From positions 1 through 64,000 of the forward strand of contig JAJPJE010000041.1 of assembly GCA_021324365.1 (NCBI GenBank): DNA of 64,000 bases, written 5' to 3'. The stretch's first letter is position 1; every line of letters begins with the position of its first letter. Below, one piece after another: positions 1 through 64,000 of this stretch. The notes under the pieces are model-generated. The model saw only the letters and a list, made by a program, of their open reading frames with translations, did not search any database and was not told the DNA's origin. Source of the DNA: Terriglobia bacterium (GTDB taxonomy: Bacteria; Acidobacteriota; Terriglobia; Terriglobales; Acidobacteriaceae). The position numbers and the translations under genes are program-made.

Positions 1-112
1 CGCGGAAGGATTCGCGACGGGCGGCTCCGCCGGGAACCAGAAACGGCTAAGATTTTTCGTCTCACCGAGACGAGAACAGGATGGAAGTAGACAAACATCA
101 TAGGAGACCAGA

Positions 113-424
113 ATGGCTGATTTCGTGAAGATCGGCACAAAAGCAGAGCTTCCTGCCGATGGCGAAGCCAAGGAGTTCGAAGTGAACGGCACGACGATCT
201 GCATTGCCCAGGTCGATGGCAGCTACGCGGCAATGGAAAATATGTGCTGTCACCGGGGCGGCCCACTTGGTCAAGGCGTAGTGCTGGATGGCAAGGTAAT
301 CTGTCCCTGGCATGGCTGGGGATTTGATCCGAAGACAGGTGCATCGGATCAAGATATAAGCATGGGCGTGAAGGTGTATCCAATCAAGATTGAAGGGGAT
401 GACGTGCTGGTGGAACTGCCATAG
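113..424 (+). CDS. Rieske [2Fe-2S] ferredoxin
   Basis: A 103-residue single-domain Rieske protein. The two cluster-binding boxes are visible: C45-C46-H47-R-G-G-P-L-G and C64-P-W-H67-G-W, giving Cys45/His47 and Cys64/His67 as [2Fe-2S] ligands. There is no signal peptide or membrane anchor, so it is a cytoplasmic, NirD- or dioxygenase-ferredoxin-type electron carrier. TAGGAGA lies just upstream of the ATG. No oxygenase or reductase partner is next to it: the next genes are on the other strand, so its partner is unknown. Family assignment is firm, role is not. Confidence 0.93.
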   Translation: MADFVKIGTKAELPADGEAKEFEVNGTTICIAQVDGSYAAMENMCCHRGGPLGQGVVLDGKVICPWHGWGFDPKTGASDQDISMGVKVYPIKIEGDDVLVELP

Positions 425-482
425 GGCAGCCACTTCTGGGTCCTGACTTGCGACTGAGTAGGGTTCCTTCGATTCGGGCATG

Positions 483-504
483 GCGCCCTCGCTCAGGATG
501 ACAG
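483..504. repeat. dispersed CTCGCTC..ATGAC repeat, copy 1
   Basis: A short stretch in the gap between the Rieske gene and the DUF1501 gene reads GCGCCCTCGCTCAGGATGAC. Closely related words occur at 53874-53893 and 54638-54658, and in the opposite orientation at 53114-53132, all in intergenic DNA. It looks like a degenerate dispersed intergenic repeat. No function is visible. Confidence 0.5.
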
Positions 505-584
505 AAGAACAGCTTTTGTCGCCTCGACAGTGGTGTCACACTTCTGGCACGAGCCATACAAACGATTGGGTGGCGGGCACCCTC

Positions 585-1829
585 CTACGCCAGAAGATTC
601 AAGAAGGCTTTCGGGTTGTTGTTGAAACCGGGAAAGACTGAGTTCAAATCCTTCGCGCCAAGATGGCGGTAGACGGCTTCGCCCATCACGGTCCGGAAGT
701 CTGTCGTCAGTGCCAGGTCACGGCCTTCGTTCAGTTGTTCGGGAGCAAGGCCGGGCCACCGGCCGTACACGCGTCCTCCGTGAACTGGACCACCCATTAC
801 GAACATGACGTTGGCATGACCGTGATCGGTGCCGCGATTGCCATTCTCGCGCGCTGTTCGCCCGAATTCTGACATGGTCACAACAACGGTGCTTTCGGCA
901 AGATCGCCTAGGTCGGTCCAAAACGCAGACATCGATTGCGAGAGTTCCTGCAGGCGTTGCGCGATCTGACCCTGCACCGAGCCTTCGTTGACATGGTGGT
1001 CCCAGCAACCAACGTCGGTGAATGCCACTTCAACGCCAAGATCGGCCTTGATCAGTTGCGCCACTTGCTTCAGTGCTTGTCCAAGTCCGCCATTAGGATA
1101 ATTTGCACCGGGAGCGGGATTGTACTTTCCAGGGTTTGCGGCCTTCAGCATCTTCACCGCATCGAATGTCTCCGATCCCGTGCCGTGTAAGATGCTGTCC
1201 ACCGAAGATTCGTACATCGCTTCAAAGGTGTTGGCCAGCGGCTGCGCGGCTTTGTTATTGCCGCCCACGCCGAAGTTGTTGACGTTGTCGATCGCAACCG
1301 CCGGACTGGAACCGCTGAGAATGCGCGGTAGCCGGCTGCCAAGTGCAACCGCGCGGAAGGACGAATCGTGGTCGACATGCGTGCCGGCTCGCAAGGCACG
1401 ATTCAGCCAGCCATCCTCTGTGGCCTTCACTCCTGGAGTGCCAGATTCCATGTAGTCCTGCGCATCGAAGTGGGAGCGGGTCGTGTCGGGCGATCCGGCG
1501 GCATGCACGATCGCGAGATGTCCCTGGTCCCAAAGAGGCTTGAACGATGCCATCGAAGGATGCAGCCCGAAGAAACCGTCGAGATCGATTACGTTCTGGC
1601 GAGGAATGGCGATCGTCGGACGCATAGAGTAATACGACGATTCCGCGTATGGAACAACGATGTTCAGACCGTCCGCAGCACCGCGCTGGAAAATGACAAC
1701 TAGGCGCTTGCGGCCCTGTGAGGCGGTATCGGCAGCAAAAGCCGCACGCGATAAAAAGCTGGGGATCGCCGCGGTGCCTACAATGGCCATGGCACCACCC
1801 TTTAGAAATACGCGCCGTGTGATGGTCAT
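585..1829 (-). CDS. DUF1501 family Tat-exported protein
   Basis: A 414-residue protein beginning with a twin-arginine signal (MTITRRVFLKGGAMAIVG..., RRVFLK at residues 5-10), so probably exported folded. The body matches the DUF1501 family, which has a sulfatase/alkaline-phosphatase-like fold: an early LVVIFQRGAADGLN segment, a central HFDAQDYMESG and a late VTMSEFGRTARENGN segment followed by DHGHA. It lies 43 bp downstream of a DUF1800 gene on the same strand. This is the usual order of the pair, and the two are presumably co-transcribed. Biochemical function is unknown. Confidence 0.9.
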   Translation of the reverse strand: MTITRRVFLKGGAMAIVGTAAIPSFLSRAAFAADTASQGRKRLVVIFQRGAADGLNIVVPYAESSYYSMRPTIAIPRQNVIDLDGFFGLHPSMASFKPLWDQGHLAIVHAAGSPDTTRSHFDAQDYMESGTPGVKATEDGWLNRALRAGTHVDHDSSFRAVALGSRLPRILSGSSPAVAIDNVNNFGVGGNNKAAQPLANTFEAMYESSVDSILHGTGSETFDAVKMLKAANPGKYNPAPGANYPNGGLGQALKQVAQLIKADLGVEVAFTDVGCWDHHVNEGSVQGQIAQRLQELSQSMSAFWTDLGDLAESTVVVTMSEFGRTARENGNRGTDHGHANVMFVMGGPVHGGRVYGRWPGLAPEQLNEGRDLALTTDFRTVMGEAVYRHLGAKDLNSVFPGFNNNPKAFLNLLA

Positions 1830-1873
1830 AACTTCGTCCTTAGCAATCAGCTGTCAGCGATCAGCACCAACCA

Positions 1874-3952
1874 CTATCTCTTTTGAAACTCGGGTGATCC
1901 CAGGATCAGACCGGCGAGAATGCCTGCGTTTGGCGGGCGTGGTTTGTCATCCAGAACTCGGCCAGTGACCTGTGGATCGTTCATTTGCTTCAGAATCGTG
2001 TCATGCGTCTGCCTGGAGACATCGCCCTGGAGCAAGGAATTTTCCAATGCCGCCAGAACCTGTTCAGCATCCGTCTCCGTCGTTGGCCCAAGGCCGAGTA
2101 AGTTTTGAGGCTCGAAATTCACACCATTCATTCGTCCGGACGCCAACTGCAGAGAAAAGTTCATGCGGTTCAGCAATGCCGAAGAATTAACCCAGGCATC
2201 GGCCTTCATGGGATACCCGGTCGGCGGCTGCTGTTCGTACAGCGGCATGCCCATCCGGTTCAGCGCGTTCAGCAGCGGCATGGCATTATCCACGTCGGCT
2301 CCACTGGCGCGAATTGCCGAGGCAATGAATTCCAGGGGCGTCTTAACTTTGGCGCGGTACAGGTTAGGCGACCAGAACTCGGGAGACTTCAACATGGTCT
2401 TCAATACTTCACGTATGTCGCCATCCGACTTCTGGAAGGTTTCAGCCATGCGGTCGACGAGCGGTTTGGGAGGATCGTCGGAGACGAAGCGAGTAGCCAG
2501 CTTGGTGCAGACGAAACGAGCGGTAGCGGGATTGTGTGCCAGGATGTCCAGCACTTCCATCCCTTCCTTCTCGCCATTTTCCTTGATGACATGTCCGAGG
2601 ACGAGTTTCTTACCCGGCTCGTGCTTTGACTCGTCGAATTCAAATTCGCCACCTCGACCGGGTTCCTTGATCGTCCAACCAGTAAAAGCCTTCGCAACTT
2701 GTATGACATCTTGTTGCGTATAGCCGCCGTCGACACCGAGCGTATGCAACTCCATCAGTTCGCGGGCGTAGTTTTCGTTCAAACCTTTCGGAACTCGTTG
2801 CTGTGCCTTCTGAGGATTGGGATTCGGTCGCGGATAGTTCGGTACCGGACGCGGCATGCGCGGCATTCCGAACGGGCCTGCATAATACGGACGCATGGGC
2901 CGCACTTGCGGCTGGCGATGTCCGCCATACCGCGCGAACTCGGAGTCAGGGCCTACGCTGTCCCAGTTGTCGAGATAGAAAAGCATTGCCGGACTCTTCG
3001 CGGTGGCGACCAGCAGGTCTTTGAATTTGCCGAGAGCATGCGGACGAATCACATCCTGCTCGTATTCGGTGGTCAGATAGCGATCCGCGCCTTTGTTGAT
3101 GAACACATTGAAGTGATTGAACCAGAAGTCGGTCATCACTTCTTCCACCTGACGTTCGCTGTAGGCGGAGCGAAGGATTTTCGCTTGCTGTAACTCAGTT
3201 ACTATGACGCGCTCTGGATTCTGCAGCGCCAACAGTGTCTCGCGCTGTTCCGGAGTGAGCGATTCAATCAGTTGCTCGCGCTCGGCAGGGCGCAGCGACT
3301 TTACAAGGTCTTCGCGATCCTGCGGCTGCATTTTTAGGATGGCCTGCATGCGCTGGTTCGCCGGCTCGTTCATCAATTGATTGAACTGCAGATCGGCATA
3401 CATGCGAGCTTCCTTCTTGTGGTCTTCCTGTTGCATGGAATCGCCCGCTTGCATCTGGTTGGCGGTGCCGTCTGCGGCAACCTTTTCGCTGGCCTGTTCG
3501 ACCTTCGCCTGTTGTTTGGCTTCGCGTTGTTCTACGCGATCGATCTGTGCCTGGTATATGGCGCGCTTCACCGGATCCGAAGGCATGGGCGCGCGGCCAT
3601 TCATCACGGCTTTCACCATCTGTGGCGTCGGGTAGTTATCCACCAGCGTCTTCGCGTCCATGTTCAGGGTCCGGAAGCCAACCAATCGAGCCTGCAGGGA
3701 AGAGTCGTCAATCTTGTCGGGATGGAGCTGCTGGTCTACCCATTTGTCGATGCCCATCGACATCACGCGATCGACATCTCCGGGGCGCGGACCGAAGGTG
3801 AGGCGATTAAGCAGATGAATGGCCTGCTGTCGTTCGTCCATTTTACCGGCAGCCGCCTGCTTCACCTTCTTGTTGCCGGCAAACGTTAGGGACGCACAAA
3901 CAGCAGTCGAGACGATTACGGCAACAGTCAGTCTGCGGTTCAAACCGGCCAT
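1874..3952 (-). CDS. DUF1800 family secreted protein
   Basis: About 692 residues from the ATG at 3952; an in-frame GTG at 3964 would add four. A purine-rich GGGGGTGGGG precedes the start. The N-terminus is a signal peptide (MAGLNRRLTVAVIVSTAVCASLTFA). DUF1800 hallmarks follow: an early LLNRLTFGPRPGDVDRVM motif, FWFNHFNVF near the middle, and NENYARELMELHTLGVDGGYTQQDV. Between them, around residues 140-225, is a charged, Gln/Glu-rich, probably coiled segment. It pairs with the DUF1501 gene downstream. These pairs are common in Acidobacteriota and Planctomycetes; function is unknown. Confidence 0.9.
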   Translation of the reverse strand: MAGLNRRLTVAVIVSTAVCASLTFAGNKKVKQAAAGKMDERQQAIHLLNRLTFGPRPGDVDRVMSMGIDKWVDQQLHPDKIDDSSLQARLVGFRTLNMDAKTLVDNYPTPQMVKAVMNGRAPMPSDPVKRAIYQAQIDRVEQREAKQQAKVEQASEKVAADGTANQMQAGDSMQQEDHKKEARMYADLQFNQLMNEPANQRMQAILKMQPQDREDLVKSLRPAEREQLIESLTPEQRETLLALQNPERVIVTELQQAKILRSAYSERQVEEVMTDFWFNHFNVFINKGADRYLTTEYEQDVIRPHALGKFKDLLVATAKSPAMLFYLDNWDSVGPDSEFARYGGHRQPQVRPMRPYYAGPFGMPRMPRPVPNYPRPNPNPQKAQQRVPKGLNENYARELMELHTLGVDGGYTQQDVIQVAKAFTGWTIKEPGRGGEFEFDESKHEPGKKLVLGHVIKENGEKEGMEVLDILAHNPATARFVCTKLATRFVSDDPPKPLVDRMAETFQKSDGDIREVLKTMLKSPEFWSPNLYRAKVKTPLEFIASAIRASGADVDNAMPLLNALNRMGMPLYEQQPPTGYPMKADAWVNSSALLNRMNFSLQLASGRMNGVNFEPQNLLGLGPTTETDAEQVLAALENSLLQGDVSRQTHDTILKQMNDPQVTGRVLDDKPRPPNAGILAGLILGSPEFQKR

Positions 3953-4075
3953 TCGAATCCCCACCCCCAGTGAGTAGATTCGGCAATTATCAACCCATTT
4001 GGGGCAGGTTTGTTGCGTTACCGAGGTTACGGAACAATCGGATACAACGGTCAGGCGGCGGGACTAGGCGTCTGA

Positions 4076-5329
4076 TTATGCGGAATATATCCGGCCATTG
4101 GTAAGTTTGTGATTGAGCATGGAGGCCAGCACGTCCACATCAGTCGGAGCGATGTTACAGACGATGTGTTCATCGAGAAACTTCATTTTATTGCTTCCGA
4201 CCGCGTCGCGCCGAACCTGTATGAGCATTGCTTGCACCGCCTGCGGATCGTACTTGGTCGGAGTGTTACGGATAATCTCGCTGAGTGCCTCGCCGACGGA
4301 AAGCGAATGCCGATAGGGGCGCTCGCTGGTCATGGCATCAAGGGTGTCGGCGAGGCCAATGACGCGGGCCTGCTGCGGCACCTCGTCCATATGGAGATGA
4401 TCGGGATAACCGCTGCCATCTCCGCGTTCATGGTGCCACCGCACGACATCGGAAACCTTGGGCCAGGGGAACTGAACCCCGGCCACGATCTGGTGACCGA
4501 TGACGGTATGATCTGCCATCTCGCGAAATTCCTGCTCATCGAGCGCAGCGGGTTTTCCGAATAACCGCTTATCGATGGCAACCTTGCCGATATCGTGCAG
4601 ATATCCGCAGGCGCGCAGCGCGGCTACATCGCCCAAATCCAATCCGAGACTTTCGCCGAGGCCTGCCGCGTAGCGTCCCACTCGCAGCGAGTGGCCGCGA
4701 ATGTTCACGTGCTTGATGTCGATAGCATTGGCGAAGGTCTCCAGCGCGTTGTCGTAAAAACTCTGCACGGAGGCCAGCAGGCGCAGGTGATCGGAAACGC
4801 GGTTTGCGAGTGTTTCACTTAGCGTGAAGTTGTGCACCGCGAGCGCAACATAATGGCACAGCATGCCGAGTGCTTCGAGTTCGTCATCGCCGTAAGTGGC
4901 CTCCCCTTCTCGGCGACCAAGGCCGAGCATGCCGACCAGTTTTCCGGCGACGCGTAGCGGCACGATGCAGCGAAACAGTTCGGGGGCGATGTTGCCGTTG
5001 GCCGTGAGGTAGCCTTCGTAGCCTTTTGACGACATCGACAGGGGCGCGCGGAGATTCGTCAGGGCGTGTACGTGTTTTGGTAGGAGAGGAATGACCGCAC
5101 GTTCTGGAAAGTGGAGGAAGCCCGCCGCGGTGATAGACCCCAGCATCGCAGGCTTGTCGCGGAAAATGAAAAGAGCTCCCTCGCGGGCGTCCACCGATTC
5201 CATGAGTGAGGAAAGGATGGATTTCGCCGTTTCCGGGAAATCGCGATCGGCTGTCATCAGCGAACCGAGGTCCGCCAATGCGTCGAAGGTCAGCAGCAAT
5301 CGCCGAAAATTGTTATTTCGTGAGCTCAC
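4076..5329 (-). CDS. GAF and HD-GYP domain c-di-GMP phosphodiesterase
   Basis: A 417-residue protein read from a GTG at 5329. Residues about 15-175 form a GAF-like sensor region. Residues about 190-390 are an HD-GYP domain with intact catalytic signatures: H212SLRVGRYA, H245-D246-IGK, and H299-H300-ERGDGSGYP, which matches HHExxDGxGYP. The family hydrolyses cyclic di-GMP, and conservation of the HD and GYP residues suggests it is active. No transmembrane segment is seen, so it is cytoplasmic. It stands alone on its strand, so the input to the GAF domain cannot be inferred. Confidence 0.9.
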   Translation of the reverse strand: MSSRNNNFRRLLLTFDALADLGSLMTADRDFPETAKSILSSLMESVDAREGALFIFRDKPAMLGSITAAGFLHFPERAVIPLLPKHVHALTNLRAPLSMSSKGYEGYLTANGNIAPELFRCIVPLRVAGKLVGMLGLGRREGEATYGDDELEALGMLCHYVALAVHNFTLSETLANRVSDHLRLLASVQSFYDNALETFANAIDIKHVNIRGHSLRVGRYAAGLGESLGLDLGDVAALRACGYLHDIGKVAIDKRLFGKPAALDEQEFREMADHTVIGHQIVAGVQFPWPKVSDVVRWHHERGDGSGYPDHLHMDEVPQQARVIGLADTLDAMTSERPYRHSLSVGEALSEIIRNTPTKYDPQAVQAMLIQVRRDAVGSNKMKFLDEHIVCNIAPTDVDVLASMLNHKLTNGRIYSA

Positions 5330-5507
5330 CTACCACGGGGAGCACAGCACGTCAGAGCAAACTGAGACTATCACGAGCGCACCATTTTCGATGCAATGTA
5401 GCTGGTTATGAACTTGGTGCGCAGAATTGTTGAAGTAATCAATGCAGGGCTTACTCAGAAGTGCAAGAGATTACACAAGTTGTCAGTCGCGCGCGAGTTT
5501 ATCTGAG

Positions 5508-6215
5508 TCAAAAATGATGGCGAAGCTCACTGAAATTTTCGATCTGAAGCAGTCGGCTGCTGGTCGGAGTTGCGACTTGCTCGTGCTCAAGCACCCAAGT
5601 GTTATCGTGAGGAATAAATACCGCGTTCAAACCAGCCGCCAGCGCAGAATTAATGTCGGATTTCGGGGAATTGCCGATCATCCAGCTTTGGTCAACAATG
5701 AGCGCGTACTTATCGGAGATGGCGCGATACGCGGACTCATCCTTCTCACTGACAATCTCGATTGCTGCGAAGTAATCCTTTAATCCCGATCGTTCAATCT
5801 TGCCGGTCTGCTCAGCAACGTGTCCCTTGGTCATTAGGATGAGGTGATGGCGGCTTGCCAGATACTGTAGCGTTTCGGGAACGCCGGGAATAATCTCCAC
5901 CGGATGGCCGGCGATCTGGTGAGCGAAACTCAGAACTTTCTCGTGCAGCTCGGCAGTAACCGGTTCGACCGATACTCTTTCGAACGTCTGCGCGAGCGCG
6001 TGCGCGAAACTGTGCAGGCCATAGCCATGGGTAATGATCGCCTCGCGTTCTACGTCGTTGAGGATCTCGCGAACCTGCTCGCTGCTATACGTTTCGTGAT
6101 TCAGGAATGAAATGAACTGCGCAATCGCCCGCTCAAAGTAGATGTTATTCTCCCAGAGCGTGTCGTCGGCATCGATGAGCAGGTTCTGGGAGCCCGTGTA
6201 AGCTTGCGTACCCAT
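5508..6215 (-). CDS. HAD-superfamily hydrolase
   Basis: A protein of about 235 residues. The DxD nucleophile motif is LLIDADDTLWE, about 11 residues after the ATG at 6215. Motif II is MTKG, and the acidic motif is IGNSPKSDINSALAAG, with a late FIPHDNTW. The layout resembles the YjjG/phosphoglycolate-phosphatase-like group. The reading frame stays open upstream to 6338, but that extension is low in family similarity and would overlap the divergent gene starting at 6289, so the ATG at 6215 is preferred. Substrate unknown. Confidence 0.85.
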   Translation of the reverse strand: MGTQAYTGSQNLLIDADDTLWENNIYFERAIAQFISFLNHETYSSEQVREILNDVEREAIITHGYGLHSFAHALAQTFERVSVEPVTAELHEKVLSFAHQIAGHPVEIIPGVPETLQYLASRHHLILMTKGHVAEQTGKIERSGLKDYFAAIEIVSEKDESAYRAISDKYALIVDQSWMIGNSPKSDINSALAAGLNAVFIPHDNTWVLEHEQVATPTSSRLLQIENFSELRHHF

Positions 6216-6288
6216 TCTCTGTGAATCATCATATCGTGTTCCCGGATTTGCACCCGGACGGCGATCATCAACAACTTCGGAGTGGAAC

Positions 6289-7959
6289 ATGCGGGCCATA
6301 CGTTGTTTCGCTGCCATCCTAGCCTTTACTCTCGCCACATTTGCTCAGGTTTCTCAAGACGCGACTGCATCCGTGGAAGGTACCGTGACAGATGCGAAGA
6401 CGTCTCAGACGATCCGTGGCGCTGTGATCACCCTAACTCCCATCTCCGGCCACGGGTCGCGATCGCAGGCGACCTCTGATGCGGCTGGACGTTTCAAGAT
6501 AACCGGCTTGCAACCGGGCAACTATCGCGCATTCATCCAGGCACGTGGCTTTCTGCCAAAGGTGTATGGCTCGACGACGCAACCTTCTTCTTGCCCAGCG
6601 GTTTCCCTCAAAGCGGGGCAGGCGCTGACAGGATTGAGCTTTGCGCTGAAGCCACTCGGCGTGATTCAGGGACGTGTGCTGAACGCGGATGGTGATCCGA
6701 TGGTGCGCTGCAAGGTACAAGCTCTGCAGGTAAACAAACGCCGCAATCAGCCGCGCGGGATGTCTTCCGCACAGACGGATGACCGAGGGGAGTACCGAGT
6801 GTTCGATCTGGTGCCGGGCGATTATTACGTGATTGCCAACTGCCAAGGCTATGGCGGATTGTCGATGGCCCGAGCGCCCGGATCAGATGCCGTTTCTGAC
6901 GAGCTTAGTTACGTGCCTGTGTACTACCCTGGCGTGACTGACATCAAGCAAGCATCGATCGTGATGGTTCGTTCGGCTGATGAAGTGACAGTGGATATCA
7001 GCGTCGCGAGACAGCGGACCTATCATGTACGGGGGACAGTCACAGGAGCCGGAGATCAGGGTGAAGGACCTCCCGCGATGGCGCTACTCGTGCCTCGTGG
7101 GCTGGCGGCCATGCAAGGGCCACGCGGGGCAGCGGTGATCAACGGCAAGTTCGATTTACCGGGTGTTGTTCCCGGCTCATATGCACTGGTAGTGCAGGCT
7201 CATCAGCCGAATGCCCCGGTGAAGATGGCGCGTGAAGAAGTCGAAGTCGGGAGCACGAATGTTGACGGATTATCACTCGTGCTTGCACCGTTGTCGCGCA
7301 TCAGGGGCGTCTTACGTGTCGACGGACAGGCGCCATCCAACACGGATTTAGCGATGTTGTCGGTGAACCTTCAGGCAATGGAGTCTGGCACGCTGGCCGG
7401 CTCCGCTTTTGCTTTCACCAGCGCTGCGGCACAACTCAAGCCGGACGGGAGCTTCGAACTGTCGGAGGTCGGTCCAGGAAACTATATGGTAGGGCTCACA
7501 GCCAACGGCAACACCTTTCGGGACTGGTATACGAAGTCGGTGCATTTTGGAGGCCGCGATGTAACGGATACCGGCTTTCGTATCGGCTCGGGAGCTACCG
7601 GCACTCTGGAGATTGTGGTCACTGCACGCGGAGCATCCGTGCAGGGAACTGTGGTAGACAGCAATCATCACCCGGTTGCGAGCATTTTTGTTATGGCCGT
7701 TCCCGACGAGGGACGGCGCAAGCGATGGGATCTATATGACGGATCGCGAACAGATGATAACGGGCATTTCGAACTGCGAGGGTTAGCTGCGGGTTCGTAT
7801 TCGATTGTTGCCGCACAGGATCTCGATATGGATGACCGCTTCGATGTGGATGCAATGAACAAGTTTGCCGCCGAGGGGACCACCGTGCGCCTGGATGAAG
7901 GAGATCGCAAGACAATGGAGTTGAGCCCTTCTGCGAACGTTTCAGAAACAAGCGAGTAA
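6289..7959 (+). CDS. secreted protein with carboxypeptidase-regulatory-like repeats
   Basis: A 556-residue protein with a signal peptide (MRAIRCFAAILAFTLATFAQ) and a GGAG 6 bp from the ATG. It contains several beta-sandwich repeats of the carboxypeptidase-regulatory/Cna-B type. The repeats read SVEGTVTDAKTSQTIRGAVI...GRFKITGLQPGNYRAF, VIQGRVLNADGDPMV...GEYRVFDLVPGDYYV, VIPGS-type repeats, and VQGTVVDSNHHPV...GHFELRGLAAGSYSIVA. There is no TonB-dependent beta-barrel after them. Such proteins are very common in Acidobacteriota and are presumed to be cell-surface or periplasmic. Role unknown. Confidence 0.85.
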   Translation: MRAIRCFAAILAFTLATFAQVSQDATASVEGTVTDAKTSQTIRGAVITLTPISGHGSRSQATSDAAGRFKITGLQPGNYRAFIQARGFLPKVYGSTTQPSSCPAVSLKAGQALTGLSFALKPLGVIQGRVLNADGDPMVRCKVQALQVNKRRNQPRGMSSAQTDDRGEYRVFDLVPGDYYVIANCQGYGGLSMARAPGSDAVSDELSYVPVYYPGVTDIKQASIVMVRSADEVTVDISVARQRTYHVRGTVTGAGDQGEGPPAMALLVPRGLAAMQGPRGAAVINGKFDLPGVVPGSYALVVQAHQPNAPVKMAREEVEVGSTNVDGLSLVLAPLSRIRGVLRVDGQAPSNTDLAMLSVNLQAMESGTLAGSAFAFTSAAAQLKPDGSFELSEVGPGNYMVGLTANGNTFRDWYTKSVHFGGRDVTDTGFRIGSGATGTLEIVVTARGASVQGTVVDSNHHPVASIFVMAVPDEGRRKRWDLYDGSRTDDNGHFELRGLAAGSYSIVAAQDLDMDDRFDVDAMNKFAAEGTTVRLDEGDRKTMELSPSANVSETSE

Positions 7960-8037
7960 GGGGCGGGTCCGCCTATTTTGCCTGCCGAAAGGAACGAATA
8001 TCGGTTTCGAACGTTTCGCTTGTTAGAATCACCTGTG

Positions 8038-9756
8038 ATGATCGTGAAAACCGCCGCCAGCGTCTTGCTGGCCTTTGCACTGATGCCGTCCAATTCCTTA
8101 TCGCAAACTCAAGCTCATCGGACCAGGACCGGGGTATATCACACCGGACGGGCGTCGAAAGAGAACATGTACGTGGTACCTGACCTTTCCGAACGCCTGG
8201 CAAAGTGGAAGCACGTGGAAATGCCCTTTAAAGCGCAGAGGCTTACCGCGCGCCAGCGTCAGGAAGTGGAGAAACTGGTGGAAGCGTGCCGCTACCTGGA
8301 AGATATTTATTGGCGGCAGAGCGATCCGGAAGGCCTGATGCTCTACCAGGAACTGTCAGGGAGCCAGAATGCGCGCGACATCAAGCTCAAGAAGTTTCTG
8401 TTCATCAATGCGGGTCGCTTCGATTTGTTGAATGACTTCAAGCCATTTGTTGGGCACGATCCAATGCCTCCGGGCCGCGGTTTTTATTCTCAGGGACTTA
8501 CCCGGGAACAGATCGAGCAGTACGTGAAGGACCATCCCGAGCAGAAGAACGGGATCTATAGTCCTTACACGGTGGTGCGCCGCGACGGCGATGAGCTACA
8601 TGCGATCCGCTATTCGGTTGCGTATCGCTCGTTTTTGGAACCCGCGGCAAGGTCGCTCCGCGAAGCCGCCGCTCTGAGTGACGACAAGGATTTCGCCAAA
8701 TTTCTGCGCATGCGTGCTGACGCGCTGCTTTCTGACGATTATTACGCCAGCGACCTGGCATGGCTCGACCTGAAAGATCCCAAGATCGACGTGATTTTTG
8801 CTCCGTATGAGACGTACATCGACGGTTTGCTCGGAGTAAAGACTTCGTACGGGCCGGCAGTGCTGATCCGGAACGAAGCCGAGAGCAAGAAGTTGGCAAT
8901 CTTCCAGCAATATGTTCCCGATCTGCAGGATGCGCTGCCCCTTTCTCCGGAAGACAAGCCTTCGAAAAAGGGCCTGCAGACTCCGATGGAAGTAGTGGAT
9001 TCGCCCTACCGCGCGGGAGATTTGCGGCACGGCTACCAGGCAGTGGCGGATAATTTGCCGAACGATCCGCGGATACACCAGGCGAAAGGATCGAAGAAAA
9101 TTTTCTTCAAAAACTTCATGGACGCGCGCGTCACCTACATCGTGCTGCCATTGGCGAAACGACTGATGGTGCCGACGCAGGCGACGAAAGCGACAGCGGA
9201 AGGATATTTCCTCGGCACACTCGCACATGAGATTTCCCACGGACTTGGTCCAGCGTTCTCGCGGCAGAATGGCAAGCAGATAGATACTCGCGAAGCAATT
9301 GGTCCGCTATACGGTGGGTTGGAAGAATCTAAGGCCGACATTGTCGGACTCTATTGCGTGAAGTGGATGGTCGACAACGGCAAGCTTCCAAAAGAACGTC
9401 TCGATGAAGCGTACGCATCGCACATCGCGGATCTGTTTCGCGCGGTGCGCTTTGGTGTGGGCGAGGGTCACGGCCGTGGCGAAATGATGGAGTTCAACTT
9501 CTTCGTCGAGCAGGGTGCGATCAGGCGAGAAGTATCGGGGAAGTACTTCATCGATTTCACTAAAATGCCGGATGCTGTTACGGCACTGGCGAAGGAATTA
9601 CTCGACATCGAAGCCACTGGCGACCGTGCGCGAGGCGAGGCATGGTTCAAGAGGTATGGTGACATGCCCGCTCAATTGAGCGGTGATCTGGCAAAGACAC
9701 GCGATATCCCAGTCGATTTAGATCCAACGTTCAGCTTCAAGGACAGGGTGGAGTAA
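8038..9756 (+). CDS. M49-like (dipeptidyl-peptidase III related) zinc peptidase
   Basis: About 572 residues from the ATG at 8038, which begins a signal peptide (MIVKTAASVLLAFALMPSNSLS); an upstream in-frame start at 7978 has no signal. The zinc site is H397-E398-I-S-H401 with a second motif E429-E430-SKADIVGLY. This pairing resembles the peptidase-like half of plant NUDT3-type proteins and bacterial DPP III homologues. The first motif here is the five-residue HExxH, not the HExxGH of classical M49. GEGHGRGEM (residues about 480-488) is also typical. Probably a periplasmic or outer-membrane-associated metallopeptidase. Substrate unknown. Confidence 0.75.
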   Translation: MIVKTAASVLLAFALMPSNSLSQTQAHRTRTGVYHTGRASKENMYVVPDLSERLAKWKHVEMPFKAQRLTARQRQEVEKLVEACRYLEDIYWRQSDPEGLMLYQELSGSQNARDIKLKKFLFINAGRFDLLNDFKPFVGHDPMPPGRGFYSQGLTREQIEQYVKDHPEQKNGIYSPYTVVRRDGDELHAIRYSVAYRSFLEPAARSLREAAALSDDKDFAKFLRMRADALLSDDYYASDLAWLDLKDPKIDVIFAPYETYIDGLLGVKTSYGPAVLIRNEAESKKLAIFQQYVPDLQDALPLSPEDKPSKKGLQTPMEVVDSPYRAGDLRHGYQAVADNLPNDPRIHQAKGSKKIFFKNFMDARVTYIVLPLAKRLMVPTQATKATAEGYFLGTLAHEISHGLGPAFSRQNGKQIDTREAIGPLYGGLEESKADIVGLYCVKWMVDNGKLPKERLDEAYASHIADLFRAVRFGVGEGHGRGEMMEFNFFVEQGAIRREVSGKYFIDFTKMPDAVTALAKELLDIEATGDRARGEAWFKRYGDMPAQLSGDLAKTRDIPVDLDPTFSFKDRVE

Positions 9757-9765
9757 TAACGTAGG

Positions 9766-9787
9766 GCCCGCTCGCCCTCCAGCGGGC
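9766..9787. terminator. probable bidirectional terminator hairpin
   Basis: A 7-bp inverted repeat (GCCCGCT / AGCGGGC, 8-nt loop) in the 51-bp gap between two convergent genes, the peptidase and mqnD. There is only a short T-stretch afterwards (TGTTTG). The position supports a terminator role, but the hairpin lacks a strong U-tract. Confidence 0.5.
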
Positions 9788-9807
9788 GACTGTTTGCCAT
9801 TCCCTTG

Positions 9808-10662
9808 CTACGCGAGGAAATCCACTTTGGCGGCAATTGGAATCACGCCGGCATTGTGTCCCATTTCGAGCAGACGGCGAATCGCTTCGCGGCCGTCGTT
9901 ACCGTACTCGATAGTACGCTCGTTGACGTACATGCCGACGAACTTATCTGCGGATTGCACATCGAGATCGCGAGCAAACTGCATGGCGTATTCCAAGGCC
10001 TCTTCGCGGTGATCGAGCGCGTACTGGATGCTCGTCTTCAAAGCGGTGGCAACGTCTGCAATCGTCTGCGCGCTCAAATCGCGCCGGATTGCGTTTCCGC
10101 CCAGAGGCAACGGCAGCCCCGTCATATCGCGCCACCACTTGCCTAAATCGATGATGCGCTGCAGTCCCGACTTCGAGTAGGTGAGCTGGCCCTCATGAAT
10201 GATCAGGCCTGCTTCGTATTTGCCGGCGAGAACCTGCGGAATGATTTGATCGAAGGGCACAACTTCTGTTTCGATATCAGGCGCGAACAGCTTCAGGGCG
10301 AGATAAGCAGTTGTCATCGTACCCGGAACGGCGACGCGCGTGTTTTTCACCTCGAGAATTGAAAGCGGCTTGGAGGAGATGAGCATTGGGCCGTAGCCTT
10401 CGCCCACACTTCCGCCGCTTCCTAGCAGTCCGTACTTGTCTTGCACGTACGGATAGGCGTGGAACGAGATCGCAGTCAGGTGGTAGACACCCTTCATTGC
10501 CATCTGATTCAGTGTTTCAATGTCGCACAGAGTATGCGTTAACTTGAGTCCCGGAACCCGGACTTTGTTGGTCGCCAGACCGTAAAACATGAAAGCGTCG
10601 TCAGAGTCGGGGCTGTGAGCGACCGTAATTTCCTGTAACCCAGCGGTGGCACTGCTTACCAT
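9808..10662 (-). CDS. mqnD: 1,4-dihydroxy-6-naphthoate synthase, menaquinone futalosine pathway
   Basis: A 284-residue periplasmic-binding-protein-like enzyme of the MqnA/MqnD family. Visible hallmarks are the N-terminal VAHSPDSDDAFMF (family S-P-x-x-D-x-F), the DIETLN segment, the glycine-rich GSGGSVGEGYGPML, the TMTTAYLAL threonine stretch, and LIIHEGQLTY, whose His is the catalytic residue in MqnD. It would convert cyclic dehypoxanthine futalosine to 1,4-dihydroxy-6-naphthoate. It lies 83 bp downstream of bioY on the same strand. Its presence implies menaquinone synthesis by the futalosine route; other mqn genes are not in the window. Confidence 0.9.
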   Translation of the reverse strand: MVSSATAGLQEITVAHSPDSDDAFMFYGLATNKVRVPGLKLTHTLCDIETLNQMAMKGVYHLTAISFHAYPYVQDKYGLLGSGGSVGEGYGPMLISSKPLSILEVKNTRVAVPGTMTTAYLALKLFAPDIETEVVPFDQIIPQVLAGKYEAGLIIHEGQLTYSKSGLQRIIDLGKWWRDMTGLPLPLGGNAIRRDLSAQTIADVATALKTSIQYALDHREEALEYAMQFARDLDVQSADKFVGMYVNERTIEYGNDGREAIRRLLEMGHNAGVIPIAAKVDFLA

Positions 10663-10745
10663 AACGTTCCGTTTCTATGAGGCGGAAACAACCTCAGACG
10701 AAGTACATTCTCTTCGGCACACCTGAAGATGCGCCCCTTCAAACC

Positions 10746-11336
10746 TTATGACAATAAATCCGCAATCCTGGAATTGCATATGCGGCGGCCAAGCTCGGCA
10801 GCAGCCATTACCTTGATGATTTCAGCAAACACAAATGGAAACAGGCCGAAGTTGGCTGCCTGTGCCAAGGGGGCGCGCAGCAGAACCATCAGCCATGCAA
10901 CTCCGCTGGCAAACAGCAAAATCTCGCCGGCAAGGGAGGCGACAGCGAAGCGTGCGAACGACTTGCTTCCGCGTTCGGCGATCCATCCTGCTAGAAGTGC
11001 CACGAAGGGATAGGCGAGGAGATATCCGCCGGTTGGTCCGAGCAGTTGAGCAACGCCCGGCAAGGTGCTGGGAGCGAATACCGGCATCCCAATCGCACCT
11101 TCGGCCAGGTAGAGCACCAGTGCAGCAAAACCGCGGCGGCTGCCCAGCGTAAGCCCGACCAACAGCACGCCAAAATTAGCAAGGGACAGCGGTACCGGGG
11201 TGAAGGGAAGCGGAACTGCGAAGCGTCCAAGAATTCCCATCAGCAGGCTCGCCCCAACGATCAGCGCAATGTTCTTCGCAAGACTAGCGCTCTTCCACGA
11301 GCGTGTTTCGGCTGCCTGAGCTACTTGTTTTGACAT
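10746..11336 (-). CDS. bioY: BioY family biotin transporter S component
   Basis: A 196-residue membrane protein with about six hydrophobic segments and the BioY signature TPVPLSLANFGVLLVG...GSRRGFAALVLYLAEGAIGMPVFA, then LLGPTGGYLLAYPFVALLAG. BioY is the substrate-binding S component of ECF-type biotin uptake. No BioM/BioN energising genes are adjacent, so it either works alone or uses a shared module. GAGGTAGGA precedes the ATG and overlaps the stop codon of a small membrane-protein frame just upstream, indicating one transcript. Confidence 0.92.
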   Translation of the reverse strand: MSKQVAQAAETRSWKSASLAKNIALIVGASLLMGILGRFAVPLPFTPVPLSLANFGVLLVGLTLGSRRGFAALVLYLAEGAIGMPVFAPSTLPGVAQLLGPTGGYLLAYPFVALLAGWIAERGSKSFARFAVASLAGEILLFASGVAWLMVLLRAPLAQAANFGLFPFVFAEIIKVMAAAELGRRICNSRIADLLS

Positions 11337-11344
11337 TTCCTACC

Positions 11345-11518
11345 TCAGGAATGTGAGATATCGTTGGTGTTCTGCGGATTCGGTTCCGACGCTAGCGGCA
11401 TGGTATGTGGCTCTTTCGATTTCATATGCCGGCGAACGCGAAGAAATGCCGACACAACAGCCCACAGAACCGCCACGGTGCTGAGAACGAGAATCGCATA
11501 AAGCACCTGAATAAACAC
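11345..11518 (-). CDS. small membrane protein between pepP and bioY
   Basis: A short frame of 57 residues if read from the GTG at 11518; it is open further upstream to the 3' end of pepP but has no ATG. It contains one clear transmembrane helix (VLYAILVLSTVAVLWAVV) followed by a basic SAFLRVRRHMKSKEP stretch and a polar C-terminal tail, as in a small inner-membrane protein with a cytoplasmic tail. Its stop lies 8 bp before the bioY start, inside the bioY ribosome-binding region, and pepP ends 53 bp upstream. The start codon is uncertain. No family was recognised. Confidence 0.55.
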   Translation of the reverse strand: MFIQVLYAILVLSTVAVLWAVVSAFLRVRRHMKSKEPHTMPLASEPNPQNTNDISHS

Positions 11519-11571
11519 TGGTGCTAAGAATACCAGAATCGATTCACTGTCCGAAGTCTTCAGGCCGGCTT

Positions 11572-12891
11572 TCAGCGAGAGCTCATGGCGGCTTCTACCT
11601 CTTCGATGGTGCGCGGCAGCCCTTCGGTAAGGCGAATCAGTCTGCCGTTTCGGTTTACATAGAAGAGGTCTTCAATGCGAACGCCGATTTTCTCTTCCGG
11701 AATGTAGATCCCGGGCTCAATCGTAAACACCATCCCTGGTCCAAGCGGCTGGGTCGTATCGCCGACATCATGCACATTCAGACCAACGTAGTGGCTGAGA
11801 CCGTGAATAAAGTATTGCCCGAGGGGCGCGCCATGCAGATCGTTGCCATGCGAATTGATGTAGTCGTAAGCAACTTTGTAGAGAGAATTCGGGCTGTCGC
11901 GCGAAATAGTCGACTTGCCCGACTGGAAAGCATCGATGGCGGCCTGTTGCGCGCCGAGCACGATCTCATAAATCTCGCGCTGGCGCGGAGTGAACTTTCC
12001 ATTTGCGGGTAGGGTGCGAGTGATGTCGGATGCATACATGGAGTATTCGCCGGCAACATCCATTACCACGACGTCACCGTCGCGGATCGGTCCGTCATCG
12101 TCGGAATAGTGCAGCACGGTAGAGTTGAAACCCGCGCCAACGATTGGTGCGTACGCCGGACGCTCGCAGCCACGTTTCTCGAATTCGTACTGCGTTAATG
12201 CCGCGATCTGGCGTTCTCCAGTGCCGGGATGCATGGCTTTCATGGCTGCCAACTGGCCTGCCATGCTGGCCTGAGTTGCCTTACGGATCAGCTCAACCTC
12301 TCCGGCATCTTTGCGAACGCGCAATTCGGCGATGAGAGGATCGGCATCTTCAATCGATGCATAGTTTGGAAAAGCGTTAGCTCGCTTTAACCAGGCGACC
12401 GAGGAAGCCGATATCTTACCGGAATTTACATAAACCGTAGCTGCATTTTGCGGCAGCACACGCGCAAGTTCGTCACGCATTTTGTCGAGGACCTCGATGC
12501 GGTCGACCCCAGTGATCTGCGGGGCTTGCGGATTCTCGGGTCCAAGTTTCGGTCCCGTCCAGCGCTCCTGCGTGCGATTGTGCGCAGGCAAGAATAGGAT
12601 CTCGGTATAGGGAAACGATGGCTGCCCGTTCGCGGCGGCGCGGGCGGGTGTAATGAGAAGTGCTGCGCCTGGATCCGTCCATCCGGTTAGGTAATAGAAG
12701 TTGTCGTCCTGTCGGAAGCCGTACAAGTCATTCTGCCCTTCGGCTTCTACGTCTGCGAATACCAGCACGGCCGCATTCGCTTTATTGGCCAGGGCTTCGC
12801 GGCGAGCTCGATAGTCGGAGTTAGGCTGACGTTCAATACAAATTGCAGAAATCGAGATCAAAAGAAAAGCAAATCCGAGTGCCTTACGCAA
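11572..12891 (-). CDS. pepP: secreted Xaa-Pro aminopeptidase (M24B)
   Basis: A 439-residue pita-bread-fold metallopeptidase. The N-terminus is a weak signal peptide (MRKALGFAFLLISISAICIE), then the aminopeptidase P N-domain (residues about 25-150, including DDNFYYLTGWTDPGAALL). The catalytic domain has all five metal ligands in order: VVMDVAGEY and ASDITRTLP (two Asp), HGLSHYVGLNVHD (His), FTIEPGIYI and VRIEDL (two Glu). It removes N-terminal residues next to proline. It heads a minus-strand run with a small membrane protein, bioY and mqnD. The signal suggests an exported form. The functional link to biotin uptake is not obvious. Confidence 0.92.
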   Translation of the reverse strand: MRKALGFAFLLISISAICIERQPNSDYRARREALANKANAAVLVFADVEAEGQNDLYGFRQDDNFYYLTGWTDPGAALLITPARAAANGQPSFPYTEILFLPAHNRTQERWTGPKLGPENPQAPQITGVDRIEVLDKMRDELARVLPQNAATVYVNSGKISASSVAWLKRANAFPNYASIEDADPLIAELRVRKDAGEVELIRKATQASMAGQLAAMKAMHPGTGERQIAALTQYEFEKRGCERPAYAPIVGAGFNSTVLHYSDDDGPIRDGDVVVMDVAGEYSMYASDITRTLPANGKFTPRQREIYEIVLGAQQAAIDAFQSGKSTISRDSPNSLYKVAYDYINSHGNDLHGAPLGQYFIHGLSHYVGLNVHDVGDTTQPLGPGMVFTIEPGIYIPEEKIGVRIEDLFYVNRNGRLIRLTEGLPRTIEEVEAAMSSR

Positions 12892-13086
12892 GATGTGGGT
12901 CCTTGACCAGAATGGAACAGGAGATTATACGACCAGTCTTGTGCGCGCTTGCTCAGTGACAGGGGCAAAATGTTCGGATCCCACGCTTCGCAAAAAGAAA
13001 GCTATAGCCGGAGCCCCCGAACAGATTGTTGGACCCAGGTTAGCCCAACGAGCGACGAATCTAGGGACTATGCGCCCCAACTGTCG

Positions 13087-14082
13087 TCAGCTTTTTTTCT
13101 GCTTGGAATTTTGCTGTGCTTCGATCACACCGTCGACGTTACCGCGATTGATTAGGGTCGAGCCCGTATCGACAAATGTCGGCAGGTCGGCATTGGGATC
13201 ATCGGCATTGGTAGCGGCTTCAGAGGCGGTCAGGCGCTTGTGATGGAAGTCATCGAGCATTTGCATACCGAAATATCCCATCGTGTAGGGCTTCTGCGCG
13301 ATGGTTGCCTCGATTACGCCTTTGCGAATCCAGTCGAGTGTGTCGTCATCGGTATCCATGGCGATCACCAACTTGCCGGTAACATGATTGTTGTTCAGCA
13401 CTGATGCCACTTCCTTGCCACCTTGCGCCTCTAAGCAAAGAAAGCCGTCGACCGGCTCCTTCTTGTCGAGGATCTTCTGAGTTTCATCGAAGACGACGCG
13501 CGGGTCGCCTTTCATATCAACGATTCGCGTCTTGATCTGGGGATAGGCGTCGAAAATTTTCTGATAGCCCCTGAGCCGCGCGTTCAGATTGGCCTGGCTG
13601 GGCATGGTAAAGATGACTAGGTTCCCCTTGCCATGCAGTTGCTTAACCGCCAATTCACCGCCACGTACACCCGCATCATAGTTGTTGGTGCCGACAAAGA
13701 ACAGTCGTTTGCTGACCGGCGAATCGGAGTCGATGGTGATGACGGGAATACCTGCATTTATGGCAGCGTCGATCGAGGGACGCAAAAGCTCTGCGTCACC
13801 GGCGGAGACGAGGATGCCGGAAGGCTTCGCGGCAACGGCCTTGTCAAATGCAACTTTCTCGGCCTGGGGATCGTAGGTGTCCGGTCCGTCAACTTCTGCA
13901 CGCACCTTCATCTGTTCTGCCGCTTTAAAGAAGCCGGCGGCCGCGCTTTGCCAATAGGGGATCTGCGTATTTGCGGTAATCAGGTAGTACTGTTCGTCGC
14001 CATCGTGCTTGGAGCAGGCACATAACGGAATCAGAGTGGCGAACGAGAGGAGCACGCTAGCAAATCGTCGAATCGAAAACAT
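13087..14082 (-). CDS. sugar-type ABC transporter substrate-binding lipoprotein
   Basis: A protein of about 331 residues of the RbsB-like type 1 periplasmic-binding fold. The ATG at 14082 is chosen because it starts a lipoprotein signal (MFSIRRFASVLLSFATLIPLCAC, lipobox LCAC); a longer in-frame extension to 14364 would run into the next gene. Typical features are YYLITANTQIPYWQSAAAGFF at the start, AKPSGILVSAGDAELLRPSIDAA, GIPVITIDSD and the late NNHVTGKLVIAMDTDDDTLDWI. No permease or ATPase gene is adjacent. The upstream gene on the same strand is a glycosyltransferase. Ligand unknown. Confidence 0.88.
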   Translation of the reverse strand: MFSIRRFASVLLSFATLIPLCACSKHDGDEQYYLITANTQIPYWQSAAAGFFKAAEQMKVRAEVDGPDTYDPQAEKVAFDKAVAAKPSGILVSAGDAELLRPSIDAAINAGIPVITIDSDSPVSKRLFFVGTNNYDAGVRGGELAVKQLHGKGNLVIFTMPSQANLNARLRGYQKIFDAYPQIKTRIVDMKGDPRVVFDETQKILDKKEPVDGFLCLEAQGGKEVASVLNNNHVTGKLVIAMDTDDDTLDWIRKGVIEATIAQKPYTMGYFGMQMLDDFHHKRLTASEAATNADDPNADLPTFVDTGSTLINRGNVDGVIEAQQNSKQKKS

Positions 14083-14192
14083 GGGAGCACCTCTAGTAGG
14101 AAAATGCGGGCGAGAGACAAGGGCCCAAAAAATGGCAATTGTAGGCCCGATAGGATGCCAATCACAAGTGCAGCGCGATTCGGGCGACGGCG

Positions 14193-15701
14193 CTAGACTC
14201 CGACGGGATACGGCTTGGCGGTTTGTGGTTCGCGATCGGCGCGACCGAAGAAGCGCTCGAACCGGCCTTGTAGCAGAGACATCAACCCTGTGTACCAATA
14301 GCCAACTACAAAGAGGGCAAGGAACGGTACGGTGATAAAGTTTTCGTTGGTGATGGCATACCATACGGTCAGAGCAAAGTAGCTGCCAATCGCCAACTCA
14401 ATATACGGAACCACGCCCAGGCGCTTGCGGTATTTGCTGGCGATCGCTTTGTCTTTTTTGGACTGGACACGATATTTCGGAGTACGAGCGAATGCTGTTT
14501 GTTTGCCGACAAGCGCTTCCAGTACGGCTTTAGTGTTTGTGATCGTCAGCCCAATTCCGAGGGCCATCAGAAACGGCAGATACATGAATGTTCGATACCA
14601 GCGGCGGGGATAGAGTTCCTTCTGCGATACAAGATAAAAACTCGAAACCGAGAAGGTTGACGCAAGGAACAGAGGCACGTCGATGTACAGCATCTGGAAC
14701 CAGCCCTGGTAAAAACGAATGATCATGGCCGGCAGCAGCAGTGTAGAAAGGACGATCATCAATGGATAACTGATGTTGGCAGTCAGGTGGTACCAGGCTT
14801 CGATCTTGATGCGCAGCGGTACCTTGCTTCTCAAGACGAATGGTAGGTCCTTGATCGCGCACTGAATCAGTCCCTTGGCCCACCGCGCCTGTTGCGTTTT
14901 GAAGGCAGTCATCTCGATGGGAAGTTCCGCCGGACATTCCACATCCTGCAAGTAGGCAAATTTCCACCCTTTTAACTGCGCGCGATAGGAAAGGTCTGTG
15001 TCCTCGGTGAGCGTGTCGTGCTGCCAGCCCCCCGCTTCTTCAATGGCTTTGCGGCGCCACATGCCGGCGGTTCCATTAAAGTTGAAAAAAACTCCGGTGC
15101 GCGATCGGCCGCCATGCTCGAGGATGAAATGACCGTCGAGCAGAATGCCTTCTACCTCGGAGAGAAATGAATAGCCGCGGTTCAGGTGTGTCCAGCGCGT
15201 CTGCACCATTCCGATCTGCGGATCGGTGAAGTGATGCACCACTTTCTGCAGCCAGTCTTCCGGAGGAACAAAGTCAGCGTCGAAGATGGCAATCAATTCA
15301 CCGCGTGAGAACTGCATTCCGTTCTGCAACGCTCCAGCCTTAAATCCCGCGCGGTTCGTGCGATGGATAAAGGTGACCCGATGACCCATAGCCGCATAAC
15401 GTTCCACAACGCCGCGAGCAACGTCGGTAGTTTCGTCCGTCGAATCGTCCAGTACCTGGATCTCCAGCTTTTCGCGGGGGTAATCAAGCCTGCAGATCGC
15501 ATCCACCAGGCGATCGACAACGAATTGCTCGTTAAAAATTGGCAGTTGAATGGTGACACTCGGCAGGTCAGTAAAGTATTCCTTCGGCTCGACCCTTTTG
15601 TTTTTCTTGTTGCGGTAATACATCCAGACAAGCTGATACCGATGCAGTCCGTAAAATGCTAGCAGAATCAGTACGACGAAGTAAGGGATCAGCAAGGCCA
15701 T
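14193..15701 (-). CDS. membrane-bound family 2 glycosyltransferase (cellulose-synthase-like)
   Basis: About 502 residues from the ATG at 15701. One N-terminal membrane helix (LLIPYFVVLILLAFYGL) precedes a GT2 domain with DDSTDE, DADF, TEDTDLSYRAQLKGWK and QQARWAKG (the D, DxD, TED and QxxRW motifs). At least four further hydrophobic segments follow. The catalytic site faces the cytoplasm and the family makes beta-linked polysaccharide. The start is doubtful: there is no ribosome site at 15701 and the frame remains open to 16097. The residues just upstream (LYKANAF) look native, so a short non-ATG extension is possible. Confidence 0.88.
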   Translation of the reverse strand: MALLIPYFVVLILLAFYGLHRYQLVWMYYRNKKNKRVEPKEYFTDLPSVTIQLPIFNEQFVVDRLVDAICRLDYPREKLEIQVLDDSTDETTDVARGVVERYAAMGHRVTFIHRTNRAGFKAGALQNGMQFSRGELIAIFDADFVPPEDWLQKVVHHFTDPQIGMVQTRWTHLNRGYSFLSEVEGILLDGHFILEHGGRSRTGVFFNFNGTAGMWRRKAIEEAGGWQHDTLTEDTDLSYRAQLKGWKFAYLQDVECPAELPIEMTAFKTQQARWAKGLIQCAIKDLPFVLRSKVPLRIKIEAWYHLTANISYPLMIVLSTLLLPAMIIRFYQGWFQMLYIDVPLFLASTFSVSSFYLVSQKELYPRRWYRTFMYLPFLMALGIGLTITNTKAVLEALVGKQTAFARTPKYRVQSKKDKAIASKYRKRLGVVPYIELAIGSYFALTVWYAITNENFITVPFLALFVVGYWYTGLMSLLQGRFERFFGRADREPQTAKPYPVGV

Positions 15702-16076
15702 GTCGAAGGCGTTTGCTTTATAGAGTCCCTTAAAGGTCGTATCGAGAATATGGGTGCGCAGATAATGGCTGAATCCGCGTTGCTGCGCGAACACTGCAAG
15801 ACACAGATTGGTGGCGAGAGAAGTCAGCGTCTTGACCTTGGGCCAGAATTCGAGCAGAGGCCGAAAGCATAGATTGTACCTGATGAGCTTCGGGAGGACG
15901 GTCTGCCCGAGGATGCGATCGCAGCACCGACACCAGTTGTGAATCGTGGCTCGAAAACAGAGATTCACAGTTTCATCTGATCCAGAGTTAGTTAGAATAG
16001 AGCAGCCCAAGAAGCCCTTCGTCTCCGTTTCCATGTTGATATCAATACTGGACAGTTTTGCTTCTGGAGTTCTTTT

Positions 16077-16466
16077 TTGAATTCTTCCAATCCGCAATCA
16101 ACAGCACGCATCTTGTGCGTCGACGATGAGCCGGTTGGCTTGACTGTTCGCAAGTTGCTGCTGGAGCGGCGTGGTTACACCGTCGAGACCGCCTCCAATG
16201 GAACGACCGCACTGGACCTTTTCAAGACTCGGCCTTTCGATCTGGTGCTCCTCGATTTTTATATGCCAGCAATGAATGGGGCCGAGGTGGCACGCGCCAT
16301 GCGGCAGATCCGGCCGGATGCTCGGATTGTGATGTTGTCCGCATACGTCAGCCTTCCGGAAGAGGCATTGCAGCACGTGAACGCGTCGCTTACGAAGGGT
16401 ATCCATCCAGAGGTTCTGCTTGACTCGATCTCCCAGATCATTTCTGCGAATCGGACCGGAGATTAA
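16077..16466 (+). CDS. single-domain response regulator
   Basis: A 129-residue receiver-only protein starting at TTG (16077) with GGAG upstream at good spacing. Receiver residues are D16-D17, phospho-acceptor D60 (LVLLDFYMP), S88 (VMLSAY) and K107 (SLTKG). There is no output domain, so it acts as a phosphorelay or CheY-like partner. Its stop lies one base before the ATG of the CHASE3 histidine kinase, so the two are translated together and are very probably cognate. It is divergent from the glycosyltransferase at 14193-15701, with the intervening DNA likely holding both promoters. Confidence 0.9.
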   Translation: MNSSNPQSTARILCVDDEPVGLTVRKLLLERRGYTVETASNGTTALDLFKTRPFDLVLLDFYMPAMNGAEVARAMRQIRPDARIVMLSAYVSLPEEALQHVNASLTKGIHPEVLLDSISQIISANRTGD

Positions 16467-16467
16467 A

Positions 16468-18285
16468 ATGGAACCAAGAACATTTAGTCGCATTCTGCGA
16501 ACATCATTGCTGATTCCAACTCTGGTCATCATGGTGATGGCTGCAATCGTTGGTTGGGAACTCCAACAACTGCGGACCGCCCTCACCTGGGTCGATCGCG
16601 CGGATCGCGTCATCTCAGAAATGAGACTTACGCTTCGTTCTATGGTTGACGAAGAGACAGGCCTCCGCGGCTACCTGCTGACTCGCCGCGATGAGTTTCT
16701 TCAGCCTTATAACAACGCGATCCCGAGGGTGGAGACGCAACTCGCGAGTCTTTCTGATCTTACGGCCGACAACTCGCCGCAACAGCAACGCCTTCAGCAG
16801 ATCCGCTCTTCGTACGACCAGTGGATGATGTATTCGCAACGCATGCTCAGCGATCAATCAGCGCTTACCGCCAGCAGCTTCGAAAGCAATATGGAAGGCA
16901 AGAAGCTGATGGACCAGATTCGAAATCAATTCGAGGAGACAATTAGGGCGGAGTATCAACTCCGAGATGAACGAGTGCGGAAGTCCGCGGACTTGGACAA
17001 GCTGTTTCTCGGCAGCCTCATCGCACTCACGGTTGTATTGGGATCGAGCCTCGCATTTTTTACCCGCCGTCAGTTGCTCGGGCTTTCCCACGCATACGAT
17101 CAGATGCTTGCCGACAGCCGCAGAAAGACTGTGCAGGTGGAAGAGCAGCGTGAATGGGTTTCCACTACGCTGCGCAGCATCGGCGACGCAGTTATTGCAA
17201 CTGATTCCGAAGGAAAAGTAAGCCTGATGAACGCGGTGGCGTGCCAATTAACCGGCTGGACGGAAGAAGAAGCGCGCGGCAAGGATCTGCAGGACGTCTT
17301 CAAAATCGTAAACCAGGAAACTCGGGAGGCGGTGGAAAATCCAGTTTCCAAAGTGCGCCGGATGAACAAAGTTGTAGGTCTGGCGAATCATACTGTGCTC
17401 ATCAGTAAGAACGGAACTGAGTACAACATCGACGACAGCGGTTCGCCGATTCGCAATTCTGATGGAGAGTTGGTCGGCATAGTCCTCGTCTTTCGCGATA
17501 TTACCCGCGAGTACCAGATGCAACGCACTTTGCGCACGACAGAGAAGCTGGCGCTTGCCGGACGCCTCTCTGCTACGATCGCGCACGAAATACACAATCC
17601 TCTCGATACTGTCAGCAACGTGCTGTACCTCATTCGCGCCGACTCCCAGGGCGAGACTCTAAAACACGTGGACCTTGCGATGCAGGAGCTGCAACGAGTG
17701 AGCCAGGTCACCAGGAGCATGCTGTCGCTTTACCGTGAATCAAAGACACCAGTTCCAGTGTCGGTGAAAGAAGTTCTGGAAAGCGTGCTCTCACTCTTCG
17801 ATCGAAAGATTTCGGGCAATGAAGTCAGGATCGCGAAGTCGCTGCCCTCGAGTCTTACGGTAGAAGGTTTTCCAGCCGAATTGCGCCAGGTCTTTTCAAA
17901 CCTGATCGGAAATGCTCTGGACGCGGTAGGCCAGCACGGCGCGCTCTCGCTTATAGCTTCGAAAACTGCAGCGAAAGGCGATTTGCCCGCAGGCGTGAGC
18001 GTGGTTATTGCCGATAACGGAACTGGCATCTCGCAAGATAATCTGTCAAAGCTGTTCCTGCCATTCTTTACGACAAAAGGCGAACAAGGCACCGGCATCG
18101 GCCTGTGGGTAAGCAAAGGGATCGTCGACAAGCATGGTGGCACCATCGCGGTGGATAGCAGCACTGAGGCTGACTATCACGGCACGAGCTTTACCGTTTG
18201 GCTTCCCGAGAAATTCACCGGAGAAAGGCATAGTCCGAAGGTTCAGGTTGAGATGGAAAAGGGAAAACAACTGGAAACGGCGTAA
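16468..18285 (+). CDS. CHASE3-PAS sensor histidine kinase
   Basis: A 605-residue kinase from the ATG at 16468, with GGAG 6 bp upstream. Order of domains: membrane helix (LLIPTLVIMVMAAIVGW); periplasmic CHASE3 sensor with MVDEETGLRGYLLTRRDEFLQPY; second membrane helix (FLGSLIALTVVLGSSLAFF); PAS domain (STTLRSIGDAVIATDSEGKV); HisKA with phospho-acceptor H373 (TIAHEIHNPL); and HATPase with NLIGNALDA, VVIADNGTGIS and GTGIGLWVSKGI. It is translationally coupled to the single-domain regulator upstream. CHASE3 kinases sense extracytoplasmic signals that are mostly undefined. Confidence 0.93.
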   Translation: MEPRTFSRILRTSLLIPTLVIMVMAAIVGWELQQLRTALTWVDRADRVISEMRLTLRSMVDEETGLRGYLLTRRDEFLQPYNNAIPRVETQLASLSDLTADNSPQQQRLQQIRSSYDQWMMYSQRMLSDQSALTASSFESNMEGKKLMDQIRNQFEETIRAEYQLRDERVRKSADLDKLFLGSLIALTVVLGSSLAFFTRRQLLGLSHAYDQMLADSRRKTVQVEEQREWVSTTLRSIGDAVIATDSEGKVSLMNAVACQLTGWTEEEARGKDLQDVFKIVNQETREAVENPVSKVRRMNKVVGLANHTVLISKNGTEYNIDDSGSPIRNSDGELVGIVLVFRDITREYQMQRTLRTTEKLALAGRLSATIAHEIHNPLDTVSNVLYLIRADSQGETLKHVDLAMQELQRVSQVTRSMLSLYRESKTPVPVSVKEVLESVLSLFDRKISGNEVRIAKSLPSSLTVEGFPAELRQVFSNLIGNALDAVGQHGALSLIASKTAAKGDLPAGVSVVIADNGTGISQDNLSKLFLPFFTTKGEQGTGIGLWVSKGIVDKHGGTIAVDSSTEADYHGTSFTVWLPEKFTGERHSPKVQVEMEKGKQLETA

Positions 18286-18308
18286 GCTACTCAGCCACTC
18301 GAACTTCA

Positions 18309-18384
18309 GGGACTAAGCCGTGTTTCTTAGCTCTATTTGGTGCGCTGGCTGTAACCTTCGTCAACAAAATCTCTCCTTAGTCCC
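18309..18384. repeat. 9-bp inverted repeat upstream of lipoprotein gene
   Basis: GGGACTAAG at 18309-18317 is repeated as CTTAGTCCC at 18376-18384, with 58 bases between, in the gap between the kinase stop and the lipoprotein start at 18450. It could be the base of a terminator or a leader structure, but there is no T-tract and chance cannot be excluded. Confidence 0.3.
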
Positions 18385-18449
18385 GCAACACCCGGATTGG
18401 CAGAGCGCATCTGTCTTGGCAATCAACCACTCACAGGAGCCTTTCTGCC

Positions 18450-19850
18450 ATGTGGCGAGCCCGTCCCTTCGCGTGCGTCCTTTCTCTCTTCGCTGTATTT
18501 GTTTGGTCCTTGTCGCTGGTAGGCTGTGGGGGCTCGACGTTCAACTCGAATCCGCCTGCGAATTCTCCCGGTACGCCTGGTGCCACCGGAACCGGTTCAG
18601 GCAGCGGCTCCGGTTCCGGTGGCGGCCAGCCTGGCTCCGGCACGCCAGGGAGCGGCTCTGGAACCACGCCCAGTGGTTCGGGTAGCGGTACGGGATCTTC
18701 AGGCTCAGGATCAGGAACGGGATCAACAGGTTCAGGGGGATCAGGGGCAGGCAGCGGTGGCAGCGGTTCCAGCGGGTCAGGTTCTGGATCGGGAAGCGGA
18801 TCGGGTGGAAACGCGCAAACGTGTCCAACGGTAACCCTTGCTGAAGGCGGCCCCCAGAAGTTTCCGCCAGCACCGCCGGTTCCCCCTCCCAATCCGGGGG
18901 AGACGTCTGCCGGATCAGTATGCGTCTCCACACCTGCAAATGGAGCGAGCGTAACCTCGCCGGTCACAATGACAGCTGTTGCCAACCTGGATAATCCCAT
19001 TCAATACATGCGGGCATACATCGACGGGTCCGCCGATTATTTCACTTTCTACAACCAGTTCACTGGCCTGTTCTGGATGCCGACCGGCACACATAATCTG
19101 GAAGTGATCGCCACAGATAGCAAAGGGAACGAGGCGAGCACCAGTGTGTCGGTGAACGTGACTGGTGTTGCTTCTCAGACAGTGACAAATATTCAGAACA
19201 TTCCGAACTGGGAGCCGTGTTCGGCATTATACGGTCCGACTACGCCACGCGCTGGACAGATCTGCGCTGCTGGCCTGGGCAACGCGTCATCAACGATGAC
19301 AGAAGGAGTCAGCAACCCTTCGCTGAGTGGCAGTTCCGCGCACTTTACTCTCGCGGGATCGACGCCATATTCCAACGAGCTATATACGCAGAATCTTGGC
19401 GGCGGCGATACTCCGACCCATTTCGTTTACGACCTGTATTTCATGATCGACAAGCCGAACGCCCCGCAAGCGCTCGAGTTCGATGTCAACCAGACCATCA
19501 ACGACACACGCTGGGTGTTCGGCACTGAATGCAACTTCAAAACCGGCAAAGCTGTAGGCGAATGGGACGTCTGGGACGGAGTAAAAGGATGGCAGCCCAC
19601 CTCCGCGCCATGTGCAGTGTTTCCGGCGAATCAGTGGATACATCTCGTCTGGACATTCGAGCGCGCCGGCAACCAGGTGCACTACGTCAGTCTGCAGGTG
19701 GACAACAATACGTATCCGCTGGACCTGTATTACTCCAACCAGCCGAACTGGAGCATGGGACAGATCAATGTCGCTTTCCAAATGGACGGAGATGCGAACC
19801 AAACTCCGTACAACGTGTGGCTCGACAAGGTGAACCTGACGGTATACTGA
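18450..19850 (+). CDS. Gly/Ser-rich lipoprotein with C-terminal beta-sandwich domain
   Basis: A 466-residue protein. A lipoprotein signal (lipobox LVGC, Cys26) is followed by a long Gly/Ser linker from about residue 48 to 127, built of GSGSG-type units with some Thr and Pro. Next is a short Pro-rich stretch and an Ig-like domain (residues about 150-250, VCVSTPANGASVTSPVTM... TSVSVNVTG). The last 210 residues are a conserved acidobacterial domain rich in Trp and Asn. AGGAG lies 9 bp before the ATG. It is probably an outer-membrane-anchored surface protein with an extended flexible linker. Function unknown. Confidence 0.85.
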   Translation: MWRARPFACVLSLFAVFVWSLSLVGCGGSTFNSNPPANSPGTPGATGTGSGSGSGSGGGQPGSGTPGSGSGTTPSGSGSGTGSSGSGSGTGSTGSGGSGAGSGGSGSSGSGSGSGSGSGGNAQTCPTVTLAEGGPQKFPPAPPVPPPNPGETSAGSVCVSTPANGASVTSPVTMTAVANLDNPIQYMRAYIDGSADYFTFYNQFTGLFWMPTGTHNLEVIATDSKGNEASTSVSVNVTGVASQTVTNIQNIPNWEPCSALYGPTTPRAGQICAAGLGNASSTMTEGVSNPSLSGSSAHFTLAGSTPYSNELYTQNLGGGDTPTHFVYDLYFMIDKPNAPQALEFDVNQTINDTRWVFGTECNFKTGKAVGEWDVWDGVKGWQPTSAPCAVFPANQWIHLVWTFERAGNQVHYVSLQVDNNTYPLDLYYSNQPNWSMGQINVAFQMDGDANQTPYNVWLDKVNLTVY

Positions 19851-20023
19851 GACACGACCGTCTGCTGCACAGGTTTTTTGCTGCGGCGGGCCAGTTGCTT
19901 CTAATCCCAGTTCTTGAGCCTTGGAAAGTTACCAGTCGCACCTCCACGTGACGGAGATCACCGCATGATAGGACGCACGGCACTATTGTGCTAAGGGGCG
20001 AATTCGTTCACTGAGAGTCGAAG

Positions 20024-22546
20024 TTGAAGGCCAACAAACCACAGTTTCCGACTGCCCTTATTGCCGGCATCCTCGTCGTCTTTTGCTTCTTTCTCATGAG
20101 CCGCCCGGGATTGCCGTGCGTTTCCGCTGATCGTGCTACCCCGGCCAGCACGAAGGCAACCATCATCATCGACTATCCGCTTGAGGGCTCTATCTTTCCT
20201 CCTGAAATCACGCCACCTACGTTTCTCTGGCGTGATGCGAGCGACGCGAAGCGTTGGGTGGTAGAAGTGTCGTTTGCCGATAAAACTAAGGCAATCCGGA
20301 TGCCTGTAGCCGGCGAGCACCTGCAGCGTGGAGAGCTCGATCCCACGGTAGTGGCGAATGGCGAACTCTCGGAATTGACATCTGAGCAAGCTGCAATGCG
20401 CACGTGGAAGCCCGATGAGCAGACCTGGACAGATATCAAGCAGCATTCCGTCAAGGCCCCGGCCACGATTTCCATAACCGGATTCACAGACGACCTCAGA
20501 ACCGCAGCATCCAGCGCCAGCGTGAGGATCTTGACTTCCGCCGATCCCGTTGGTGCACCCATCTTTTATCGCGACGTTCCTGTATTAATTGCGCCGCGTG
20601 CCGGGAAGGGGTCTATCGAGCCATTGCCGCCGTTCGCGATTCCGCTCATCAAGTGGCGGCTACGAAGCATCGGGGAAACCAAAAGCCGCGTCGTCATGGA
20701 AAGCCTCCCGACGTGCGCGAACTGCCATTCCTTTTCCACCGACGGCAAATGGCTGGGGCTGGACATGGACGGCCCGAAAAATGACAAGGGCCTCTACGCG
20801 ATCGTACCGATCTCCAGGGAAATGACGATCCGGAACGATGACGTCATCAAATGGAGCTCATTTCTCGAGAATTCCAAAACAACGAAGGCTGATCCCGATG
20901 TGAAGCGGTTCGGATTCATGTCGCAGATTTCACCCGACGGCAGCTTCGTGATCACGTCCATTGGACCGCCCGGGCTGCGAAACGAGCACAAGGACGAACT
21001 GCCTGAATTTGCACCCGGGCTCGCGGCTCGTCTGTTCAGCATCAACTACACGCACCTTCCATTCCCCCAGGTGTTCTATCCGACGCGTGGAATCCTTGCG
21101 TGGTACGACCGCAAAGAACAGAAATTGCGACCGCTGCCCGGCGCAGACGATCCGAATTTCGTGCAAACCAGCGCATTCTGGTCGCCGGATGGAAACTATT
21201 TGATCTTCAGCCGTGCAAAAGCGGTCGATCCGTATCCGGAAGGTGCCGCAAAGCCAGAATACGCCAACGATCCCAGCGAAACGCAGATCCAATACGACCT
21301 CTACCGCATTCCTTTCAATCAGGGACGAGGCGGCAAAGCGGAGCCGGTCGTAGGCGCATCGGCGAATGGGATGAGCAACAACTTCCCTAAGGTTTCGCCT
21401 GACGGCAAATGGATTGTCTTTGTGCAGAACAAGAACGGTCTGCTGATGCGACCTGACAGCAAGCTTTACATCGTACCTTTCTGGGGCGGTAAGGCAAGGC
21501 TAATGACATGCAATACAAAGCTGATGAACTCGTGGCACTCGTTTTCGCCGAATGGACGCTGGCTGGCTTTTTCCTCGAAAGCCAGATCTGCCTATACGCA
21601 ATTGATGCTGACCCACATCGACGCGAATGGGAACGACAGTCCAGCTATCATCGTCGATAACACCACTGCGGCGAACCGCGCCGTGAACATCCCGGAATTT
21701 GTGAATATCCCGTCGGACGGGATGGACAAAATCTATCCGCAGGCGACTGAATATTATGGCCTCTTCAACCAGGCATTCGACTTCATTCAGAGCCAGCAAT
21801 GGGGGCAAGCGATTCCGCTGCTGCGCGAGGCCCTGCAGAAGCAGGATGATGCCGTGGCTCATTACGCGCTGGCGACTGCCCTGACACAAACCGGGCAAGA
21901 GCACGAGGCCGTTCCTGAATACGCAAAAGCCTGCTCACTCGATACACGCCATTCGGCATGGTTTTACCACTACGCCGTATCGCTGGCGAATACCGGCGAT
22001 GTGAACGGAGCGATTGCCAATCTAAAGAAGTCTCTGGAACTAGATCCGCGCGACGCCGGAGCGGAATCGGACCTCGGAACTCTGTTGTGCGAGAGCGGGC
22101 AGATGGAAGAGGGATACGAGCACCTGCGAAAAGCAATCAGCCTGGCTCCCGATTTTGCGGAAGGACACAATCGGCTGGGATACGAGCTTATCAGGGGTCG
22201 CCGGCTGGATGAAGCACTCGCTGAGCTACAAAAAGCTGTTGCCTTGGCTCCGGATTCCGCCGAGTACCGGGTGAACCTTGGCTTTGTAATGGCCTCGCGC
22301 GGAGAGTTTGCCGGCGCGATTTCCGCTCTCGAAAAGGCGGTGCAGTTGGGGCAGGAAAAGGAGTGGAAATCGCTAGACATGCTCGCCCACGCCTATAACC
22401 AGGTAGGCCGATATGCAGAGGCGGCCCGGGCGGAGCAAAAAGCGCTGGACGTTGCGATGCAGCAAAACGACGCCGAGCTGACGAACACACTCAGGAGCAA
22501 CCTAGAGCGCTACAAGAACGAATCCACTAAACCGCAGGGCAGATAA
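20024..22546 (+). CDS. PD40 beta-propeller and TPR protein with CxxCH motif
   Basis: An 840-residue protein starting at TTG (20024), with a membrane-anchor or signal segment (FPTALIAGILVVFCFFLMS). Around residue 231 it has C231-A-N-C234-H235, a c-type haem-binding motif. Residues about 290-560 contain PD40/TolB-like propeller repeats (FMSQISPDGSFVITS, AFWSPDGNYLIFSRA, FPKVSPDGKWIVFVQ, HSFSPNGRWLAFSS). Residues about 585-830 are six or so TPR units. It faces secG convergently. The family recurs in Acidobacteriota and Bacteroidota and is presumed periplasmic; function is not established. Confidence 0.87.
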   Translation: MKANKPQFPTALIAGILVVFCFFLMSRPGLPCVSADRATPASTKATIIIDYPLEGSIFPPEITPPTFLWRDASDAKRWVVEVSFADKTKAIRMPVAGEHLQRGELDPTVVANGELSELTSEQAAMRTWKPDEQTWTDIKQHSVKAPATISITGFTDDLRTAASSASVRILTSADPVGAPIFYRDVPVLIAPRAGKGSIEPLPPFAIPLIKWRLRSIGETKSRVVMESLPTCANCHSFSTDGKWLGLDMDGPKNDKGLYAIVPISREMTIRNDDVIKWSSFLENSKTTKADPDVKRFGFMSQISPDGSFVITSIGPPGLRNEHKDELPEFAPGLAARLFSINYTHLPFPQVFYPTRGILAWYDRKEQKLRPLPGADDPNFVQTSAFWSPDGNYLIFSRAKAVDPYPEGAAKPEYANDPSETQIQYDLYRIPFNQGRGGKAEPVVGASANGMSNNFPKVSPDGKWIVFVQNKNGLLMRPDSKLYIVPFWGGKARLMTCNTKLMNSWHSFSPNGRWLAFSSKARSAYTQLMLTHIDANGNDSPAIIVDNTTAANRAVNIPEFVNIPSDGMDKIYPQATEYYGLFNQAFDFIQSQQWGQAIPLLREALQKQDDAVAHYALATALTQTGQEHEAVPEYAKACSLDTRHSAWFYHYAVSLANTGDVNGAIANLKKSLELDPRDAGAESDLGTLLCESGQMEEGYEHLRKAISLAPDFAEGHNRLGYELIRGRRLDEALAELQKAVALAPDSAEYRVNLGFVMASRGEFAGAISALEKAVQLGQEKEWKSLDMLAHAYNQVGRYAEAARAEQKALDVAMQQNDAELTNTLRSNLERYKNESTKPQGR

Positions 22547-22568
22547 CGAGCGCGCGAACCGCCCCCAA

Positions 22569-22904
22569 CTACTTCGGCTGCGGTGTGGGGTTCACCGGGT
22601 TTGTAGGCTTCTGTACCGGTTGCGACTTCTGCGTCGGTGTAACGCCGCTCAGTACCGAACTGCTGGACTTGTGTCGCGCGGCGAAGATGGAAAGCGTGAT
22701 AGAAGTAATCATGAAGATCACGGCCGACCATGTGGTCGCCTTGCTCAGAACGGTTGCGGACCCACGTGGTCCGAAAGCGGTCTGGCTGCCCATCCCACCG
22801 AAAGCTGCAGCGATGTCCCCACCCTGGCCGCTTTGCAGGAGTACTACGACGATCAGAAATGCACAGACGATGATGTGAATCACTGTGATAAGAGCGATGA
22901 TCAT
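22569..22904 (-). CDS. secG: SecG preprotein translocase subunit
   Basis: A 111-residue protein with two membrane helices ([20 protein letters not shown] and [20 protein letters not shown]). The SecG signature between them is [34 protein letters not shown]-like. The tail is Pro/Gln/Thr-rich. SecG assists the SecYE channel. It is the last gene of the gap-pgk-tpiA-tRNA-Leu-secG run on the minus strand. Confidence 0.95.
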
Positions 22905-22959
22905 GCTGGTAACGGGAGGGCTACTGGAACCCTCAACCTTCCTTTATTTCGAGAGATCT

Positions 22960-23044
22960 TGGTGCGGAAGGGGGGATTTGAACCCCCACGCCTTTCGGCG
23001 CCACCCCCTCAAGATGGTGTGTCTGCCAGTTCCACCACTTCCGC
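22960..23044 (-). tRNA. tRNA-Leu(GAG)
   Basis: A class II tRNA, 85 nt including an encoded CCA. The acceptor stem is GCGGAAG/CTTCCGC with discriminator A. The anticodon stem CCATC/GGTGG encloses TTGAGGG, giving anticodon GAG (reads CUC/CUU). The variable arm is long (GGCGCCGAAAGGCGT-like), as expected for Leu. The T-arm is GGGGG-TTCAAAT-CCCCC. It sits between tpiA and secG. Confidence 0.97.
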
Positions 23045-23141
23045 ACGGGCAAATCGGTGGGGTGCTGCCCCGAAAATTGCGGGATTCCGACGCCAGTTGA
23101 TTATAGCAGAGCAGATAAAGACGCAGCCGTCAGCCAGAGCG

Positions 23142-23257
23142 GCTGTCGGCTACTAGCTGTCGGCTCTTGGCATATCACTGCAATGCTGTTGAACAGCGTC
23201 ATAAATAAAGACTGAGGCTTAGAAGCAGCTGACAGCCGAAAGCTGAGAGCCGATGCC
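23142..23257. repeat. degenerate GCTGTCGGCT repeat cluster, inverted
   Basis: The 3' flank of tpiA holds repeated units of the form GCTGTCGGCT...AGCTGTCGGCTCTTGG (23142-23172) and, in the opposite orientation, CAGCTGACAGCCGAAAGC with TGAGAGCCGA (23226-23252). Similar words occur at about 1849-1864 and 57930-57962. This is a dispersed intergenic repeat family that can fold as a large imperfect hairpin downstream of tpiA. Confidence 0.5.
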
Positions 23258-23260
23258 CAT

Positions 23261-24010
23261 CTAGTACTTCACAATTGCCGCAAACGATTTCGGATCGAGG
23301 CTTGCGCCACCCACGAGCGCCCCGTCAATTTCTTCCTCCGACATCAGTGCGTTCGCGTTGTCGGGCTTCACGCTGCCCCCATAGAGAATGCGCAGGTCCT
23401 CAGCGAATTGCTTGCCAAAAGCCTTACCAGCTTCTGCTCGGACTACAACGTGTGCGTCAGATGCAATTTGAGGAGTCGCGGTCTTGCCGGTGCCGATTGC
23501 CCAAACAGGTTCATAGGCGACAACGAGCTTGGCCGCGCGCTCGGCGGAGATGCCGCGAAACGCGTTTGTGCATTGGCGACGTAGAACATCCTCGGTCAGT
23601 CCGGCTTCGCGCTCTTCCAGCACTTCGCCCACGCACACGATTGGGATGAGACCTGCATCGAGGGCGACTTTCAGCTTTTTGTTAACGGTGTCGTCGGTTT
23701 CGCCGAAATACTGGCGACGCTCGGAGTGGCCAATAATCACGTACTTGCAGCCGGCGGCCAGGATCATGCCTGTCGAGATTTCTCCCGTGTAGGCGCCCTC
23801 TTTTTCCCAATACATATTCTGAGCGCCGATACCGACATTTGATTCTTTAGCGGCTTGTACCGCCGTGGCAATATCAATGTACGGAGGGCAGACAGCGATT
23901 TCGTCGCGAGTGTGTCCGGAGACGAGGGGAAGAAAATTGCGGAAGAATTCGGATGTCTGGTCCGGAGTCTTGTACATCTTCCAGTTGGCAGCTATGAGTT
24001 TCGTACGCAT
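23261..24010 (-). CDS. tpiA: triose-phosphate isomerase
   Basis: A 249-residue TIM barrel of normal length. Catalytic residues are visible: K11 in AANWKMYKT, the His in VIIGHSERRQYF, and the Glu in VVAYEPVWAIGTGKTATP; the phosphate loop is ILYGGSVKPDNA. It interconverts dihydroxyacetone phosphate and glyceraldehyde 3-phosphate. It lies 114 bp downstream of pgk, in the order gap-pgk-tpiA. Confidence 0.97.
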   Translation of the reverse strand: MRTKLIAANWKMYKTPDQTSEFFRNFLPLVSGHTRDEIAVCPPYIDIATAVQAAKESNVGIGAQNMYWEKEGAYTGEISTGMILAAGCKYVIIGHSERRQYFGETDDTVNKKLKVALDAGLIPIVCVGEVLEEREAGLTEDVLRRQCTNAFRGISAERAAKLVVAYEPVWAIGTGKTATPQIASDAHVVVRAEAGKAFGKQFAEDLRILYGGSVKPDNANALMSEEEIDGALVGGASLDPKSFAAIVKY

Positions 24011-24124
24011 GAGTTCGTTTGTCCTTATGAACCGTTCATTGTTGGTCGTTAGCGGAGCCGGTTTCCGGGTTAGCTCACAGATGGGCGAACCTGGGGCACC
24101 CGAATAACGACAACGAGAGTATTG

Positions 24125-25339
24125 TTACTTCTTATCGGAAAGCGCTTCCACGCCGGGCAGAACTTTGCCCTCGAGGAATTCGAGGGAGGCGCCGCCACCT
24201 GTGGAGATGTGAGTGATGCGATCCTGTACTCCAGCTTTCTTCACTGCGGCAACTGAGTCGCCGCCGCCGACGATGGTGATAGCGTCGGCGTTGTCGGCAA
24301 CTGCGCGCGCGATAGCATTCGTTCCCGCAGCGAACGGCGGCATTTCGAAGACCCCCATCGGGCCATTCCAGACGATGGTCTTGGCGCGGTCGATCTCTTC
24401 GGAGAAAAGTTCGACTGTCTTTAGTCCGATATCGAGGGCCATCTGATCCGCTGGGATTACTTCGCCTACACCAATCTTGCGCGTCACCGCATCGGCTGCA
24501 ACTTGCGAGGCGACGACGTGATCAATCGGCAGCAAGAACTTCACCTTGCGTTGCTGCGCTTCGGCGAGCAATTGTTTCGCGAGATCAAGTTTGTCCGCTT
24601 CGAGCAGCGATTTTCCGATCTCCTGTCCCTGGGCTTTCAGGAACGTGTAAGCCATGCCGCCACCAATGAGCAAGGCATCGACCTTTTTCATCAGGTTCTG
24701 AATCACTTCGATTTTGTCGCTGACCTTGGCGCCGCCGAGAATCGCAACGAATGGCCGCGCAGGATTGCTCATCGCTTTGCCGAGATACTCGAGTTCCTTT
24801 TCCATCAGCAGGCCGGCCGCGGACTTTTCGACGAATTTCGTGATGCCAACAGTAGAAGCGTGTGCACGGTGCGCAGTCCCGAAAGCGTCGTTGACATAGA
24901 AGTCAGCGAGCTTGGCAAGAGCTTTGGAGAAGTTCTCGTCATTGCCTTCTTCTTCGGCGTGAAAGCGAAGATTTTCCAGTAGCAGAGTCTGGCCCTTTTC
25001 GAGTTTACCCGCCATTTCTTCGGCCTGAACTCCTACACAGTCGGTGGCGAAGCCGACATTTTCGCCGCGTGCGATGGTCTGATCCAGCAATATGCGCAGG
25101 CGCTCGGCGACCGGGCGCAGGCTGTACTTGGGATTCACTTTGCCTTTTGGACGTCCGAGATGCGAGGCGAGGATGAGGCGGGCTCCGTGACGGAGCGCGT
25201 ACTCGATGGTTGGCAGCGTTTCGCGAATGCGCGTGTCGTCGGTTACGCGGCCATGTTCGTCGAGCGGGACATTGAAATCGACCCGCATGAAAATACGATG
25301 ATCATGAAGAGGAAGATCTTTAATTGATAGCTTGGACAT
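24125..25339 (-). CDS. pgk: phosphoglycerate kinase
   Basis: About 404 residues from the ATG at 25339, with GGAGG 7 bp upstream; the open frame extends further to 25423 but that part covers an intergenic hairpin. Signatures are [11 protein letters not shown] at the N-terminus, [46 protein letters not shown] and [10 protein letters not shown] near the C-terminus. It transfers the acyl phosphate of 1,3-bisphosphoglycerate to ADP. It is the middle gene of the glycolytic cluster. Confidence 0.97.
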
Positions 25340-25396
25340 AAGACAGCCTCCAGCGCGCAGACTGACGCGAGTCGATGGTGTGTTCCTGGGGACTCC

Positions 25397-25418
25397 GTGG
25401 GGAGCCGAAGCTCCCCAC
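25397..25418. promoter_or_regulatory. perfect 9-bp hairpin between gap and pgk
   Basis: GTGGGGAGC at 25397-25405 pairs perfectly with GCTCCCCAC at 25410-25418 across a CGAA tetraloop. It lies between the gap stop (25430) and the pgk ribosome site. There is no T-tract on either side, so it is more likely an mRNA processing or stability structure that sets different gap and pgk levels than a terminator. Confidence 0.5.
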
Positions 25419-25429
25419 AGCATGCAGAA

Positions 25430-26440
25430 TTACAGGCCCTTCGCGGCCATGTAGTTGATCAGGTCGCGAACGCGGTTCGAATAGCCCCACTCGTTGTCGT
25501 ACCAGGCAATCACTTTGACGCAGTTGCCATTTACGACACGGGTCATTGGCGCATCGACGATGGACGAGCGAGCGTCGCCCTTGTAGTCGGATGAAACCAG
25601 TTCCGCTTCTTCGTATCCGAGATACTTGGAAAGAGGCCCGGACTCGGAAGCTTTCTTTAAAGCTGCATTCACTTCTTCGGCGCTGGTCTTCTTGTCGGTG
25701 AAAACAACGAGGTCCACGACCGAGACGTTCGGGGTCGGCACGCGCATCGCAAAGCCGTCTAGTTTTCCCTTCAGTTCAGGGATTGCCAGATAGATAGCCT
25801 TCGCTGCGCCGGTAGAAGTCGGAATCATGGAAAGAGCAGCAGCGCGCGCACGACGGAGATCCTTGTGCGGGAAGTCGAGGATTACCTGGTCATTTGTGTA
25901 AGAGTGAATGGTGGTCATCGTGCCGCTGACGATGCCAAAATTGTCGTTTACAACCTTCGCGACGGGGGCCAGGCAATTCGTGGTGCACGAAGCGTTCGAA
26001 ATAATGTTGTGCTTCGATGCATCATATTTGCCTTCATTCACGCCCATTACGATGGTGATGTCTTCATTCTTCGCAGGAGCGGAGATGATGACCTTCTTCA
26101 CCGGGCCGCGGAGATGCTTCTTCGCATCTTCAGCGTTGGTGAAGCGTCCAGTGGATTCAATCACGACCTGCGCGCCGACAGTTTCCCATGGAATCTTGGC
26201 AGGATCTTTCTCGGCGAAGACGCGCATTGATTTGTCTTCAACCTTGATGCAATCCACGCCGGCGGAAATCTTCTGGTGGAGGTTGCCGAGAATCGAGTCG
26301 TACTTCAGCAGGTGGGCCAGAGTCTTAGGATCGGTAAGATCGTTGCAAGCTACGATGTCGATATTAGGGTCATTCAGTGAGGCGCGCAGGACATTGCGTC
26401 CGATGCGCCCGAACCCGTTAATTGCTACCTTGACAGCCAT
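25430..26440 (-). CDS. gap: glyceraldehyde-3-phosphate dehydrogenase
   Basis: A 336-residue NAD-dependent type I enzyme of standard length. It has the Rossmann INGFGRIGRNVLRA start, the active-site cysteine in ISNASCTTNCLAPV, the THSYTNDQ segment (T-I-H-S-Y-T), RRARAAALSMIPTSTGAAKA, and a C-terminal WYDNEWGYSNRV. It catalyses the phosphorylating oxidation of glyceraldehyde 3-phosphate. It is the first gene of the minus-strand gap-pgk-tpiA group and is divergent from the P-loop kinase gene at 26739. Confidence 0.98.
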   Translation of the reverse strand: MAVKVAINGFGRIGRNVLRASLNDPNIDIVACNDLTDPKTLAHLLKYDSILGNLHQKISAGVDCIKVEDKSMRVFAEKDPAKIPWETVGAQVVIESTGRFTNAEDAKKHLRGPVKKVIISAPAKNEDITIVMGVNEGKYDASKHNIISNASCTTNCLAPVAKVVNDNFGIVSGTMTTIHSYTNDQVILDFPHKDLRRARAAALSMIPTSTGAAKAIYLAIPELKGKLDGFAMRVPTPNVSVVDLVVFTDKKTSAEEVNAALKKASESGPLSKYLGYEEAELVSSDYKGDARSSIVDAPMTRVVNGNCVKVIAWYDNEWGYSNRVRDLINYMAAKGL

Positions 26441-26738
26441 TTCGCCTCCGCATAGATGTTTGAGTCCAAGGGTATAAAGCCTTTTATCGTAACATCCGCA
26501 AAGTGGTGTCGCAAAGGACGATTGAACACCAATCTGTGACTCTCAGCACTAAATCGTGTTACTGCAAACGCGCACTGGTGGTAGGAATTCCACTTTTTCA
26601 CCACAGAGACACAGAGGCACTCACGAGACCTGCGAAGTGCAGATCGTTGGCAGACTGAAATCTTCGGAGATAATACTGGCAACACCCGGCGGCTCTATTC
26701 GTTGCCGATTCACAGCGGGTTGTGTTCCAATCGCAGTG

Positions 26739-27662
26739 ATGGATCGACCGAAGAGAAGACGAAGAAGAAAAGGACGAGGCCCGGCAAATCCTGCTTCTCC
26801 CGCACAAGCACCGCTGCAGCCCGCTTATCCGGACATGCAGCGCGAAGAAGCAGAGGAAGTCGACGGCAACGTCGAGATGGTCAGCGATCTAGCCTCCGAG
26901 GAAGTCGAAGAGCACGGGCCAGCGCCGGCATCAGTCACAACACCGATCAATGAGGGAGATCGTGGGCCGCAACGCAACCGCAGACGCCGCGGCCGCCGCA
27001 CCAGACCGGAGGCGAGACCACAGCCCCAGATTCAGCAGCAAGCTTCCGTGGAATCAGTGGCGGAGGAAGCACCTGAGGCGCAGATCGATGATTCAAACGT
27101 TGAGATCGCCGAACCCGCAGCCGAACCAGTTGCGCCGGTATATGCAGCAGCAAAGCGTCAGCCGAAAGGTGTAGTCGTGCTCGCCATCGGATTACCAGGA
27201 TCCGGCAAGACGAGCTGGTTTCGACGGCGCGGTATTACGCCGCTATCGAGCGATCTCCTGCGCATGCTGTTGTTCGATGACATGAGCGAGCAGCGCTATC
27301 AGGATCTGGTATTTTCGACGCTGCGTTATTTACTCCGCGCGCGCATGATCGCTCGTATGCCTTGGAATTATGTCGATGCCACGAATCTTTCCCCACGCGA
27401 GCGTCGCGGATGGATTCGCATGGCCCAGGAGTTCGGTTACGACGTGCATGCTGTCTTCTTTAATGTCCCGCTGGAAGTTTGCATGGACCGTAACAAGCGG
27501 AGAGGCCGCATGGTGCCGGACGATGTCATGCAACGAATGGCACAGAAGCTCCGTCCTCCGGAGTTCGAAGAGGGCTTCTCCAAAATCACCGTCGTGCGCG
27601 TGAAGAAACACGAGCAAGCTGTGGATGGCGGAGAGGTTCCTGAGCTGCCAGAGTTTTACTGA
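26739..27662 (+). CDS. P-loop kinase (polynucleotide-kinase-like) with basic N-terminus
   Basis: A 307-residue protein from the ATG at 26739; the frame is open upstream but that part covers intergenic repeat DNA. The N-terminal 135 residues are disordered and highly charged, with two arginine-rich patches (MDRPKRRRRRKGRG and RNRRRRGRRTRP) separated by acidic stretches. Then comes an AAA/zeta-toxin-like kinase domain with a Walker A (AIGLPGSGKTSWF), LSSDLLRM, VDATNLSPRERRGW, and VFFNVPLEVCMDRNKRRGR. This order resembles T4 polynucleotide-kinase-type enzymes. The basic tails suggest nucleic-acid binding. Substrate is not known. Confidence 0.8.
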   Translation: MDRPKRRRRRKGRGPANPASPAQAPLQPAYPDMQREEAEEVDGNVEMVSDLASEEVEEHGPAPASVTTPINEGDRGPQRNRRRRGRRTRPEARPQPQIQQQASVESVAEEAPEAQIDDSNVEIAEPAAEPVAPVYAAAKRQPKGVVVLAIGLPGSGKTSWFRRRGITPLSSDLLRMLLFDDMSEQRYQDLVFSTLRYLLRARMIARMPWNYVDATNLSPRERRGWIRMAQEFGYDVHAVFFNVPLEVCMDRNKRRGRMVPDDVMQRMAQKLRPPEFEEGFSKITVVRVKKHEQAVDGGEVPELPEFY

Positions 27663-27684
27663 TAGCCGCTCACCCGCCAAAAAG

Positions 27685-27709
27685 AAAGGCCGGCACGCAG
27701 CCGGCCTTT
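27685..27709. terminator. bidirectional intrinsic terminator
   Basis: AAAGGCCGGC / GCCGGCCTTT with a 5-nt loop forms a 10-bp perfect stem between two convergent genes (P-loop kinase and FecR protein). The A-rich 5' and T-rich 3' flanks give a short U-tract for transcripts in both directions. Confidence 0.85.
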
Positions 27710-27726
27710 ATACTTTCCAATCCAAA

Positions 27727-30036
27727 TCACCGTCCATGGCCGAATCCACCGCCGCCGGCACGGCTCCCTCCGCCGGAATAATGCGGGGAAGAGCTAGCGG
27801 ATCGGGCATACGAGGGCGCGGAATAGGAGCGTCCGCCGCCATTCGAATGATAGGACGGCGCCGAGTATGAACGGTTGCCGCTGTACGAAGGCGCCGAGTA
27901 CGACCTGCCGGCGTTTCCGTAGGAACGCGGCGGCGCGTTGTAGCTGTAGTTCGGACGGCTATAGTTGGAATTGTTTCCTGCAGAAGCGCGCTGCGAATAA
28001 CCGTATAACCGTCCCGGGTAGTTTCGACCCGAAGAATAGGATCCGGACAAGTAGTTGCTAACCGGAGCAGGCCGAACCGCGCCCGGTGAAGGACGTGGAT
28101 AGCCATAGTTGTTTGCAACCGTTGGACTGCCACCGTAGACCGAAGTGTTGTTATGTTCGCGTGCAGGTCCATTATTTGCTGGCGCACGAGGTGCGGAGTG
28201 TGGCTGCGCCTCGGGAGCCTGGCCGCCATGTCCTTGCGGCGGTCCATAATTCCGCGACGGCTGCGACGGGGGTGCCGAGTAAGTGTGGTTCACTCCACCC
28301 TGGTTCTGCGGGCCTGCGGAGTACGTTCGTGCAGGCTGATTGTTCCCACCAGGATTGCGCACGACCTGCCGCTCTCCGCCGCTTGGCGGATGCGGATACG
28401 GGCGAGCTACGTTCTCGTTGCCCCTTGGGTTTCTCACCGCAGGCGACGGGTTGTTTCCGCGGGAAGCGCCGTAGTTGTAGTTGGTCGGTGGACGCGGAAC
28501 ATTGCGGCCCATGGGCACATTGTCAGCCACGCGCGTGCCCTGGTTCGCCTGAGGTCCGAAGTTGCCGTTCGGTCTGCCCGCAGGATTGTTTGCCACGCGT
28601 GCGTTGTTGAACGGCGACTGCGGTGCCGATGGCGGAGTCATCTTATGCACGGCCTGGCGTCCAAATGCCTGCTGTGGCGGAATTGCCGCCGGCCGTCCGG
28701 CATTTGCTCCCAAAACACTCTCGCGGCTCGGTGAAAATGGTGCTTCACCGACTACATGCGCATTGCGCAAAGAGGCAGTATTCAGGGGTACCGCATTGCG
28801 CGCCACGGATTGCGAACTCACGAAAGCGCGCTGCGGAACGGCGGTGACCGCGTTCGGCATCATGCGATTCGCGTAGTGAATGTTGTTAATCGCAGTCCGA
28901 TTATTGTAGTAGTTGTTAATGACGGTCACATTCGTGATGCGCGTATTGCTGACGTTTACGTTCCGCCAGTAACCCGGTCCGGCGTGGTACCAGGGAACAT
29001 AAGGCTCACCGTAGCCAAGCGGGAACCAACCCACACCACCGCCGAGTCCGATCGAGACCCCCCAGTTCGGTCCCCCTACCCACGCTACCAGCGCCGGTGC
29101 ATAGACGGGTCGAACGTAAACCGGACCTGGACACCATCCCCAAGAGCCGCCGATGTAAGCCCAACGGCCATAGTGGAACGGCGCATAGCCCCAAGGTGCA
29201 TCATCGACCCAAGTCCAACCCCAGGGTGCAACCCAAACCCAGTGTCCGAAGCGATAGGGCGCCCATCCGGGAACAACCACAGTCGGCACCCACACCGGAC
29301 CGTAACCCGGATATGTTCTCCAGGCGCCATATTCATCCAGGTCATCTGCTCCAACGGTTCCGGGGGCTACGTAGCGAGCCGAGATCGCGCTGTCCTGCCG
29401 TTTGCTGCGGACTGCACACCACTGATCGAATCCGGTCGGAGCTGGCGCTTCGTAGACAGTATTCGTCATTGACCGCCCGCCCGAAAAGCTTCCTTGCTGG
29501 CCAGATTTGATCTTCACCGCGGGACCGTCGCCGGTCGCGACGCCTTCGCCGTGCCACACCGTGACCAGCGACACATCATTATTCGAATTGACGTTGAAGC
29601 GATAGTCGCCATTCTTCGTGACCGTAAAGGCGGTGTTGGGGGTATCGATTTCGTAGATTTCGCCAGGGAACATATCGTGCACGTGCAGATTCAAGGTGCC
29701 CTGATCGAGTTCTACCTGGACGGTGTTATCGCTAACATTGCTGAGGGTGACACTGGTTTCGGAATCCATGCGCAACGTGCCAGTTCCAACCTGCACTTCA
29801 GCGCGCGAGTCCTTGTCGGTCCAGATACGATCGGCCGTGGTCATCGGCCGGTTGAGTGTGGCGGCAACCCAGTCGTTTACACCACCGGGTTGGATGGAGA
29901 CTTCGCCACTCATGTAATCGAGGCGCGCTGCGCGTCCCGGAGGATCCTTCTCCTCATCGGCGGATGCGGCGAAAGTGGCAAATAGAGCGAATCCGAGTAC
30001 GACAACCGTGAACCCTAAACGCCTGAGAGCACCCAT
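27727..30036 (-). CDS. FecR-domain secreted protein with long low-complexity tail
   Basis: A 769-residue protein with a signal peptide (MGALRRLGFTVVVLGFALFATFAASA). Residues about 35-185 are a FecR-like beta domain (MSGEVSIQPGGVNDWVAATLNRPM... DSETSVTLSN...). Residues about 215-370 are Trp/Gly/Tyr-rich (WVPTVVVPGWAPYRFGHWVW, YGYAPFHYGRWAYIGGSWGWCPGPVYV), a DUF6600-like region. The last 350 residues are disordered, dominated by Asn, Pro, Gly, Ser, Tyr and Arg, ending in repeated SYSAPSY units. It has no adjacent sigma/anti-sigma gene. Probably a cell-surface protein. Confidence 0.85.
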   Translation of the reverse strand: MGALRRLGFTVVVLGFALFATFAASADEEKDPPGRAARLDYMSGEVSIQPGGVNDWVAATLNRPMTTADRIWTDKDSRAEVQVGTGTLRMDSETSVTLSNVSDNTVQVELDQGTLNLHVHDMFPGEIYEIDTPNTAFTVTKNGDYRFNVNSNNDVSLVTVWHGEGVATGDGPAVKIKSGQQGSFSGGRSMTNTVYEAPAPTGFDQWCAVRSKRQDSAISARYVAPGTVGADDLDEYGAWRTYPGYGPVWVPTVVVPGWAPYRFGHWVWVAPWGWTWVDDAPWGYAPFHYGRWAYIGGSWGWCPGPVYVRPVYAPALVAWVGGPNWGVSIGLGGGVGWFPLGYGEPYVPWYHAGPGYWRNVNVSNTRITNVTVINNYYNNRTAINNIHYANRMMPNAVTAVPQRAFVSSQSVARNAVPLNTASLRNAHVVGEAPFSPSRESVLGANAGRPAAIPPQQAFGRQAVHKMTPPSAPQSPFNNARVANNPAGRPNGNFGPQANQGTRVADNVPMGRNVPRPPTNYNYGASRGNNPSPAVRNPRGNENVARPYPHPPSGGERQVVRNPGGNNQPARTYSAGPQNQGGVNHTYSAPPSQPSRNYGPPQGHGGQAPEAQPHSAPRAPANNGPAREHNNTSVYGGSPTVANNYGYPRPSPGAVRPAPVSNYLSGSYSSGRNYPGRLYGYSQRASAGNNSNYSRPNYSYNAPPRSYGNAGRSYSAPSYSGNRSYSAPSYHSNGGGRSYSAPSYARSASSSPHYSGGGSRAGGGGFGHGR

Positions 30037-30227
30037 GGCCCCCTCCCAAGATTGACCCCAGTGCCTGCTGCACCCTTCCGGGCCGTTCTAGATCTTTCGT
30101 GAGATCAACCTTAACTACATTGCTTAAGAACGCTACCCCCGAGGAGCAGTTGCGGTGACTACTCTGCTACTAGCTGCTTCTGTGCGCCACACGGGATCAG
30201 GCAAGCTATTGAAAATGGTAGCCGTTT

Positions 30228-32141
30228 TCAATCTTCCGCGACAGCCTTGTCTTTGGTTGCCTCGGCACGAAGGTCCAGGTTACGGATAAGCCGGTGCAGG
30301 TAGTTAGGATGCACTCCCAATAATCGTGCTGCCTCTGTCACATTTCCTGAGGCGCGTTCAATAGCCGTAAGAATAAGATCCTTTTTTACCCTGGTAACGC
30401 GGTCATGGTAGTTGATGGTTGAGGTTTCATTGGAAGGCTGTGACTCGAAGACCGCTTCGGGAAGATCCTCGGGAAGGATCCACTCGGTAGTTCCCAGCAC
30501 AATAGCGCGTTCGATCGCGTTTTGCAGTTCGCGAACGTTTCCAGGCCAGGAGTAGTGGGCAATATATTCGCGCGCTTCCCGCGAAAGTCCGCGGACATGC
30601 CGTTTGCATTTTTGACTGAACACACGACAAAAATGGTCGGCAAGAAGGACGGCGTCGTCTGGACGATCGCGTAAAGGCGGCATGGTAATGGAGACTACGT
30701 TGAGGCGATAGAACAAGTCCTGGCGAAACTTTCCGGCTTTCACCGTTTCGGCAAGATCACGATTCGTGGCGGCGACCAGACGAACGTCTATTTTGAGAGG
30801 CGAATTTCCACCGACACGCATCAGTTCGCGTTCCTGCAGTACTCGCAACAGCTTCGCCTGGAGGCTGAGAGCAAGCTCGGAGACTTCATCGAGAAAGGCT
30901 GTGCCGCCATTTGCGGTCTCCAACAAACCTTTCTTCTGTGAGAGCGCACCGGTGAAAGAGCCTTTCTCATGACCGAATAACTCGCTCTCCAACAGTGTCT
31001 CTGTCACTGCGGCGCAGTTGATGGCGACAAACGGCCTTCCGGATCGAGGGCTGTTTTCGTGAATCGCGCGCGCCGCAAGCTCTTTACCCGTTCCGCTCTC
31101 GCCTTGCAGCAGCACGGTGGATTCTGTCGGCGCGACCTTAGCGATGGCCTTATAGACCTGCAGCATGCGAGGATTCTCGCCAATTAGGTTATGACTGATT
31201 TTCAACTCATCTCGGAGTCGTCGATTCTCACCTTCAAGGTTTTCAATATGACGGACGTTCTGCAACGCCAACGTGCAAATGCCTGCGATCGCGGCGAGCA
31301 GTTCCAGGTGATTTTGATCAAAGGTGATTGCCGGACGAACCGTGTCGAGATAAATGATGCCGAGTACCGCGTCGCCGACGAGGAGGGGAACAGCAACGAC
31401 GGAAACGACGTTGGTGCTCTTCAGGCTCGAAGCCCCACGCAGATTTTTATCGAGAGCAATGTTGCTGGCGATCATCGGCTTGCGCGAGCACATCACCTGC
31501 TCGAGCACGGTGCTGCTCACCACCACCGGTTCAGCGGGACCTGCATAGCGATTCCACGCCACCGTGCTGAAATCATCACCCGGCTTGGAGCAGAGCAGAA
31601 AGGCTCCGCGATCCGCCGGCAGCACATCGAAGATCATGCCCAACAATTGCCACTGCAATGATTCGAGACTATGGATCGAGCTGATGTGTGTCGCGATGGT
31701 GATCAGAGTCGAAAGATCGCGTTCGGTACGGTCCAGCCTGGAACGAACTTCTGCGTCCGTCTGAATTCTCAGCTCAGGAAGTTCCCGAAGCTGGACTTGC
31801 GACGTCGGAACGCTGAGTTCTGTTTCGGATTCCGGCCGATTGGAATTATGGATCAAGAACTGAAAGACGCAGGAGCCCACAAAGATCTGATCGCCATGTT
31901 CGAGTTGCTTTTCAGCGATGGCATTGCCATTTACACGGGTACGATTGTGACTTCCTAAATCAGTAATAAAGTAGGCGCCACCTTTATGTTCTACGCGGCA
32001 ATGCGTACGTGAGACGTTGTGTTCTTCAAGCGCGACAGAGTTGCTTGGATCGCGACCAATCGTGATCGGCAGGTCGCCGACCTCGACCGTCTTTCCCCAG
32101 GCGGAGCCAGAGATTCCCAGCAATTTCGCACTCTGCGCCAT
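30228..32141 (-). CDS. FHA-GAF sigma54-dependent transcription activator
   Basis: About 637 residues from the ATG at 32141 (an in-frame GTG at 32156 adds five). An FHA domain ([25 protein letters not shown]... [11 protein letters not shown]) comes first, then GAF (residues about 140-310), then the AAA+ domain with GESGTGKE, the sigma54-contact loop [13 protein letters not shown], and [18 protein letters not shown]-terminal Fis-type HTH follows ([23 protein letters not shown]). The sigma54 loop reads GSFTGA in place of the usual GAFTGA. The FHA domain implies control by phospho-Thr binding. There is no receiver domain and no adjacent kinase. Confidence 0.93.
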
Positions 32142-32486
32142 GGCATTTTTCTGCACGCTAACTGTACACCGAGGAGAAGTGCTTCACCGAGAAATGAAAG
32201 CACAGTGCTTGCTGTGTCTGCACTATCCGTTTGGATATGCACTCAATCCATAAAGATAGTGTTCCGACGCCATATGTGCGTTTCATTTCAGGACGAAGTT
32301 AAACAAGGCACCTCGTTTCAATGGAATGCATTTTCGGGATTGATTGGCGAACGCAGCTTTGAAAGTGGCAAGCACGTTGCATCGATCAAAGGCGGTTAGG
32401 GCACGAAGACGAAAACCGGGAGTACGGCGCCAAAGGCGAAAGCCGCACTTGCAACGGCAGATCGAAGTTGCCCAGAGGAGGACGTT
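32142..32486. other. divergent intergenic region
   Basis: This 345-bp gap lies between the divergently transcribed sigma54 activator and the small secreted protein at 32487. It should hold both promoters. I see no convincing -24/-12 sigma54 site, no strong hairpin and no open frame with coding character. Confidence 0.5.
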
Positions 32487-32900
32487 ATGAAACGTACAAT
32501 CACGACTGTGACCGCTGCCTTTGCCTTGGTCGTAACGCTTGGCCTTGCAACGGCGTATGCGCAATCCGAAGCGAATTTGCGCGCCGATGTGCCATTCAAC
32601 TTTACGGTTGCGAAGGGCACGCTTCCCGCAGGAGAGTGCAGAGTCGCAGTCATCACAAATGTTGCCAGAGTTATATGCGGGGACGAGCAGTCGGCCATCG
32701 TTGGGGCCCCTGCTCAGATAGAGCCAGGAACTCCAAAACTGGTTTTCCACAAGTATGGCGATCGTTATTTCCTGTCGGAAGTCTGGACGTCATCGAAGAG
32801 GCTGACGTTGGCAACTTCGGGTGCTGAAAAGGAAATGATGGCGAATGCGGGCGACCGCGGATTCGATACACTCGCGGTGTTGTTGCACACCCTGCCGTAG
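32487..32900 (+). CDS. small secreted acidobacterial hypothetical protein
   Basis: A 137-residue protein with a strong AGAGGAGG site and a clear signal peptide (MKRTITTVTAAFALVVTLGLATAYA). The mature part begins with NLRADVPFNFTVAKGTLPAGEC, a pattern that recurs in many short acidobacterial secreted proteins. There are two cysteines (GECRV and RVICGDE) that could form a disulfide. A strong terminator follows. Function unknown. Confidence 0.8.
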   Translation: MKRTITTVTAAFALVVTLGLATAYAQSEANLRADVPFNFTVAKGTLPAGECRVAVITNVARVICGDEQSAIVGAPAQIEPGTPKLVFHKYGDRYFLSEVWTSSKRLTLATSGAEKEMMANAGDRGFDTLAVLLHTLP

Positions 32901-32922
32901 CGCTCCGTGCTGGCAAGTTACG

Positions 32923-32958
32923 AGAGGCCCGATCGAGTCGCGGGCCTCTTGGTTTTTT
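32923..32958 (+). terminator. intrinsic terminator
   Basis: AGAGGCCCG at 32923-32931 pairs with CGGGCCTCT at 32941-32949 and is followed by TTGGTTTTTT. It lies 22 bp after the secreted-protein stop and 6 bp before the end of the convergent isochorismatase gene. Confidence 0.88.
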
Positions 32959-32963
32959 GGGCG

Positions 32964-33569
32964 TCAGCTCTTCAGGTAGGGGAGCATCTGCTTGAATGCC
33001 GCTGTTCCCGACGCTTGGAGTAATTCGTAAATCATCATTTCTGTCGATGAGATTACCGCGCCTGCCTGTTCCATCCGCCGCAGACCAATCTTCCAGTTTG
33101 CTTCGGTTCGCGATCCGACCGCATCAGCAGCAACATGGACTAGGTAGCCGCGATTCAAAGCACCTAACGTGGTCTGCAATACGCAGATGTGCGTTTCCAT
33201 TCCGCAGAGCAAAAGAGTGTTGCGACTGCCCGAGAGAGATTTCGTCGCTGCACAATAATCATCGTTCCCGAAGCAGCCAAACTCAAGCTTATCTACCGCT
33301 CGCACGCCAGGCAGAAGGGAAGCGATCTCAGGAACGGTGGGCCCCAGTCCTTTCACGTATTGTGTCGACAACAAAACGGGTAGTTGCAGAATCTCCGCCA
33401 GGCGAATTAGCAACTGAGCGTTGCGAACAAGTGTTTCTTTATTAAAGATGGCGGGAAGGAGCTTTTCCTGAATATCGATAACCAGCAAAGCGCATTCTTC
33501 CGTGCGCAGCGGCCGGCGTGCGATTTCGGCAAAGCTGGAAGTGTCCGTTTGATTCACTGTGACTTGCAT
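32964..33569 (-). CDS. isochorismatase-family cysteine hydrolase
   Basis: A 201-residue protein with the family triad visible: D32 in ALLVIDIQEKLLP, K94 in AVDKLEFGCFG, and C129 in LLCGMETHICV. The closest pattern is the YcaC/nicotinamidase-like group of cysteine hydrolases, not true isochorismatase. Cytoplasmic, with no signal. It ends facing the secreted-protein gene and has no clear operon partner. Substrate unknown. Confidence 0.88.
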   Translation of the reverse strand: MQVTVNQTDTSSFAEIARRPLRTEECALLVIDIQEKLLPAIFNKETLVRNAQLLIRLAEILQLPVLLSTQYVKGLGPTVPEIASLLPGVRAVDKLEFGCFGNDDYCAATKSLSGSRNTLLLCGMETHICVLQTTLGALNRGYLVHVAADAVGSRTEANWKIGLRRMEQAGAVISSTEMMIYELLQASGTAAFKQMLPYLKS

Positions 33570-33634
33570 AGGAGTCCCTCGGCATACCTATTCTACGATT
33601 GGGGCAATGATGCAAGAGGAAAGGAAATTTCACG

Positions 33635-34107
33635 ATGAATCCTTTGGCAGATCTCTACCGCCGCGATCTTTCAAGGCTCATTCAACAGATTGAGGCTCTC
33701 CGAAGCGACGAGATGCTGTGGCGGAGCTTCCTGGAATCCCGAATCCCGCAGGCAATCTTCTACTGCACCTCGAAGGCAATCTTCGAGAATATATCGGCCG
33801 CCAACTCGGCCACGTATCTTACGGACGGAATCGTCCGCAAGAATTCAAGGCGAACAATATTTCAATACAAGAGCTTCTGCGGGGGGTTACAGAGCTAAAG
33901 GCTCTGATTCCATCAATCATTGAATCGCTTTCTCAGGAGGCAATGGAGAGCGAGTACCCGGAGATTGTTCTTGGAAAGGCCCTCTCGACGCATGCGTTCT
34001 TGATTTCTCGATACGGGCATCTCAATTGGCATCTGGGACAGCTAGACTACCTGCGACGCATACTAGCTGGAGAGGGAGCGGGAGCTATAGTACCCGTCCA
34101 ACTCTAA
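33635..34107 (+). pseudogene. DinB/DUF1572 family gene with a single-base frameshift
   Basis: Two overlapping frames form one interrupted gene. The first, from the ATG at 33635 (AGAGGAAAGGAAA upstream), reads MNPLADLYRRDLSRLIQQIE... DEMLWR. The family sequence continues in another frame as ELPGIPNPAGNLLLHLEGNLREYIGRQLG... to the stop at 34107. Adding one G near 33722-33724 restores WRELPGIPNPAGNL, the conserved DUF1572 motif. As given, translation in the first frame would end at 33898. It may be a recent mutation or a sequencing error. The fold is DinB-like, probably metal binding, with unknown role. Confidence 0.8.
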
Positions 34108-34133
34108 CGGTTGGGTCTCATCTTCAACCTACT

Positions 34134-34919
34134 TCAAATCTCTACCTCGCCTTCCATGTAGAACACACATTCTCCTTGCAGTTCAATGCGGTCGCCAACA
34201 AGACGGCAAATGATTTCACCTCCGCGTTTCGACGCCTGAAACGCGCGAAACTCCTGCTTGTTCAGGCGCTTTGCCCAGAATGGCGCCAGCATGCAGTGAG
34301 CGGCGCCCGTTACCGGGTCCTCAGGGATTCCCTTCGCTGGAGCGAAATAGCGACTGATGAAGTCATACTCCCCGTGACCTGCGGTAGTCACAATGACACC
34401 CGGCCTGCCAACGCGAGCGAGAGCCACCATGTTCGGAGCGAGTTCTCGTAACTGTCTTTCGCTTTCGAGCAGAGCCAAATAGTTGAACTCGTTAGATTGC
34501 ACCTCGACTGGCACGGTGCCCAATGCGTGAATTAGTTCGGGCGGCGTCGGAATGCCCTCGGAGTGCCGAACCGGAAAATCCATCACGTAACCTATCTTCT
34601 GACGGAGCACCGTGAGCGGGCCGCTTGCCGAGTGAAAGACCACACGAGTCCGGCCTGGCTCCAGACGCTCCATGACCACGGCCGCGCTGGCGAGAGTTGC
34701 ATGTCCGCAGAGCGGGACCTCGACTGCCGGCGTAAACCAGCGCAACCGGTAGTCGCCATTTTCTGGTACCAGAAAAGCCGTCTCGGCCAGGTTGTTTTCC
34801 GCTGCGATGGCTTGCAAAATTTCGTCGGCGAAGAAAATCTTCAACGGAATAACCGCCGCCGGATTGCCGCCAAATCGACGTCGGGTGAAAGCATCTACCT
34901 GAAATATGGGCGTGGGCAT
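34134..34919 (-). CDS. PhzF-family isomerase
   Basis: A protein of about 261 residues of the PhzF/epimerase fold. From the ATG at 34919 it begins MPTPIFQVDAFTRRRFGGNPAAV, the family N-terminal signature. The catalytic Glu46 lies in NNLAETAFL, GHATLASA is typical, and the C-terminal half has the DPVTGAAHC motif. An in-frame extension to 34988 exists but lacks family similarity. Members isomerise or epimerise small substrates; the specific one is unknown. No phenazine genes are nearby. Confidence 0.88.
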   Translation of the reverse strand: MPTPIFQVDAFTRRRFGGNPAAVIPLKIFFADEILQAIAAENNLAETAFLVPENGDYRLRWFTPAVEVPLCGHATLASAAVVMERLEPGRTRVVFHSASGPLTVLRQKIGYVMDFPVRHSEGIPTPPELIHALGTVPVEVQSNEFNYLALLESERQLRELAPNMVALARVGRPGVIVTTAGHGEYDFISRYFAPAKGIPEDPVTGAAHCMLAPFWAKRLNKQEFRAFQASKRGGEIICRLVGDRIELQGECVFYMEGEVEI

Positions 34920-35135
34920 GACTAGCTCTGTCGTATTCGTGACTACGATTAACGCACACCAACCCGAATAGCGTCGAGCGTCCATCAAAACTTGAAGCTC
35001 GTACTAATCGACACAAATCATGTATCACTGTCAGGCAGATCAGTGATGGATGTTCGCTCACTCCGGTTGACCCGCTTTTCCGCAGCACATACAATCGAAC
35101 ACAGGTAATCGTTTCTAACCGCGGTTCTCGCGTGC

Positions 35136-35209
35136 TGCCCCCTCGTTCAACGGCAGGACAGCTGACTCTGGATCAGCATATCGGGGTTCGAATCCCTGGG
35201 GGGCAGCCA
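35136..35209 (+). tRNA. tRNA-Gln(CTG)
   Basis: 74 nt with encoded CCA. Acceptor TGCCCCC/GGGGGCA with discriminator G; D stem GTTC/GGAC; anticodon stem GCTGA/TCAGC around CTCTGGA, anticodon CTG (reads CAG); T-arm CGGGG-TTCGAAT-CCCTG. The U1-A72 start and G73 are typical of tRNA-Gln. It lies just upstream of the PEP carboxykinase gene. Confidence 0.96.
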
Positions 35210-35293
35210 AAATTTGCACCCCGGTTCTAGAAGACCACCATTCGGTTTCCTGTGGGCATCTTCTCGCTTGGCCGTCCTTAAAGAAGGAGGAAC

Positions 35294-37123
35294 ATGTCAG
35301 CCACTGTTGCCAGCACCCATACCACCCCACTCAGCAAGAATAAGCACCTCCTCCGTTGGGTAGAGAAGATGGCCGAGCTCACGCAGCCCGACCACATCCA
35401 TTGGGTCGATGGTTCGGAAGAAGAAAACGAGCTTCTCTGCGATGAGCTAGTGAAGAAGGGTACTTTCATTCGCCTGAATGAAGAGCTCTGGCCGAACTGC
35501 TATTACGCGCGTTCGGATGAAAGCGATGTCGCGCGAGTTGAAGACCGCACTTTTATTTGTTCGCTGTCGAAAGACGCCGCTGGCCCCACCAACAACTGGG
35601 AAGATCCGTATGTCATGCGCCGCCGCTTAAAGGGCTTGTTTAACGGGTGCATGCGGGGTCGCACCATGTATGTGTTGCCCTTCAGCATGGGCCCGATCGA
35701 TTCGCCAATGTCGCAGATCGGAGTCGAGCTGACCGATTCCGCTTATGTGGTCGTCAACATGCGAATCATGGCGCGCATTGGCCTGGACGTCTTCAAAATT
35801 ATCGATCAGGACATCAAGCGCGTCGTCCCATGCATGCACAGCGTAGGAGTGCCGCTGGCGCGCGGCCAGAAAGATGTGCGGTGGCCGTGCAACAAAGAGA
35901 AATACATCGTGCATTTCCCGGAAACGCGCGAAATCTGGTCCTTCGGCTCCGGTTACGGAGGAAATGCACTGCTCGGCAAAAAGTGCTTCGCGTTGCGGAT
36001 TGCTTCCACCATCGCGCGTGACGAAGGCTGGATGGCGGAACACATGCTGATCCTGGGAGTGGAAGACCCGAAGGGCGAGAAGACGTATGTTGCCGCTGCC
36101 TTCCCGAGCGCCTGCGGGAAAACGAATTTCGCAATGATGATTCCGCCGAGAGGATTCGAGGGGTGGAAAGTCACTTGTGTTGGGGACGACATTGCCTGGA
36201 TCAAGCCCGACGCGAATGGGCAACTGCGTGCGATCAATCCTGAGGCTGGCTTCTTCGGAGTTGCGCCGGGCACGTCGGCTAAAACGAATCCCAACGCAAT
36301 GGCCACGCTGGCGCGTAATTCTATTTTTACTAACGTCGCGCTCACTCCCGAGGGCGGAGTGTGGTGGGAAGGGATGAGCGACGACCCACCGGCAGAGTGT
36401 CTCGACTGGCGAGGCAACAAGTGGACTCCGCAGATCGCAAAAGAAACTGGCGCAAAGGCGGCACACCCCAATGCGCGCTTCACCTCGCCGGCATCGCAAT
36501 GCCCGGTGATTGATCCTGACTGGGAGAATCCCAACGGTGTACCGATCAGCGCCATTATCTTCGGAGGCCGTCGTGCGCGTACCATTCCGCTCGTCTATCA
36601 GGCATTCAATTGGAGCGGCGGCGTCTACATCGGCGCGACCATGGGATCGGAAATGACGGCAGCGGCAGCCGGCACAGTCGGCAAAGTTCGCCGCGATCCG
36701 ATGGCGATGCTCCCGTTCTGCGGATATCACATGGGCGACTATTTCCGTCACTGGATCAAGATGCAGCGGTCGCTCACGATTACGCCGCGCATCTTTCATG
36801 TGAACTGGTTCCGCAAAGGCGAGGATGGAAAATTCCTATGGCCCGGCTACAGCGAGAACATGCGCGTACTGAAATGGATTGTTGACCGTGTGCACGGACA
36901 TGCGCGCGCCAACGAAACTCCGATCGGTTGGACACCGAAATACGACGACATCCAGTGGAAGGGCCTCGATTTTCCGCGCGAGAAGTTCGAAGAACTTCAG
37001 AAAGTAGATCGCGGCGCATGGAAGAGCGAAGTCATGGATCATGAAGAACTCTTTATTGAACTCCATGACCATCTGCCGCCAGAAATGATCTACGAGCGCG
37101 AGTTGTTGATCTGCCGCTTGTAA
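35294..37123 (+). CDS. pckG: phosphoenolpyruvate carboxykinase (GTP)
   Basis: A 609-residue enzyme of standard length for the GTP-dependent family, with AAGAAGGAGG directly before the ATG. Signatures: [15 protein letters not shown] near the N-terminus, [28 protein letters not shown], the kinase-1a P-loop [13 protein letters not shown] with catalytic Cys, and [21 protein letters not shown]. It converts oxaloacetate to PEP at the expense of GTP, the entry step of gluconeogenesis. It is monocistronic by position, following tRNA-Gln. Confidence 0.97.
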
Positions 37124-37402
37124 GAGAGTACTCAGTAGCCAGGAGGCGGTGACCGACTGTGAAGGCCACCGCAACTGCCAACTTACTACTGCCTACTTGC
37201 AACTGCTACTAACTACTAACTACTGATTTGACCACTGCCCTTGGCCATGTCCCGAAGTAAGTAACCGCTGTCCATGGTTACGACTGGTGTGCCTGTCACA
37301 AAAATTCAATCCAGCTACTCACAACTTTTCGAAAGTCGATGGTTTTTATAGCGATGGGTCCCCAAAACAAAAAACAAACAGATTGCAAATCAGTGAGGAA
37401 AT

Positions 37403-39388
37403 ATGGACGGGAAGTTTTTGCGTTTTGCATCGGGAATGGTGAGCGCTGCGTGCTTGATGGTGTTGATCGCATGCGGCGGAGGTTCGGGCAGCAATAACTC
37501 GACCTCAGGCACTTCGACAAGCACATCCTCCAGCACTCAGAGCGGTACCGTCAGCATGCTGGTTAGCGACGATCCAGCGGAAGATTGGGCTGCAGTCGAT
37601 GTAAAGATTCTGAGCATTGCATTGACGCCGCAAGGTGGCGGCACTCCGGTGACGGTATACACGGCGCCTACTCCGGCGCCATCCGTCAATCTTGTTGAAC
37701 TGGATCAGTTGGGAGAAATCCTCGGCAACGTGCAGGTTCCCGCCGGAACTTATACGAGCGCAGTCGTCACCCTCAGTGGAAATCCGGGAGATGTAAGTCT
37801 TGTAGTCGGCGCAAATCCTGAGTCCGGTTTCCCTGGCACCCCTGGCTCGACAATTCCCAGCAGTCAGATTCAGATTCAGGGCACAAGCGGCAGCACAGGA
37901 AGTAAGACCGTGCAGGCCACGGTGAATTTCGAGTCTCCGCTGGTTGTAACTGCCGGACAGAACAATGCGCTCGATCTCGAGTTCAATCTGGCGCATCCGG
38001 CATTCCTGGTGGATCACGTCCCGGCGAGCGGCACGCCATTCTGGGCTATCAACTTCAACGGGCCGCTGCGGCACCATCCTCTGCTCGACATTACGTCGCT
38101 CGTGTTGCGACACATGTATGGCACGGTGACGGCAGTTTCCACCGACAATTCGAACGTCACAATTACTCGAGACTTTCCGGTTCGGCCGCCAACCAATCCG
38201 GAAACGGCGATTACCTCGAACATGAGCCTCCAGATTCTTGCCGACTCCACGAATGGCACCATCTTCTATGACATGGATGCGAAGACGCACAACGTCATCA
38301 AAGACTTTTCGTCAGTCGCGAGCACGTTGACGGGCAAGTACGTACGCATCGCAGCGCGGTATCAACAGAATGGCACGCTCGTGGCGGTTCGTATGTGGGC
38401 AAGTTCCTCATTCAATACGGTCTGGATCAGCCCTGAAGGTCACGTCCTGCACGTAGACACGACGGCGGACACCATCACGGTCCAGAACGAGGACGGCACC
38501 GGCGTTCCGGTTGCGATCGATGCCAACACCCAGTTCTTCTACCGCGCTCCGCAAAATGCTTTGGCGGACTCTACCCCGATCGGCACAGGAGTTTCCTTCC
38601 TGACCAGCGGCAACCTGGTCCGTGGATTCAAAGTGCATGTCAGTGTCGTCGATCCGCTTGCAGTTCCGATGGTCGCACAGACGGTGGACATTGAAATTGC
38701 GCGTTACGATGGCGTGATTTCCTTGCCAACCACCACGAATTTCACTTACACGCATGACTTCTTCCGCACGTCGGATGACTATACCCAGACATTGCCGTAC
38801 ATCTCGAACACAACACCGAATGGCAAGGATGCGAACGGCAATGCCATTACGGGATTCAAATGGTGGAATTTCGCATTCCCCACCATTCTTGATTCCGGCG
38901 CTAACGCCATTCCCGACTTTGTGTTGGCTACGAATGGCTCGGTGAACTTCGGCGGAACTGTCAGCCCTCTGAAGGTGAGCGGCGAGACGTGGGCGACCTG
39001 GGGCGATCCTGCCAATCAGAACGGCTGGTCGGCGCCATGGGTGGTGCTCGAGCCGGCATCGATTCCAATCGGTGTGGTCGCGACGCCGTGGGTTTCCGGC
39101 AGCACAGGTGGAAGCTTCGGTCTGTCGGTGCCCGGCGGCACGAACACCGTAAACGTTACTCTCAGCACGGTCAGCGGATCAGCCACACTCGTTTATCAAG
39201 TGGACCGATCCAATGGCATTCTGACCATTACGCCGCAGGACATTACCAGTGCGACTGGTTTGGCCAATGTTACGAAGGCATTGGTGAACGGCACGCTGGT
39301 GAAGGCGTTCGGTATCCCGCAGGCAGACGGTACGATCAAAGGTTACGTGCTGTTCTACTACACGGGAAACCTGATGCCCATGGAATAG
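37403..39388 (+). CDS. DUF4382 lipoprotein
   Basis: A 661-residue protein with a lipoprotein signal (MDGKFLRFASGMVSAACLMVLIACGGG, lipobox LIAC) and a Ser/Thr-rich linker of about 25 residues. A DUF4382 domain follows (residues about 47-200, TVSMLVSDDPAEDWAAVDVKILSIAL... VPAGTYTSAVVTLS). The rest is beta-rich, with DUF5666-like segments such as HVLHVDTTADTITVQNEDG. GTGAGGAAAT precedes the ATG and a strong terminator follows. It is probably anchored in the outer membrane. Function unknown. Confidence 0.87.
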   Translation: MDGKFLRFASGMVSAACLMVLIACGGGSGSNNSTSGTSTSTSSSTQSGTVSMLVSDDPAEDWAAVDVKILSIALTPQGGGTPVTVYTAPTPAPSVNLVELDQLGEILGNVQVPAGTYTSAVVTLSGNPGDVSLVVGANPESGFPGTPGSTIPSSQIQIQGTSGSTGSKTVQATVNFESPLVVTAGQNNALDLEFNLAHPAFLVDHVPASGTPFWAINFNGPLRHHPLLDITSLVLRHMYGTVTAVSTDNSNVTITRDFPVRPPTNPETAITSNMSLQILADSTNGTIFYDMDAKTHNVIKDFSSVASTLTGKYVRIAARYQQNGTLVAVRMWASSSFNTVWISPEGHVLHVDTTADTITVQNEDGTGVPVAIDANTQFFYRAPQNALADSTPIGTGVSFLTSGNLVRGFKVHVSVVDPLAVPMVAQTVDIEIARYDGVISLPTTTNFTYTHDFFRTSDDYTQTLPYISNTTPNGKDANGNAITGFKWWNFAFPTILDSGANAIPDFVLATNGSVNFGGTVSPLKVSGETWATWGDPANQNGWSAPWVVLEPASIPIGVVATPWVSGSTGGSFGLSVPGGTNTVNVTLSTVSGSATLVYQVDRSNGILTITPQDITSATGLANVTKALVNGTLVKAFGIPQADGTIKGYVLFYYTGNLMPME

Positions 39389-39405
39389 CAACTCTGGCCG
39401 CAAAT

Positions 39406-39442
39406 GAAGAGCGCCGTCGAGATGACGGCGCTTCTTTGTTTT
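39406..39442 (+). terminator. intrinsic terminator
   Basis: GCGCCGTC at 39411-39418 pairs with GACGGCGC at 39424-39431 (5-nt loop), followed by TTCTTTGTTTT. It lies 22 bp after the DUF4382 stop and also faces the convergent HTH gene. Confidence 0.85.
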
Positions 39443-39455
39443 AGGTGTTTTTTGC

Positions 39456-39692
39456 TTAGGCGGCGTTCCGGCGGTAGCTCCGCGGCTGTAAACGTTTTTC
39501 GAGCCTCCGCACTTCGGCGCTGAGGGCAGATTCGATGCTCTTGGACCGGCGCTCTCCTCGTGCCACTCGGCTCACATACGAGGGATCAACCCCAAGGTTG
39601 CGAGCCACACGGCTGTAGAGTCCGCGATAGAGTCGGATACCGTTTAGTGTGTCAATAACGTTTCCATCTGTAGGATTCATTTCCCGAGGCAT
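39456..39692 (-). CDS. small XRE-like helix-turn-helix protein
   Basis: A 78-residue protein with a predicted HTH in the centre: LYSRVARNLGVDPSYVSRVARGERRS, where LGVDPSYVSRVA is a typical recognition helix region. The C-terminus is basic (EKRLQPRSYRRNAA). The small size and lack of a sensing domain suggest a DNA-binding regulator of unknown target. It is isolated: the upstream 395 bp has no gene. Confidence 0.65.
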   Translation of the reverse strand: MPREMNPTDGNVIDTLNGIRLYRGLYSRVARNLGVDPSYVSRVARGERRSKSIESALSAEVRRLEKRLQPRSYRRNAA

Positions 39693-40087
39693 GAGCGAAA
39701 CTCCTTAGCAAAGCAATAAGAATAGCGTACCACCAGTCTGGGGTGCGCAAAGGCGATGGCGCTTCTTGGCGCACAAGAAATTTTCCGTCATCTTCGATGA
39801 CTGGCCAAACCCCTGACATAACGGATTGTTCATCTTCAAAACATTAATATTGAGAGTCACTCAAGATGCCGCGGGTAGCAGATACACCGTCGCAATACCA
39901 GGCAGAACTTCTGGGGAGGTTCAGCGCTATACTTATGGCTGATTAATTTTGCCAGGTCCGGGTTCGGCGCGCGCGCTCCCGCCGATCCGTCGACCAGTGC
40001 GATGTCGCGTGCCCGAGTTTCAGATCCCGGGCTCACGAGGCTCCTTCCGACATTGGTGATGTCCGACCCGGAATGAGCGAAATCAGA
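39693..40087. other. intergenic region without recognised gene
   Basis: 395 bp between the small HTH gene and the end of the CheB-CheR-PAS gene. Part is AT-rich (about 39835-39955) and part GC-rich (about 39960-40030). I see no credible open frame and no strong hairpin. It probably carries the HTH gene's promoter. Confidence 0.4.
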
Positions 40088-42787
40088 TCAACTCCGCTTC
40101 CGAGGAGTTTTCCGCTTCCGCGTCTTCGAATTGCTCTTTCCGGAAATCAAGGTTGTCGCTCTTTTCACGTTCGAGATATCAAGGAACACCAGAACGACAC
40201 CCTCAATTCGATTATCCGAGGTTCGATAGGGTGTCATGCGCATCTGGTAGCGGTGGTTTTTTCCGTTCTGCACGATGACCTCGCGCGGCTGGAGGTCTTT
40301 CGTGACATCCAACATCACGCTCTCGATGTCATCGACATTGAAGTTCAGCCGAAGATTGCGAATCGGACGGTTCATATCCGCACTGGTAATGCCTAAAATA
40401 TCTTCGACCTGGGGAGTCATACGCCGGATGCTGAAATCTGAATCGAGCATCACTATGCCGATATTCACGCTGGCAAGGAGGTTCAGCAGGTCGTTATTCG
40501 CTTGCGTCAATTGCAGATTTCGATCTTGCATCTCCTCGTTGACAGTGTTGAGCTCCTCGTTAGCGGACTCGAGCTCTTCTTTTGAGGTCTGTAGCTCCTC
40601 GTTCGTACTCTGCAACTCCTCGTTACCCGACTGAATCTCCTCGTTCGCCGATTGCAGTTCCTCATTGCTGGCTTCTAGCGCCTCGATGATCGATTGCAGG
40701 TAGTCTTTGGTGGCAGCCAACTCCTGTTTCAGTTGCGCAACCTGGCGGTCCTTGGCATCTTCGGGAACCGCGGCAGCAGGCGGTGATTCGGTCTGCCGCC
40801 GCCCGTCCACTTCTTCGAAGACAACAACGAAGCTGCGTTGCGACTGCAACGGCGCATGGAAGGGAATCACCTCGATATTTACATTTTCGAAACCATTTCC
40901 ATTATCAAACTGAACGTTATACTTGCGTGAGGAGGTTGTGGATACGCGTGCTTCCTCCAGCGCATTCTGCAATTCCGAAAGCAGGCCGGATTTGGCCATT
41001 TTTAGCAAGTTCAGTGTGGCCTTCCCGGAGGGTAGTTCCAGGTAACGGTTTGCGTTTCCCCGTATCTGAACCACTTCATATTGAGGATTGACCACGACTG
41101 CCGCCGGTACATAGCGGGTGAGCAGCAGTCGATCCGCTTCGCGCTGCAGGTCAATGGGTGTTCTTGCAGGGTCGGGCTGAGCCCCGCTAGACGGAATCGA
41201 ACCAGCCTCGTTTGTTTTCACGTAGTCAAACCGTTCTGTTGGCGTCCCAAAGATTGCCGGCGTGGCCACCAGCTTCTTAAGGTAGATTTTGTGGCGCTTA
41301 TCGGCGGGCTCGAACAGGTCGGTGCCGATTCCTCCCAGAGCTTCTGTGTTACCGACCATCAGAAAGCCGGAGGGATTCAGAGCATAGTGAAACACCGGTA
41401 TGACTCGCTTTTGCAGCTCGGGTCCAAGATAAATCAGAACGTTGCGGCAGCTCACCAGGTCCATGTGCGAGAAAGGCGGATCATCAAAGACATTCTGCGT
41501 CGCAAAAATACAGAGATCGCGAACCGACTTGCTGATCTGGTATCCGGCTTTGACCTTGTTAAAAAATCGCCGCAGCCTGGCAGGCGATAGATCACCGGCG
41601 ATACTCGGCTTAAAAATACCCATACGCGCCGTCCGGATGGCACTCTCGCTGAGATCCGTGCCGAAGATCTGGACGGTAATGTCGGCTCGCACTTTGGTCG
41701 CATACTCCAGCAGCGAGATGGCATGCGAGTAAGCCTCTTCGCCGGTTGAGCATCCCGGCACCCAGATGCGGATGGTTTCATTCGGCTGACGGCCGCGCAA
41801 TAGCGCGGGATAGGCGACCTCTGCCAGGGCCTCGAACGTCTCTGGATCGCGGAAAAAGGAGGTAACGTTGATTAGCAGGTCGCTATGCAGAGCCTCAAGC
41901 TCCTGCCGACTGGTTCGGAGCAGGGAAACATACTCGCCCAGGTCGTCGATTTTTGCCAGCGCCATCCGGCGATGGATGCGACGGCGGATGGTGGCGGGTT
42001 TGTAGTTCGTAAAATCAACTTTGCGGAGCTGCCGCAACAGGCGAAAAATCTGCTCCATCTGTGTGCCTTGCGGCTGTTGTATGGATTCCTGGATTTCTTC
42101 TGAATCTGGTCCGGCGACGTAGGGGTGGCTGCTTAGGCGGATCAGTTCTCTCGCAATCTCCCTCGGCGGCAATACAAAATCGACGTGTCCGGAAGCGATT
42201 GCGCTGTTCGGCATACTGGCGTGCCGTGCGGACTTCGGTTCCTGGGCAAAAGTGATTCCACCTTCATTCTTTACAACGGCAAGGCCGAGCGTACCGTCAG
42301 TCGCAGTGCCCGACAGGATAACGCCGATAGCATCTTTGCCGCGGTCTTCGGCCAGCGACCGCAAAAAGATATCGATAGGCATCGGGATTCCGGCCAGAGT
42401 GTCGCGCTTTTTCAGCCGTAATGCGCCCTGCTGGATGGTCATGATCTCGTTGGGAGGAATAATGTAGACGTGGTTGGGCTTAACCAGATCTCCTTCCTCG
42501 ACCTGCTTTACAGGCATCTTGGTGGCACGCGCCAGTAATTCGGTCATGGCGCTCTCATGGGTTGGATCAAGATGGGGAACGAGGACGAACGCCATTCCAG
42601 GGTCTGCCGGCAGAGGCTTCAGCAACTCGGTGATGGCTTCCAGGCCTCCGGCAGAGGCTCCGACCCCTACCACAACACACCGCGCGGGAGCCCCTGACTC
42701 CTTGTCGAGTGCTCCAGGGCCGTTTGAAGCTGCCCTGGAATCCTTCTTCTTTCTCTCTTTATAGTGATTGCTGCGCTTGGCGGTCAT
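40088..42787 (-). CDS. CheB-CheR-PAS fusion protein
   Basis: An 899-residue fusion. CheB methylesterase comes first (residues about 35-220), with S45 in GVGASAGGLE, H72 in PHLDPTHES, and the Asp in GTATDGTLG. CheR methyltransferase follows (about 245-500), with RIWVPGCSTGEEAYSHAI as the SAM site. A long coiled coil is built from heptad-like QSANEEIQSGNEELQST units. A PAS domain (about 770-880) and a basic tail (TRKRKTPRKRS) end it. There is no kinase domain. CheB and CheR have opposing activities, so the fusion implies local control. Receptor target not in view. Confidence 0.93.
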   Translation of the reverse strand: MTAKRSNHYKERKKKDSRAASNGPGALDKESGAPARCVVVGVGASAGGLEAITELLKPLPADPGMAFVLVPHLDPTHESAMTELLARATKMPVKQVEEGDLVKPNHVYIIPPNEIMTIQQGALRLKKRDTLAGIPMPIDIFLRSLAEDRGKDAIGVILSGTATDGTLGLAVVKNEGGITFAQEPKSARHASMPNSAIASGHVDFVLPPREIARELIRLSSHPYVAGPDSEEIQESIQQPQGTQMEQIFRLLRQLRKVDFTNYKPATIRRRIHRRMALAKIDDLGEYVSLLRTSRQELEALHSDLLINVTSFFRDPETFEALAEVAYPALLRGRQPNETIRIWVPGCSTGEEAYSHAISLLEYATKVRADITVQIFGTDLSESAIRTARMGIFKPSIAGDLSPARLRRFFNKVKAGYQISKSVRDLCIFATQNVFDDPPFSHMDLVSCRNVLIYLGPELQKRVIPVFHYALNPSGFLMVGNTEALGGIGTDLFEPADKRHKIYLKKLVATPAIFGTPTERFDYVKTNEAGSIPSSGAQPDPARTPIDLQREADRLLLTRYVPAAVVVNPQYEVVQIRGNANRYLELPSGKATLNLLKMAKSGLLSELQNALEEARVSTTSSRKYNVQFDNGNGFENVNIEVIPFHAPLQSQRSFVVVFEEVDGRRQTESPPAAAVPEDAKDRQVAQLKQELAATKDYLQSIIEALEASNEELQSANEEIQSGNEELQSTNEELQTSKEELESANEELNTVNEEMQDRNLQLTQANNDLLNLLASVNIGIVMLDSDFSIRRMTPQVEDILGITSADMNRPIRNLRLNFNVDDIESVMLDVTKDLQPREVIVQNGKNHRYQMRMTPYRTSDNRIEGVVLVFLDISNVKRATTLISGKSNSKTRKRKTPRKRS

Positions 42788-42874
42788 GATATTGTCTATC
42801 GGTCGAGACAGCTAATCTACTCACCTTCGCATCCGTATGCATACATAATCTTCACGGTGAGGCAGGCAACCTCA

Positions 42875-43303
42875 ATGACTACTGTTACAAAGCCTGAACT
42901 CTTGAACTCCTGGAAAGAAATCGCCTCGTATCTGGGCCGCGGTGTTCGCACCGTGCAACGATGGGAAACTCTCGGTTTGCCCGTGCGGCGTCCGCACGGA
43001 CATTCGCGCAGCCCGGTTTTCGCATTCACACGAGATCTTGATGCCTGGCTGACAAAAACACCGCATGATAGAGTTCCACGCACGAATCTCAACTTCGGGG
43101 GCAATGAACTTCAGCGCTTGATTCAGAACAGCATTGAGCTTCGAACGAAAACGAGAGCGCTTCGCGAGGAGCATCATAGGGCGATCGTTAAGCTCTTTGA
43201 AACGCTCTCATCGATGCCGTTGCATATGAAGTCGATCTCTCCTCTATACGGGAGCAGCCCTTCCCGCTTCCCGGAAAGTAACCACTTGCGCAGGGCGGGG
43301 TAA
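42875..43303 (+). CDS. HTH (excisionase/MerR-like) DNA-binding protein
   Basis: A 142-residue protein from the ATG at 42875. Residues about 10-60 are a helix-turn-helix of the winged excisionase-like type, LLNSWKEIASYLGRGVRTVQRWETLGLPVRRPHGHSRSPVFAFTRDLDAWL. This pattern is a frequent acidobacterial regulator domain. The C-terminal part is helical and charged with no clear domain. It is divergent from the CheB-CheR-PAS gene, whose start lies 87 bp away. Role unknown, but it may control that gene. Confidence 0.8.
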   Translation: MTTVTKPELLNSWKEIASYLGRGVRTVQRWETLGLPVRRPHGHSRSPVFAFTRDLDAWLTKTPHDRVPRTNLNFGGNELQRLIQNSIELRTKTRALREEHHRAIVKLFETLSSMPLHMKSISPLYGSSPSRFPESNHLRRAG

Positions 43304-43321
43304 CGATAAAGCAACGCCGTA

Positions 43322-43660
43322 TCAGCTCGCTCTCTTCCGCTGTTGTCCGCCTTTGGAAATATCTACGCAAAGTTTCTTGCACCGCTCAACGACCTGAACG
43401 GCCTCTTCATTCATCCTGCTCAGTTCCTCACGCCTGATCTTGCTCGCTTCTCGCAAAAATACAGCCTTCTGCCTCTCGTTGCGGGATTGGTCCATCGAGC
43501 CTTGAAATCCTTCCAACGCGCCTCTGCCGTTTGCTGAAACAACACTGCTTGTATTCCTAGCCGCAACATCGGAGCCGGGCGGCGCGACACGGCACTCGGG
43601 CGTCTGCTTCTCGTGCTCGCTGCTTGGCTCAAGCCGGCGTCCTCTGTTTCGAGAAGGCAT
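43322..43660 (-). CDS. hypothetical charged helical protein
   Basis: A possible 112-residue frame starting at the ATG at 43660. The N-terminal half is disordered and the C-terminal half (from DQSRNERQKAVFLREASKIRREELSR) is charged and probably helical or coiled. An AGAAGAAG sequence lies 12 bp upstream. It fills the gap between the HTH gene and fdnG and runs convergent to the HTH gene. There is no recognised family, so it could be a chance frame. Confidence 0.4.
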   Translation of the reverse strand: MPSRNRGRRLEPSSEHEKQTPECRVAPPGSDVAARNTSSVVSANGRGALEGFQGSMDQSRNERQKAVFLREASKIRREELSRMNEEAVQVVERCKKLCVDISKGGQQRKRAS

Positions 43661-43796
43661 ATGCGGCAGATCTTCTTCTCGATAGATGCGAAATAATAGC
43701 CGGACGTAAATTTTCGGGCCAATCTTGACGTGCCTCTTACCTGAGAGCAAAATAGCGCCGCTCAGTTTCCAGAGCGCTTTTCCCCAAGGAGGCAAT

Positions 43797-46700
43797 GTGA
43801 GTTCTACCCGGCGTGAGTTCCTGAAAATCTCTACAGTCGGCGGAATTGCCACCACAGTTCTCGGTTTCGACGTGACTTCTGCTCAAGCCCAGGCACGCGA
43901 ACTGAAGATAGCCAGAACCACCGAGACTCGATCGACCTGCCCCTATTGCTCCGTCAGTTGCGGCGTCATTATCCATACTCTCGGTGACAAAGCCAAGAAC
44001 GTCACTGCCCAGGTGGTACACGTGGAAGGCGATCCCGACCACCCGATCAACCGCGGAACCCTCTGTCCCAAAGGGGCGGCCCTGTACCAGGACATCCTGA
44101 ACGAGCGGCGATTGCTGAAACCGCAGGTGCGCCGCCCCGGCTCGGATCACTGGGAGGACATCAGCTGGGACCAGGCGATCGAAGAAATCGCTCAAAAAAC
44201 CAAGAAAGCTCGCGACGATGCATTCATTGAAAGAGATGCCAACGGTTTCACCGTGAATCGTTGCGAGAACATCGGCTTCACCGGCGGCTGCACCGACACC
44301 AATGAGTTCAACTACCTCGTTGTGAAGACGATGCGGAGCCTGGGAGTAGTCCATTTAGAAAACCAGGCCAGGGTTTGACACGGCCCCACGGTCTCAAGTT
44401 TGGGACCAACGTTTGGGCGCGGCGCCATGACCAATGGCTGGATCGACATCAAGAACACCGACATGATGTTGATCATGGGCGGAAATCCCGCCGAGAATCA
44501 CCCCTGCGGCTTCAAGTGGGCCATCGAGGCAAAACGAAACCGCAACGCAAAGATGATCGTAATCGACCCGCGGTTTACGCGAACTGCGGCTGTCAGCGAT
44601 CTCTTCCTGCAGATTCGTACCGGAACCGATATTGCTCTGCTGGGTGCGTTCATCAACTACACCCTACAGAACAATCGTGTGAATCACGAGTACCTCGTCA
44701 ATTACACCAACGCGTCATTCATCATCAAGGAAGGTTTCAAGCTTCCGGAAGATGGATTGTATTCAGGATGGGACGCCGATAAGCACACCTACGATAAGAG
44801 CACATGGAATTACGAGTCCGGTGGTCTGACGAAAGTCGATGCCCCGTCGCATCCGGAAGCCACAGCCCACGGAATCGCCGCCGCCGGAGCGCCACCGCCA
44901 TCCCTGCCGGAGAATGTCGCGTACGATCCTACGCTGCAACATCCCCGCTGCGTGTATCAGCTGCTGAAACAGCATTATTCGCGCTACACGCCAGAAACGG
45001 TTGAGAAGATTACCGGCATTCCCAAGGATCAGATCATCAAAGCTGCCGACATGTTTACCTCGATTCGTAAGGACGGATCGACGAAGCAGGTTGCAACCAT
45101 CATCTATGCCGTTGGTTGGACGCAGCACAGCTCCGGCACGCAAACCATTCGCGGCGCTGCCATGCTGCAACTGTTACTCGGAAATGTGGGTCGCGCCGGC
45201 GGTGGAGTCAATGCGTTGCGCGGGCACTCCAATATTCAAGGCGCAACGGATATGGCAGGCATCTTCGACATCCTGCCGGGTTATTTGAAAGTGCCGGTCC
45301 CAAAGGATGTCGATTTTAAAACGTATCTCACACGCATCACGCCGAAACCTGCGAAACCTGGCGAGTGGCAATCGTTCAACTACTGGTCCAACAGCCCGAG
45401 GTTCGCCGTCTCACTTCTGAAATCGTTTTATGGGAGTGCTGCGACCAAAGAAAACGACTTCGCTTTTCACTACCTGCCGAAGGTGGACAAGAACTACTCC
45501 TGGGCTGAACTTTGGGATCGCATGTACGCGGGCAAGGTTCAAGGACTGTTCGCATTCGGCATGAACGGAGTCGCAATCGGGCCGAATTCGCAGAAGAATA
45601 TCGATGCGCTGAAGAGGGCCGATTTCCTCGTCGTCTGCGAAATCTATCCCGATGAGACCAGCGAATTCTGGCGCGCACCGGGAATCACACCGGAGGAAAT
45701 GAAGAAGATCAACACGACGGTCTATCGCCTTCCCGGCGCTGGTTTTGCAGAAAAGGACGGCACCTTTGTTAATTCGGCGCGGTGGCTGCAGTGGAAGTAT
45801 GCGGCTGTCCCGCCTCCGGGAGAGGCGAAGCTCGATCAGGAAATCCTGGCACGGATTTTTCTGAAGATCCGCGACCTCTATAAGAAGGAGGGTGGCAAGT
45901 TCCCGGACCCGATCCTAAATGCGTCGTGGAGCTACACCAACCCGTATAACCCTTCGTTGACCGAAGTTGCCAAAGAGATTAACGGCAAGGCACTGGAAGA
46001 CGTAACCGATCCTGCCACACAGACGACCATCAAGGCTGGTCAGCAACTGCCGAGCTTCGCTTTCCTGCGCGATGATGGTTCGACAACCAGCGGAAACTGG
46101 CTTTATTGCGGTTCGTGGACCGAAGCAGGAGCGATGATCCAGCGGCGCGGAACGGAAGATCCCTCAGGGTTGGGTATCTATCAGAACTGGGGATGGTCGT
46201 GGCCTGTAAATCGTCGCGTTCTCTACAATCGCGCCTCTTGCGACACCAATGGCAAGCCTTGGGACGCCTCTCGAGCCCAGGTCTGGTGGAACGAATCCGC
46301 GAAGAAGTGGGTGGGCAACGATGTCCCCGACTTCAAGCCCGACTCGGCGCCTTCCGATCACATGGGACCCTTCATCATGAATCCCGAGGGCGTGGGCCGC
46401 ATCTTCGTGCCGCTCGGAATGGTCGCTGACGGACCGTTCCCCGAGCATTACGAAGTGTTCGAGAGCCCGGCGCAGAACATCCTGCACCCGCAACAGCCGA
46501 ACAATCCTGTTGCTATCCGCCTGAAGTCGGCAGCCGACAAGATTGGCACGACCGCTGAAGGGTACAACATCGTATGCACCACCTATCGGCTGACGGAGAT
46601 GTATCACTACTGGACGAAGAACAACCCCATGAACGTCCAGTTACAGCCGGAACCGTTCGTGGAGATTCCAGCCGAGCTCGCCGACGAGCTGAAAATCAGC

Positions 46701-46964
46701 GGCGGCGAAAAGGTAAAGGTGACCAGCGCACGCAGCTACTACATTGCGAAGGCAATGGTTACACGCCGCATCCGGCCAATGATGATCGAGGGAAAGAAGA
46801 CCTACCAGATCGGTATTCCCATTCACTGGGGTTATCGCGGCATTGCTGAGGACGAGGGCCGCACCGCTAAAACCCTGGCAAACCAGTTATCGCCCGCTGT
46901 GATCGACCCCAATGCGTTCACACCGGAATTCAAGGGCTTCCTCGTGAAGCTGGAGAAGGCATAG
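43797..46964 (+). CDS. fdnG: formate dehydrogenase alpha subunit, selenocysteine-containing
   Basis: A gene of 1055 residues read through an in-frame TGA. It starts at GTG 43797 with AGGAGG 6 bp upstream. The N-terminus is a Tat signal (VSSTRREFLKISTVGG). A [4Fe-4S] cluster motif follows: CPYCSVSCGVIIH, with the fourth Cys in GTLCPKGAAL. Codon 194 is TGA in the context LENQARV-U-HGPTVSSLGPTFGRGAMTN, the expected position of the Mo/W-bisMGD Sec ligand. The remainder is the MGD-binding oxidoreductase body. It oxidises formate in the periplasm and passes electrons to FdnH and FdnI. Without the Sec reading, the gene would be called as two fragments. Confidence 0.95.
44376..44407 (+). promoter_or_regulatory. 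Sec TGA codon and bSECIS hairpin of fdnG
   Basis: The recoded TGA is at 44376-44378. Downstream, GGTCTCA (44390-44396) and TGGGACC (44401-44407) form a 7-bp stem with one G-T pair and an AGTT loop. Counting the T of TGA as 1, the loop G and T are at 23 and 24. From memory these are the positions of the SelB-contact G and U in the E. coli fdhF bSECIS. The stem lies in the open reading frame, as bacterial elements do. Confidence 0.75.
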
Positions 46965-46974
46965 GAGGCGAGCG

Positions 46975-47880
46975 ATGGCTGGCGGAACACTTCAGATCAA
47001 AGCAATCTCGGGGCATGCTGGACCTGTAGCCGGCGCGAATACCTCCCGTGACTACGACGTCTGCAAACTCGTGGACACCACCACGTGCATCGGCTGCAAA
47101 GCGTGCGAAGTCGCTTGCGTGGAATGGAACGGCTATCCGTTTCGTCCCACCAGCTTCGATAACACCTACCAGACGATGCCCAACACCGAGTGGAATTACT
47201 GGAACCTCATCCGCTTCGATGAGCACGAAAATGCGGATGGTACTTTCCAGTGGCTGATGCGCAAAGACCAGTGCATGCACTGCGAAGATCCTGGTTGTCT
47301 GAAGGCGTGCCCGGCAGATGGTGCGATTGTTCAGTACTCCAATGGCATTGTCGATTTCCAGCAGGAGCACTGCATCGGCTGCCAGTACTGCGTCACTGGT
47401 TGCCCCTTTGATATCCCGAAGTTCAACCAGGAGACGAAGAAGGTTTTCAAATGCACACTGTGTTCCGACCGTGTCAATGCCGGTCTGGAACCAGCCTGTA
47501 TCAAGTCCTGTCCCACCGGATGTCTGCACTTCGGCAGCAAAGACGATATGCTTGCGCTGGCGCAGGCAAGAGCCACGCAGCTACGGGAACACACCAGCCA
47601 TAGAAATGCTGGCGTCTACGATCCTGAGGGCGTGGGCGGCACGCATGTGATCTACGTCTTGCACGATTCGAGCAATCCTGAGAAGTACGGTGGGCTGCCG
47701 AAGAATCCGCGTGTGCCGATTCTCGTTCAACTTTGGAAAGGGCCGCTGAAGTGGCTGGGCGGCCTCTCCATGATGTTTGGCGTCATGGGTGTGGCCATTC
47801 ATTATTTGCGCTTCGGTCCCAAGGAAGCGGAGATGAAAGACGCGGATATCCAGAAGGAGGATCGCAACCGTGGGAACTAG
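46975..47880 (+). CDS. fdnH: formate dehydrogenase iron-sulfur beta subunit
   Basis: A 301-residue protein with four [4Fe-4S] binding motifs: CIGCKACEVACVEWN, CMHCEDPGCLKACP, CIGCQYCVTGCPFDIP and CTLCSDRVNAGLEPACIKSC. The C-terminal membrane helix (WLGGLSMMFGVMGVAIHYL) anchors it as in FdnH. It relays electrons from FdnG to the cytochrome b subunit. It starts 10 bp after fdnG and overlaps fdnI by 11 bp. Confidence 0.96.
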   Translation: MAGGTLQIKAISGHAGPVAGANTSRDYDVCKLVDTTTCIGCKACEVACVEWNGYPFRPTSFDNTYQTMPNTEWNYWNLIRFDEHENADGTFQWLMRKDQCMHCEDPGCLKACPADGAIVQYSNGIVDFQQEHCIGCQYCVTGCPFDIPKFNQETKKVFKCTLCSDRVNAGLEPACIKSCPTGCLHFGSKDDMLALAQARATQLREHTSHRNAGVYDPEGVGGTHVIYVLHDSSNPEKYGGLPKNPRVPILVQLWKGPLKWLGGLSMMFGVMGVAIHYLRFGPKEAEMKDADIQKEDRNRGN

Positions 47881-48535
47881 AGCCGTACTTCATCGCGGTC
47901 CTAAGACCGATCAGATCGAACGCTACACGCCCGCCGAACGCATCGCCCATTGGCTCACGGCGGGGACATACGTCTATGCCATGGCGACCGGCCTCGGCTT
48001 TTTCACCCCCTACATGTATTGGCTGGTAGAGATTGTTGGCGGCGGACCCACCGCCCGCTTCTGGCACCCGATCATCGGACTCGGCTACGTGTTCACGAAT
48101 GTCTATCTGCACCATCAATGGAAATCGGACTTGAAGCTAATCCCGGAAGACCGTGTGTGGCTGGACAAGGTCAAGTACTACATCACTAACGAAGACGATC
48201 TGCTTCCCGAACAGGATCGATTTGATGCCGGGCAGAAGCTCTTTTATTGGGGCATGCTGTATTGCGCGGTGATCCTGCTTGTGACCGGGGTGGTCATGTG
48301 GTTCCCGGAAAGCATCGGTCGCAGCTGGCACTGGGTGTTGCCGCTGGTGGTCATCATTCATTCCGCCGCAGCGCTCATCACCATCGGTGGCCTGATCATC
48401 CACGTGTACATGGGCGTATTCATGGTGCCGGGGAGTGTCAAAGCAATGACCATCGGATATGTTTCTCGCGGTTGGGCTATTCTCCATGCGCCACTCTGGT
48501 ATAAAAAAGTGGCGAATGGGCGCACCGTGAAATGA
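47870..48535 (+). CDS. fdnI: formate dehydrogenase cytochrome b gamma subunit
   Basis: A 221-residue integral membrane protein starting at GTG 47870 with AGGAGG upstream. Four helices are visible (about 27-50, 60-80, 125-150, 160-185). Histidines positioned for haem b are in PAERIAHWL, NVYLHHQWKS, VVIIHSAAAL and LIIHVYMGVF. It oxidises the electrons' path to menaquinone at the membrane. It overlaps fdnH by 11 bp and fdhE by 4 bp (ATGA). Confidence 0.94.
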   Translation: MGTRAVLHRGPKTDQIERYTPAERIAHWLTAGTYVYAMATGLGFFTPYMYWLVEIVGGGPTARFWHPIIGLGYVFTNVYLHHQWKSDLKLIPEDRVWLDKVKYYITNEDDLLPEQDRFDAGQKLFYWGMLYCAVILLVTGVVMWFPESIGRSWHWVLPLVVIIHSAAALITIGGLIIHVYMGVFMVPGSVKAMTIGYVSRGWAILHAPLWYKKVANGRTVK

Positions 48536-49284
48536 GCGGATTCACCTGGGACGACCGGATTCAGCGTGCCGACAAGTTGAAGTCGCAATATCCCGCAGCC
48601 GAAAGCATTCTTGCGTTCTATTGGATGATTGCGCGTTACCAGGCTCGCGTCTATGAGCACCTCCTGGCTTCACCCGCGCTCGAAATCAACCAGCTCATGA
48701 CCGATCTGCCGGTCTTCTTCCAGCTCGCCCAGGAGTACGGCACGCAAACCCTGCGCGATTTCCTCGAGAATTCCGCCAACGTGAACTGGCTGGCGATGCT
48801 TACCAACTATTGGAACTCCCCTGACACTGCGGACAGCGGTCCCGCCGACTTTTTTCTGCGCGCCTTACTTCAGCCGTATGGGGAGGTAATCGCCGCGCGT
48901 GCGAAGCTGCGTGCCGAAGGATCGGGCAAGCATTGTCCCGTCTGTAGTTCGAAACCACAACTCGGAGTGCTGCGCCCGGAAGGCGAAGGCGCGAAATTGT
49001 CACTGATGTGCCTGCTCTGCGGCACCGAGTGGCCGCACGTTCGAGTTGCCTGTGTGAACTGCGGCGAGCTCGACAAAAACAAGTTACCTGTCTACCAGGC
49101 GCAGGAATTCCCCAGCGCTCGCCTAAATATGTGCGACACCTGCCAGACTTATCTCAAGTGCATCGATCTTTCCAAAGATGGCCACGCCGTTCCCGCAGTG
49201 GATGACCTCGCCACCGTCTCTTTAAGCATATGGGCGCAAGGGCAAGGTTACCGGCCCATTCGAACGAATTTATTTGGCTTCTAG
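48532..49284 (+). CDS. fdhE: formate dehydrogenase accessory protein FdhE
   Basis: A 250-residue protein with four zinc- or iron-type CxxC motifs: HCPVCSSK, MCLLCGTEW, ACVNCGELD and MCDTCQTYLKC. These match FdhE, a rubredoxin-like factor needed for Tat-exported formate dehydrogenase maturation. The start ATG overlaps the fdnI stop. It is the last gene of the operon fdnG-H-I-fdhE. Confidence 0.9.
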   Translation: MSGFTWDDRIQRADKLKSQYPAAESILAFYWMIARYQARVYEHLLASPALEINQLMTDLPVFFQLAQEYGTQTLRDFLENSANVNWLAMLTNYWNSPDTADSGPADFFLRALLQPYGEVIAARAKLRAEGSGKHCPVCSSKPQLGVLRPEGEGAKLSLMCLLCGTEWPHVRVACVNCGELDKNKLPVYQAQEFPSARLNMCDTCQTYLKCIDLSKDGHAVPAVDDLATVSLSIWAQGQGYRPIRTNLFGF

Positions 49285-49404
49285 TCCAGAGAAACCCACG
49301 ACACAATTTTTCGTCGTCGCCGCAGAATTGAATCCTAAGGCGATCATAGGATTGCCCACCTGAAACCCTTACGCGCTATGATTGAGCCTACCGCGGAGGT
49401 CCAA

Positions 49405-50265
49405 TTGCACTTACACGGCCCGATTACGCGAATTGCGCTCGCGATTCTTTTCACGGCCACTCTCGCGACAGCACAGGCGAAGCACATACCTCGCCATAAG
49501 GCAGCCACGGAATCGGCGCAATCCGCCGCAGCAAAAGTCACTTACGCGACCGGACAGCTCACAGTCGTTGCGAACGAGAGCAGCCTTGCGGAAACGCTGG
49601 TCGAGATTCGGGCTTTGACGAATGCAAGGGTCGAAGGAATGCAACCGAAGCCCGAAGACACGATCTCGGGTGAGTTTGGACCCGATACTCCGCGTGCGGT
49701 CCTCAGCGCCATGCTGGCGACCTCGCACTACAATTTTGTTCTGCTGAGTGCGCCCGGCAATCCGGGCATGGTGCAACGCATCGTGTTGAGCGAGCCGACA
49801 GCCGAGCCGGTTGTTGCGGAAAAGGCTCCGTCACAGAAGCCAGTGGAGGCGAAATCTGTCGCCGAAAAGCCCGCGCTGCAGTCGGTACCGGCCACTGGTG
49901 CGGCGGATGAAATCGGCAGGTTCCTGCCGCCGGAGAAGCCCTCTGCACAGGTGCCGGAAAGCGCAGAGAAACCGGAGTTATCCCCCGATGTCGCTCGCGA
50001 CGACAATCCTCAAGCGCCGCCGTCCGCCGCATCAGCGAAAGATATATCGGAGGACGATTTAGCTAGAACCGCGAATACTTCGAAAGAGGCTCTCTCGCCC
50101 GATTCCTCCGACACCAGCCATCCCCAGCCGGATCAGGATCTCCCGACAGTTCCAGCGACCGTACAAATCTGCGGTGTAACCTACGAGGCTTCGCAATTGG
50201 CGAACGTCAAAGTTCCGGATCGTTGTGATACCAAATCGAAGGCTGCACCAGTCAAATCAAGATAA
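49405..50265 (+). CDS. secreted hypothetical protein with STN-like N-terminus
   Basis: Read from the TTG at 49405, which has GGAGG 5 bp upstream and directly begins a signal peptide (HGPITRIALAILFTATLATAQA); an ATG at 49378 in frame has no ribosome site. Residues about 45-120 look like a short secretin/TonB-like domain (LTVVANESSLAETLVEIRALTNARVEGM... DTPRAVLSAML). A 150-residue disordered Pro/Ala/Glu-rich stretch follows. It has no recognised family and starts about 120 bp after fdhE; it is not clearly part of that operon. Confidence 0.65.
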   Translation: MHLHGPITRIALAILFTATLATAQAKHIPRHKAATESAQSAAAKVTYATGQLTVVANESSLAETLVEIRALTNARVEGMQPKPEDTISGEFGPDTPRAVLSAMLATSHYNFVLLSAPGNPGMVQRIVLSEPTAEPVVAEKAPSQKPVEAKSVAEKPALQSVPATGAADEIGRFLPPEKPSAQVPESAEKPELSPDVARDDNPQAPPSAASAKDISEDDLARTANTSKEALSPDSSDTSHPQPDQDLPTVPATVQICGVTYEASQLANVKVPDRCDTKSKAAPVKSR

Positions 50266-50307
50266 GCTGCCGGACGGAAGTAGCGATCCCGGCGGCGGAG
50301 CTTTCGA

Positions 50308-50724
50308 TCAACTGAGTTCTGCTGTTTCGCACAACGCTGCCCGCGAATGCCATCGCAGGATGGCGTAGCCGGTGACCATTGCACAGGCAAGCATTCCTAC
50401 TCGAACATATTGCGCCACGAACAGGCGCTGATCGCCGAGCAGCACTCGAAAGAAGCCAAAACTCGCGCTGGTAGCGCAAAACGAAAAGTAGAGCCGCTCC
50501 GTCGAACAGCTAGAAAAAACTACCAGCATAAGCAGGACGACGGTAACGATCACATAGATACCCGACATTGCGAAATCACCAATCGGCTTCGGTGCATGCA
50601 CAAACAGAAGTCCCGGCTTGGGTTTCGCCAGAAAGCTGGATGTCGCGACCGCGAGAAAGAAGACCGTGTGTACGAGCGCGATGACGGCTCGTTTGCGATT
50701 CGAGAGAATGGAGTACCTGCCCAT
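50308..50724 (-). CDS. small multi-helix membrane protein
   Basis: A 138-residue protein starting at the ATG at 50724 (MGRYSILSNRKRAVIALVHTVFFLAVA...); upstream in-frame codons overlap the preceding PAP2 gene. Three to four hydrophobic segments are visible: about 14-35, 55-75, 78-100 and 107-125. It is the last of three minus-strand genes with a glycosyltransferase and a PAP2 phosphatase, so may act in lipid or surface glycan metabolism. No family recognised. Confidence 0.65.
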   Translation of the reverse strand: MGRYSILSNRKRAVIALVHTVFFLAVATSSFLAKPKPGLLFVHAPKPIGDFAMSGIYVIVTVVLLMLVVFSSCSTERLYFSFCATSASFGFFRVLLGDQRLFVAQYVRVGMLACAMVTGYAILRWHSRAALCETAELS

Positions 50725-50777
50725 TGCGAGTAATGTTATCCGCCACACGGCCAAAACGATGTGACGAATAACCCGGC

Positions 50778-51485
50778 TCAGCTTTGCCCGGCAGACCTCC
50801 GTCGCGCGCGTACATGATCTGCCGCCAGCAGTGTTCCCACCCACACCGCGGCACCAAGATATCCGGCAATGACATCGCTGGGATAGTGAACGCCCAGGTA
50901 GACCCGCGAAAGCCCGATCGCAGCGACCATGATGCCCGAGGCAATCCAGATCGCGACGCGGGCGAGCTTAGAACTCACTCTTGAGCTGATCAGTCCGGCC
51001 AAAACCAGGTAGAAGCAGAACGATGCCAGCGAGTGTCCGCTCGGGAAGCTGAACGAGTGGGGTTCGCCGCCGAAGAATGCAGTTGGTCGCGGTCGATGAA
51101 ACGTAAGCTTAAGGCTGACGATCAGCAGGTCAGCGCCCGCCATGCTCAACATCAGCCAGACCGCTGCCCGGTTCCAGCGGATTGCGAAAAACACAATCAC
51201 CGAGATCAGCAACAACAGTCCCAATCCCACCGCGCCCATCCACGAAATGGCAAACATCGCGCACGTCAGGCTGGGTGAAGCGAACTGGTGTACCCAGTTG
51301 CGGATTGCGGCGTCGAAGCGCATGGTCTCGCCTTCGAAGACTTCGTGCGCCAGCCACGAAAACAGCAACAGGCAAAGTATCGCGCCGAGAAGACTGAGCG
51401 GGATCACCGTTCCGATCAGGCGTGCAGATTTCGCGACTCGCTCCGGTTCCGGAAGCTGACCAGGTTGGATTTCAGGATCCGGCAC
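50778..51485 (-). CDS. PAP2-family phosphatase
   Basis: A 235-residue integral membrane phosphatase with all three signature motifs: KLTFHRPRP, SFPSGHSLASF and SRVYLGVHYPSD, containing the catalytic His and Asp residues. About five to six helices. The family dephosphorylates lipid phosphates such as undecaprenyl pyrophosphate or phosphatidic acid. It overlaps the preceding glycosyltransferase gene by 14 bp, so the two are coupled, suggesting a role in lipid-linked sugar turnover. Confidence 0.92.
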   Translation of the reverse strand: MPDPEIQPGQLPEPERVAKSARLIGTVIPLSLLGAILCLLLFSWLAHEVFEGETMRFDAAIRNWVHQFASPSLTCAMFAISWMGAVGLGLLLLISVIVFFAIRWNRAAVWLMLSMAGADLLIVSLKLTFHRPRPTAFFGGEPHSFSFPSGHSLASFCFYLVLAGLISSRVSSKLARVAIWIASGIMVAAIGLSRVYLGVHYPSDVIAGYLGAAVWVGTLLAADHVRARRRSAGQS

Positions 51486-52545
51486 TCATCCCTCTCACAC
51501 TAGCCTTTGCCGCCAGCCGCGTGACTAACTGATCGAGTGTGCGGAAGAGCAGGGAATTGTCCTGCCGCGGATATCCGGCTACCTTGTCTCGATACATCTC
51601 GAGGTTGAACAGGAACGATTCGGTGCGCTCCTTGTTCAGTTCTCGCCAGAACGGACCGTATCCAGCCTGTTCCAGGTAGTAGGCATTAAAGACCTGTTCG
51701 AATTGATGCTTTACCGGAACTCCCAAATAGGGCTTACCCAGGTGCAGGGCTTCACTCACTAGAGAGAATCCGGTATTCGCGATTACCGCCTTGCAACCTG
51801 CCAAATCGCGAAGGAATGCTTCCCCGGACGGCTTCCTGAAGAGCAAATTACCGTCCTGCCCTTCGCGCCCGAATCCGTAGCAGACAAACCGGCTGCGAAC
51901 GGTTTTCAACAACTCTCCCAATTCCGGTGATGGAGAAGTGACGTACACCAGGATGTGGTCGCCGGTGGTCGCTTTTGCCTCGAACACTTCGCGCCGCAGA
52001 ATTGGCGGCAACAAGAATGTATTCTTCTTCCTGACTGGTGCTTGAAAGAACGAAATGGCAAGGTAGGCATTCGCTTTCGGAGTCATGAATCTCGTGACCA
52101 GTTTTGCTGCGGCCGCATCGGCCCGGAATTCCTTTGGGTAGGAAACCTCGGCGTTGGTCAGGCAATGCTGGTTATCGATGGAGATGATCGGCAACCGCAA
52201 TTGATGGCCGACATGGCAAGTGAGCGGCTCGAAATCGGTGCAGATGAGGTCGACGGCCCATTCTTCGGCCTTTCGCCTCAGCTTCTTGATACTTTTTCTC
52301 GCCTTGGGCGCTGACGCCAGGTTCGCTGCCATGGTTCGCTTGTATCGCACTCGATTATTCACATACGCGAAGCGAAGGCCGTGGATCTCCGTGACCTCGA
52401 AGAACTCAGAAAGGTTCCGCAAGCCACGATCCGACGACGCCACATGTACCGTGTGCCCTTGCTCCTGCAAATGCAGGATCACTTCCTTTGCGCGCGTCGA
52501 ATGCCCAGAGCCTTCTCCATTTACTCCATAAAGGATGTTTGCCAT
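51472..52545 (-). CDS. MurG-like/TIGR00661 glycosyltransferase
   Basis: About 357 residues from the ATG at 52545 (MANILYGVNGEGSGHSTRAKEV). The GT-B fold is indicated by the N-terminal GEGSGHSTR glycine motif, a VYVTSPSPEL mid-section and a C-terminal AVIANTGFSLVSEALHLGKPYLGVPVKHQFEQVFNA. This corresponds to the MJ1255/VC2487 family of glycosyltransferases. The gene overlaps the downstream PAP2 gene. Acceptor and sugar are unknown; lipid glycosylation is an inference from the neighbour. Confidence 0.82.
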   Translation of the reverse strand: MANILYGVNGEGSGHSTRAKEVILHLQEQGHTVHVASSDRGLRNLSEFFEVTEIHGLRFAYVNNRVRYKRTMAANLASAPKARKSIKKLRRKAEEWAVDLICTDFEPLTCHVGHQLRLPIISIDNQHCLTNAEVSYPKEFRADAAAAKLVTRFMTPKANAYLAISFFQAPVRKKNTFLLPPILRREVFEAKATTGDHILVYVTSPSPELGELLKTVRSRFVCYGFGREGQDGNLLFRKPSGEAFLRDLAGCKAVIANTGFSLVSEALHLGKPYLGVPVKHQFEQVFNAYYLEQAGYGPFWRELNKERTESFLFNLEMYRDKVAGYPRQDNSLLFRTLDQLVTRLAAKASVRGMSAGS

Positions 52546-52849
52546 GTAATTCACGGCCTCGCCGCGTCTTATAACGTGCAGCATTCCTTTTTCGCGGCAA
52601 ATAACCAACCAGTGTCGGGCAGACCCTTAGCGACGCGTCTAAGGTTTGGGGCATTCGACAATTCAATAAGGTTTACGCCGGCTACGATTTGTGAGCCACC
52701 TTTTGTGACAGGCAACTCCTTTGCTGCCGAACCTGTCTAATCGCAGAAGCAAGATCGGGCAGTAAATTCCCGGGTAGAAAGTTCGGTGGCGTTGCTTCGT
52801 CATTCCCGGCGATTGCGTGCGTGCTGATCGCCGCGTAAAGGAGATCTCA

Positions 52850-53002
52850 ATGCTTTGGACGATTGCGGTTCTGCTATTGATCCTCTGGGCTTTGGGAATG
52901 GTCAGCTCGTACACGCTGGGTGGCTTCATTCACATCCTGCTGGTACTGGCCATTGTTGTGATCCTGATTCGTGTGATTCAGGGTCGCAGTCCGGTGGTGT
53001 AG
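52850..53002 (+). CDS. Lmo0937-family small membrane protein
   Basis: A 50-residue protein from the ATG at 52850 with AAAGGAGAT upstream; an in-frame longer form would start at 52817. It has two hydrophobic helices (LWTIAVLLLILWALGMVSSY and GGFIHILLVLAIVVILIRVI) and a short RGRSPVV-type tail. The pattern LWTIAVLLLILWALGMVSSYTLGG is characteristic of the lmo0937 family of tiny membrane proteins. Function unknown. A strong hairpin follows it. Confidence 0.85.
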   Translation: MLWTIAVLLLILWALGMVSSYTLGGFIHILLVLAIVVILIRVIQGRSPVV

Positions 53003-53021
53003 CTGGTTTCGAGATAGAAAC

Positions 53022-53057
53022 AGTCAAAGGGAGTCACGAAGGTGACTCCCTTTGACT
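53022..53057 (+). terminator. perfect 16-bp terminator hairpin
   Basis: A perfect 16-bp inverted repeat at 53022-53037 and 53042-53057 encloses a GAAG tetraloop, 19 bp after the small membrane protein stop. The arms start AGTCAAAGGG and end CCCTTTGACT. The following T run is weak (TTTG), so it may also be a stability structure. Confidence 0.75.
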
Positions 53058-53912
53058 TTGTGCTCGGTCTTTGTGCTCGGCCATATTGAGCGAGCGCAGA
53101 TATTCACCTTTTTTCATTTCGAGCGAGGGTGCAAACCAACCAATGTCAGTTCGAGCGGGGGGCCACTACAGATTGGCACCCGAGTCGGCAAACCTTGCCG
53201 TCGTTTTCATCACGAGCCGCGTAGCGGCGAGAGATCTGCATTTTGCATTCCCGAACTGGTCCACTTCGTTTACTGATTGATAACACCACCCTCCCCCCTC
53301 TGCGATCGGATAACAAGGGACGGGGCCGTGCGTCTGCACATATCGCAACCCAACCGATTTAAGAAGCCCATATCGCATGACAAAGGACTTAGCTGCTGAC
53401 TCTCCCGAAATGAAACATCGTGCTAAGACACGAAAAGCTGTGGCGCAGGTGAGCGCCACAGCTAGGCGAATATGGTATCATTTCTAGGAGATATGTCAAT
53501 AACAGATATAAATGTCTATTAGAAAATAAAAGCAGGTCGGATTAGAAGAGCTTAGTGCCCCAGGTGGGATGTTCGCTCACTTATTTTCCCGTCTGAAAGT
53601 CACTCGACCGCGGTGCTACTATGCCACGGATGGAAAGCTTGGTTGTCGCTACTCCCAGTCGTAATCCCCTTTTAAGGCCATCTACGTTTTCGACGCTTCT
53701 TGATCCGCCCCGGGTTCCCGCTTTTTGACGCTAACCCGGGATCGAAGAAGGCTAAACCGAAAGAGCGATGATCGAGACATTTTGCTGCCCAGATTAGCCA
53801 GAAGAAGGCGAACCTGAGGCACCGGCTGCTTCAGGCAACACGGCAATGTCGACTCGGGCGCCATTCTTTCTTGGCGCCCTCGCTCGAAATGACGGGTCTG
53901 ACTTGGTAGCAC
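53058..53912. other. repeat-rich region without recognised gene
   Basis: About 850 bp with no frame of coding character. It holds the inverted dispersed repeat at 53114-53132, a 10-bp hairpin at 53437-53462, an AT-rich stretch at about 53470-53530, an imperfect CCGGGTT/AACCCGG palindrome at about 53696-53750, and a copy of the dispersed repeat at 53874-53893. Frames such as 53682-53912 are translations of repeat DNA. Confidence 0.5.
53437..53462. repeat. perfect 10-bp hairpin
   Basis: GCTGTGGCGC and GCGCCACAGC, separated by 6 bases, at 53437-53446 and 53453-53462. The minus-strand copy is followed by TTTTCG, so it could terminate a minus-strand transcript, but no gene is seen on that side. 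Confidence 0.45.
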
Positions 53913-54509
53913 CTAGATGGCGCTGGCACTTAGCGCAGCAATCGCCGCGGCCATGGCCATCTTGTGATCCTGGCTCCAGGGCGGCCCGACCTTTCGTCTA
54001 ATCTCGCCGAAGTGAGCGTCGAGATTGGCGACTCCCAAAGCTTTGCTGGCCTGAGATCCTACTTCTCGCGGGTCGAACCAGTGCACCGCCCAGCCACGCG
54101 CTCCGACCGCTGCGGCGAGCGCCTTGCGATACATCACCCAGTCGGCAACATTGCTGGCACGGTAGTTGGTGATCCGCTCAGCTATAGTCGGCGGAAGCTC
54201 GGGACACTGGCGCAGTGCGATGCCGAGAGTGCGTCCGGGAAGATCCCTGGCGACTGCGTCGAGAACAACCTTCGCGTTACGCTCGGCTGAGGCGCGGACG
54301 CGGTCCACGAGCGCGACAGCATCGTCGATCGGGAGCCGCTGCCCTTCGCTGTGGTGCGGGATTTTCGGAAGTCTGTCATCGACGAGTTCCACGCGGCGGC
54401 GGTCAAGCAGTGTGCCGTCGGCATCGGCAGTGACAAACACAGCCCAACCTCCGTGATCCGAGACACCGATGACGGCCCGTGAGAGTGGGTGATTTGGTGA
54501 TGGAGTCAT
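53913..54509 (-). CDS. conserved hypothetical protein
   Basis: A 198-residue protein without signal or membrane segments. The N-terminal AVIGVSDHGGWAVFVTADADG, followed by LLDRRRVELVDDRLPKIPHH, resembles an RNase H-like or nucleotide-binding beginning. The C-terminal half is helical and Arg/Ala-rich. It matches a widespread hypothetical family whose function is not known to me. It lies downstream of the selenoprotein on the same strand, separated by repeats. Confidence 0.65.
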   Translation of the reverse strand: MTPSPNHPLSRAVIGVSDHGGWAVFVTADADGTLLDRRRVELVDDRLPKIPHHSEGQRLPIDDAVALVDRVRASAERNAKVVLDAVARDLPGRTLGIALRQCPELPPTIAERITNYRASNVADWVMYRKALAAAVGARGWAVHWFDPREVGSQASKALGVANLDAHFGEIRRKVGPPWSQDHKMAMAAAIAALSASAI

Positions 54510-54540
54510 TTCGAGTTTGAGAAATCGATTCTCTCATCCC

Positions 54541-54562
54541 GCGCGGACAAGAATGTCCGCGC
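54541..54562. repeat. 9-bp hairpin repeat element
   Basis: GCGCGGACA and TGTCCGCGC around an AGAA loop form a perfect stem at 54541-54562. It is immediately followed by GCCACACGAG. From memory similar short palindromes recur in acidobacterial intergenic DNA. It lies between the hypothetical gene and the selenoprotein gene and may act as a transcriptional or mRNA-end structure. Confidence 0.55.
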
Positions 54563-54637
54563 CACACGAGACTCGCGTGGACAAGCGTCACACCAACACG
54601 CGCAAGGTCTCCCGACTCAGGCGCGATTTTGTATCCG

Positions 54638-54658
54638 CATCCTCGCTCAAAATGACAG
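54638..54658. repeat. dispersed CTCGCTC..ATGAC repeat, copy 2
   Basis: CATCCTCGCTCAAAATGACAG, a near copy of the element at 483-504 and 53874-53893, ending just before the stop of the selenoprotein gene. Confidence 0.5.
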
Positions 54659-54659
54659 A

Positions 54660-55394
54660 TCAATTTGTGCTTTGCAAGTTAGTCAGGGCCGCTTTCAGCT
54701 CGTCGGGCTTGAATCCAAACGGGCCAGGCTTGCTCTTGTACACGATCTTTCCAGAGGTATTGATCAGATACAGCCGATCCGGCCAGCCTGTATAAGCGTG
54801 CTCAGTTTTATTCGAAAAATCGTCAAGGAGAGCAGGGAACTTGATCCCCAGATTTCTCACGCAACTCCCGGCAACCGCCGATCTCTCCTCCTCGTTTTTC
54901 GGGCTCGCAAACACGACCTTGTCTTTGATATTGCTCTGCATCTGCCACACGTCGCTGGGATGTGCTTCGAGGATGTAGACCGCGTAAAAAGCGATTCGAT
55001 CTTTGTACTGATCGTAGAGCTTGTTGAGGGCGGGAACCTCCCGCCGGAAAGGCGGTCAGGTATAGCTGCCGAAAACCAGTACAACCGGTTGTTTTCCGCG
55101 AAAAGAGCTCAGTTCCACGTGCGTCGATTTATCGAGGGTCGGCAGATTGAAGTCGGGCGCCATATCTCCGGTATGGAGATCGCCGGCACGGGCGCGCGTC
55201 CAAAGGGTTTCAAATGGCAAAGCGATAAACGCGATTACCGGTGTCCGCGACATGATGCGGCCAAATCGCTCCGGCGTCTGGTGCATTGCGTAATCGAAGA
55301 AGACCACTCCGGCTAGCCACAGGCAGCCCAGCACAATCGCGGACTTCCAGGCAATTTCGCGCACGCGTTTCCAATTAACGTCCAACTTTTTCAT
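54660..55394 (-). CDS. deiodinase-like membrane-anchored selenoprotein
   Basis: Two frames joined through an in-frame TGA give a 244-residue protein. Residues about 13-37 form a membrane helix (EIAWKSAIVLGCLWLAGVVFF), placing the redox domain on one face of the membrane. The active-site segment is VVLVFGSYT-U113-PPFRREVPAL, followed by FYAVYILEAHPSDVWQ. FGSxTUPPF and xYxxEAHPSD are the signatures of the iodothyronine deiodinase family. The domain ends with a thioredoxin-fold GWPDRLYLINTSGKIVY. Cys would be used in most bacterial homologues; here the codon is TGA. Reaction in bacteria is not established: thiol-dependent peroxide or dehalogenation chemistry is inferred from the fold. Confidence 0.88.
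55029..55058 (-). promoter_or_regulatory. Sec TGA codon and bSECIS hairpin of the deiodinase-like gene
   Basis: The TGA is at 55058-55056. On the coding strand GGCGGGA and TCCCGCC (55045-55039 and 55035-55029) pair perfectly around a GGT loop. Counting the T of TGA as 1, the loop G-G-T is at 21-23, essentially the same distance as in fdnG (23-24). It meets the usual description of a bacterial SECIS: short stem, small loop with G near the start, 16-37 nt from the codon. Confidence 0.7.
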
Positions 55395-55578
55395 CCGCTA
55401 CCCCACAATTCTGGTGATAGTAGCGGGAAAAAACGTCGTTGTACGTAGTCTATTTGTATTAGCCGTAACCGCGCGTTGGGAGCGCGCTGAAGGTACAGGC
55501 CCATTGGTACAGGGTCGGACGGTACATTGCATGGGCCGAGTGGACGACTGTACTCTCCCTGCTTGGAGAAAGACGTAA

Positions 55579-55866
55579 ATGGCGGAAGCATCCATCCCGT
55601 TCATTTCGACCAAAAAGGGTTCGGGCAGGGAGACACGGCTTGCGATCACCGGCAATGTGAAGCTGATTGCGAAAGATGGTCAGCAGGTCGAGGCCGAACT
55701 CATGGACATCAGTATTCACGGCTTCCGCGTGAAACACGTACACCCACCATTGGCAAACGGTCGCGAGTTCCGTGTAATTTATCCGTGGGGTGAAGTCATC
55801 GCCCGGGTGGTGTGGAGCCGCGCGGTCGCCAAGTGGAATGAGAGCGGATTTCTACTCTGTTACTGA
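55579..55866 (+). CDS. PilZ domain protein
   Basis: A 95-residue protein with the ATG preceded by GGAG. It has the N-terminal REtRLAITGNVKLIAKDGQQVEAELMDISIHGFRV pattern, a DxSxxG-like segment, and later VARVVWSRAVAKWNESG. This matches the PilZ domain, which binds c-di-GMP through an N-terminal arginine motif and DxSxxG. It is the first gene of the block leading into the chemosensory operon and may link c-di-GMP to it. The partner HD-GYP phosphodiesterase at 4076 is far away. Confidence 0.75.
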   Translation: MAEASIPFISTKKGSGRETRLAITGNVKLIAKDGQQVEAELMDISIHGFRVKHVHPPLANGREFRVIYPWGEVIARVVWSRAVAKWNESGFLLCY

Positions 55867-55868
55867 TT

Positions 55869-56179
55869 CAGGCTCAACCTCCCCCAGAGGTTTTACAGAA
55901 CTGAGACCGATCACACTCTGAAGTCTCTCGTTTCCTCCAACCGTCTTATCTCGCGGCGGTTCTGCGAAATTGAGACCCGATTTCAGCTTGAGACATCTGC
56001 TCAGGTGCTTACTTGTTCGTCTGCTACCCACGCCCTTTCTAATCAGATACTTACAGTTAATTCACCTACATTAGCTTTGGCTCCACTCGTGCATTCATCT
56101 GCGGAGTGCCCGGCGCCGCGCCTCGCTTGCGCGCGTCTCCGGGGCAACTACTTATGGAAATGCAAGTGGAGATCTCAAA
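55869..56179. other. upstream region of chemosensory operon with repeated TGAGACC motif
   Basis: 311 bp with no gene. It holds a repeated word, GAACTGAGACCGAT at 55898-55911 and GAAATTGAGACCCGAT at 55966-55981, and a related CTTGAGACATCT nearby. GAATTGAGACCGAAG also occurs at 56921-56935, in front of the next gene. A promoter is expected here. Confidence 0.5.
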
Positions 56180-56863
56180 GTGAGCCAGTTACACATACTG
56201 ATCTTCTCCGACGATCCGGAGTTCGCCCCGACCCTGATCGCGCGCTGGCAAACTGAGCGGGCAGTACCGTCCTTTCTGGAATGCACCACCGAAACATGGA
56301 CAAGTGGACACCATGGTCGATACGACATGGCGATCGTAGGGCCTCTCAGCCACGACAATCCGCTGGAGGTTCTGAACAAGATCGGTTATGAAACGCGCCC
56401 GGTGCTCTACGTGGCGCATCGTGCGGCGCAGGCACATGCGGTCCGGAGCGCGCATCCGCGGGTCCTTGTACTCAATGATTACGAGGGCTGGGTGAATGCG
56501 GCCGTTCTGCTTGCCTGTGAGGCGCTGCGCCGGGTTGGAGCAGTGAATCGTGCGCGCCAGGCTGAGCAGTCGATTGTTGCCGCCGAACGTCATGCTGTGC
56601 TCGGCCGCTACATGCTCGATATGCGGCACAGCCTGAACAACGCGCTGACGTCGATCCTCGGCAATTCAGAGCTTTTACTGCTGGAACCAGGATCGCTGTC
56701 AGCCGAAGCACGCGATCAGATCTCGACGATTCACAGCATGTCGATGCGAGTGCACGAGATTATCCAGCGCTTCTCCAGCCTGGAATCGGAGATGACATTC
56801 GCAAATAAACAGTCTCACTCTGAGATGGAGGTTGTTGCGGCAAACGGAGCGCGAGGCGCGTAG
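56180..56863 (+). CDS. DHp-only histidine phosphotransfer-like protein
   Basis: A 227-residue protein starting at GTG 56180 with GGAG upstream. Residues about 1-115 resemble a receiver-like domain (HILIFSDDPEFAPTL... ARPVLYVAHRAAQAHAVRSAHPRVLVLND), but the usual phosphorylated Asp context is not clear. A helical segment follows with H150 in LDMRHSLNNALTSILGNSELLL, as in a HisKA dimerisation box. No HATPase domain follows. It is probably a phosphotransfer component of the downstream chemosensory system. Confidence 0.7.
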   Translation: MSQLHILIFSDDPEFAPTLIARWQTERAVPSFLECTTETWTSGHHGRYDMAIVGPLSHDNPLEVLNKIGYETRPVLYVAHRAAQAHAVRSAHPRVLVLNDYEGWVNAAVLLACEALRRVGAVNRARQAEQSIVAAERHAVLGRYMLDMRHSLNNALTSILGNSELLLLEPGSLSAEARDQISTIHSMSMRVHEIIQRFSSLESEMTFANKQSHSEMEVVAANGARGA

Positions 56864-56982
56864 AGCCACGCGGCTGCATTGTAAGTTTCTGAAAATGAAG
56901 GGATGTACGGAAGTAATGCGGAATTGAGACCGAAGCCAAAGTCTGGCTTGGGAATTGCTCTTTTAGTAACGCGGAGATCCGT

Positions 56983-57345
56983 GTGTTGAAAAAAGTGCTC
57001 ATCGTCGACGATTCGATGGCTGAGATGAAGTTGATGCAGTCTGTGCTCGAGCAGGCCGGTTATTGGCCCGTTCCGCTGAACGATCCCACGCGTATCGAGC
57101 AAACCATCGATGCCGAACATCCGGGACTGATCTTGCTCGACGTCGTGATGCCGCAGCGCAATGGTTTCCAGGCTTGCCGCGAACTGAAGAATCACGCTTC
57201 GTACAGTCAGATTCCAGTCTTGTTGGTGACTTCGAAGAACACAGACAGCGACAGATTTTGGGGACAACAACAAGGCGCCGACGGCTATGTGGTAAAGCCG
57301 TTCACGCCACAGGAGCTATTAGGAGTGGTGCAGAAGTTTCTGTAG
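56983..57345 (+). CDS. CheY-like response regulator
   Basis: A 120-residue receiver-only protein starting at GTG 56983 with GGAG upstream. Acidic pair D9-D10 (VLIVDDS), phospho-acceptor D53 (LILLDVVMP), T86 (LLVTSKN) and the lysine in VVKPFTPQE are all present. It resembles the PilG/PilH type of receiver. It precedes cheW by 11 bp. A potential TGAGACC motif lies in its 119-bp upstream gap. Confidence 0.92.
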   Translation: MLKKVLIVDDSMAEMKLMQSVLEQAGYWPVPLNDPTRIEQTIDAEHPGLILLDVVMPQRNGFQACRELKNHASYSQIPVLLVTSKNTDSDRFWGQQQGADGYVVKPFTPQELLGVVQKFL

Positions 57346-57356
57346 CCGAATTGGAG

Positions 57357-57887
57357 ATGCCAGAACAAACACATCTCGAGAACGCAGCGGCACAGGGCAC
57401 GGCTGAAGTATCGCCCGAGCAGTTACAGCTGCTCAACGAACCCACTGTCCCGGAAGTGCAGTACTGCCTTTTCCGCGCCGGACGCGAGCGTTTCTGCCTG
57501 CCGGTGCTCGACATCGAGGAAGTGGTGGAATGGCCTACAGTGACACCCGTTCCACGCGCGCCAACGTTCCTGCAGGGGATTTTTAATCTGCGCGGAAACA
57601 TTATCCCCATCATCGACATTGCATTTACGGAAGGGCATCGCGCAGATGTTGCGCCGAAACATGTCGTCGTAGCGCGGCTTCGGGCGGAGGGGGATCTCGG
57701 CGAATTGAGATTGGGAATTGCGTCGGATGAAGTAATCGGCACCCATTCGACAGCCGATCCGCTGCTGGTAGATGAAGCGCCGAAGGATGTTCCGCATTGC
57801 TGTGGCATGCTGCGCATCGACGAGCGCCTTGCGCTTGCATTGGATTTGAACAAGGTACTGGAGAGTTTCCCGGTGCCGGTAATTTGA
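57357..57887 (+). CDS. cheW: CheW-like coupling protein
   Basis: About 176 residues from the ATG at 57357. The CheW domain begins near residue 35 with YCLFRAGRERFCLPVLDIEEVVEWPTVTPVPRAP, then FLQGIFNLRGNIIPIIDI, which is the family signature. The N-terminal 30 residues are disordered. It links CheA to the receptor in the array. Tightly packed after the CheY-like gene. Confidence 0.92.
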   Translation: MPEQTHLENAAAQGTAEVSPEQLQLLNEPTVPEVQYCLFRAGRERFCLPVLDIEEVVEWPTVTPVPRAPTFLQGIFNLRGNIIPIIDIAFTEGHRADVAPKHVVVARLRAEGDLGELRLGIASDEVIGTHSTADPLLVDEAPKDVPHCCGMLRIDERLALALDLNKVLESFPVPVI

Positions 57888-57979
57888 GCTCCAGCATTTT
57901 GGAGCATGGTTGATGCAGTTTATTGAGATGAGCCGAAAGCCGACAGCCGAAAGCTGAAAGCCTTCTGGCGGAGGTAACA

Positions 57980-59446
57980 ATGAAAGGTCGTCTTAGTTCG
58001 ACCATCTGGATGATCGTCACGGTGAACGTGGCAGCGGTGCTGCTGGTCCTGTGGCTTGCCTACGAAGCGGGGTCCCACTCTGGTGGGCTCGGTCTTCGCG
58101 ATGCTGGAGCCCTCAGTGGAAACTCCGGCCCGCAACTGCTGTTCGCGATTGTGATTGGCGGTGCGGCTGCGCTCTTCACCCTGATGATGCTGGGGAGCAA
58201 GGTGGTGAAGCCGGTCCAAGAGATCACCGACTTTTCCGAAAAGATTGCCGCCGGCGATCCCAACGTTCGGCTGGACATCAACACGCAAAACGATTTCGGA
58301 GTGATCGCCGAGAACTGGAACCGCCTCGCCGAGAAACTTTCGCGCACCGGACGCGACCAGCAGGCACAGGACACCCTGCAGAAATCCGTCACCGAATTCC
58401 TGACCATCGTCAGCCAGATTGCACGCGGCGATTTGACCTTGCGCGGCAAGGTAACGAATGACGCGCTCGGCAATGTGGTCGACTCGGTGAACTACATGCT
58501 CGACAACTTCAGCAAGGTGATCGAACGTGTACGTAACGTCGCGGTCGACGTGTCCAGCAGCGCCAATGAGATTCTGATCTCGTCTGAAGAGATGGCGGGC
58601 GGCGCCAGCCAGCAGGATCAGGAAATCACGAACACCTCCTCGGCGGTAGAAGAGCTGACGGTGTCAATGAAGCAGGTGTCGAACAACGCGGAAGCCAGTG
58701 CCGAAGCTGCCCGCCGCGCGCTCGACGCGGCCGAACAGGGCAACCGCTCGGTCCGCGACACGCTGGACGGCATGCAGCGTATCCGCTCTTCTGTGCAGGC
58801 TACCGCAAAGAAGATCAAGTCACTCGGCGATCGTTCGCTGGAAATTTCCGAAATCGTCAATGTGATCAATGACATTACAGAGCAAACAAACCTGTTGGCT
58901 CTGAATGCCGCCATCGAAGCCGCGCGCGCTGGTGAAGCGGGACGCGGTTTCGCCGTGGTTGCTGATGAAGTCCGAAAACTCGCAGAACACTCCCGTACCG
59001 CAACCAAAGACATCGCTGCCCTGATCAAGGCCATCCAGGCGGAAACGAATGAAGCCGTGGTGGTAATGGAAGAGGGCACAAAAGAAGTGGAAGTCGGCGC
59101 GAAGCTCGCGGATCAGGCTGGAAAAGCGCTGGAGGCGATCTCCAGCGTGGTGCGCCAGTCGGCCGAACTGGTGCAGGAAATCTCGCTTGCTTCGAAACAA
59201 CAGGTGCGCGGCACCGAAGGTGTGGCGAATGCGATGCAGATCATTTCCAGCATCACTCGCCAGACTTCGCAAGGCACACGCCAGACAGCTCGCACGGTGG
59301 AGCAGATGGTGAAGCTCTCTGAGCAGCTGAATGAAGCGCTTTCGCAATTCAAGATTTCCGCGGCTCCTCCGGCCCCAGCCTTGTCGGCTGCCGGACGCCC
59401 GGAACTGGTGGCCACAACCGGTCGCAATGGCGGCGGAGTTCGCTAA
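57980..59446 (+). CDS. methyl-accepting chemotaxis protein
   Basis: A 488-residue receptor with two membrane helices (about 9-28 and 50-72) flanking a periplasmic loop of only about 20 residues. A HAMP follows (about 73-125). The signalling hairpin [26 protein letters not shown] is at residues 301-326, and Glu/Gln-rich methylation-type helices flank it. The lack of an extracellular ligand domain means it senses by membrane or cytoplasmic cues, as in PilJ-like or FrzCD-like receptors. Upstream are repeat words of the AGCCGAAAGC family (57930-57962). Confidence 0.93.
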
Positions 59447-59508
59447 CCAACGAATCCGCCGCTCGAACTTGAGCCGCGTAACCAAAACCAGACAGGCCCT
59501 GATCATTG

Positions 59509-60393
59509 ATGACCGCACATACTCAGCTAGCGACCATCGTTACCGAGCACGAACTCGGAGAACTTGCCGCGCTTATCGAGCAGCGTACCGGTATTCTTTT
59601 TGACGAAACCCGCCAGCGGTTCTTCTCGTTGCGCATCCAGGAACACATGGCGCACAAGAAGCTCGTTCGCGGGCTGGACTTGTTGCGCATCATCAGAAAT
59701 TCAAATGTGGAATACGAAGCTCTGCTCGAGCGACTGTTGACCCAGGAGACTTCATTCTTCCGTTATCCGCACATCTTCGAAGTGCTGGAGCGCAAGATTC
59801 TGCCCGAGATGCATGTGAAGAAATTCTGGGAGAATCCGCGCGCGTTGCGTATCTGGTGCGCGGGATGCTCCACGGGCGAAGAGCCATATTCAGTGGCGAT
59901 CACTCTTTCCGAGGCACTGGAGTTTGCCGACAGCTGGAAGCTGCACATCCTGGCTACCGATATAAGCCGGCGAGCGCTGCAACATGCCGAACGGGGAGTC
60001 TATACGCGGCGCGCACTGGGCCAATTGACGCCCAAGCAGATTGAGAGTTCGTTCGCCAAAGTTGGCGATCAGTTCATGGTCAAGCCACGGGTCCGGAACC
60101 TGGTGTCGTTTGTACCGATGAACCTGGTCGATGGCACCTACATGGGTCGCTTCGATGTCATCTTCTGCATGAACGTGCTGATCTATTTCTCGGATGAGCG
60201 GCGCGCCGCCGTGATTCAGCGCCTGCACGATGCGCTGGAGCCTGGCGGGTACCTTTTCCTCGGGCATGCGGAATCGATGAACAATCCGAACGTAAAGTTC
60301 GAAACCATCGTGCATCGAGACGTTCGTCTGTATCAAAAGCCGGGCAGCAACATCGCGCGGTGGCCGGTGACGAACGCGGAGGCAAGTGAGTGA
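59509..60393 (+). CDS. cheR: CheR receptor methyltransferase
   Basis: About 294 residues from the ATG at 59509 (a TTG is one codon upstream). The N-terminal helical CheR domain (residues about 1-75) precedes the methyltransferase with SAM site RIWCAGCSTGEEPYSVAI (residues 114-131) and FDVIFCMNVLIYFS. It methylates Glu residues of the receptor. Its stop overlaps the start of cheA. Confidence 0.94.
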   Translation: MTAHTQLATIVTEHELGELAALIEQRTGILFDETRQRFFSLRIQEHMAHKKLVRGLDLLRIIRNSNVEYEALLERLLTQETSFFRYPHIFEVLERKILPEMHVKKFWENPRALRIWCAGCSTGEEPYSVAITLSEALEFADSWKLHILATDISRRALQHAERGVYTRRALGQLTPKQIESSFAKVGDQFMVKPRVRNLVSFVPMNLVDGTYMGRFDVIFCMNVLIYFSDERRAAVIQRLHDALEPGGYLFLGHAESMNNPNVKFETIVHRDVRLYQKPGSNIARWPVTNAEASE

Positions 60394-63300
60394 GTACTCC
60401 GGCCAATCCGGAGATGCTGGAAGTCTTTTTGCAGGAGGCCTCGGAACATCTGCAGTTCCTGCGCGAGTACTCCAGTGTGCTTCAGGATCCCTATCCTGCC
60501 GCACAGGATCTGGATCGTTTATACGTCGCCGCTCACACACTGGTTGGTTCCTCGGGTCTGTATCAGTTCCGGCTGTTCGCTGAAGTTGCGAGCAAGCTGG
60601 CACACATTTTTCAGTACGCGATCAATGCAGGCATAAGCCAGGAGGCCTCGGGACCGCTGGTCGAGTTCATCTACGAAGGCATAGCGGTTCTTGAATCCGA
60701 CCTGCTCATGATCAGCACCAACGGCGTGGAGTCGGAAGACGAGTTCCAGGCCTTCAAGCAGAAGTATCCGTATGCATTCCCAGCGAGCGAGGAACCTCAG
60801 AAGGAACCGGAGCCAGTAGCAGAAGCGGAGCCCGAGCGTCATCCCGCGCCTCCGGCCAGTTGGGAACCTGAGCCAATCTTGGAGGAAGCACAGCCGACTG
60901 CACCGCTTGTGCTGCCGACGTTCGATGATCCCCCAGCGCCGGTCGAGGAGCCTGGGCCGATTGAGTCCCAGAAAGCTCCAGCGCCGGTTATCGCTGCGAC
61001 CCCTGCCACAGAAGCACGACCAACGACTACTGCGGCGGTAACTCCGGCGCCTGTTTCGACGTCAATTGCCGCTGCCCGTAAACCAGAACTCCCGAAGATC
61101 GTGATCCCGGACCTTGCTCCGGATGATGAAGTCCCAGCGGAAGTGCTCGAGTTCTTTGTCCCGGAGGTCGAGGAGCATATCCAGACAGTAACGGATTGCC
61201 TGCTCTCGCTGGAGGCAAATCCCAATCCCGAAGATATTCACCGGCTATTCCGAGCGATGCACACGATCAAGGGATCGGCCGCGCAGGTTGGATTGCACCG
61301 CATTTCGCGCGTGGCTCACCGCGCAGAAGATCTCATCGGACGATTGCGCGATGGCGAGTTGCGTCCGAGCGCTTCGATCGTAGACATCTGCCTGGAAGCA
61401 GTCGATGTCTTGAAAAAGTTTCTTTATAACCAGTGGCCGGATGAAGCAACGCTGCAGGGCACTGTTAAATCGCTATTGACTCGCATCGCCGGACTCGCAC
61501 CGGAAGACCAGGAGAGTGCTCCGGCGACTACCCCGGAACAGGCCGCACAAGAGCAACAAATTCCAGCAGCCGCATCGCCTGCAGACTTTCTGGGGATCGC
61601 CGAGCAAGTCCTGCAAGCAAAACCGGAAAGCGCTGCGCCTACGGCAGTTGTGCAGACACCAGTGGCACCAGGATCGTCGCCGGCCCCGGTTGCTCATTCT
61701 GCTGCTGCAGCAGTCACCGAATCAGCGCGCGTACCGGAGCAGCACAGTGCAGCAGCACACGTACCTGAACACTTCGCCGCTGCATCAGCGGAAGCCGAAC
61801 CTGAAATCATTGTAGGATCGCGCAAAGCATCAGGGGGCACGCCGCCCTCCAAATCGGTTCGCATCGGGCTGGAGCGACTCGACCGCATGATGAATGCGGT
61901 AGGCGAACTGGTCATCAATCGTACACGCATGCTGGGCCGCGTCGCCGAACTCGAACGGCTTGCGGACGTGCTGAATTTCTCGAAAGCACGTCTGATCGAT
62001 AAGGTCACGGAGTTCCAGGAAAAGCACGAATTCAACAACATCCTGAGCAACAACTCGCCAGGTCAGCGTACGCCGAACCTGCCGCCGCTGGCGGCGATGA
62101 GCGGATTCGCTCCTCCTGATTCCGGATGGCCGGTCAGTGGCGAAGCTTATCCGTTCCGAGGTGGCTACTCCAGCTACTCGCACTCGTACGATCCGGCGCT
62201 CGCCGAGTTCAGTGAACTCGAAATGGATCGCTACGACGAGTTCAACATCCTCTCGCGCTCGCTGACAGAAATTTCGGCGGACATCACGGAAGTCCTCAGC
62301 CAGCTTGATGGCTTCGTGCGCCGGGTTGATGGTGACATCGACGAATTTACGAAACTTGCTCATCGCCTGCAGGACGAAATTACCCAGGCGCGCATGGTGC
62401 CGATCGGCAATCTTTACACGCGCATTGCTCGCACTGCGCGTGATGCTGCGAAGGCGTCGAATAAGCTCATTGACCTGAAACTCGAGGGCGACGAGACAGA
62501 ACTCGATAACAACATCATTCAGCAGATTGCCGATCCGTTGCTGCACCTGGTTCGAAATGCGGTTGCGCATGGCATCGAGCGCGAAGAAGAGCGCTATCAC
62601 TCAGGAAAATCGGATCACGGCAATGTTGCCGTGCGGGCATATCATCGAGGGAACCATATCTACATCGAAGTCGAAGATGATGGCCGCGGCATCGATTACG
62701 AGAAGGTTCGCCAGACCGGAATTGACCTTGGATTGATTTCGGCTGACCAGGCGGCACAACTGCCAGAGCGAGACCTGCTTGAATTGCTCTTCCATCCTGG
62801 TTTTTCGACTGCCCCACGCAAGACCGAACTCGCTGGACGCGGCGTTGGCCTCGATGTTGTTCGCGCAAATCTCAGCCTGTTGAATGGCGAAATTGAGATC
62901 GACACTCAGAAGGGTGTTGGCACGCGCTTTACGCTGAAAGTGCCATTAACCCTGATCATTTCGCAGGCACTGTTCGTGCGTTGCGGCAAAGCGCAGTTTG
63001 CATTCCCCTTGGCTTTCGTGGAAGAGATCCGCAGACTTAAAGAGGACGACATCGAGGAAGTCGGAGAGAAGTTGCTCACGAAAGTACGCGACGAGGTCAC
63101 CGAAGTCGTTCGCCTTGACCGCGAAATGGGGCTACCCCCGATCGAACCGGTCAACGGGTTCTACCGCCTCGTCATTGTGAATATTGGTGGACGCCAGGTT
63201 GGCATCGTCGTCGAAGAAGTCCTGCGCAAGGACGAAATCGTCATCAAGAATCTGGGCGAGTATCTCCGAAACGTAAAGCTCTTTCCGGGAGCGACGATCG

Positions 63301-63899
63301 CGCCGGATGGCAGCCTGATCCTGCTGGTCGATCTGAACCGTCTCGTGGTTGGCGAGTCGATCGAACACAAGCCGCTGATGCTTTCGGCTGCGGCCGCTCG
63401 CGTCTTCGCACCCGGCGCGACGGCCGTTGCGCATGGCAACATTCCGCGTGAGGCGATGGCCCCGGTTCCGGACGAGAAAGTTATCGTGCTGGCCGACGAC
63501 TCGATTTCTGTGCGCAAGTTTGTCGGACGCATGCTGGAAAAAGCAGGCTATCGCGTGAAACTCGCGTCAGATGGCTTGGAGGCACTGGAAATTGTGCTTC
63601 AGGGTGGCTGCGATCTGGTGATTACGGACCTGGAGATGCCACGCACGAACGGATACGAGTTGATGATGCATCTGCGACAGAACCCGGATACCAAACGTAT
63701 ACCGGTGATGGTTGTCACTTCGCGGGCCGGTGCCAAGCATCGCGATCGCGCCATCGGCGAAGGTGCGTCGGGATTCATGGTAAAGCCTGTGCAAGAAGAT
63801 CAATTGATTGCAACTGTTGCCCAGATGATCGGGCACGCACTGCCGCATCTAGCGGCGAGCGCGGCAGTCGGGGCAGAACAGGCGCAGGTCCAGGGATAG
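60390..63899 (+). CDS. cheA: hybrid CheA histidine kinase with two Hpt domains and receiver
   Basis: An 1169-residue kinase starting at GTG 60390 with GGAGG 7 bp upstream. Hpt 1: H49 in AAHTLVGSSG. A Pro/Ala/Glu-rich linker (residues about 135-230) follows. Hpt 2: H291 in AMHTIKGSAAQVG. A second linker follows (about 375-470). The dimerisation and HATPase region has LVRNAVAHGIE, EVEDDGRGIDYEKV and GRGVGLDVVRANL. A CheW-like domain precedes the C-terminal receiver (D1080 in LVITDLEMP). The Tfp/FrzE-like architecture with two Hpts fits a motility or social-behaviour control system. Confidence 0.95.
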   Translation: MSTPANPEMLEVFLQEASEHLQFLREYSSVLQDPYPAAQDLDRLYVAAHTLVGSSGLYQFRLFAEVASKLAHIFQYAINAGISQEASGPLVEFIYEGIAVLESDLLMISTNGVESEDEFQAFKQKYPYAFPASEEPQKEPEPVAEAEPERHPAPPASWEPEPILEEAQPTAPLVLPTFDDPPAPVEEPGPIESQKAPAPVIAATPATEARPTTTAAVTPAPVSTSIAAARKPELPKIVIPDLAPDDEVPAEVLEFFVPEVEEHIQTVTDCLLSLEANPNPEDIHRLFRAMHTIKGSAAQVGLHRISRVAHRAEDLIGRLRDGELRPSASIVDICLEAVDVLKKFLYNQWPDEATLQGTVKSLLTRIAGLAPEDQESAPATTPEQAAQEQQIPAAASPADFLGIAEQVLQAKPESAAPTAVVQTPVAPGSSPAPVAHSAAAAVTESARVPEQHSAAAHVPEHFAAASAEAEPEIIVGSRKASGGTPPSKSVRIGLERLDRMMNAVGELVINRTRMLGRVAELERLADVLNFSKARLIDKVTEFQEKHEFNNILSNNSPGQRTPNLPPLAAMSGFAPPDSGWPVSGEAYPFRGGYSSYSHSYDPALAEFSELEMDRYDEFNILSRSLTEISADITEVLSQLDGFVRRVDGDIDEFTKLAHRLQDEITQARMVPIGNLYTRIARTARDAAKASNKLIDLKLEGDETELDNNIIQQIADPLLHLVRNAVAHGIEREEERYHSGKSDHGNVAVRAYHRGNHIYIEVEDDGRGIDYEKVRQTGIDLGLISADQAAQLPERDLLELLFHPGFSTAPRKTELAGRGVGLDVVRANLSLLNGEIEIDTQKGVGTRFTLKVPLTLIISQALFVRCGKAQFAFPLAFVEEIRRLKEDDIEEVGEKLLTKVRDEVTEVVRLDREMGLPPIEPVNGFYRLVIVNIGGRQVGIVVEEVLRKDEIVIKNLGEYLRNVKLFPGATIAPDGSLILLVDLNRLVVGESIEHKPLMLSAAAARVFAPGATAVAHGNIPREAMAPVPDEKVIVLADDSISVRKFVGRMLEKAGYRVKLASDGLEALEIVLQGGCDLVITDLEMPRTNGYELMMHLRQNPDTKRIPVMVVTSRAGAKHRDRAIGEGASGFMVKPVQEDQLIATVAQMIGHALPHLAASAAVGAEQAQVQG

Positions 63900-63903
63900 A
63901 AAG

Positions 63904-64000
63904 ATGAGTGCTGGCCAAAAAACGCGGGTGCTGATCGTCGACGATTCGGCGTTCATGCGCAAGGTGCTACAGAGCATCGTTGCCGCCGATCCGCAGATGG
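63904..64000 (+). CDS. cheB: CheB methylesterase, N-terminus (partial)
   Basis: The ATG at 63904 begins an N-terminal receiver fragment (MSAGQKTRVLIVDDSAFMRKVLQSI...), typical of CheB. The gene continues beyond the window. It lies 4 bp after cheA in the operon. Confidence 0.85.
   Translation, partial: MSAGQKTRVLIVDDSAFMRKVLQSIVAADPQM

Follow-up and report, generated by a model that had tools for sequence, protein, structure and literature searches.

The window that we analysed is a 64,000-nucleotide stretch of DNA from a Terriglobia bacterium. On its minus strand it carries two reading frames that are separated by a single TGA (55058-55056) and that together read as one protein of 244 residues. 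This had been proposed in an initial annotation of the sequence, and both the coordinates and the frame were re-derived here. Under translation table 11 the frame stops at 55056, and when the TGA is rendered as U the joined product has 244 amino acids, with one internal TGA only. FGSYT-U-PPFRRE around the TGA and VYILEAHPSDVW further on are both present as they had been described. Since the gene's own terminator is also a TGA (54662-54660), this codon is not simply a sense codon in the gene. Upstream lies an opposite-strand frame with a PilZ domain, and downstream a same-strand frame (53913-54509) in which no Pfam or NCBIfam family match was found. The features of the locus are collected in Table 1. 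A scan of the window with Rfam at the gathering score returned one tRNA only; ARAGORN placed a tRNA-Leu (gag) at 22960-23044 (-), which is absent from the Rfam list.

Table 1. Features of the deiodinase-like locus and of related loci (positions are those of the window unless a locus is named).
Feature	Position	Strand	Remarks
Deiodinase-like selenoprotein gene, complete	54660..55394	-	ATG 55394, terminator TGA 54662-54660, 244 residues
N-terminal hydrophobic helix, predicted membrane anchor	55284..55340	-	residues 19-37
In-frame TGA, read as selenocysteine	55056..55058	-	codon 113, active-site residue
SECIS-type hairpin	55029..55045	-	+11 to +27 after the TGA; 7-bp stem, GGCGGGA/UCCCGCC
Apical loop of the hairpin	55038-55036	-	GGU
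Y140-I-L-E143-A-H145	54960..54977	-	corresponds to DIO2 proton-relay residues Y157, E160, H162
Cys178, proposed resolving residue	54861..54863	-	sole catalytic-domain Cys besides the Sec position
Formate dehydrogenase alpha-type gene, probably encoding a further selenoprotein	43725..46964	+	
CPY-TGA AhpD-like gene	L113, about 5370-5930		also in L116, L123, L125, L132, L139, L141, L148, L150

The formate dehydrogenase gene has its in-frame TGA at 44376-44378 (+), within ENQARV-U-HGPTV, which we take to be the Sec site motif of this enzyme. Molybdopterin domains are found on both sides of the TGA, and genes for Fe-S, cytochrome b and FdhE proteins follow downstream. The 45 nucleotides from this TGA fold with -16.1 kcal/mol (z -1.30), which is not significant.

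The joined protein gave one match to PF00837, over residues 72-238 and thus across the TGA, with 103.3 bits against a curated cut-off of 27 (E 1.6e-29), so that the family assignment made from the sequence letters is borne out by a profile search. The NCBIfam model NF038285 (deiodinase family protein, 347 positions) matches residues 75-238 at profile positions 178-341 with 200.8 bits, which is below its cut-off of 250, and the N-terminal half of the model is unmatched by the window protein. The AhpC-TSA and Redoxin profiles also match, and the ResA model does so with E 6.6e-12 and 45.7 bits, far under its cut-off of 170 bits. In a sequence search of the PDB the first places were taken by mouse DIO3 (4tr3, 4.4e-20) and DIO2 (9h48, 2.7e-18), aligned through the TGA codon. 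In the alignment with these two mouse cores the active-site residue of the animal deiodinases is seen at the TGA column, as had been claimed. An AlphaFold2 model built from a 15-row alignment had a mean pLDDT of 82.8 and a pTM of 0.79, with residues 144-147 below 50; its top Foldseek matches were DIO2 (3.4e-11) and DIO3 (2.5e-10), followed by thiol-disulfide oxidoreductases (ResA, DsbE-like). We use the word deiodinase as a label for ancestry and fold, not for reaction.

The N-terminal membrane helix noticed at first reading is seen both as the hydrophobic stretch at residues 19-37 and as a helix of residues 8-37 in the AlphaFold2 model. Among relatives with the TGA codon (Sec rows), such a stretch precedes the domain in 96 of the 101 that are long enough to judge, and in 79 Sec rows there are more basic residues on its N side. 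From these two features together the catalytic domain is predicted to lie outside the cytoplasm, on the periplasmic side of the membrane.

Among 61 genomes, namely the window's own and 60 relatives, 17 have a long homologue with exactly one internal stop; this stop is always a TGA and always lies at the active-site codon, a pattern that is beyond chance. One more match, in G036, begins at residue 118 and runs into the contig end. In named genomes the best 80 of 237 loci all have TGA at this codon (80/80), and because these are the best 80, the statement that all have TGA is valid for close relatives only. Such a locus is present in, among others, Acidicapsa dinghuensis 4GSKX (L116), Occallatibacter savannae AB23 (L141), Edaphobacter lichenicola X5P2 (L144) and Acidobacteria bacterium AB60 (L113). 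A sample of the phylum comprising 396 genomes contained 33 with a match at 1e-15 or better, of which 24 have a TGA-bearing match and nine only stop-free matches. The 24 include G338, whose match carries two TGAs; weak non-TGA matches in G437, G148, G193 and G262 were left out of closer inspection. The frame of the homologue L062 stops short and contains two TGAs within the match; this may be a frameshifted or decaying copy.

For closer comparison, rows had to pass a motif filter, which required FG followed by S/T/A, one residue of any kind, T/S and either a stop or Cys, together with EAHP or Y-EAH. The Cys counts, BLAST comparisons, pairing, stem and folding tests of the SECIS hairpin, tree and hydrophobic-stretch count all use these rows. 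Because of the filter, the conservation of S110, T112, E143 and H145 in these rows is partly built in, and so is their choice between TGA and Cys. The filter gave 125 rows, which became 104 Sec and 10 Cys rows after 11 were dropped (identical proteins, N, short flank); distinct stretches among the Sec rows number 78 of 36 nt and 96 of 39 nt. Fifteen loci were lost at the filter, and the six inspected (L063, L064 and L066-L069) proved to be Sec-type relatives. Of these, L066-L069 form a group at greater distance, marked by FGAIT-U-(P/A)PYRG and by EPHP in place of EAHP. The Cys relatives with FGSxTCP belong to the same phylum (L018-L022, and L168 in the window's own genome) and to the same superfamily; they share the EAHP motif and have Cys at the Sec position.

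Codon conservation behind the TGA was compared in 13 close rows, one of them the window's. Codons +4 to +7 hardly vary there, with a pairwise codon identity of 0.85-1.0, compared with means of 0.39 over the stretch from -25 to -6 and 0.44-0.53 from codon +12 onwards; the 3' arm codons +8 and +9 do not share this constraint (0.49 and 0.47). With the pairing held in a fixed register across the 78 distinct sequences of the filtered Sec rows, those out of register included, 85.5% of the cells are paired, 29 cells are compensatory with changes on both sides, and 6 of the 7 pairs show a both-sided change in at least one sequence. In 500 shuffles the observed values for paired cells, both-sided cells, types of pair and covariation score were never reached; 49 of the 500 reached the observed count of pairs that change on both sides. 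When the pairing is slid by +1 column there are also 29 both-sided cells, and the covariation is 0.224 versus 0.238, with only 54.6% of the cells paired. Without a fixed register, a stem of at least 6 bp under a GG/GU loop is found in 74 of the 96 distinct Sec sequences (22 have a shorter stem), where a random draw of synonymous codons expects 7.1%; among the Cys relatives it is found in 0 of 10. Against a synonymous null, the folding energy of the Sec sequences has a mean z of -1.71, with 48 of 96 below the 5% level, and that of the Cys relatives a mean of +0.46. In the window, two other hairpins fold slightly better within the 42 nt from the TGA (-13.9 kcal/mol, z -0.95). The ribosome covers the first bases behind the TGA, and once the initial 10 nt are omitted, the minimum fold is the SECIS stem (-13.3 kcal/mol, z -1.91). 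The comparative data support the view that the hairpin 11-27 nt downstream would direct the decoding of UGA as selenocysteine.

The absence of selA, selB, selC or selD had been named as something that would speak against this decoding, and all four are present in the genome: selA, selB, selD and a tRNA-Sec with the anticodon TCA were found, the sel genes on contigs other than that of the deiodinase-like gene. In the phylum sample SelA is present in 21 of the 24 TGA-bearing genomes versus 252 of the 396 overall; SelA is widespread in this sample, and its co-occurrence with the TGA is therefore mild evidence. Two SelA-negative TGA carriers, G367 and G393, have SelB, and in G196, whose assembly is 91% complete in 650 contigs and holds a TGA homologue, neither a SelA nor a SelB match was found. 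A separate search of TGA-bearing genomes from the set of 61 detected SelA in 14 of 14. The SelD gene of the window's genome (L041 1477-2550) has a TGA near its N-terminus (KAAG-U-ASK), and SelD may thus itself be a selenoprotein. In another genome of the class, a redoxin-like frame (L030, about 1252-1956, +) has FDFTGG-TGA in the region of the active site and is possibly a further Sec redoxin.

The active-site motif is U-P-P-F, and position +3 is Phe in 103 of the 104 Sec rows; the remaining row (L074, UxxC) has Cys there. A classical UxxC thioredoxin-type centre was considered and rejected because of this Phe. The proton relay of DIO2 consists of S127, T129, Y157, E160, H162 and H182 (PMC11592359), and five of the six are kept in the window protein, as S110, T112, Y140, E143 and H145. 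These five are invariant in 15 of 15 rows of the unfiltered alignment, which is without L013 (Ns) and L017. The sixth, H182, aligns with Pro165, and this position is Pro in 98 of the 104 Sec rows.

Inspection of the cysteines suggests how an oxidised Sec might be dealt with. No Cys lies within five residues of Sec in 100 of the 104 distinct Sec proteins; the remaining four have one near it, three at -2 and one at +3. Between 45 residues before Sec and the C-terminus there is exactly one other Cys in 99 of the 104 and there are two in five. Of the 104, 93 have Cys at residue 178, five at 161 and three at 111, and in three it lies elsewhere. Among the six Sec-type relatives that the filter had missed, five have one other Cys and L066 has none in the counted stretch, so that a resolving Cys is not universal. 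From this distribution we infer that one thiol may have been kept to resolve the oxidised Sec and that its place would have moved several times.

The neighbourhood of the gene was compared in the best 80 of the 237 named loci. In 12 of these 80 the flank contains sel genes, a count to be read with the limit that 70 have at least 3 kb upstream and that loci with a short flank cannot show sel genes. In 11 of the 80 (L107, L108, L113, L116, L123, L125, L132, L139, L141, L148, L150) selB is upstream on the same strand, and in seven of these 11 selD, selA and selB all precede the gene in that order; in E. lichenicola X5P2 (L144) selD, selA and selB are on the opposite strand. Between selB and the gene, nine of the 11 selB loci contain a second TGA-bearing frame, AhpD-like with the motif CPY-U. 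The L113 CPY-U protein matches TIGR01926 (peroxidase-related; 1.9e-28) and PF02627 (4.1e-15); in these nine loci the CPY-U gene is apparently served by the sel cluster as a second client. In 7 of the 61 genomes there are relatives of the L113 protein that carry one TGA and match with E better than 1e-70. The window's own genome gave no match to the L113-type protein at 1e-15; it has a different AhpD-like frame, with CHY-TGA, beside selB (L032 17-547), for which the best NCBIfam model is NF053654 (YciW-related (seleno)protein), under the cut-off. In G032 the deiodinase-like gene has an AhpD-like gene at a distance of about 6 kb, and no sel genes were found near it. By eye, no common theme was seen among the recurrent neighbours that are not sel genes. 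A plasmid search returned 13 records, all with less than 60% identity, and among the records listed the annotated ones carry ResA, TlpA, redoxin or CcdA names.

It was of interest to compare the window protein with the animal enzymes residue by residue. With DIO1-3 (PDB 4tr3, 9h48) it has in common the thioredoxin fold, the Sec column, the S/T/Y/E/H residues and the membrane anchor, and the EAHPSDxW stretch of DIO2 aligns with it without a gap. The identity is 33.7% to DIO3 and 31.4% to DIO2. Unlike in the animal deiodinases, the SECIS element sits in the coding region. The cysteines also differ. The distal Cys of the animal enzymes (DIO1 C194, DIO2 C209, DIO3 C239) is Phe186 here, and the four commonest residues of that column, F, I, M and L, make up 96 of the 104 Sec rows; the proximal Cys of DIO1 and DIO3 is Tyr111. 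DIO1 recycles its Sec via the proximal Cys124, and the role of its distal Cys has also been called elusive (PMC9141512). In BLAST the best of the Sec U-P-P-F proteins scored 103 bits with DIO2 versus 57.8 for the best Cys relative, and with DIO3 102 versus 70.5 bits. The tree agrees weakly: DIO2 and DIO3 stand next to some of the Sec U-P-P-F proteins (84/99, unstarred, on a long branch), and nine Cys rows form a starred separate group with the UxxC Sec protein L074 (98/95). An AU test did not reject a grouping of the deiodinases with the Cys relatives (p 0.139), and for this reason descent from the Sec U-P-P-F proteins is only suggested.

As a whole, these results make it probable, in our judgement, that the gene encodes a membrane-anchored periplasmic selenoprotein of the deiodinase branch, with Sec113 inserted under the direction of the hairpin and resolved by Cys178. 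In the mechanism that we propose, the single N-terminal helix would hold the catalytic domain on the periplasmic side, as predicted, and the selenolate of Sec113 would sit at the N end of the first helix of the thioredoxin fold, beside S110, T112, Y140, E143 and H145. There it would take an electrophilic group from a substrate, which may be the oxygen of a peroxide or, as happens in the animal deiodinases, a halogen. The oxidised Sec would then be resolved by the single distal Cys178, giving a selenenylsulfide, and this might be reduced by a periplasmic thiol donor of the TlpA/ResA type. As to the substrate, our leading guess, by judgement and at a little less than even confidence, is a peroxide or hydroperoxide; we make it because of the AhpC-TSA and Redoxin matches and the AhpD-like CxxU gene in nine loci, and for no other reason. 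A disulfide or other thiol-type substrate we judge less probable, and a halogenated aromatic less probable again.

The last of these substrates corresponds to a true reductive dehalogenase, which would use the deiodinase fold and Sec chemistry to remove iodine or bromine from phenolic compounds. Such an enzyme would account for Sec at the same column, the gap-free EAHPSDxW stretch, the invariance of the five relay residues, the first places of DIO2 and DIO3 among the fold matches and their higher scores with the Sec U-P-P-F proteins than with the Cys proteins. However, the relay His182 is replaced by Pro165 and the distal Cys by Phe186, nothing halogen-related was seen by eye among the recurrent neighbour genes, and such organisms are not expected to contain thyroid hormones (PMC1088965); we hold this reading to be rather unlikely.

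Thiol-disulfide oxidoreductases of the TlpA/ResA kind use a CxxC (or UxxC) active site, and the window protein might be a reductase of this kind that employs Sec for disulfide exchange in the envelope. That ResA and DsbE-like proteins come next after the deiodinases in the fold search, and that the ResA model matches, albeit at a score far below its cut-off, are in keeping with such a role, but the Phe at +3 stands where a CxxC enzyme would have its second Cys, and we give this reading the same low credence as the dehalogenase.

A decayed gene or sequencing error with TGA as a real stop, for which the table 11 frame end and the early-ending L062 could be cited, and a variant code that reassigns TGA to another residue, which could by itself give an in-frame TGA, are both rejected as extremely improbable: the former is opposed by TGA at the same codon in 17 genomes and 80 of 80 named loci, by protein conservation on both sides of it and by the compensatory changes in the hairpin, the latter by the gene's own TGA terminator, by the presence of tRNA-Sec, SelA, SelB and SelD and by Sec at this position in the homologous animal enzymes. 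The Cys of the 10 non-TGA rows is no argument against reassignment, because the filter admitted only a stop or Cys.

The claim that the gene is not decayed has thus held up, and close relatives show TGA, in place of the TGC or TGT that a sequencing error would have hidden; among the matches looked at, no homologue was seen to end at this codon. When relatives are aligned at position 113, as had been suggested, TGA appears in the 17 genomes and in all of the best 80 named loci, and sequence comparison supports the view that this is a deiodinase-family selenoprotein with Sec at the position it has in animals.

Bacterial deiodinase-like selenoproteins as a kind are not new and have been in print since 2005, when Sec and Cys forms in marine bacteria were reported and a redox function was thought possible (PMC1088965). 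The bacterial family is listed under PF00837 in PMC2398784, PMC9312934 and PMC13188914; the motif is given as UxxC in the latter two, and none accompanies the listing in PMC2398784. The window protein has in common with the known bacterial family PF00837, an active-site Sec, a bacterial SECIS element behind the UGA and Cys relatives. It differs from the UxxC of the reviews in having U-P-P-F and a partner Cys 65 residues downstream, a comparison that leaves aside the sequences of the first marine members. Less expected are the U-P-P-F motif, the lack of a Cys near Sec and the presence of exactly one other Cys. Three known selenoprotein genes have been counted in Occallatibacter riparius (PMC12013277), and three selenoprotein families are listed for Acidobacteria (PMC1794560). 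Among the literature matches listed, whose scope excludes supplements and most subscription papers, we recognised none that describes this protein from Acidobacteriota, the partner Cys in it or its linkage to sel genes.

A broader reading, which we offer tentatively and consider doubtful as a whole, is that of a distinct Acidobacteriota selenoenzyme with a mobile Cys (178, 161, 111), encoded in an operon with sel and AhpD-like genes and standing in the ancestry of the animal deiodinases. If this were true, a mobile partner Cys, rarely elsewhere than at these three places, would replace the fixed CxxC or proximal Cys; some lineages would co-transcribe the gene with selD-selA-selB and a CxxU gene as a self-sufficient operon for selenium-dependent detoxification; and the animal deiodinases would descend from a U-P-P-F Sec lineage and not from Cys proteins.

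Standard gene calling splits the gene at the TGA, and such proteins are for that reason easily lost from annotation. Its linkage to sel genes suggests this protein as one of the chief reasons for which some lineages retain selenocysteine. The locus gives the thyroid-hormone deiodinases a bacterial counterpart that is well supported and that also occurs in named strains, so that the role of a bacterial "deiodinase" and the chemistry from which the animal enzymes arose are now testable.
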